Part shown: positions 1 through 21,752 of the stretch, piece by piece
Position numbering within the stretch: position 1 is the first letter of the stretch
Layout of the letters: each line of letters starts with the position of its first letter
From: Nitrospirota bacterium
GTDB taxonomy: Bacteria > Nitrospirota > Thermodesulfovibrionia > Thermodesulfovibrionales > JdFR-88
Direction of reading: 5' to 3'
Length of the DNA stretch: 21,752 bases
Assembly: GCA_021789735.1 (NCBI GenBank)
Contig: JAJYJB010000044.1
Coordinates: 1 to 21,752, forward strand
Notes under the pieces: generated by a model
The model's database searches: none
The model's input: the letters and a program-made list of their open reading frames with translations, nothing else
What the model was told of the DNA's origin: nothing
Made by a program: the position numbers and the translations under genes

Positions 1-855
1 ATTGCGGGGGCCCTCGCGGTGGCCCTTGTGACAGGTTTGGCCCCCGTGCACGTCATGTTCAGTTCTTTGCCGCGGTTGCCTGAAACAAGGCATGATATTG
101 GAGATTTTTACTGGTTGTATGCGTTACAGTTATATATTTTCGTTCTCTCGGGGGCAGCCATTCTGGCTCTGGCGGTTTCTGACCTTTTGAGATCAAGGGA
201 TGCCGAATCGCTTCTGCTCTTTCTTTGGGTCACGGGCACCTTTATATTTGCCGCGTTTGTGAACTGGACGATAAGCGGCCGCTCCGTTCTTCCGATGTTT
301 CCGGTTATGGGGATTTTGCTCATGCGGCGCATCAGGTATGGAGGGGTAGTAAAGGAGGCTGACAGGCGATGGATGGTGCTTGTGCCGCTCATCCCTTCGT
401 TATTGATTGCGCTTTCAGCGGCTTGGGCAGATTACGCCTGGGCCAATACTGAACGGGGGGAGGCGGTCAAATTGGGACAGCTATACAGTGGGAATAAAAA
501 TTTCGTGTGGTTTGCGGGCCATTGGGGTTTCCAGTACTATATGCAAGATTTCGGTTTTAAGCCCCTTGATCTGAAGCAGATAAGGCTTTCTGTGGGAGAT
601 ATCGTGATAATACCAGTGAATAATGATGATAATGGCTTGTTCAATATGAAACTAAGGGATGAATTGGCTAGATCATCTCAAATTTCCGAGCTGAGGATCC
701 CATCTTCCGTTTGGCTTGCGACCATGTCCCGCTATATCGGGGCCGGTTTCTATGATGCCGGTTTCCCTGCGGACCAGCTTCCTTTTGCGCTGGGTCCCGT
801 CCCTAGAGAAAGATATTTCATATTGAGATTGCTCCGGCCGTTGCGCGCCGGCTGA
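1..855 (+). CDS. Glycosyltransferase, PMT/ArnT-like (GT39/GT83 type), C-terminal part
   Basis: The frame is open from base 1 to the stop at 853-855, so the gene starts before the window; a GTG at 19 is only an internal codon. The visible ~284 residues hold several hydrophobic segments (one around bases 118-190, another at 205-260, another at 280-325, another at 370-425). The stretch NWTISGRSVLPMFPVMG is the kind of conserved motif found near the end of the membrane domain of polyprenol-phosphate-sugar-dependent glycosyltransferases. A soluble C-terminal domain of about 130 residues follows. Such enzymes transfer sugars from a lipid-phosphate carrier to a lipid, protein or glycan on the periplasmic side. 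The substrate cannot be deduced because the catalytic N-terminus is missing. The family call rests on topology and one motif. Confidence 0.6.
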   Translation: MAGALAVALVTGLAPVHVMFSSLPRLPETRHDIGDFYWLYALQLYIFVLSGAAILALAVSDLLRSRDAESLLLFLWVTGTFIFAAFVNWTISGRSVLPMFPVMGILLMRRIRYGGVVKEADRRWMVLVPLIPSLLIALSAAWADYAWANTERGEAVKLGQLYSGNKNFVWFAGHWGFQYYMQDFGFKPLDLKQIRLSVGDIVIIPVNNDDNGLFNMKLRDELARSSQISELRIPSSVWLATMSRYIGAGFYDAGFPADQLPFALGPVPRERYFILRLLRPLRAG

Positions 856-952
856 GAATTCCTTTTTCCCGTTTCGTTTGGCAGCCGGTTCCGGTCCCGG
901 GGTTGACTGACACTTCCAAAACATTTCAGATTGGAGTAAAATAGTTTTTTCT

Positions 953-1040
953 CATTTTATGCCCTCCGGGCATCGAATGTGGATTTTTCAGGTTTATTTG
1001 GATTAGCTCGCTGACCCTTCGGGGTACGCTCGCTGTTCAT
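953..1040 (-). repeat. Imperfect repeat unit A (inverted relative to B and C)
   Basis: Read on the minus strand, this 88-nt unit runs from an ATG-AACAGCGAGC start to a CCC-GGA-GGG hairpin followed by ATAAAATG. The same layout recurs on the plus strand at 2841-2918 and 2916-3003: (A/G)TCAGCGA-like start, A-rich middle with GAAAA, (A/C)ATTCGA or similar, CCC-nnn-GGG, then TAAAATG. The perfect small inverted repeat ATGCCC-TCC-GGGCAT lies at 959-973 (plus-strand reading). It occupies most of the 220-bp spacer between the glycosyltransferase and the first threonine synthase paralog. Downstream of the final AAAATG, both A and the B/C junction continue into AAAAAACTAT, so similarity extends a little beyond the unit. 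The alignment was made by eye. Confidence 0.55.
1006..1035 (+). other. Short hairpin flanked by GCTCGCTG direct repeats
   Basis: ACCC-TTCG-GGGT (1014-1025) forms a four-base-pair stem with a TTCG loop. It is flanked by two exact copies of GCTCGCTG at 1006-1013 and 1028-1035. It lies within repeat unit A, about 40-70 nt before the start codon of the downstream gene, and would be in that gene's 5' leader. No function can be assigned. Confidence 0.5.
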
Positions 1041-1075
1041 TTTGCCATTTTTTTTAGCCGGAAGGAGGTGGGGCT

Positions 1076-2311
1076 ATGGGTTATGTGAAGGCCCTCAGGT
1101 GCCGTGAGTGCTCGCGGGAATATCCCGTGGAGCCCATTTATGTATGTGAGTTCTGTTTCGGACCGCTCGAGGTGGTTTATGATTATAGCGGCATCAGCAA
1201 GGTGCTTGACAGAAAAACCATCGAGGGGCGGGACAAAAACCTGTGGCGTTACAGGGAACTGCTCCCAATAGACGGAGAGCCGAAGGTAGGACTGAGCTCC
1301 GGCTTCACACCGCTTTTAAAGGCGGACAACCTGGCCAAAGCGCTCGGCGTGAAAGAGCTCTTTATAAAGGACGATACGGTGATGCACCCCACGCTCTCCT
1401 TCAAGGACAGGGTGGTGTCGGTGGCGCTTACGAAGGCCATGGAGTTCGGGTTCGACACGGTGGCATGCGCTTCGACGGGCAACCTGGCACATTCGGTCTC
1501 CGCGCTCGGGGCTCGCTCCGGGCTCAACCGGTTCGTGTTCATACCGGCCACCCTTGAGCAAAGCAAGATAACCGCCTCCATCGTGTATTCTCCAAACCTT
1601 ATAGCGGTTGACGGCAACTACGATGACGTCAACCGGCTTTGCAGCGAGATAGCCAACAAGTACAAATGGGCGTTCGTGAACATCAACATAAGGCCATACT
1701 ATGCGGAGGGCTCCAAAACGCTGGGGTTCGAGGTGCTGGAACAGCTTGGCTGGGAGGCGCCGGACAATGTCGTCATCCCGTGCGCCAGCGGATCTCTGCT
1801 TACCAAGATATGGAAGAGCTTCAAGGAGGCAAAGATGATCGGTCTTCTGGACCGGCTGGAAACGAAGGTGTTTGCCGCGCAGGCCAGCGGGTGCTCGCCG
1901 ATAGTGACCGCCATAAAGCAGGGGGTTGAGGTAATACGGCCGGTGAAGCCGGACACGCTGGCAAAATCCCTTGCCATAGGCAACCCTGCTGACGGCTACT
2001 ACGCCGGGGCCGTAGTCAGGGAGACAGGTGGGGCTGGCGAGGATGTTTCCGACCTGGAGCTGATAGAGGCGATCAAACTCCTGGCCGCCACCGAGGGGGT
2101 GTTTGCCGAGACCGCAGGGGGCGTAACGCTTGCCGCGGCCAAAAAGCTCATAGCCTCCGGCAAGATAGACAGAGATTCGCGCACGGTTGTCTGCATTACC
2201 GGCAACGGCCTCAAGACACAGGAAGCGCTTGCCGGGCATACCGCCAGCGTGCATCGCATAAAACCCAATCTGGCATCCTTCGAGGATGTCCTTAACGCAA
2301 TAGGGAGGTGA
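1076..2311 (+). CDS. Threonine synthase paralog with N-terminal zinc ribbon, fold-type II PLP enzyme
   Basis: The 411-residue protein starts at an ATG preceded by a strong Shine-Dalgarno (AAGGAGGTG, 1062-1070). The N-terminus carries a zinc ribbon with Cys9, Cys12, Cys24 and Cys27. The PLP-binding Lys110 lies in HPTLSFKDRV and the phosphate/cofactor loop CASTGN is at 131-136. Overall length and order match zinc-ribbon threonine synthases, which convert O-phosphohomoserine to threonine. However, a canonical threonine synthase lies 690 bp downstream, and the Lys loop here is altered (HPTLSFKDRV versus [10 protein letters not shown]). The next two genes encode a CysO-like sulfur carrier and a NIL-domain protein. 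The stop overlaps the carrier's ribosome-binding site, so the genes are coupled. I therefore infer a sulfur-transfer role: O-phosphohomoserine to homocysteine, or O-phosphoserine to cysteine. Plain threonine synthase, or a cysteate-synthase-like activity, remain alternatives. Confidence 0.85.
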   Translation: MGYVKALRCRECSREYPVEPIYVCEFCFGPLEVVYDYSGISKVLDRKTIEGRDKNLWRYRELLPIDGEPKVGLSSGFTPLLKADNLAKALGVKELFIKDDTVMHPTLSFKDRVVSVALTKAMEFGFDTVACASTGNLAHSVSALGARSGLNRFVFIPATLEQSKITASIVYSPNLIAVDGNYDDVNRLCSEIANKYKWAFVNINIRPYYAEGSKTLGFEVLEQLGWEAPDNVVIPCASGSLLTKIWKSFKEAKMIGLLDRLETKVFAAQASGCSPIVTAIKQGVEVIRPVKPDTLAKSLAIGNPADGYYAGAVVRETGGAGEDVSDLELIEAIKLLAATEGVFAETAGGVTLAAAKKLIASGKIDRDSRTVVCITGNGLKTQEALAGHTASVHRIKPNLASFEDVLNAIGR

Positions 2312-2318
2312 TCGGGAC

Positions 2319-2597
2319 ATGTCAGTAAAAGTGAGGATACCTACTCCGCTTCAGCGGATTACCGGCGGGAAAGAGGAAGTGAGCACGGAGCCCGGCAAGG
2401 TCATAGACGTTGTCGCGGAGCTGGAGAGGCAGTTCCCAGGCATAGCCGAAAGGATCTCCGAGGGCGGCAAGATAAGAAGGTTCGTCAACGTTTACGTTAA
2501 CGAAGAGGACATCCGGTTCCTGCAGGGCGAAAACACGGTTGTGAAGGACGGTGACGAGGTGTCCATAGTGCCCGCCATAGCGGGCGGGAGGCTATAA
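2319..2597 (+). CDS. CysO/MoaD/ThiS-family sulfur carrier protein with GGRL tail
   Basis: This 92-residue beta-grasp protein is close to the CysO type. It has a TGGK loop near residue 17, the conserved segment RRFVNVYVNEEDIRF and the C-terminal run VPAIAGG. In this family the terminal Gly-Gly is adenylated by a ThiF/MoeB-like enzyme and converted to a thiocarboxylate, which donates sulfide to a PLP enzyme (CysM in Mycobacterium) or to homocysteine synthesis (HcyS in Wolinella). Here two residues, Arg-Leu, follow the Gly-Gly, so the precursor should need trimming. The Shine-Dalgarno GGGAGGTGA (2303-2311) includes the upstream stop codon. No activating enzyme or JAMM peptidase is in the window. 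Family call is firm; the pathway is inferred. Confidence 0.9.
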   Translation: MSVKVRIPTPLQRITGGKEEVSTEPGKVIDVVAELERQFPGIAERISEGGKIRRFVNVYVNEEDIRFLQGENTVVKDGDEVSIVPAIAGGRL

Positions 2598-2601
2598 GAA
2601 G

Positions 2602-2838
2602 ATGAAACAACGTGTAAAGCTTACGTTTCCGCAGCAGCTCATAAAAGAGCCTGTGATCTTCAGGATGGCCAAACAGTTCAGCGTCATGCCCAATATCAGG
2701 AGGGCCAGGGTGACCGAGACCATCGGCGAGATGGTCCTCGAGCTTGAGGGCGCACCAGAAGACCTCACGCGAGGCATAGAGTACCTGAAAAGCCAAGGCG
2801 TTGTGGTAGAGCTTGTCGAAGGTGACATAGTAGAATAA
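2602..2838 (+). CDS. Stand-alone NIL-domain protein
   Basis: The 78-residue protein begins 4 nt after the sulfur carrier stop. Its body matches the NIL fold: KLTFPQQLIKEPVIFRMA at residues 6-23, then NIRRARV and the ending GVVVELVEGD. NIL domains occur at the C-terminus of methionine ABC-transporter ATPases, where they bind methionine. Fused to ferredoxin they take part in the anaerobic route from aspartate semialdehyde to homocysteine. Here there is no ferredoxin or ATPase partner. Linkage to a sulfur carrier and a ThrC paralog suggests either methionine sensing or a direct role in sulfur transfer. It has no cysteines, which argues against carrying sulfur itself. Confidence 0.85.
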   Translation: MKQRVKLTFPQQLIKEPVIFRMAKQFSVMPNIRRARVTETIGEMVLELEGAPEDLTRGIEYLKSQGVVVELVEGDIVE

Positions 2839-2840
2839 AA

Positions 2841-2918
2841 ATGATCAGCGGGCGGCAAGCGAGCGGATGCAAAGAATCAGGAAAATCTTACGTTCGAGAC
2901 CCGAGGGGTTCTAAAATG
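2841..2918 (+). repeat. Imperfect repeat unit B (tandem with C)
   Basis: The unit starts at an ATG directly after the NIL gene, carries ATCAGCGGGCG and AAGCGAGC, then GAAAATC, GTTCGAGACCC, GAGGGG and ends in TAAAATG. It resembles unit C, which follows head to tail, and unit A in inverted orientation at 953-1040. ACCC-GAG-GGGT can form a small hairpin. A 36-codon reading frame (2841-2951) runs through B into C. Since the frame is not conserved between copies, I do not call it a gene. Confidence 0.5.
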
Positions 2919-3003
2919 GTCAGCGACCGGCTGGCAGTCAAAAAACTATGACAAATCAGAAAAAAGTCCTTACATCGGAGACCCAGGGAGTTTTTTAAAA
3001 ATG
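2916..3003 (+). repeat. Imperfect repeat unit C, ends at the thrC start codon
   Basis: The unit begins ATG-GTCAGCGACC, has an A-rich middle with AATCAGAAAA (compare AATCAGGAAAA in B), then ACATCGGAGACCC-AGGGAG and TTTAAAAATG, the last ATG being the start codon of thrC. At 88 nt it has the same length as unit A. Its AGGGAG (2985-2990) is the only Shine-Dalgarno candidate for thrC, with a long 10-nt gap. The unit may therefore serve as a leader or translation-initiation region. Confidence 0.5.
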
Positions 3004-4065
3004 GCCTGGAAAGGGATAGTTGACCAATACAGAGAATTTTTGCCCGTAACAGGCAGCACCCCTTCAGTGACCCTGCTTGAAGGCGGAACCCCGCTGGTCA
3101 GGGCCGTGAACCTTACCGCTACAAAGGTCCTTGACATAGAGCTTTATTTCAAATTCGAGGGCGCGAACCCCACCGGCTCTTTCAAGGACAGGGGGATGGC
3201 GATGGCGATCCCAAAGGCCCTTGAAGAGGGCGGCAGGGCGGTCATTTGCGCCTCCACTGGCAACACCTCTGCTTCCGCTGCCGCCTACGCCGCGCGCGCA
3301 GGGATGAAGGCCGTAGTGCTCATTCCGGAGGGTAAGATAGCCTTTGGCAAGCTGGCCCAGGCCATCATCCACGGGGCCTACGTCATCCAGATAAACGGTA
3401 ACTTTGACAGCGCCCTTGACCTTGTGAAGAGGATAGTCGGGGAGTACCCTATAAAGCTGGTCAATTCCATAAACCCCTTCAGGCTGGAAGGTCAGAAGAC
3501 GGCGGCCTTTGAGATAGTGGATGCCATGGGCGGCGCCCCCATGTTCCATGCGCTGCCTGTGGGCAATGCAGGCAATATCACCGCCTACTGGAAGGGATAC
3601 AAAGAGTACAGGCAGAGGGGCAAGGCCCGTTCCCTTCCGCGGATGCTTGGTTTTCAGGCGGCTGGCGCGGCCCCTATAGTGCTTGGCAATCCGGTCTCCC
3701 ATCCGGAAACGGTAGCCACCGCCATCCGTATCGGAAATCCTGCAAGCTGGGCCGGAGCGCTTAACGCAGTCAAAGAGTCAAATGGCAGGATTGAGGCTGT
3801 AACGGACGATGAGATACTGGACGCGTACCGCCTTGTTGCCGCCACCGAAGGGGTTTTCTGCGAGCCCGCAAGCGCGGCGTCCGTTGCGGGAGTGCTGAAG
3901 CTCGGAAAGGAAGGATTTTTCAGCTCCGGCGACCTGGTGGTCTGCACCCTTACCGGGCACGGACTTAAAGACCCGGATGCCGTCTTCAAGAGCATGCCCG
4001 CTTCCCCGCTTAAGGTGGAAAATGACTTTGCGGCCATAAAGGACGCAATAGAGAAGATACTTTGA
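3001..4065 (+). CDS. thrC: Threonine synthase (canonical)
   Basis: The 354-residue fold-type II PLP enzyme converts O-phosphohomoserine to threonine and phosphate, the last step of threonine synthesis, in the cytoplasm. The PLP lysine is Lys62 in the canonical [10 protein letters not shown] motif. The cofactor phosphate loop [14 protein letters not shown] follows at about residues 84-97, and the C-terminal half has the usual [15 protein letters not shown] segment. It lacks the N-terminal zinc ribbon of the upstream paralog. The frame is open upstream to 2845 but holds no ATG, GTG or TTG before 3001, so this start is chosen. It overlaps the next gene by 4 nt, consistent with a shared operon and substrate channel (kinase product feeds ThrC). 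Confidence 0.92.
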
Positions 4066-5291
4066 AATATATAATCCTGATAGGCGATGGTATGGCGGAC
4101 CGGCCTCTTGAACAGCTAGGGGGGAAAACGCCGCTCCAGGCGGCCTTCACCCCCAATATGGACAAGATGGCAAGGGAGGGCCTTGCAGGCGTTGCAAGGA
4201 CCCTGCCCGAAGGGCTGCCAAGCGGCTCCGACGTCGCCAACCTGAGCATACTGGGCTACGATCCTGAGAAATACTACACCGGCAGGGCCCCGCTGGAGGC
4301 TGCAAGCATGGGGATACCTCTTAAAAGAGGGGATGTGGCCTTCAGGTGCAATTTTGTGACCCTCAGGTATAACAGGGACAGGACAAAGATATATATGGAG
4401 GACCACAGCGCGGGGCAAATCAGCGCTGAAGAAGGACGCCTCCTCATAAAAGACTTAAACAGGGAGCTTGGCAGCGATGCCATCAGGTTCTACCCGGGCG
4501 TGAGCTACAGGAACCTGATGCTGTGGTCGGGAGGGGAAGCGGCTATTGACTGCACTCCTCCCCATGACATTTTGGGCAAGGAGATCGCCCATTATCTTCC
4601 ACAAGGCGCGAAGGAAGATTTTATAAGGCGGCTGATGCTGGCGTCGGTAGACATACTGGAACGCCACCCGGTGAACAAGAAGCGCGTCGCCGAAGGCAAA
4701 AGGCCCGCAAACAGCATCTGGCTCTGGGGCCAGGGCGGAAAGCCGGAGCTGCTCCCCTTCAGGCAGCTCTATGGTCTGAATGGCGCGATGGTCTCCGCAG
4801 TGGACCTGGCGAAAGGGCTTGCCATCTCGGCAGGCCTCAAGGTAATAGACGTCCCCGGAGCAACTGGCTGGCTGGATACGAACTATGCGGGCAAGGCGGA
4901 ATACGCGCTACGGGCGTTGGAAGAGTCCGACCTGGTTTACATCCATGTCGAGGCACCTGACGAGGCCAGCCACGAGGGCAATATCGAGCACAAGATAAAG
5001 GCCATTGAGGATTTTGACGCCCTGGTGGTCGGCACAGTCATGAGGGGTCTGCCCGAATGGGGAAGCTTCAGGGTGCTCCTGATGCCGGACCATGCCACGC
5101 CCATAGAGATAAGGACCCATGCCAAAGACCCTGTGCCTTTCGTGATCTATGACAGCGAGGGCAGTCATGGATGGGGAGAGCTTCCGGCAACTGCGGCCGG
5201 CTATGACGAGTCCATTACCAGATTGGAAGGGGCGATCAGGATAGACGCCCACAGGATAATGGGGCACTTTGTGGAAGGCAGGTTCGATTAG
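4062..5291 (+). CDS. apgM: ApgM-type alkaline-phosphatase-superfamily enzyme; likely homoserine kinase substitute
   Basis: The 409-residue protein begins with TTG at 4062, overlapping the thrC stop by 4 nt. It matches the archaeal-type cofactor-independent phosphoglycerate mutase family: metal-binding [10 protein letters not shown] at residues 6-15, the [22 protein letters not shown] region with a probable catalytic Ser56, [13 protein letters not shown], and the late metal-site motifs MPDHATP and THAKDPVPF. The family name implies interconversion of 2- and 3-phosphoglycerate. Members sandwiched between thrC and lysC have been proposed to phosphorylate homoserine instead. No GHMP-type homoserine kinase is in the window, so a homoserine kinase role fits well here. 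Family is firm, substrate is inferred from context. Confidence 0.9.
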
Positions 5292-5297
5292 ATAAAA

Positions 5298-6518
5298 ATG
5301 CTTATAGTCCAAAAATACGGGGGCACCTCCGTAGGCAGTTTGGAGCGCATCAAGGCAGTAGCCCGGAGGGTGGCCGAGTCCGTGAAGTCCGGTGCAAAGG
5401 TGGCCGTTGTAGTGTCCGCCATGTCAGGGGAGACGGACAGGCTGATAAGTATGGCGGGAAGCCTCTGCCAAAGGCCGGACGAGAGGGAGATGGACCTCCT
5501 TATGTCATCCGGGGAGAGGGTGAGCGCCGCGCTCACCGCGCTTGCCCTGCAGGAACTTGGCGTAAAGGCCATGTCCTTTACCGGCAGGCAGACCGGCATC
5601 ATGACCGACAAGGCCCACACGAGGGCCAAGATAGAAAAGATAACCGCCACGCGCGTGAGGAAGGCCCTCGACGGCGGCTCCGTTGCCGTCATAGCGGGAT
5701 TTCAGGGTGTCACGGAGGATGAGGACGTGACCACGCTTGGCAGGGGCGGGTCTGATCTGACTGCGGTCGCGCTGGCCGCGGCCCTTGAGGCGGACTTATG
5801 CGAGATATATACCGATGTGGAGGGCGTGTACACGACCGACCCCAATATAGTGCCCGAAGCCAGAAAGATGGAAAAGATATCCTATGACGAGATGCTGGAG
5901 CTTGCCAGCCTCGGGGCCAAGGTGCTCCAGACGCGTTCAGTGGAGTTTGCAAAAAAATACAGCGTGCCCCTCGTTGTGAAGTCCAGCTTCAATAATGCTC
6001 CGGGGACTTACATTGTCAAGGAGGACAAGGACATGGAAAAGGTGGTGGTCTCTGGCGTTACTTACGATAAAAATCAGTCAAAGCTCACGATCCTGGGCGT
6101 GCCGGACAAACCAGGCATCGCCGGCAGGCTCTTTTCGGAGATAGCCGGCGCGGGACTGGTCGTGGACATGATAGTGCAGAACATTTCCCCGGATGGCAGG
6201 TCTACAGACATCTCCTTCACCACCCCCAGGACCGACAGCCCGAAGGGGCTGGATATAACAAAAAAATTCGCTTCGGAGCATGGCGCCCGGGGTGTGGACC
6301 TGAAGGACGACATATCGAAGGTGTCCATCGTGGGGGTTGGCATGAGGACCCATTCAGGCGTGGCCTCCAAGATGTTCGAAACCCTGGCGGCCCATAATAT
6401 AAACATAATGATGATTAGCACCTCTGAGATAAAGGTCTCCTGCGTCATAGATTCCAAGTACACGGAGCTTGCCGTCAGGGTTCTACACGAGGCCTTCGGC
6501 CTGGAGAAGGCCGCCTGA
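5298..6518 (+). CDS. lysC: Aspartokinase
   Basis: The 406-residue enzyme phosphorylates aspartate, committing it to lysine, threonine and methionine synthesis. The N-terminal nucleotide-binding motif KYGGTSVGS is at residues 6-14. [15 protein letters not shown] and the segment [19 protein letters not shown] complete the kinase domain (to about 250). Two ACT domains at roughly 262-406 ([14 protein letters not shown] and later [19 protein letters not shown]) indicate allosteric feedback by lysine and/or threonine. Length is typical for a monofunctional aspartokinase. It lies 6 nt after apgM in the same operon. The start is preceded by an A-rich stretch without a clear Shine-Dalgarno. Confidence 0.95.
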
Positions 6519-6530
6519 AAAGGCGCTTTT
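6512..6530 (+). terminator. Possible intrinsic terminator overlapping the lysC stop
   Basis: CGCCT-GAAA-AGGCG forms a five-base-pair stem with a GAAA tetraloop, followed by CTTTT. The lysC stop TGA (6516-6518) lies in the stem-loop. The stem is short and the T tract is only four, so partial termination at most; yfcE starts 38 nt further on. Confidence 0.4.
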
Positions 6531-6567
6531 AAAACAAAGTCAAAAAAACCGGACTGATAAAAAAAAT

Positions 6568-7047
6568 ATGCTGATAGGCATAATGTCGGATACCCATGAC
6601 GATATGGAGTCCATAAACAGGGCCGTAGCCTTTTTTAACTCCAGAAAAGTGGATATGGTGCTCCATGCGGGCGACCTCGTGTCTCCGTTTACGTTTGAGG
6701 CGCTTGGGAAACTGGAGGCGGCCTTCACAGGCGTTTTTGGCAACAACGACGGAGACAGACTCATGCTGGCAAGGAAGTCGGGTGACAGGCTCTTCGATGC
6801 TCCATACATAATTGAGGCCGGAGGCAAGAGGTTCGTCCTGATGCACGAGCCAAAGGTGGTGGAAGAGCTTGCCGAAAGCAGGAAGTTCGACGCCGTCATA
6901 TACGGGCACCTCCATAAGCCGGATATAAGGAAAAAAGACGGCATCCTGATCGTTAGCCCGGGCAAAGTGGCAAAGCTCCACAAAGGGGAATCCACGGTTG
7001 CCATCATGGACACGGAAAACATGGAGGCCTCGATCATCAGGCTTTAA
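6568..7047 (+). CDS. YfcE/MJ0936-type metallophosphoesterase
   Basis: I place the start at the ATG at 6568 because the family begins LIGIMSDTHDD. An in-frame ATG at 6469 lies inside lysC and would add 33 non-conserved residues. The 159-residue protein has the calcineurin-like metal motifs in order: SDTHD (7-11), HAGDLVSP, GNND, LMHEP and YGHLHKP. Members hydrolyse phosphodiesters such as bis-p-nitrophenyl phosphate in vitro, with manganese or nickel; the physiological substrate is uncertain. The final GKVAKL segment is also typical. It follows lysC in the same direction but has no evident link to amino acid synthesis. Confidence 0.88.
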   Translation: MLIGIMSDTHDDMESINRAVAFFNSRKVDMVLHAGDLVSPFTFEALGKLEAAFTGVFGNNDGDRLMLARKSGDRLFDAPYIIEAGGKRFVLMHEPKVVEELAESRKFDAVIYGHLHKPDIRKKDGILIVSPGKVAKLHKGESTVAIMDTENMEASIIRL

Positions 7048-7083
7048 AAAGGCAGTGCCGTCAGGTTTTTGCTTCCTATTTTT

Positions 7084-8169
7084 TTACTTATTTTCTTTCT
7101 TTTTCTTTTCCGGCTTTTGCACCCTGTGCTCCTCAAGAAACGAGGAGCTTGCAGGCACTGCGAGGACTGTTTTTGTGCGGATGCCGGCCTTCGCTGTTAC
7201 GGGCACCCTTGGCAGGTGCCTGTTATCCGAATACCTGGCGCATATCGAGGCCGCAGCCATCGCTTCTTCCGTATCAGCGGGGTCAATATCCAGTTCTTTT
7301 TTATCACCCGCCGTGGAGAGCGGGCCGCCATGCCCGTCAAATAACGCAAGCACTACGGGGCTGCCGCACCCCTCAGCCTTTAAAAGCAGGTCTTCCTGCC
7401 CGGCTAGCGCCTCTATGCGGTTGTTGTCGGCCTCGTTCCTGCCCGCGATTATCTTGGTCCGGCCTACCCTGAAGTGCCTGCCAACCCTGAGAAGGTTCAG
7501 GTCCCTGATGGATGGGTCGGGGTCTGACCTCAGGAGTTCCCTGAGCCTCCAGGCATAATTAGGCTCCGTGAGCAGGCATCCGCCAGCCGGGTTCGGATAC
7601 TCCGTGAGGCCGAGCTCTTCAGCAAGCTTCATCTGGGGTTTTCTGCTTCTGCCGTAAAAATCAAAAAGTTTGTCCCTGTCTATCAGACCGTTTTTTTGTG
7701 CATCGGTCTCCGGCAGGACCTTTGCGGAAAGCGGCCTTAAGACCTTCCCCACAAGGCCGGCCTCCCTGTCTATAAGCGGGAAGGTCTCGCGCCTCTGGCT
7801 CATGGGCCGCTGTCCAAGCACCTCGCCCGTGACCACGAAATCCGCCCCGGTAAGGCGCATCAGCTCTCCGGCCTCCCGCAGCATGAGTATCCGGCAGTCT
7901 ATGCAGGGGTTCATGTTCTTGCCATGGCCGAACTTCGGGTTTTTGACTATTTCTATGAACCTGTCCGCCAGGTGGCAGAGTTTAACCTTGAAGCCGAATT
8001 TTTCGGCTGCCGGGAACGGGTTTTTGGAGCAGGACGACGTGTCGGAGATGTCGCATCCGAAATGGGTGAGAAAGGTGACCGCGGTGACGTCTACCCCAAG
8101 GTTCTTAACAACCAGCACCGCCAGGGTGCTGTCCAGTCCTCCGGACAAAAGTGCTATGGCTTTAGGCAT
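7084..8169 (-). CDS. PP-loop ATPase related to tRNA 2-thiouridylase, with C-terminal extension
   Basis: The 361-residue protein has an N-terminal PP-loop (SGGLDSTLAV, residues 9-18) that adenylates a substrate, as in MnmA, ThiI and related tRNA-thiolating enzymes. Conserved-looking cysteines follow: FGCDIS and SSCSK near 39-47, NPCIDC near 86-91 and PAGGCLL near 198. GEVLGQRPMSQR is typical of this branch. A C-terminal region starts near residue 220 (LLRVGRHFRVGRTKII, GRNEADN). The tail is lysine-rich (KPEKKKKENK). I infer a tRNA sulfur-modification role, with the CxxC pair possibly binding a metal or iron-sulfur cluster. It is not a standard MnmA. The gene lies 24 nt downstream of rfaE1 and is convergent with yfcE. 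Confidence 0.8.
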   Translation of the reverse strand: MPKAIALLSGGLDSTLAVLVVKNLGVDVTAVTFLTHFGCDISDTSSCSKNPFPAAEKFGFKVKLCHLADRFIEIVKNPKFGHGKNMNPCIDCRILMLREAGELMRLTGADFVVTGEVLGQRPMSQRRETFPLIDREAGLVGKVLRPLSAKVLPETDAQKNGLIDRDKLFDFYGRSRKPQMKLAEELGLTEYPNPAGGCLLTEPNYAWRLRELLRSDPDPSIRDLNLLRVGRHFRVGRTKIIAGRNEADNNRIEALAGQEDLLLKAEGCGSPVVLALFDGHGGPLSTAGDKKELDIDPADTEEAMAAASICARYSDNRHLPRVPVTAKAGIRTKTVLAVPASSSFLEEHRVQKPEKKKKENK

Positions 8170-8193
8170 TTTAACTTTTTTTAATAAAACCCT

Positions 8194-9189
8194 TTAAAGC
8201 CCGTTGTCCCTGAGCGTTTTTTTAAGCATTTCCGGGGTTACGGAGGCCGTCCCCAGCTGAGCGACAACTATTCCGGCTGCATGGTTGGCGATCACCGCGG
8301 CCTCCTCCATCGAGGCCCCTGCGGCGTGGGCCAGGCTGAAGGCCGCTATCACGGTGTCGCCGGCCCCGGTCACGTCAAACACTTTCATTGCGGCGGTGGG
8401 AATGTGTTTCACCCCGGCGGAGGAAAAAAGGCTCATGCCGTCTTCTCCCCTGGTTATCAAAACGGAGCCGGCGCGCAGTTTTGCAAGCAGGGTGCGCCCG
8501 GCCTTAAGAAGCGTGGCCTCGTCCTTAATGGGCACGGATGCGCCTTCGGAGGCCTCCAGCAGGTTGGGCGTAACAAGCGATACGCCTTTGTAGAGATGAA
8601 AATGGCCGACCTTGGGGTCAACGGCAACAAACCTGCCCCTTGCAACCTTAAGAAGGCGCCTCATCACCTGCGCGGATACAACGCCCTTTTTATAGTCGGA
8701 AACTATGACGGCGTCGCATGCGCGTACCTGCTCATCAAGGGCCGATAGCATAAATTCAAGCTCCTTGCCCGTGAGGTGGTCCCTGCTTTCCATGTCAAAC
8801 CTTACGACCTGCTGGTTGTGGGCGATGACCCTGGTCTTTACGGAGGTGGGGCGGGGGTCTTCTATCAGGACCGTTTCGATGCCAGCCCTGGTCAGAAGGT
8901 CCCTCAGTACCTGGCCGGCCCCGTCCGTCCCCGCGATGCCCATTACGGTTGCCTTCCCACCAAGTGAGACGATATTGTTCGCCACGTTGGCGGCGCCGCC
9001 AAGCATGAAGTTGTCGTCAAGCACGTCCACCACAGGCACGGGCGCCTCAGGGGATATCCTGGTTACCTTGCCCCAGATGTACCTGTCCAGTATCAGATCC
9101 CCGATCACCAGGATCTTTTCCTTTTTAAACCCGTCTATAAGCTCTGAGAGTTTCTTGTCTTTGCTGTTTTTTCTGTTTTTTCCGGCCAT
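8194..9189 (-). CDS. rfaE1: D-glycero-beta-D-manno-heptose-7-phosphate kinase
   Basis: This PfkB/ribokinase-family kinase (331 residues from the chosen start) makes D-glycero-beta-D-manno-heptose 1,7-bisphosphate for ADP-heptose and lipopolysaccharide core synthesis. Diagnostic segments are VIGDLILDRYIWG, RISPEAPVPV, LGGAANVANN near the N-terminus and the PfkB signature DVTGAGDTVIAAF near the C-terminus. The nucleotidyltransferase domain of bifunctional HldE is absent, so a separate RfaE2 must exist elsewhere. I start at MAGKNRK (9189) rather than the ATG at 9258, because the extra 23 residues are basic/hydrophobic and unlike the family. A promoter-like box sits just upstream. The product implies a Gram-negative envelope. 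Confidence 0.92.
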   Translation of the reverse strand: MAGKNRKNSKDKKLSELIDGFKKEKILVIGDLILDRYIWGKVTRISPEAPVPVVDVLDDNFMLGGAANVANNIVSLGGKATVMGIAGTDGAGQVLRDLLTRAGIETVLIEDPRPTSVKTRVIAHNQQVVRFDMESRDHLTGKELEFMLSALDEQVRACDAVIVSDYKKGVVSAQVMRRLLKVARGRFVAVDPKVGHFHLYKGVSLVTPNLLEASEGASVPIKDEATLLKAGRTLLAKLRAGSVLITRGEDGMSLFSSAGVKHIPTAAMKVFDVTGAGDTVIAAFSLAHAAGASMEEAAVIANHAAGIVVAQLGTASVTPEMLKKTLRDNGL

Positions 9190-9195
9190 AAAAGT

Positions 9196-9204
9196 AAAAT
9201 ACCA
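9196..9204 (-). promoter_or_regulatory. Possible extended -10 box of rfaE1
   Basis: On the minus strand TGG-TATTTT forms an extended -10 (TGn plus TATTTT at 9196-9201). It ends 6 nt before the start codon at 9189. No convincing -35 or Shine-Dalgarno is visible. If real, the transcript would be nearly leaderless. Confidence 0.3.
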
Positions 9205-9326
9205 AAAAAGGAGTTTTAGTATTTTATCATTTTTCTTGTATTTTGATTTTTGGGGCATCTTTCCTATCCGCCGATTTTTGAATATGGCTCATCAAAAAAA
9301 TTCCTGTGCCGGCAAAAGAGCAGCAT

Positions 9327-9356
9327 TTGTTTTTCCCCCGCCCGCTCTGATAAAAT
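9327..9356 (+). promoter_or_regulatory. Putative pyrE promoter
   Basis: TTGTTT (9327-9332) and TAAAAT (9351-9356) are separated by 18 bp. The -10 ends 8 nt before the pyrE ATG at 9365, and no Shine-Dalgarno is present, so the predicted mRNA start is at or next to the start codon. Confidence 0.45.
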
Positions 9357-9364
9357 CATTGGCC

Positions 9365-9919
9365 ATGGAAAACAACTGGGAGAAGCTGAGGCAGCTCATA
9401 AAAGGGAAGTGCTTTTTAAAGAGCGACAAGCCCATCTTCAGGCTAACGTCGGGCCAGATGAGCAACTTCTATTTTGACCTGAGGCGGGCCACCCTCTCGC
9501 CAGAAGGGCAGTACCTGATAGGCAACATCATACTGGAGAAAATAACGGAGCTGGGCCTTTCGCCTGCCGCCGTGGGAGGTCTCACCATGGGGGCGGACCC
9601 GATAGCAACGGCCGTTGCTTACTCCTCATACCTTAAGCAGGAGCCCATCGAGGCCTTCGTAATAAGGAAAGAGCCCAAGGCGCACGGGACGATGAAGCAG
9701 GTGGAGGGAAACGTTTCCGAGGGGGACCATGTGATCATACTCGATGACGTCCTTACAACCGGGAAATCCACCATAAAGGCCATAGAGGCTGCCAGGGCCG
9801 CCGGGCTTAAGACCATAGCCGCGATAGTCCTTCTGGACAGGGCCGAGCATGAAGGCAGAAACAACGTCGAGACCCTGGGCCTTCCGCTCTACAGCATCTT
9901 CCGGAAGGAAGATTTTTAA
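9365..9919 (+). CDS. pyrE: Orotate phosphoribosyltransferase
   Basis: The 184-residue enzyme joins orotate and PRPP to form orotidine 5'-phosphate in pyrimidine synthesis. The N-terminus MENNWEKLRQLI is followed by FRLTSGQMSNFYFDLR, which holds orotate-binding residues, then GGLTMGADPIATAVA. The PRPP-binding motif is VIILDDVLTTGKST near residues 123-136. The reading frame extends far upstream over the opposite strand rfaE1, but similarity begins at this ATG. The gene stands alone, convergent with dppC and divergent from rfaE1, and it has its own promoter-like sequence and a hairpin at its 3' end. Confidence 0.94.
   Translation: MENNWEKLRQLIKGKCFLKSDKPIFRLTSGQMSNFYFDLRRATLSPEGQYLIGNIILEKITELGLSPAAVGGLTMGADPIATAVAYSSYLKQEPIEAFVIRKEPKAHGTMKQVEGNVSEGDHVIILDDVLTTGKSTIKAIEAARAAGLKTIAAIVLLDRAEHEGRNNVETLGLPLYSIFRKEDF
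9896..9917 (+). terminator. Intrinsic terminator inside the pyrE 3' end
   Basis: ATCTTCC-GGAA-GGAAGAT is a perfect seven-base-pair stem with a four-base loop, followed by a run of five T (9913-9917). The stop codon TAA is at 9917-9919, so the hairpin encodes the last residues of PyrE and the T tract runs into the stop. Confidence 0.6.
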
Positions 9920-9964
9920 TTCCTTAAAAAAATTCAAGGTCGAATTCCCGGGTTTTTCTGTTTG

Positions 9965-10837
9965 TTATTCCTTGTCCTTGCCGGTCTCGTACCGCTCGGT
10001 ATCCCACAGGCGGGGATCAAGCGCGTCCCTGAGTCCTTCCCCCACAAGGTTATAGCTGAGCACCGTAATCAGTATGGCAAGACCAGGATACAGCGAAAGC
10101 CACCATGCGGTCTCTATGTTGTTCTTGCCTGAGGAAAGGATGTTACCCCAGCTTGGGTGGGGCGGCTGAACGCCCAGCCCAAGGAAGGAAAGAGAGGACT
10201 CGGTGAGGATAGCACCGGCTATTCCGAAGGTCGCGGCCACGAAGACGGGCGAGAGGGCGTTTGGCAGTATCTCCTTGAAGATGAGCCTCATGCTGCCCGC
10301 GCCTGCCGCCTTGGAGGCAAGCACGAAATCCCGCTGTTTTAGCGTAAGGAACTCCGCCCTGACGAGCCTTGCCACATCCATCCATCCCGTTATCCCTATG
10401 ACCGCCATTATGATAAAGATGCTTGGGGGCACTATAGCTATAACGGCCAGAATAAGGACGAATGAAGGGAAGGCCAGCATCACGTCCACAAACCTCATGA
10501 GCACGGCATCCACCTTCCCCCCGTAAAACCCCGCAAGCGATCCCACGGCCGTCCCTATGATCACGGCAATCCCCATGGCTATGAAACCCACGCTAAGCGA
10601 AACCCTGCTGCCCCAAAGCATCCTTGACAGCACGTCCCTTCCAAGCTCGTCTGTCCCTAAGGGATGGCTCCAACTCGGAGGAGACAGCACGCGATTTACG
10701 TCAATGCCCGTGGGCGAGTACGGGGCCAGTTGTGGAGCGAATATGGCGCAAAGGGCAAGCGTGATTATCACCGCCAGTCCGGCCACGGCCAGGCGGTTTT
10801 TTTTGAACCTCCTCCATATTATCGTCCTTATCCTCAT
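9965..10837 (-). CDS. dppC: Dipeptide/oligopeptide ABC transporter permease, DppC type
   Basis: The 290-residue inner-membrane permease has an N-terminal membrane segment (residues 16-36), the DppC/OppC hallmark [19 protein letters not shown] near 57-75, and four or five further membrane segments. The permease EAA loop is [22 protein letters not shown] near 185-206, which contacts the ATPase. [17 protein letters not shown] is also typical. It forms a heteromer with DppB, whose gene it overlaps by 4 nt. Neither ATPase subunits nor the binding protein are in the window, and the operon seems to end here. Substrate (peptide, nickel or other) cannot be told. Confidence 0.92.
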
Positions 10838-11805
10838 CGGCCTGAAAGTCTTATCCTTGGGTCGACCAGCCCGTAGGCGATGTCCGCCACCAGATTGCCA
10901 AGAAGCGTAAGCACTGCAAATATCACCATCAGCCCCATAATGGTGGGATAGTCTCTGGACATCACGGACTGGTAATAGAGTTGGCCCATTCCGGGTATGG
11001 CGAATATGGTCTCGAATATGACCCCTCCGCCTATGAGCCCGGGGACGGAGAGTCCCATTATCGTCACTATAGGCAGCATGGCATTTCTGAGCGCGTGCTT
11101 CCTTATGACGTCTCTTTCAGAAAGCCCCTTGGCCCTGGCAGTCCTGATATAGTCCTGCCTGATAACCTCAAGCATGCTGGAGCGGCTGTAGCGCGAGAGT
11201 CCGGCGATGCTTCCGAATGCCGAGACGAACACCGGAAGGATCAGGTGCCTGCCCCAGTCGGCAAGCCTGCCGGCCGCGCTCATGCCCGACACGTCTATGC
11301 TCTGTATGCCGGATATCGGCAGCACTCCCAGATGCACTCCGAAAAATATCATCAGCAGGAGGGCAAGCCAGAACGTGGGGGTCGAAAATCCCAGGAAAAC
11401 CAGTATGGTGCTTATCTTGTCAAAGAATGAGTACCGCCTGGTGGCCGAGATGACCCCTACCGGGACGGCCACAATGAATATGAGCAGCATGGAGAGCAAG
11501 TTTATCGAGAGGGTGATGGGTATGCGCTCTTTTATCTTTTCAAGCACGTCCCTTCCGTCAACGAAGGACTTGCCGAAGTCGAGCCTTACAAACCGGGATA
11601 GCCATTCCGCGTACTGGACCGGAAGCGGCTTGTTCAGCCCGTACAGTTTTTTCAGCTTTTGCATGGCCTGTGCGGATGTCTTCAGGGACATCTGCACGTC
11701 TACGGGGCTGCCGGGGGCCAGGTGGATCACAGCAAAGCTTATTATGGTTATCCCCAGGAGCAGCGGGACCATCTGGATAAGGCGCTTCCCTATGTATCCG
11801 AACAT
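10834..11805 (-). CDS. dppB: Dipeptide/oligopeptide ABC transporter permease, DppB type
   Basis: The 323-residue permease starts [24 protein letters not shown], typical of DppB/OppB. It has HLAPGSPVD after the first membrane segment, the [15 protein letters not shown] motif in the periplasmic region, and the EAA loop [21 protein letters not shown] near residues 217-237. The ending [11 protein letters not shown] is also characteristic. It partners DppC, which follows with a 4-nt overlap. It lies 97 bp after the addA stop, and a -10-like box precedes it, so it may be transcribed on its own. Confidence 0.93.
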
Positions 11806-11813
11806 GCCTGTCT

Positions 11814-11819
11814 ATTTTA
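11814..11819 (-). promoter_or_regulatory. Possible -10 box of dppB
   Basis: On the minus strand TAAAAT is followed by 8 nt and then the dppB ATG, the same hexamer and spacing as at pyrE. No good -35 lies 16-18 bp upstream. An AGG at -8 could be a weak Shine-Dalgarno. Confidence 0.3.
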
Positions 11820-11888
11820 TCACTAAGCTGTTCAAGATTTCATTTACTGCGGCAGAAGCAAAAAAAAACAAAAACCTCAGGAAATGAA

Positions 11889-11917
11889 ATGTCCGGTTTT
11901 TTTTAAGCCCCGGACAT
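11889..11917 (-). terminator. Hairpin over the addA stop codon, possible terminator
   Basis: ATGTCCGG and CCGGACAT form a perfect eight-base-pair inverted repeat with a 13-nt loop. The addA stop (11903-11905) lies in the loop. On the minus strand the stem is followed by the T-rich TTTCATTT rather than a clean T run, so termination is plausible but unproven. Confidence 0.4.
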
Positions 11918-14900
11918 ATCGATTACCTGTGGAATGTGCGTGAAGACGAGGAAGGCCTTTGCCGGAAGGCCAAAGATGCCCTCTGCCGCCTCCCTGTAAA
12001 GCTCCATCTGAAACCTGTATTTGTCCGCAAGCTCCATCAGCTCCTGCGGCCGGGCCGGGAAACTCTTGTAATCGTAGACGTGGACAGCCCTTTCCCCGAC
12101 TATGAGCCTGTCTATGCGTCCCTTGTATAGCGTCTTGCCCTTTTCGTGCACGAACGGCAGCTCCGTGAAGGACCTTTCTTTGCGTGGGAGCACTACGTCT
12201 TCCAATATCCCTGCCGACCGGAGCCTTTCGATGTCTCCAAGTATCGTGTCCATGAAAATTCTTTCCCTCTGCGGCCCGAAGACGTAAACACCCTTTAGGA
12301 GCGCCGTGACGCGCCCCCCCACCTCATCCGGCGCCAGCCTGCCCTCCGACATCTCCTCAAGTACCTGATGCATCAGCCTGCCAAGCAGCACCCAGTCTCT
12401 ACCATGGCGCGTCTTTACCAGGATGTCCTCTGTCACATCCTTCGTGCTTGCCGGGGGCTCGTATTCGAAAGGCTCGGCGTAGACGGGCTCATCCAGGAAA
12501 TGCCTCTCCTGGACAAACTCCATGCCCACGGATTTTGCATACCCGTTTTCCACATCCTCCGCCGTTATGACATTAAAGGGGAGAGGGCGGTCATCCTTCT
12601 GAAGCGGCAACGTTTTTTCGCCACTGCCGTCCGCGCCGGATTTCTCTTTGCCGTTCATTAAACCGGGCCCGTCCATAAAACCCGGGCCAAAGGCGTCCAC
12701 AAGGTATCGGAGCCTTCCCTTGGGCTTTTCAGGCCTGATGCCGCTCAGAAGCAGATAGTCCATGGCCCTTGTGGCGGCCACGTAAAAAAGCCTTTTTTCC
12801 TCTTCGAGTTCCTTTATCCTGCCCCGCTCGAACTCTGGAATTTTCTTTCTGGCCTCGGAGTCTGGCTCGTATCGGAAGCTGAAGGCCCCGGCTGGTTTTT
12901 CCTCTATGGCCACCGCCCCGCTCTTTGCGCCTATGTCCTCGTCCAGGCTGGGAAGAAAAAGCATCGGGAACTGAAGCCCTTTGGCAGCGTGCACGGTCAT
13001 CAGCTTGACAACGTCCATCCCTTCGGCGTTCACGTTGGCCTTGGACACATCCGCGCCCGCTCTGCCGGCAAGCAGTTTGTCCCTTATGTCTATCAAGTTA
13101 TGGCCCTCGGATTCATGGGACTCGACCATCTGGATGAACTTTTTTACATTGGCGTGCCTGGGCTTCTCCCAGAAGTGCCTCCATCCCCCGGTCTTTACAA
13201 GCATTAGCTCAATGAGTCTTGAAAGGGGGAGCGTCTTGCCGGCCTCGATAAAGCCGTCCAGCATGGCCGCGGCTTCAACATGTTTTTTAATATGCGAGGC
13301 CCTCAGACGCTCCATCAGGTTTTTTGGGTTCCGGTTTTTTGCTCCGGGCGTGGTTTTTGTTTTTTTGTCTCCCGGGCACAGGCCCGCGAGGGCTTTGTAG
13401 CCAAGCCCGAAAAGCGGGGAGCGGAGGATGCAAAAAAGGCTGTAGTCGTCTTCCGGGTCCGCTATGAATGCCGCAAACTCCCGCAAAAGCGCCACTTCCG
13501 GCTCCTCGTAGAAGCCCATCCCCTTTACGACAAGGAAAGGAACATCTTCGCGCCTGAACGCCTCCTCGAACGCCGCCAGGTGCGTCCGTTGCCTGAGGAG
13601 GACCGCCATGTCGGCATATTCACAGGGCCGTTTACCCGGTTTTTTCTGATCATTTGCCTGGCAGCTCACCTGGTAGTTCCTGCGCATGGCCTTTATGCGT
13701 TTTGCGAGCATCCTTGCCTCAAAGCCGCGCTTTTCCTTTGTGTTTCCCGTCCGGGGCATGTCCAGGAGCAAAACCTCCACTTTGCCGTCACCCTGCCTTT
13801 TAGCCTCGAAGGGGCAGTACTCGACCTGCCATTCGCCTGCGGGCCATCCCTCCTGAATATCCGGCTGTTCTTTCCGGCAGGAGGCTTTATCATCTGCGGG
13901 GGATAGACGTTTCTCTCCCTTGTGGTGCGGCCCGGCAGAAGGCCCGGACTGTGGCATTAGTTTCTCAAAGAGCCTGTTTGTGAACTCTATTATCTCGGGC
14001 AAGCTGCGGTAATTGTCCCTGGCCTGATGGAACTCATATTCATCCCCGAGGAAGTCCTGAAGCCGCTGTCTTGCCTTTTTCATGGCGGACACGTCGGCCC
14101 CCCTGAAAAGATAGATGGACTGTTTCTCGTCACCTACCAGGAACATGGTGGGCACGGTGCCCGTCTCTCTTTTTGGCCCGAGGCCGGAGCGCCATTCCTC
14201 CGTCAGTTTGTCCAGTATGCGCCATTGCAGGGCGCTGGTGTCCTGAAACTCGTCCACAAGGATATGGTCCGTATATTCATCAAAGCTGTAAAGGATGTTC
14301 TGCCAGTGGGGGCTTTCGGCCAGCGCTTTGTAGGCCAGTATCTCCAGGTCACTGAAATCAAGCAGGCGGGCCTCAAGTTTTTTTGCTCTGTAGGCGTCAA
14401 GACAGCGCGCAAAAAGCTTCAGGAGCATTTTTTCAGGCCCGTTCTCCCCTTCCGCGCGGAGGCCGTCCGGCCCGCTCAGGATAAGCTCCGAAAGCGGCCT
14501 CTGCCTGAAGAGCTCAGCCAGGTGGTTTTTTAAAATGGAGTCCCAGCCCCTTATTCCGCGCGCCTTCATAAGGCAGAAAAATGGGCCCGACGGCCCATCC
14601 GGCCCGAAGCTGTCTGCCTCCTCTTTAAGCGCCTCCATCACGGACTGACGCACAAAAGCGGAGGCGGTGCCTTCGTCCGCCACGGACAGCCTCGGATCAA
14701 GCCCCAGGTCCAGAGAAAACCTCCGCAGGAGTTTCAGGCAGAACGCGTGAATGGTGGATATCCTCATCAGGGGCACCCTTGGTTTCACCCGAGCATAGAG
14801 CTCCGGGTTTTCAAGGGCCAGGATTTTCAGGACGCGCTGCTTCATCTCGGAAGCCGCCTTCTCCGTGAAGGTTATGGCCAGCACCCGCTCCACCTCTCCG

Positions 14901-15007
14901 CCAGCCGCTATGAGGCTTATGTATCTTCTGGCCAGCTTCTCGGTCTTGCCGGAGCCGGCTGGAGAGGAGATTATGAAGCTTTTTTTGGTATCGAAAAATT
15001 CAGCCAT
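11903..15007 (-). CDS. addA: AddA-type helicase-nuclease (UvrD-like helicase with C-terminal nuclease)
   Basis: The 1034-residue protein is the helicase-nuclease subunit of an AddAB complex, which resects double-strand DNA ends for RecA-dependent repair. Superfamily 1 motifs are visible in order: Walker A SSPAGSGKT (14-22), ITFTEKAASEM (45-55), STIHAFCLKLLRRF (84-97), Walker B VDEFQDTSALQW (251-262), VGDEKQSIYLFRGAD (291-305), VKLMTVHAAKGLQFPMLF and LFYVAATRAMDYLLLSG. The C-terminal nuclease has GRIDRL (963-968) and VYDYKS (977-982), the PD-(D/E)XK core. Linkers around residues 355-400 and 770-800 are low-complexity and probably variable. It begins 3 nt after the addB stop. The final codons lie in a hairpin. 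Confidence 0.93.
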   Translation of the reverse strand: MAEFFDTKKSFIISSPAGSGKTEKLARRYISLIAAGGEVERVLAITFTEKAASEMKQRVLKILALENPELYARVKPRVPLMRISTIHAFCLKLLRRFSLDLGLDPRLSVADEGTASAFVRQSVMEALKEEADSFGPDGPSGPFFCLMKARGIRGWDSILKNHLAELFRQRPLSELILSGPDGLRAEGENGPEKMLLKLFARCLDAYRAKKLEARLLDFSDLEILAYKALAESPHWQNILYSFDEYTDHILVDEFQDTSALQWRILDKLTEEWRSGLGPKRETGTVPTMFLVGDEKQSIYLFRGADVSAMKKARQRLQDFLGDEYEFHQARDNYRSLPEIIEFTNRLFEKLMPQSGPSAGPHHKGEKRLSPADDKASCRKEQPDIQEGWPAGEWQVEYCPFEAKRQGDGKVEVLLLDMPRTGNTKEKRGFEARMLAKRIKAMRRNYQVSCQANDQKKPGKRPCEYADMAVLLRQRTHLAAFEEAFRREDVPFLVVKGMGFYEEPEVALLREFAAFIADPEDDYSLFCILRSPLFGLGYKALAGLCPGDKKTKTTPGAKNRNPKNLMERLRASHIKKHVEAAAMLDGFIEAGKTLPLSRLIELMLVKTGGWRHFWEKPRHANVKKFIQMVESHESEGHNLIDIRDKLLAGRAGADVSKANVNAEGMDVVKLMTVHAAKGLQFPMLFLPSLDEDIGAKSGAVAIEEKPAGAFSFRYEPDSEARKKIPEFERGRIKELEEEKRLFYVAATRAMDYLLLSGIRPEKPKGRLRYLVDAFGPGFMDGPGLMNGKEKSGADGSGEKTLPLQKDDRPLPFNVITAEDVENGYAKSVGMEFVQERHFLDEPVYAEPFEYEPPASTKDVTEDILVKTRHGRDWVLLGRLMHQVLEEMSEGRLAPDEVGGRVTALLKGVYVFGPQRERIFMDTILGDIERLRSAGILEDVVLPRKERSFTELPFVHEKGKTLYKGRIDRLIVGERAVHVYDYKSFPARPQELMELADKYRFQMELYREAAEGIFGLPAKAFLVFTHIPQVIDMSGA

Positions 15008-15010
15008 TTT

Positions 15011-17761
15011 TTATCTTTTTGTGTCTTTCACAAAGTCCGGGCCGTTTATGTAAGGACAATAAGGCTTTTCGTGGCACAACCTGCAGCTTTGCTCCGACAT
15101 GGGGTCGGCCGGGAAATCGCCTTTTCCGGCCATGAGGGCTGTCTCTTCAAGCCAGGCAAGTGCCGCCTCGATGAGGCTCTCCATTGTCTTTCCGGCTGAG
15201 ACGTCACGGCTTCCTGGAGCCATTTTGACCTTCATGTCCTTGAAGGAATATATGCCAGCCTTCTGGATGTCCCTTATTCCGGCGGCCTCCGCAAGCGCGG
15301 CATACAGGAAAAGCTGAAGGGTGGCCCCTTTCTTAAGGACATCGGAAGGGTTCAGGGCTGCCGGGCCGCTCTTGTAATCGATTATCCTGTGGGCGCCGTT
15401 TTCCCGGTTTTCATCTATCCTGTCTATCTTTCCCCTGAGTCTTATGCCCTTAAGCTCACTTTCCACCCTGTGCTCCGCCATCGCCAGGCCAAAACCTTCC
15501 TTCAGGAATTTTTTTTCTATCTCCTGGATGGCGGGCAGGGCGTCCAGGAAACTCTCCTTTATGAGCCTGCCCCAGTACGGGTGCAGCTGCCCGCTTTTTT
15601 TATTTTCCTCCAGGGCGTTGCTGATGGCCTTTTCCGCCCGGCGTCTGAACCCGTCGATGCTCATGTCCTTTTCTGTGAAAGGCAGCAGGCCCTCCATTAT
15701 GTTGTGAAGAATGGTGCCAGCCGTTTTTGCGTCAATGCCGAACTCCTCGGCCTCCGGCGGGGCAAGCCCCAGCACCCGCTCCAGAAAGAAAAACCTAGGG
15801 CAGGCCCTGATCGCGTCCACATCGGTAACGTTCACCACATTTCTAGGGCCAAAGGGTGTCCTTTCTTTTACGTCCCTTATCTCGGTCAGATAGGCGGAGA
15901 AGGGGGCCCTGCCTTTTCTTATAAGCTCTTCCTCTTTTGAAAATACACCGTAGGCCGGGTCCTTGAGTGGCTGACCCTCCGGCATAAATATGCTGGGCAG
16001 GAAAAGCTTGTCGCCATCCATTTCAGGGTAGCTAAGGTGAACAAAGCCCGCGGAGGATACGAGCCTGCCAAAAAGGAAATCCTTCAGAAGCAGGGTTTTT
16101 TTCATGGTTCTTAAGCCCAGTTTCGCACGCAGCCGCTCAGGGAGAAAGAAATCGGTCTCCGGCCTCCGGGGGAGCTCTCCGTCCTTGAGCCCGAGGAAGT
16201 AGAGGCTTTCGGGCTCCAGTCCATCCGCCTCGTGAAAACTCAAGACCCTGACCCCTGGCTCGTCTTTTTCCTCAGCGATGCCGGCCGCGGCCAGGCCCAC
16301 ACAGTCCATGAATTCACCGGCCGAAAGCCCCTCTTTGCATAAGATGTCCAGAAGAAGCAGGCCCTGCAGCCTGTCTTCGAACTCGTCATCAAAGGAAAGC
16401 GCGCCCCCGGCGGAGAACTCAAGCCCTTTGAGCGCCTCCAGGTAGCCGGTTATGAGCCGCAGGCTTGTCCCGGTCTTTCCCTCAGCCATGGCCGTCTCAA
16501 GGGGTGAAAACTTCTTTTTCAGCCAGTAAAGCCCTTTTTGGCTTTGGCTTCCAGGCGCCCCTCGAAGTTTAAGCCAGTTGTCAAACCCTCCGGATACCGG
16601 GGATAGGGTTATCTTCGGCGCCCACCCGCGCAGTTCCTCCGGCATCCCGGTGAAGAAGGGAGAACTAAGGACCGCAGCAAGGTCAGCGGACTGGTAATCG
16701 TCTGAAATTATTTTGAGCACCGCAAGAAGGTCCTTTTCCCTCCGTGCGGCAACAGAGTTCCTGTTTTCCCCATGGAAGCTGCACGGAACGCCGTATTTTA
16801 CGAACACCCGCTCTATCATATCGGTGTAGTCTGCGGGGTTGGGCAGGAGGACAGCTGTCTTTGAGAGGTCCGTGAAGGCGCCCGATATGTAATTGACCTT
16901 TATTTTCCTTGCCGCCCCCTCAACCTCCTGCTCCCTGGACGGATAGGCATAGAAGCCCGGTTTTGCGCCGCCTGCGGAAGGAGAAACCCGCGTTTCCTTG
17001 TGAGGAAACGTCCCCAGAAACGAGAGGCAGTCTTCCGTGACATCTGTGTGCCTGTCATCAAAGGGGACCAAGGCAAATGCCTTTCCGGCCTGCTCTATCA
17101 ACGCTGTTATCAGCAACTTTTCAGCCGGCGTGATCTCGTAGAAACCATCCAGGATGAGCGCAGGCAACGGGGAATCTTTCTTTTTGCCCGCGATTTCTCC
17201 TCTTATCAGCGCGGCCGCTTCCGGGGCTGGCCCTTCCGGGTCTATGAGGCCCATGGCCTCAAGCCGCTGCTCGTAAAGGGAGACGGTACCCATCGTCTCT
17301 TTAAGCCTCATGGCTATTTCTTCAGCAAGGCCAAGCTCGTCCGCAAGCGGAATTATGGCATTGAGTATTTCGCGGGCTTTTTTCCCGGGGAAATGGGCCT
17401 TCATCTCCCGCATGAACCCTGCCAGGGTCACCGCATAGCCCACATTTTTGCCGGAGAGCTTCATCAGGAGCGGCGTCCTGAGCCAGGAAGGAAGCAGGAG
17501 CAGCCGGGAACGCTCCCTCAGGATCTTTTTTGACAGTTGCCCGGTGGTCATCATGAGGGGTGGTATATAGCCCTTGTCGCGGGCCCTGTGCGGTAAAAGC
17601 GCGTGAAATACCCCTTGGGCCTCCTTCCTTTTTTGAGTGGCAGGGGCGAGATAGGTCAGCCAGGAAAAATCATTCTCCCCTTCCGCCCCACTGAGCACCT
17701 CTTTAAACAGTTTTTCCGTCATGCCGCGCACCCCGGGGGGAGCGAGGAAAATTTCAAGCAT
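15011..17761 (-). CDS. addB: AddB-type nuclease subunit with Fe-S cysteines
   Basis: From the ATG at 17761 the protein has 916 residues and begins MLEIFLAPPGVRGMTEKL, which looks like a degenerate Walker A at the usual position. An ATG at 17887 would add 42 basic residues without similarity. The promoter-like hexamers directly before 17761 support this start. The C-terminal nuclease contains LRGKIDRIDE and HRIIDYKSGP (PD-(D/E)XK). The iron-sulfur staple is suggested by one upstream cysteine (AIRACPRFFFLE) plus CRLCHEKPYC near the C-terminus (C-x2-C-x5-C). It pairs with AddA for end resection. Sequence outside the nuclease is poorly conserved, so family assignment leans on the nuclease domain and on the addA neighbour. 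Confidence 0.9.
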   Translation of the reverse strand: MLEIFLAPPGVRGMTEKLFKEVLSGAEGENDFSWLTYLAPATQKRKEAQGVFHALLPHRARDKGYIPPLMMTTGQLSKKILRERSRLLLLPSWLRTPLLMKLSGKNVGYAVTLAGFMREMKAHFPGKKAREILNAIIPLADELGLAEEIAMRLKETMGTVSLYEQRLEAMGLIDPEGPAPEAAALIRGEIAGKKKDSPLPALILDGFYEITPAEKLLITALIEQAGKAFALVPFDDRHTDVTEDCLSFLGTFPHKETRVSPSAGGAKPGFYAYPSREQEVEGAARKIKVNYISGAFTDLSKTAVLLPNPADYTDMIERVFVKYGVPCSFHGENRNSVAARREKDLLAVLKIISDDYQSADLAAVLSSPFFTGMPEELRGWAPKITLSPVSGGFDNWLKLRGAPGSQSQKGLYWLKKKFSPLETAMAEGKTGTSLRLITGYLEALKGLEFSAGGALSFDDEFEDRLQGLLLLDILCKEGLSAGEFMDCVGLAAAGIAEEKDEPGVRVLSFHEADGLEPESLYFLGLKDGELPRRPETDFFLPERLRAKLGLRTMKKTLLLKDFLFGRLVSSAGFVHLSYPEMDGDKLFLPSIFMPEGQPLKDPAYGVFSKEEELIRKGRAPFSAYLTEIRDVKERTPFGPRNVVNVTDVDAIRACPRFFFLERVLGLAPPEAEEFGIDAKTAGTILHNIMEGLLPFTEKDMSIDGFRRRAEKAISNALEENKKSGQLHPYWGRLIKESFLDALPAIQEIEKKFLKEGFGLAMAEHRVESELKGIRLRGKIDRIDENRENGAHRIIDYKSGPAALNPSDVLKKGATLQLFLYAALAEAAGIRDIQKAGIYSFKDMKVKMAPGSRDVSAGKTMESLIEAALAWLEETALMAGKGDFPADPMSEQSCRLCHEKPYCPYINGPDFVKDTKR

Positions 17762-17766
17762 ATCTA

Positions 17767-17796
17767 AAGATAAAACATGGAGAGGGGGAGTTTCAA
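17767..17796 (-). promoter_or_regulatory. Putative addBA promoter
   Basis: On the minus strand TTGAAA (17791-17796) and TATCTT (17767-17772) are 18 bp apart. The -10 ends 5 nt before the addB ATG at 17761 and no Shine-Dalgarno is seen, predicting a leaderless or nearly leaderless transcript. Confidence 0.45.
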
Positions 17797-17895
17797 ACCT
17801 GTTTCTACCGGATGCAGGGAGGCAATAATTTGAATTTTTGCGCGGCCTGCCCTGGCGCCGCCGGGTGATGGGGGTGGGCACATTCACTGGCCCTC

Positions 17896-17921
17896 ATGTG
17901 TGTGAATGCGCTCACAGACAT
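17896..17921 (+). promoter_or_regulatory. CRP-type operator upstream of the HD-GYP gene
   Basis: TGTGA-N6-TCACA (17901-17916) is an exact match to the classical CRP consensus. Symmetry extends outward to ten-base arms (17896-17905 and 17912-17921) with one mismatch. Its centre is near -61.5 relative to a start about 7 nt after the predicted -10 box, a usual position for activation. A Crp/Fnr gene lies 2 kb downstream. It sits in the divergent spacer, so it could also affect addBA. Confidence 0.55.
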
Positions 17922-17954
17922 TTTAATTTTCCATTTTTTCGCATGGGCGTTTTG

Positions 17955-17963
17955 TGTTAGAAT
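17955..17963 (+). promoter_or_regulatory. Putative extended -10 promoter of the HD-GYP gene
   Basis: TGT-TAGAAT forms an extended -10 (TAGAAT at 17958-17963). The T-rich -35 region (around 17935-17941) matches poorly, consistent with activator dependence. A weak AGGA (17977-17980) precedes the ATG at 17988. Confidence 0.5.
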
Positions 17964-17987
17964 AGTGCAGTTTTTTAGGAATAGCCT

Positions 17988-19322
17988 ATGACGATAATTC
18001 TGAGCATACGTTTCAAAGTTGCCGCAGTAATCCTTTTACTCCTTGTTGTCATGACATCCTCTTTCTCGGTCCTTACCGAAAGGACGGTGGAGGGCCACAT
18101 TGTAAATGACGTGATAAGCAGGGCCCAGGCCATTAGCGAGAGCGCGGCGGCCTCCGCGGCCTACAGCATGCTTTCCAAAGACCTGCTCGGCATGGACAGC
18201 GTCGTGTCACGCGTGAAAGCATCCCATCTGGACGTGAATTTCGTGGCCCTTGCCGATAATTCAATGAAGGCGCTGGCCCACAGCAATATCAACATGCTCG
18301 GAAAGACCATACATCCGATCCAGGGGAAGCTCCTCAAGATGGACCGTTATGACTGCGTCACCGAGGGCCGCGGAGGGGATGTGGAGGTGGTCACCCCGGT
18401 GTCGTTCCTGAAAAAAAGGCTGGGCTATGTGGTCCTTGGAATGAACAGGGCTCTCCTGCTTGACGCCAGGCAGAGCGCTAAAAAAAGCGTCATAAGGGGG
18501 CTTATTGTCGCCCTGGTCATGGGGGTCGCCGGTGTTTTCGTACTTTCGACAAGCATCACAAAGCCGATAAAGGAGCTTTCCTCAGGCGTGGAGGAGCTCA
18601 AGAAAGGGAGGAAAAAGCCGCTCAGGGTCTATTCGAAAGACGAGCTTGGCAAACTTACGGAGAACTTCAATGACATGTCTGCTCTGATAGTGGAGCAGAA
18701 AGACCAGCTTGCAAAATACGCGGGGGAGCTTGAGGATGCATACATCTCCACGCTTAAGGTGCTGGCCGCGGCGATAGACGCGCGGGACCCGTATACTATG
18801 GGACACTCGGCCAGAGTGGCCCAGCTTTCTGTGAAAATGGGCGAGGCCATGGGCCTTTCAAAAAAAGAGCTTGAGGATCTGGAGATCGCCTGTCTTTTCC
18901 ATGATGTTGGCAAGATAAAGACCCCCGATCATGTCCTGCTTAAACCCGGAAAACTGGAGGCGGATGAGTTCAAGGAGATGGCCCGCCATACGGAGGACGG
19001 AATGAATATTATCTCCAAGGCCCCGAGTCTGGCCAGATACATCCCTGCCGTGAGGCATCACCACGAATGGTACAATGGCAAGGGCTACCCGGACGGGCTT
19101 GCAGAGGACGAGATACCCATGCATGCCTCCATTATAGCAATAGCGGACTCCTTTGACGCCATGACTTCAAACAGGCCCTACAGGAAGTCCCGTTCGGAGG
19201 CGGAGGCCCTTCAAGAGATATTGCGGTGCTCCGGGACCCAGTTCGACCCTCGCCTGGTCGATGTCTTTGTCAGGGCGTTCAAAAACGAGCACGAAGGCTT
19301 TATGCTTTCAGAGGTTATCTGA
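17988..19322 (+). CDS. Membrane HD-GYP cyclic-di-GMP phosphodiesterase with HAMP domain
   Basis: The 444-residue protein has a first membrane segment at about 10-28, a periplasmic sensor region of ~140 residues, a second membrane segment at about 169-188 and a HAMP linker (TSITKPIKELSSGVEEL and following). A short coiled coil near 225-260 leads to the HD-GYP domain. Catalytic features are the H273 region (GHSARV), FHDVGKI with His305-Asp306, HHHEWYNGKGYPDG (357-370) and IADSFDAMTSNRPYR. HD-GYP enzymes hydrolyse cyclic di-GMP, usually to pGpG or GMP. All expected metal-binding residues seem intact. No response-regulator domain is present, so an extracytoplasmic signal is probably sensed directly. 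Its stop overlaps the next start. Confidence 0.93.
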   Translation: MTIILSIRFKVAAVILLLLVVMTSSFSVLTERTVEGHIVNDVISRAQAISESAAASAAYSMLSKDLLGMDSVVSRVKASHLDVNFVALADNSMKALAHSNINMLGKTIHPIQGKLLKMDRYDCVTEGRGGDVEVVTPVSFLKKRLGYVVLGMNRALLLDARQSAKKSVIRGLIVALVMGVAGVFVLSTSITKPIKELSSGVEELKKGRKKPLRVYSKDELGKLTENFNDMSALIVEQKDQLAKYAGELEDAYISTLKVLAAAIDARDPYTMGHSARVAQLSVKMGEAMGLSKKELEDLEIACLFHDVGKIKTPDHVLLKPGKLEADEFKEMARHTEDGMNIISKAPSLARYIPAVRHHHEWYNGKGYPDGLAEDEIPMHASIIAIADSFDAMTSNRPYRKSRSEAEALQEILRCSGTQFDPRLVDVFVRAFKNEHEGFMLSEVI

Positions 19323-19939
19323 TGGCGCGCTATGTCCTTTCCTTCCGGCTGCTTGCAGCCATCGGGCTTTTTTATCTCCTTTTGTCTTCCTGCGCGGTCC
19401 TTGAAAAAGGACCTTCACCAGCGCCCGAAAGTTCCGTCCCACAAAAGCCGGGAAGTCCAGTATATCCCTATTCGTCTTCCGCGGTCTATGACCCGGGGCC
19501 GGTCATAAAAAAGGCAAAAGACGAGATGGCAAAAGGCCAATACGAGAAAGCGTTGGAAGAGTGCAAGGGCGCGCTGTCACTCCACCCTGGCGACAAACGT
19601 CTCCTTTCGGGTTGCAGAGAGGCCCTCCTTGTGGCAAACGCGGCCGCCGAAGCCTCTTTTGCTAAAAAGGATTTCGCAAAGGCCGGGGGCCTCTATTACC
19701 TGGTGATGGACAATTACAGGCTCCTTCAGACCCGGGCGTTGAAACATCTCTATCTTGAAAAGAGGATCAAAGACTGCGGCATCGCTCTTACAGAAAAAGG
19801 CCTCGAAAGTTACAGGAAAGGCAGTCTGCAAGAAGCGATCGCCCAATGGGAAGAGGTCTTGAAGTTCGAACCCGGCAACTCAGAGGTAAAAAAGGCTGTG
19901 GATACGGCAAGATTGCAGTTAAAAAACCTCTCCAAATGA
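19322..19939 (+). CDS. TPR-containing lipoprotein
   Basis: The start is the ATG at 19322, which shares its A with the upstream TGA. The first 24 residues form a lipoprotein signal (hydrophobic LLAAIGLFYLLLSSC, with Cys24 as the acylated residue in the lipobox LSSC). A proline/serine-rich linker to about residue 55 precedes TPR-like helices: KGQYEKALEECKGALSLHPGD, AKKDFAKAGGLYYLVMD and KGSLQEAIAQWEEVLKFEPGN. TPR scaffolds mediate protein contacts in the periplasm. Tight coupling to the HD-GYP gene suggests it could modulate that sensor or a surface structure under cyclic-di-GMP control; this is inference. No closer family was recognised. Confidence 0.85.
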   Translation: MARYVLSFRLLAAIGLFYLLLSSCAVLEKGPSPAPESSVPQKPGSPVYPYSSSAVYDPGPVIKKAKDEMAKGQYEKALEECKGALSLHPGDKRLLSGCREALLVANAAAEASFAKKDFAKAGGLYYLVMDNYRLLQTRALKHLYLEKRIKDCGIALTEKGLESYRKGSLQEAIAQWEEVLKFEPGNSEVKKAVDTARLQLKNLSK

Positions 19940-20007
19940 CTTCTAAGTAAAAAATTTTCTTTTTTGCGGGACGCGGCTTTTTCTTTCTGCGCCTGGCGCC
20001 GATGAAT

Positions 20008-20013
20008 TATAAT
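20008..20013 (+). promoter_or_regulatory. Putative -10 box of the Crp/Fnr gene
   Basis: A perfect TATAAT lies 10 nt before the ATG at 20024, leaving room for at most a few leader bases. No strong -35 or Shine-Dalgarno is present. The inverted repeat GCGCC-T-GGCGC (19989-19999) lies just upstream and could be an operator. Confidence 0.5.
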
Positions 20014-20023
20014 ATCACTGGAT

Positions 20024-20662
20024 ATGGAAAAAAGCTCTTTTCCTCCGGCTTTTAAGGGGCTTTTGGATGGGCTGAGGGGCGAGCTTGCCCTTAGGCAGAT
20101 ACAATCCGGATCGCTCATCTACTCCCAGGGAGACATCTGCCGTGCAATAGCATTTGTCCTGTCGGGCGGCATAAGGGTTTACAAGAGCGGGGAAAGCGGA
20201 CGGGAGATCACCCTTTACGACCTTGGCCCCGGCGAGACCTGTATCCTGAACGCATCTTCCATTCTTTCAGGCGGAGGATATCCCGCCAATGCCATTACGT
20301 CCATGGAGACGAGGGTGGCGCTGCTTGATGCCGCGAAGTTCAGGCACCTTATGGCGGTCTCCGAGGATCTGCGGGAGTTCATCTTCGCGCTTATAAGCAA
20401 AAGGCTTGGGGACGTCATGGCCCTCGTGGAAGAGGTGGCCTTCGGAAGGATGGACGAGAGGCTCATGGAGTACCTGAAGGAAAGGACTGTTTCCACCGGT
20501 CCGCCGCCTGTAACAGGAGCATCTGTTTTGAACACCACACACCAGAAAATCGCAAACGACCTCGGAACGTCCAGGGAGGTCGTAAGCCGTCTCCTGAAGG
20601 ATTTTGAGCGCAGGGGCATCCTGGAGCTCCATAGGAATACGATCCATCTTAAGCGGTTCTAG
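20024..20662 (+). CDS. Crp/Fnr-family transcriptional regulator
   Basis: The 212-residue protein has a cyclic-nucleotide-like beta-barrel at about 20-120, a long dimerisation helix around 115-140 and a C-terminal winged helix-turn-helix (TTHQKIANDLGTSREVVSRLLKDFERRG). The N-terminal cysteine cluster of FNR is absent; only Cys39 and Cys73 occur. The Arg-Ser pair that CRP uses to hold cyclic AMP is not seen, so the ligand is probably neither an FNR-type cluster nor cAMP. The recognition helix REVVSR resembles CRP (RETVGR), which reads TGTGA half-sites, and such palindromes lie at 17901 and 20703. The DUF2892 gene follows by 124 bp. A redox or sulfur signal is possible but speculative. Confidence 0.92.
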   Translation: MEKSSFPPAFKGLLDGLRGELALRQIQSGSLIYSQGDICRAIAFVLSGGIRVYKSGESGREITLYDLGPGETCILNASSILSGGGYPANAITSMETRVALLDAAKFRHLMAVSEDLREFIFALISKRLGDVMALVEEVAFGRMDERLMEYLKERTVSTGPPPVTGASVLNTTHQKIANDLGTSREVVSRLLKDFERRGILELHRNTIHLKRF

Positions 20663-20702
20663 CCGGCGGCACCCCGTAAAAACTCCCGTTTGTGACCCCT
20701 TT

Positions 20703-20717
20703 TGTGACAATGTCACA
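20703..20717 (+). promoter_or_regulatory. Palindromic Crp/Fnr-type operator upstream of the DUF2892 gene
   Basis: TGTGACA-A-TGTCACA has perfect seven-base arms around one base. An extra half-site TTTGTGAC lies at 20689-20696, 12 bp before the same octamer at 20701. A -10-like TATAAA follows at 20737-20742 with no good -35, so the palindrome would be centred near -40, the usual place for class II activation. Confidence 0.55.
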
Positions 20718-20786
20718 TACTTCAGGCCGCGTTTTTTATAAATTTTAAAAAGAGAGAGTAAAATTTCCCTTCCCGGAGGTGAAAAA

Positions 20787-20978
20787 ATGAAAAAAAATGT
20801 AGGTGCGATTGACCGCGCAATAAGGGTAATCGCGGGGTTCGGCATCCTGTCGCTTGCCATAATGGGCCCCAAGTCCTCCTGGGCGCTGCTTGGCGCTGTA
20901 CCCCTCCTGACCGGCCTTGTGGGGTGGTGTCCGCCATATGCAGCACTGGGGATATCTACCGTCAAAAAAAACGGCTGA
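20787..20978 (+). CDS. DUF2892 (YgaP-like) small inner-membrane protein
   Basis: The 63-residue protein has the DUF2892 signature: an N-terminal KKNVGAIDRAIRVIAG, two hydrophobic segments (about 14-27 and 32-47) and GWCPPYAALGIST near the C-terminus. A strong Shine-Dalgarno (GGAGGTG, 20775-20781) lies 5 nt before the ATG. In some proteins this membrane domain is fused to a rhodanese (YgaP), linking the family loosely to sulfur handling. The rhodanese part is missing here. It is probably controlled by the adjacent Crp/Fnr protein through the palindrome upstream. Confidence 0.9.
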   Translation: MKKNVGAIDRAIRVIAGFGILSLAIMGPKSSWALLGAVPLLTGLVGWCPPYAALGISTVKKNG

Positions 20979-20997
20979 AGGCCCGAAGGCAAACAGG

Positions 20998-21046
20998 AAA
21001 CGAAAAGCGGGGAGAATGCTCAAGTCTTTCTCCCCCGCCTTCGTTT
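20998..21046 (+). terminator. Long imperfect stem-loop after the DUF2892 gene
   Basis: AAACGAA, GC and GGGGAGAA pair with TTCTCCCC, GC and TTCGTTT, giving about 17 base pairs with a small internal loop, one bulged C and an 11-nt loop. It begins 20 nt after the stop. No long T tract follows (GTTTCGAAGG), so it may act as a terminator, an mRNA 3' end stabiliser or part of a small RNA. The rest of the 229-bp spacer to hpt is AT-rich without a clear promoter. Confidence 0.4.
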
Positions 21047-21207
21047 CGAAGGTAGGTTTTCCTGAAAAATCAATGCCTTTCTCCGCTTGTCCACCGCATT
21101 CCCCATATTTCCCTTTCGTTCAATATTCCGCTTTGATGTGTTAATATACATTTGAGAAAAATGAAAATACTTTACATTTTTTACATGGGGGCCCGTTCCG
21201 GAAAGAT

Positions 21208-21729
21208 ATGGTAATAGGCAAACCGCTATACACCGTGGAGCAGATACAGGCCAAGGTCCGGGAGGTAGCGGACAGGATAACCAGGGAGTACGACGGGAAA
21301 GAGATAATCATGGTCTGCATCCTGAAAGGCGCCTTCATGTTCTTTTCCGACCTGGTCAGGTACATACGCATCCCCATAAAGGTGGACTTCATATCCTGTT
21401 CGAGCTACGTGAGGTCTGACTCCACCGGGGAAGTCAAAATGCACCAGGACCTGAGGGAGGACATCAGGGACAAGCACGTGATCCTGGTCGAGGACATAGC
21501 GGACTCCGGACTTACCCTGAATTTCCTCAGGGAGCACCTCCTCCAGAGAGAGCCGGCCTCTCTCAAGATATGCGCCCTCCTGGACAAAAAGGACCGCAGG
21601 ATCGTGGACGTGCCGCTGGACTATGTTGGCTTCAGGATCCCCAATGAATTTGTCGTAGGCTACGGGCTTGATTATTCGAACATGTTCAGGAACCTGCCCT
21701 ATATAGCGGTTTTCAAAAAATCAACGTAG
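21208..21729 (+). CDS. hpt: Hypoxanthine phosphoribosyltransferase
   Basis: The 173-residue enzyme salvages hypoxanthine (often also guanine) with PRPP to form IMP or GMP. Family motifs appear in order: ILKGAFMFFSDL near residues 38-49, DFISCSSYVRSDSTGEVKM, the PRPP-binding VILVEDIADSGLTLNFL near 90-106, and LLDKKDRR followed by VGFRIPNEFVVGYGLDY. Alanine replaces the usual valine/isoleucine before the Asp-Ser/Thr-Gly of the PRPP loop, a mild change. A weak GGAAAG precedes the ATG at 21208. The protein is complete and ends 23 nt before the window edge. Confidence 0.95.
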   Translation: MVIGKPLYTVEQIQAKVREVADRITREYDGKEIIMVCILKGAFMFFSDLVRYIRIPIKVDFISCSSYVRSDSTGEVKMHQDLREDIRDKHVILVEDIADSGLTLNFLREHLLQREPASLKICALLDKKDRRIVDVPLDYVGFRIPNEFVVGYGLDYSNMFRNLPYIAVFKKST

Positions 21730-21752
21730 GTCCCTTTATTAATTTTTTTCAA

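Follow-up and report, generated by a model that had tools for sequence, protein, structure and literature searches.

A remodelled threonine synthase paralog, linked to a sulfur carrier and a NIL protein, as a probable homocysteine synthase of Nitrospirota

Introduction

What reaction does a threonine synthase (ThrC) paralog catalyse when its gene stands directly ahead of genes for a sulfur carrier and a stand-alone NIL protein? The question is raised by the window analysed here, a 21,752-nt stretch of DNA from a Nitrospirota bacterium, for which an earlier note had proposed a thiocarboxylate-dependent homocysteine (or cysteine) synthase. Carrier-dependent systems are known. Krishnamoorthy and Begley (2011) reportedly described HcyS, HcyD and HcyF of Wolinella succinogenes, with carrier, JAMM and E1 working with MetY to yield homocysteine. 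This HcyS/MetY route is cited as a known pathway in PMC5764234, which also gives HcyA (DUF39) with a NIL/ferredoxin protein as a homocysteine route. In the Mycobacterium CysO-CysM-Mec+-MoeZ system, CysM makes cysteine from O-phosphoserine and a protease acts in a release step (PMC3227635). Carrier, E1, JAB and SirA are further found with a cysteine synthase or an O-acetylhomoserine sulfhydrylase in ThiS/MoaD-JAB-E1 neighbourhoods 4c and 4e of PMC1779556, in whose available text word-start searches returned nothing for threonine synthase, for NIL or for methionine. An abstract-level search of the openly licensed literature found no description of a homocysteine route combining ThrC, carrier and NIL protein, and the available portions of PMC9012536, PMC5812927 and PMC13257386 hold nothing on it.

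Results

The paralog gene, thrC2 (1076..2311, + strand, 411 aa), lies behind a Shine-Dalgarno-like aaggaggtg (1062..1070, + strand, seen by inspection), and its product ThrC2 matches PALP (7.6e-66) and passes the curated cut-off of the TIGR00260 threonine synthase model (294.7 vs 167.1 bits). It is followed on the same strand, after spacers of 7 and 4 nt, by the genes of a CysO/ThiS-like carrier (2319..2597, 92 aa; ThiS Pfam, 2.7e-18) and of the NIL protein (2602..2838, 78 aa; NIL Pfam, 4.8e-19), bearing out the tightly coupled trio of the earlier note. Further downstream, also on the + strand, are a canonical ribbon-less threonine synthase, ThrC1 (3001..4065; TIGR00260, 322.1 bits), a TIGR02535 'proposed homoserine kinase' with a TTG start (4062..5291; 547.8 bits, cut-off 446.3) and the aspartate kinase gene lysC (5298..6518; NF005155, 615.9 bits). 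ThrC1 was absent from the earlier gene list. The TIGR02535 protein, which scores slightly higher with the phosphoglycerate mutase model NF003242 (563.1 bits, cut-off 426), is a candidate O-phosphohomoserine-forming kinase. The neighbours said to supply O-phosphohomoserine are thus present as matches, but the kinase role is putative: an E. coli thrB mutant failed to regain growth with BT2402, which belongs to the TIGR02535 family (PMC7311316). No E1, JAMM or TusA gene occurs among the annotated ORFs of the window.

The closest PDB relatives of the carrier are 3dwg ('9.5 kDa culture filtrate antigen', 3.4e-21), which we take to be CysO, and 4n6e ('ThiS/MoaD family protein'), and both alignments run up to the terminal GG of these proteins. 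In the window, the presumed thiocarboxylate end is G89-G90 (codons 2583..2588, + strand) of a PAIAGG-type motif, followed by an Arg-Leu tail (2589-2594, + strand). This motif is present in 116/116 carriers of the locus tables, and after it come 0-18 hypervariable residues: 97/111 unfused carriers have a tail, with 73 distinct sequences among the 97, while in five further cases NIL is fused to the carrier. The window NIL protein consists of the NIL domain alone, with no ferredoxin domain by Pfam, whereas the NIL protein adjoining HcyA at another locus (L099) is NIL plus Fer4. The AF2 model of the window NIL protein (pLDDT 90.2) has NIL domains of MetN or MetN-like ABC transporters as its 11 best PDB matches, suggesting that it is probably a methionine-sensing or methionine-binding subunit for feedback.

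ThrC2 is a zinc-ribbon, ThrC-fold PLP enzyme whose AF2 model, a single chain informative on fold only, is nearest to threonine synthases; its best NCBIfam matches are ThrC models (cysM is not in the best 25 of 36), and ThrC2 sequences form one clade in the tree with 100/100 support. The SFKDR lysine, K110 (codon 1403..1405, + strand), aligns with K61 of T. thermophilus ThrC, is Lys in all aligned rows and presumably binds PLP, as in the rest of the family. The active site is invariantly remodelled in the alignments. The residues that we take to define threonine synthases (T88, S155, N157, R160 and G187-N191, T. thermophilus numbering) are replaced in 88/88 ThrC2 and kept in 66/66 ThrC1, a second alignment gives the same replacements in all 18 ThrC2 rows, and R242 is also substituted in every ThrC2 examined; the window ThrC1 retains R160, S155 and GNAGN. 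Where ThrC has N157-P-x-R160, ThrC2 has R206-P-Y-Y209 (1691..1702, + strand), with R206 and Y209 conserved at 1.00 in the 88 ThrC2 and N and R at 1.00 in the 66 ThrC1, and the G-N-A-G-N loop is A237-S-G-S-L241 (1784..1798, + strand). Altogether 54 columns differ between the groups, each group being at least 0.9 conserved. Arg160 is presumably a phosphate contact; since its position is Tyr in ThrC2, some other residue, R206 perhaps, would have to anchor O-phosphohomoserine.

Linkage of the trio was measured in 158 Nitrospirota genomes, 134 with and 24 without ThrC2, requested at completeness 88, a setting on which all absence counts rest as the tables hold no completeness values; the genome of a 96% relative (L001, genome G001) was searched for ThrC2 alone. 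Every one of the 134 ThrC2 genomes has the carrier, and in 132 of them its gene lies no more than 2 kb from thrC2; a NIL gene is no further than 2.5 kb away in 128. The trio does co-occur in other genomes, contrary to the outcome that the earlier note named as refuting, and its linkage exceeds chance. The order thrC2-thiS-NIL is retained in 77/80 loci, and in the other three the contig ends 101-317 bases 3' of thrC2. Neighbours in the 80 loci include hom (27), E1 (27), TusA (21), JAMM (21) and a ThrC1-type gene (65), and another large group of relatives has the order cysK-E1-thrC2-thiS-NIL-E1-JAMM. JAMM occurs in 132/134 ThrC2 genomes vs 15/24 of those without ThrC2, and nine of the latter keep an operon with E1, JAMM, thiS, NIL and apgM, minus thrC2 alone. 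Outside these genomes, a plasmid collection contained 84 ThrC2-matching records, and four of the 25 listed were examined with 4-kb flanks. On a Nonomuraea plasmid, thrC2 (54% to ThrC2) is paired with a carrier ending exactly in AVAGG, with no NIL match; one haloarchaeal, a Chlorohelix and one Azospirillum gene (33-40%) had no ThiS or NIL match within their flanks.

A strong match to PF01053 or HcyA is found in 31/134 ThrC2 genomes vs 20/24 without ThrC2 (Fisher p 2.8e-8, kinship ignored), leaving 103/134 ThrC2 genomes with neither. HcyA (PF01837) is found in 0/134 vs 4/24, these four also being without JAMM and carrier, and a strong PF01053 match accompanies ThrC2 in 31/134, including all eight genomes of the metK-ahcY clade. 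MetX-like proteins occur in 5/158 genomes, among them one ThrC2 genome. The complete MetX/MetY set that the earlier note named as part of the evidence against its proposal is mostly missing by these MetX, PF01053 and HcyA searches. CysK/M is present in 157/158 genomes (156 above the curated cut-off), often in the thrC2 operon. Among the 103 ThrC2 genomes without a known homocysteine synthase, 41 have neither MetH (PF02574) nor full MetE (PF01717). An rpoB tree was built for 100 genomes chosen from the 152 with rpoB; along it ThrC2 changes state eight times, and an independent-pairs test of ThrC2 vs homocysteine synthase was not significant: the six pairs on starred branches gave means of 2.2 the same way, 1.4 opposite and 2.4 with no difference, in a sample (23/24 without ThrC2, 27/31 with ThrC2 plus PF01053, 50/103 other ThrC2 genomes) where PF01053-bearing genomes are over-represented.

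Riboswitches and the metK-ahcY context tie the thrC2 operon to methionine in two clades. A SAM_alpha riboswitch lies 35-68 nt upstream of JAMM-cysK-thrC2-tusA in 3/3 genomes of one clade. In the other, of order metK-ahcY-cysK-E1-thrC2, SAM-II lies 28-76 nt upstream of metK in 5/8 genomes at the Rfam threshold and scores just under it in two more. No SAM riboswitch was found in the window or in seven loci of its own group.

Discussion

Our preferred answer, which we hold to be probable, is that ThrC2 and its carrier together act as a homocysteine synthase, which would use O-phosphohomoserine and the carrier thiocarboxylate. We infer its substrate, sulfur donor, order of steps and the part of the NIL protein as follows. 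LysC, Asd (assumed) and homoserine dehydrogenase, probably together with the TIGR02535 protein, would provide O-phosphohomoserine, from which ThrC1 would make threonine. ThrC2 would bind the same compound on PLP and expel phosphate, giving the beta,gamma-unsaturated ketimine shared with threonine synthases, to which it would add sulfur instead of water, at C-gamma instead of C-beta. The sulfur would come from the C-terminal thiocarboxylate of the carrier, whose variable tail the JAMM peptidase may remove to expose the Gly-Gly, which a MoeB/ThiF-type E1 would adenylate; TusA or another relay would bring sulfur to the carrier. Hydrolysis would then free the carrier-homocysteine adduct; the JAMM peptidase may carry out this step too, much like Mec+ on CysO-cysteine. 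The NIL protein would probably sense methionine for feedback. The synthase proposed in the earlier note is thus supported, homocysteine being favoured over cysteine by the near-universal CysK/M, the SAM riboswitches and the metK-ahcY context; O-phosphohomoserine is its putative substrate and the thiocarboxylate its putative donor. Counting against this answer are the non-significant pairs test, the 31 ThrC2 genomes that also have a strong PF01053 match, the 41 with neither MetH nor full MetE, the Tyr at the Arg160 position and the BT2402 result, as well as the lack of SAM riboswitches in the window and its group and of E1, JAMM and TusA among the annotated window ORFs.

ThrC2 might instead be a CysM-like cysteine synthase, making cysteine by beta-replacement from O-phosphoserine and the carrier thiocarboxylate. 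Fold type II PLP enzymes usually catalyse beta-replacement, and the ThrC-like cysteate synthase uses O-phosphoserine; moreover, the nearest solved carrier relatives are of CysO type and cysK often shares the operon. This reading is nevertheless unlikely, as cysteine synthases are already present in all genomes but one, thrC2 neighbours belong to the homoserine and aspartate pathway, ThrC2 is distributed in a complementary manner to homocysteine synthases, and the riboswitches and metK-ahcY point to methionine. We give equally low credence to ThrC2 making homocysteine (or cystathionine) from free sulfide or cysteine, with the carrier serving CysK only or acting as a ubiquitin-like regulator. 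Operons common to cysK and carrier, and one locus (L085) where a CysK-type enzyme is fused to a second ThiS domain, speak for it, as does the phosphohomoserine sulfhydrylase activity reported from plants (PMC5120207), but the carrier hardly ever leaves the vicinity of thrC2, the two are paired in Nonomuraea (cysK lay outside that search), and cystathionine would require a PF01053 lyase, not found in 103/134 genomes.

Less probable still are the readings of ThrC2 as another threonine synthase or as a dehydratase-like enzyme, its linkage then reflecting shared regulation only. ThrC2 shares fold, PLP lysine and a TIGR00260 score over the cut-off with threonine synthases, and the informatively named entries among its 120 best matches are threonine synthases. 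Yet a ThrC1-type gene is already present in most loci, the 54 group-specific columns include S155, N157, R160 and the GNAGN loop, a signature replaced in every ThrC2 examined, and the carrier partner, JAMM and E1 would be left unexplained.

With homocysteine as its proposed product, ThrC2 resembles the HcyS/MetY system, which also has a CysO/ThiS-like GG carrier with a C-terminal extension, a JAMM peptidase and an E1. There, however, the PLP enzyme is a PF01053 O-acetylhomoserine sulfhydrylase and not of ThrC fold, and strong matches to such sulfhydrylases and MetX-like homoserine acetyltransferases are found in 31/134 and 1/134 ThrC2 genomes. Carrier family, E1, protease release and a fold type II PLP enzyme are shared with CysO-CysM-Mec+-MoeZ, but ThrC2 belongs to the ThrC family, has a separate cysteine synthase beside it and a homoserine and SAM context. 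In the HcyA route, too, a NIL protein accompanies a homocysteine enzyme that inserts sulfur, but HcyA is missing from all ThrC2 genomes and the window NIL has no ferredoxin domain. Carrier, E1, JAB and SirA also recur in neighbourhoods 4c and 4e. On balance we lean towards ThrC2 being the first fold-type-II (ThrC-fold) PLP enzyme to make homocysteine by carrier-thiocarboxylate gamma-replacement on O-phosphohomoserine, with a stand-alone NIL sensor, in most Nitrospirota; at least one actinomycete would have part of the system, namely the enzyme and the carrier. If true, this would explain methionine synthesis in many Nitrospirota, some of them related to nitrite oxidizers and to sulfate reducers, set a further homocysteine pathway next to those of PF01053 and HcyA, revise the present naming of a protein family as threonine synthase and place a new reaction in the ThrC fold. 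As a candidate for cloning the thrC2 set comprises a handful of genes, found for example in Thermodesulfovibrio sp. N1 (L063, genome G002), where the genome search gave no PF01053, HcyA or MetX match and ThrC2, carrier, NIL, JAMM, CysK/M and MetE are all present.

The thrC2-carrier-NIL gene set is conserved across Nitrospirota

In the window, thrC2 (1076-2311), which encodes a zinc-ribbon ThrC paralog of the TIGR00260/PALP family, is followed on the same strand by the gene of a ThiS/CysO-like carrier (thiS, 2319-2597), a stand-alone NIL gene (2602-2838), the canonical thrC1 (3001-4065), a TIGR02535 gene (apgM, a candidate homoserine kinase, 4062-5291) and lysC (5298-6518). The trio described in the earlier note is present at 1076-2838, with lysC and the TIGR02535 gene nearby. 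Best matches place the window in Nitrospirota, the ThrC2 of a Nitrospirae MAG (L001) being 96% identical. On the minus strand, the gene at 7084-8169 combines a ThiI/HUP-type domain with an NFACT-R_2 domain and resembles a tRNA thiolation protein.

The earlier note had proposed conservation of the trio as a check, and the trio proved widely conserved. In the best 80 of 573 confirmed relatives in genome_contigs, thrC2, thiS and NIL occur together in 77 loci (thiS and NIL forming a single ORF in four), and the remaining three loci reach a contig end. A ThrC1-type gene is also present in 65 of the 80. Homoserine dehydrogenase (27), an E1 (27), TusA (21) and a JAMM peptidase (21), each verified with Pfam in a single member, are lower bounds because many loci stop before those genes; the typical complete order is hom-tusA-E1-JAMM-thrC2-thiS-NIL-thrC1-apgM-lysC-cimA. 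In a second group (L081-L088), E1, thrC2, thiS, NIL, E1 and JAMM occur in 8/8 loci, the carrier of L084, absent from the ORF calls, having been located by a separate carrier search. The 120 relatives listed for L081 ThrC2 share 87-98% identity with it; where their names are informative, these are mostly Nitrospira, Nitrospiraceae or Nitrospirota. Upstream of this run lies cysK, which appears in the locus tables as a weak ThrC1 match (L081, L083, L084, L087, L088) or without label (L082, L085, L086); the L081 gene is named cysK, and CysK/M matches lie at that place in the genomes checked (G123, G153, G086, G132). In L085, the gene at 6568-7725, next to the E1-thrC2-thiS-NIL operon, encodes a PALP enzyme of CysK type that carries a ThiS domain at its N terminus.

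We then counted across 158 evenly drawn Nitrospirota genomes, that of L001 not among them (completeness of 88 was requested; the tables show no completeness values). ThrC2 was found at ≥538 bits in 134 genomes, the next matches down scoring ≤239 bits. G016, tallied among genomes without ThrC2, carries a thrC2 shortened to 213 codons in its expected place between E1 and thiS (L124:6088-6729), an assembly fault or decay, which we could not tell apart. The carrier was found in all 134 ThrC2 genomes, ≤2 kb from thrC2 in 132 and on a different contig in the other two. NIL lies ≤2.5 kb from thrC2 in 128/134; the exceptions are two on another contig, two 2.8-3.0 kb away, G144, whose NIL is not among the matches listed and so falls outside the 128, and G147, where only a divergent NIL-sized gene with no Pfam match lies near thrC2. 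JAMM is present in 132/134 genomes with ThrC2 vs 15/24 without.

Carrier, NIL protein and ThrC2 active site

A PAIAGG-type motif is present in 116/116 carrier ORFs of the locus tables, including five loci lacking ThrC2. The carrier continues past GG into NIL in 5 of these; among the 111 unfused carriers, GG is terminal in 14 and followed by 1 to 18 residues in 97, with 73 distinct tails. An invariant GG followed by a variable tail is the pattern that would be expected of a peptidase-trimmed precursor. ThiS-NIL fusions are common outside this set: a fusion query matched 7,825 of 7,997 scored candidates at E 1e-8, with both Pfam domains in nearly all of the 120 matches listed.

The NIL model (pLDDT 90.2) most resembles the NIL domains found in MetNI, the methionine importer, and in related transporters, with TM scores of 0.77-0.87 relative to the query. 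NIL stays beside the TIGR02535 gene, immediately upstream of it (for example L097:6481-7935), in loci lacking thrC2, or thrC2 and carrier (L089-L093, L097, L105-L111), and may therefore also act on the TIGR02535 step.

All 18 ThrC2 proteins in the tree, Nonomuraea included, form one clade (support 100/100), separate from ThrC1 and from ThrC3, a third type; the tree contains long branches. The ThrC2 AF2 model (pLDDT 83.9, pTM 0.85) is closest to the threonine synthases 2zsj and 6cgq, and ThrC2 reaches the HMM score of threonine synthases but lacks their active-site signature. Between 88 ThrC2 and 66 ThrC1 sequences, 54 columns are ≥0.9 conserved within each group with differing residues. In T. 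thermophilus ThrC numbering, ThrC2 has G58 replaced by Leu, T88 by Leu, S155 by Asn, N157 by Arg, R160 by Tyr, Q164 by Ser, G187-N191 by ASGSL and R242 by Ala; R160 and its neighbours presumably hold the substrate phosphate in ThrC. Nonomuraea ThrC2 departs from this pattern at positions 58 (His) and 191 (Gln). In Nonomuraea gerenzanensis (L101:6833-8524), the ThrC2 relative (54%) precedes a carrier that has AVAGG as its very last residues, with no NIL match in the locus and a groEL-like ORF downstream. A haloarchaeal plasmid 'thrC' (L102:3995-5254) has Gln at the position of Arg160.

The simplest account is that ThrC2 and the carrier make up a candidate protein-thiocarboxylate homocysteine synthase that has the fold of threonine synthases and O-phosphohomoserine as its proposed substrate. 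This set would work like HcyS-MetY, but belongs neither to that system nor to CysO-CysM or HcyA/HcyB, because the defining enzyme of each was tested and did not match.

Known homocysteine synthases may replace ThrC2 in several lineages

The earlier note had pointed to a complete standard MetX/MetY and CysK set as a counter-test, and the MetX and MetY parts of it are sparse in the 158 genomes. PF01053, which covers MetB, MetC, MetY and MetZ, gave strong matches (E 1e-47 or better) in 47 genomes (as pieces in G036 and G060). A further 10 genomes show weak matches, with E-values of about 1e-11 to 1e-13. HcyA, the DUF39 enzyme, is present in four, none of which has ThrC2, carrier or JAMM and all of which have a NIL gene adjoining HcyA (with a ferredoxin fusion in L099); MetX-like proteins occur in five, none above the curated cut-off. 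Strong PF01053 or HcyA is found in 31/134 genomes with ThrC2 (all PF01053, HcyA 0/134) vs 20/24 without (Fisher p 2.8e-8), or 40/134 vs 21/24 when weak PF01053 matches are counted. Therefore, 103 of the 134 ThrC2 genomes are without a known homocysteine synthase of these kinds; MetH or MetE is present in 62 of them, and neither MetH (PF02574) nor full MetE (PF01717) was found in 41.

Nine genomes (L089-L092, L105-L109) keep the E1, JAMM, thiS, NIL and apgM operon whole save thrC2, some of these loci being without a separate hom or TusA label. In the six whose PF01053 regions were inspected, PF01053 adjoins ThrC3 in G044, G052, G013 and G056 (L114, L115, L121, L122), stands without a ThrC3 neighbour in G048 (L117), and lies with MetX and CysK in G062 (L096); in G052 and G056, another PF01053 gene has no ThrC neighbour (L116, L123). 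ThrC3, which shares the T. thermophilus ThrC residue at 14/17 positions compared, also adjoins PF01053 in L120 and L128, and the two form a single polypeptide of 848-856 aa in L118:5140-7710 (confirmed by Pfam), L119:4187-6733 and L127:4593-7139, perhaps uniting both branches from O-phosphohomoserine. G102, with ThrC2 and such a fusion, and G145, with ThrC2 and a MetY-MetX-MetW-CysK cluster, look like intermediate genomes.

An rpoB tree built from 100 selected genomes shows 8 changes in the presence of ThrC2. By our count, five groups that lost it have an alternative: HcyA in one group, PF01053 together with ThrC3 in two groups and MetX-MetY in another two. None was found in three single-loss genomes (G016, G026, G160), nor in G139, a member of one group. 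The binomial probability of 5/8 losses with an alternative at the base rate of 31/134 is 0.02, but a formal independent-pairs test on the same tree was not significant.

SAM riboswitches precede some thrC2 operons

An Rfam search at the gathering threshold over 38 sources (about 562 kb, all thrC2 neighbourhoods, with no control for absence elsewhere) found 8 SAM riboswitches, none of them in the window. Three SAM_alpha elements lie 35, 68 and 68 nt upstream of JAMM in JAMM-cysK-thrC2-tusA operons (L125, L126, L238), so that in this clade the thrC2 operon itself is headed by the switch. Five SAM-II elements lie 28 to 76 nt upstream of metK (L084, L239, L240, L242, L243), ahead of the run metK-ahcY-cysK-E1-thrC2-thiS-NIL-E1-JAMM (NCBIfam models confirm metK and ahcY in L084), where the switch may serve metK alone. 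A sub-threshold retest, which left out L245, placed SAM-II at the equivalent position in L241 and L244 (41.7 and 43.2 bits vs a threshold of 44). Right behind cysK in L240, a HEARO RNA (6415-6661, plus strand, 90.8 bits) overlaps the start of an unusually long E1-matching ORF and is likely an insertion in the operon.
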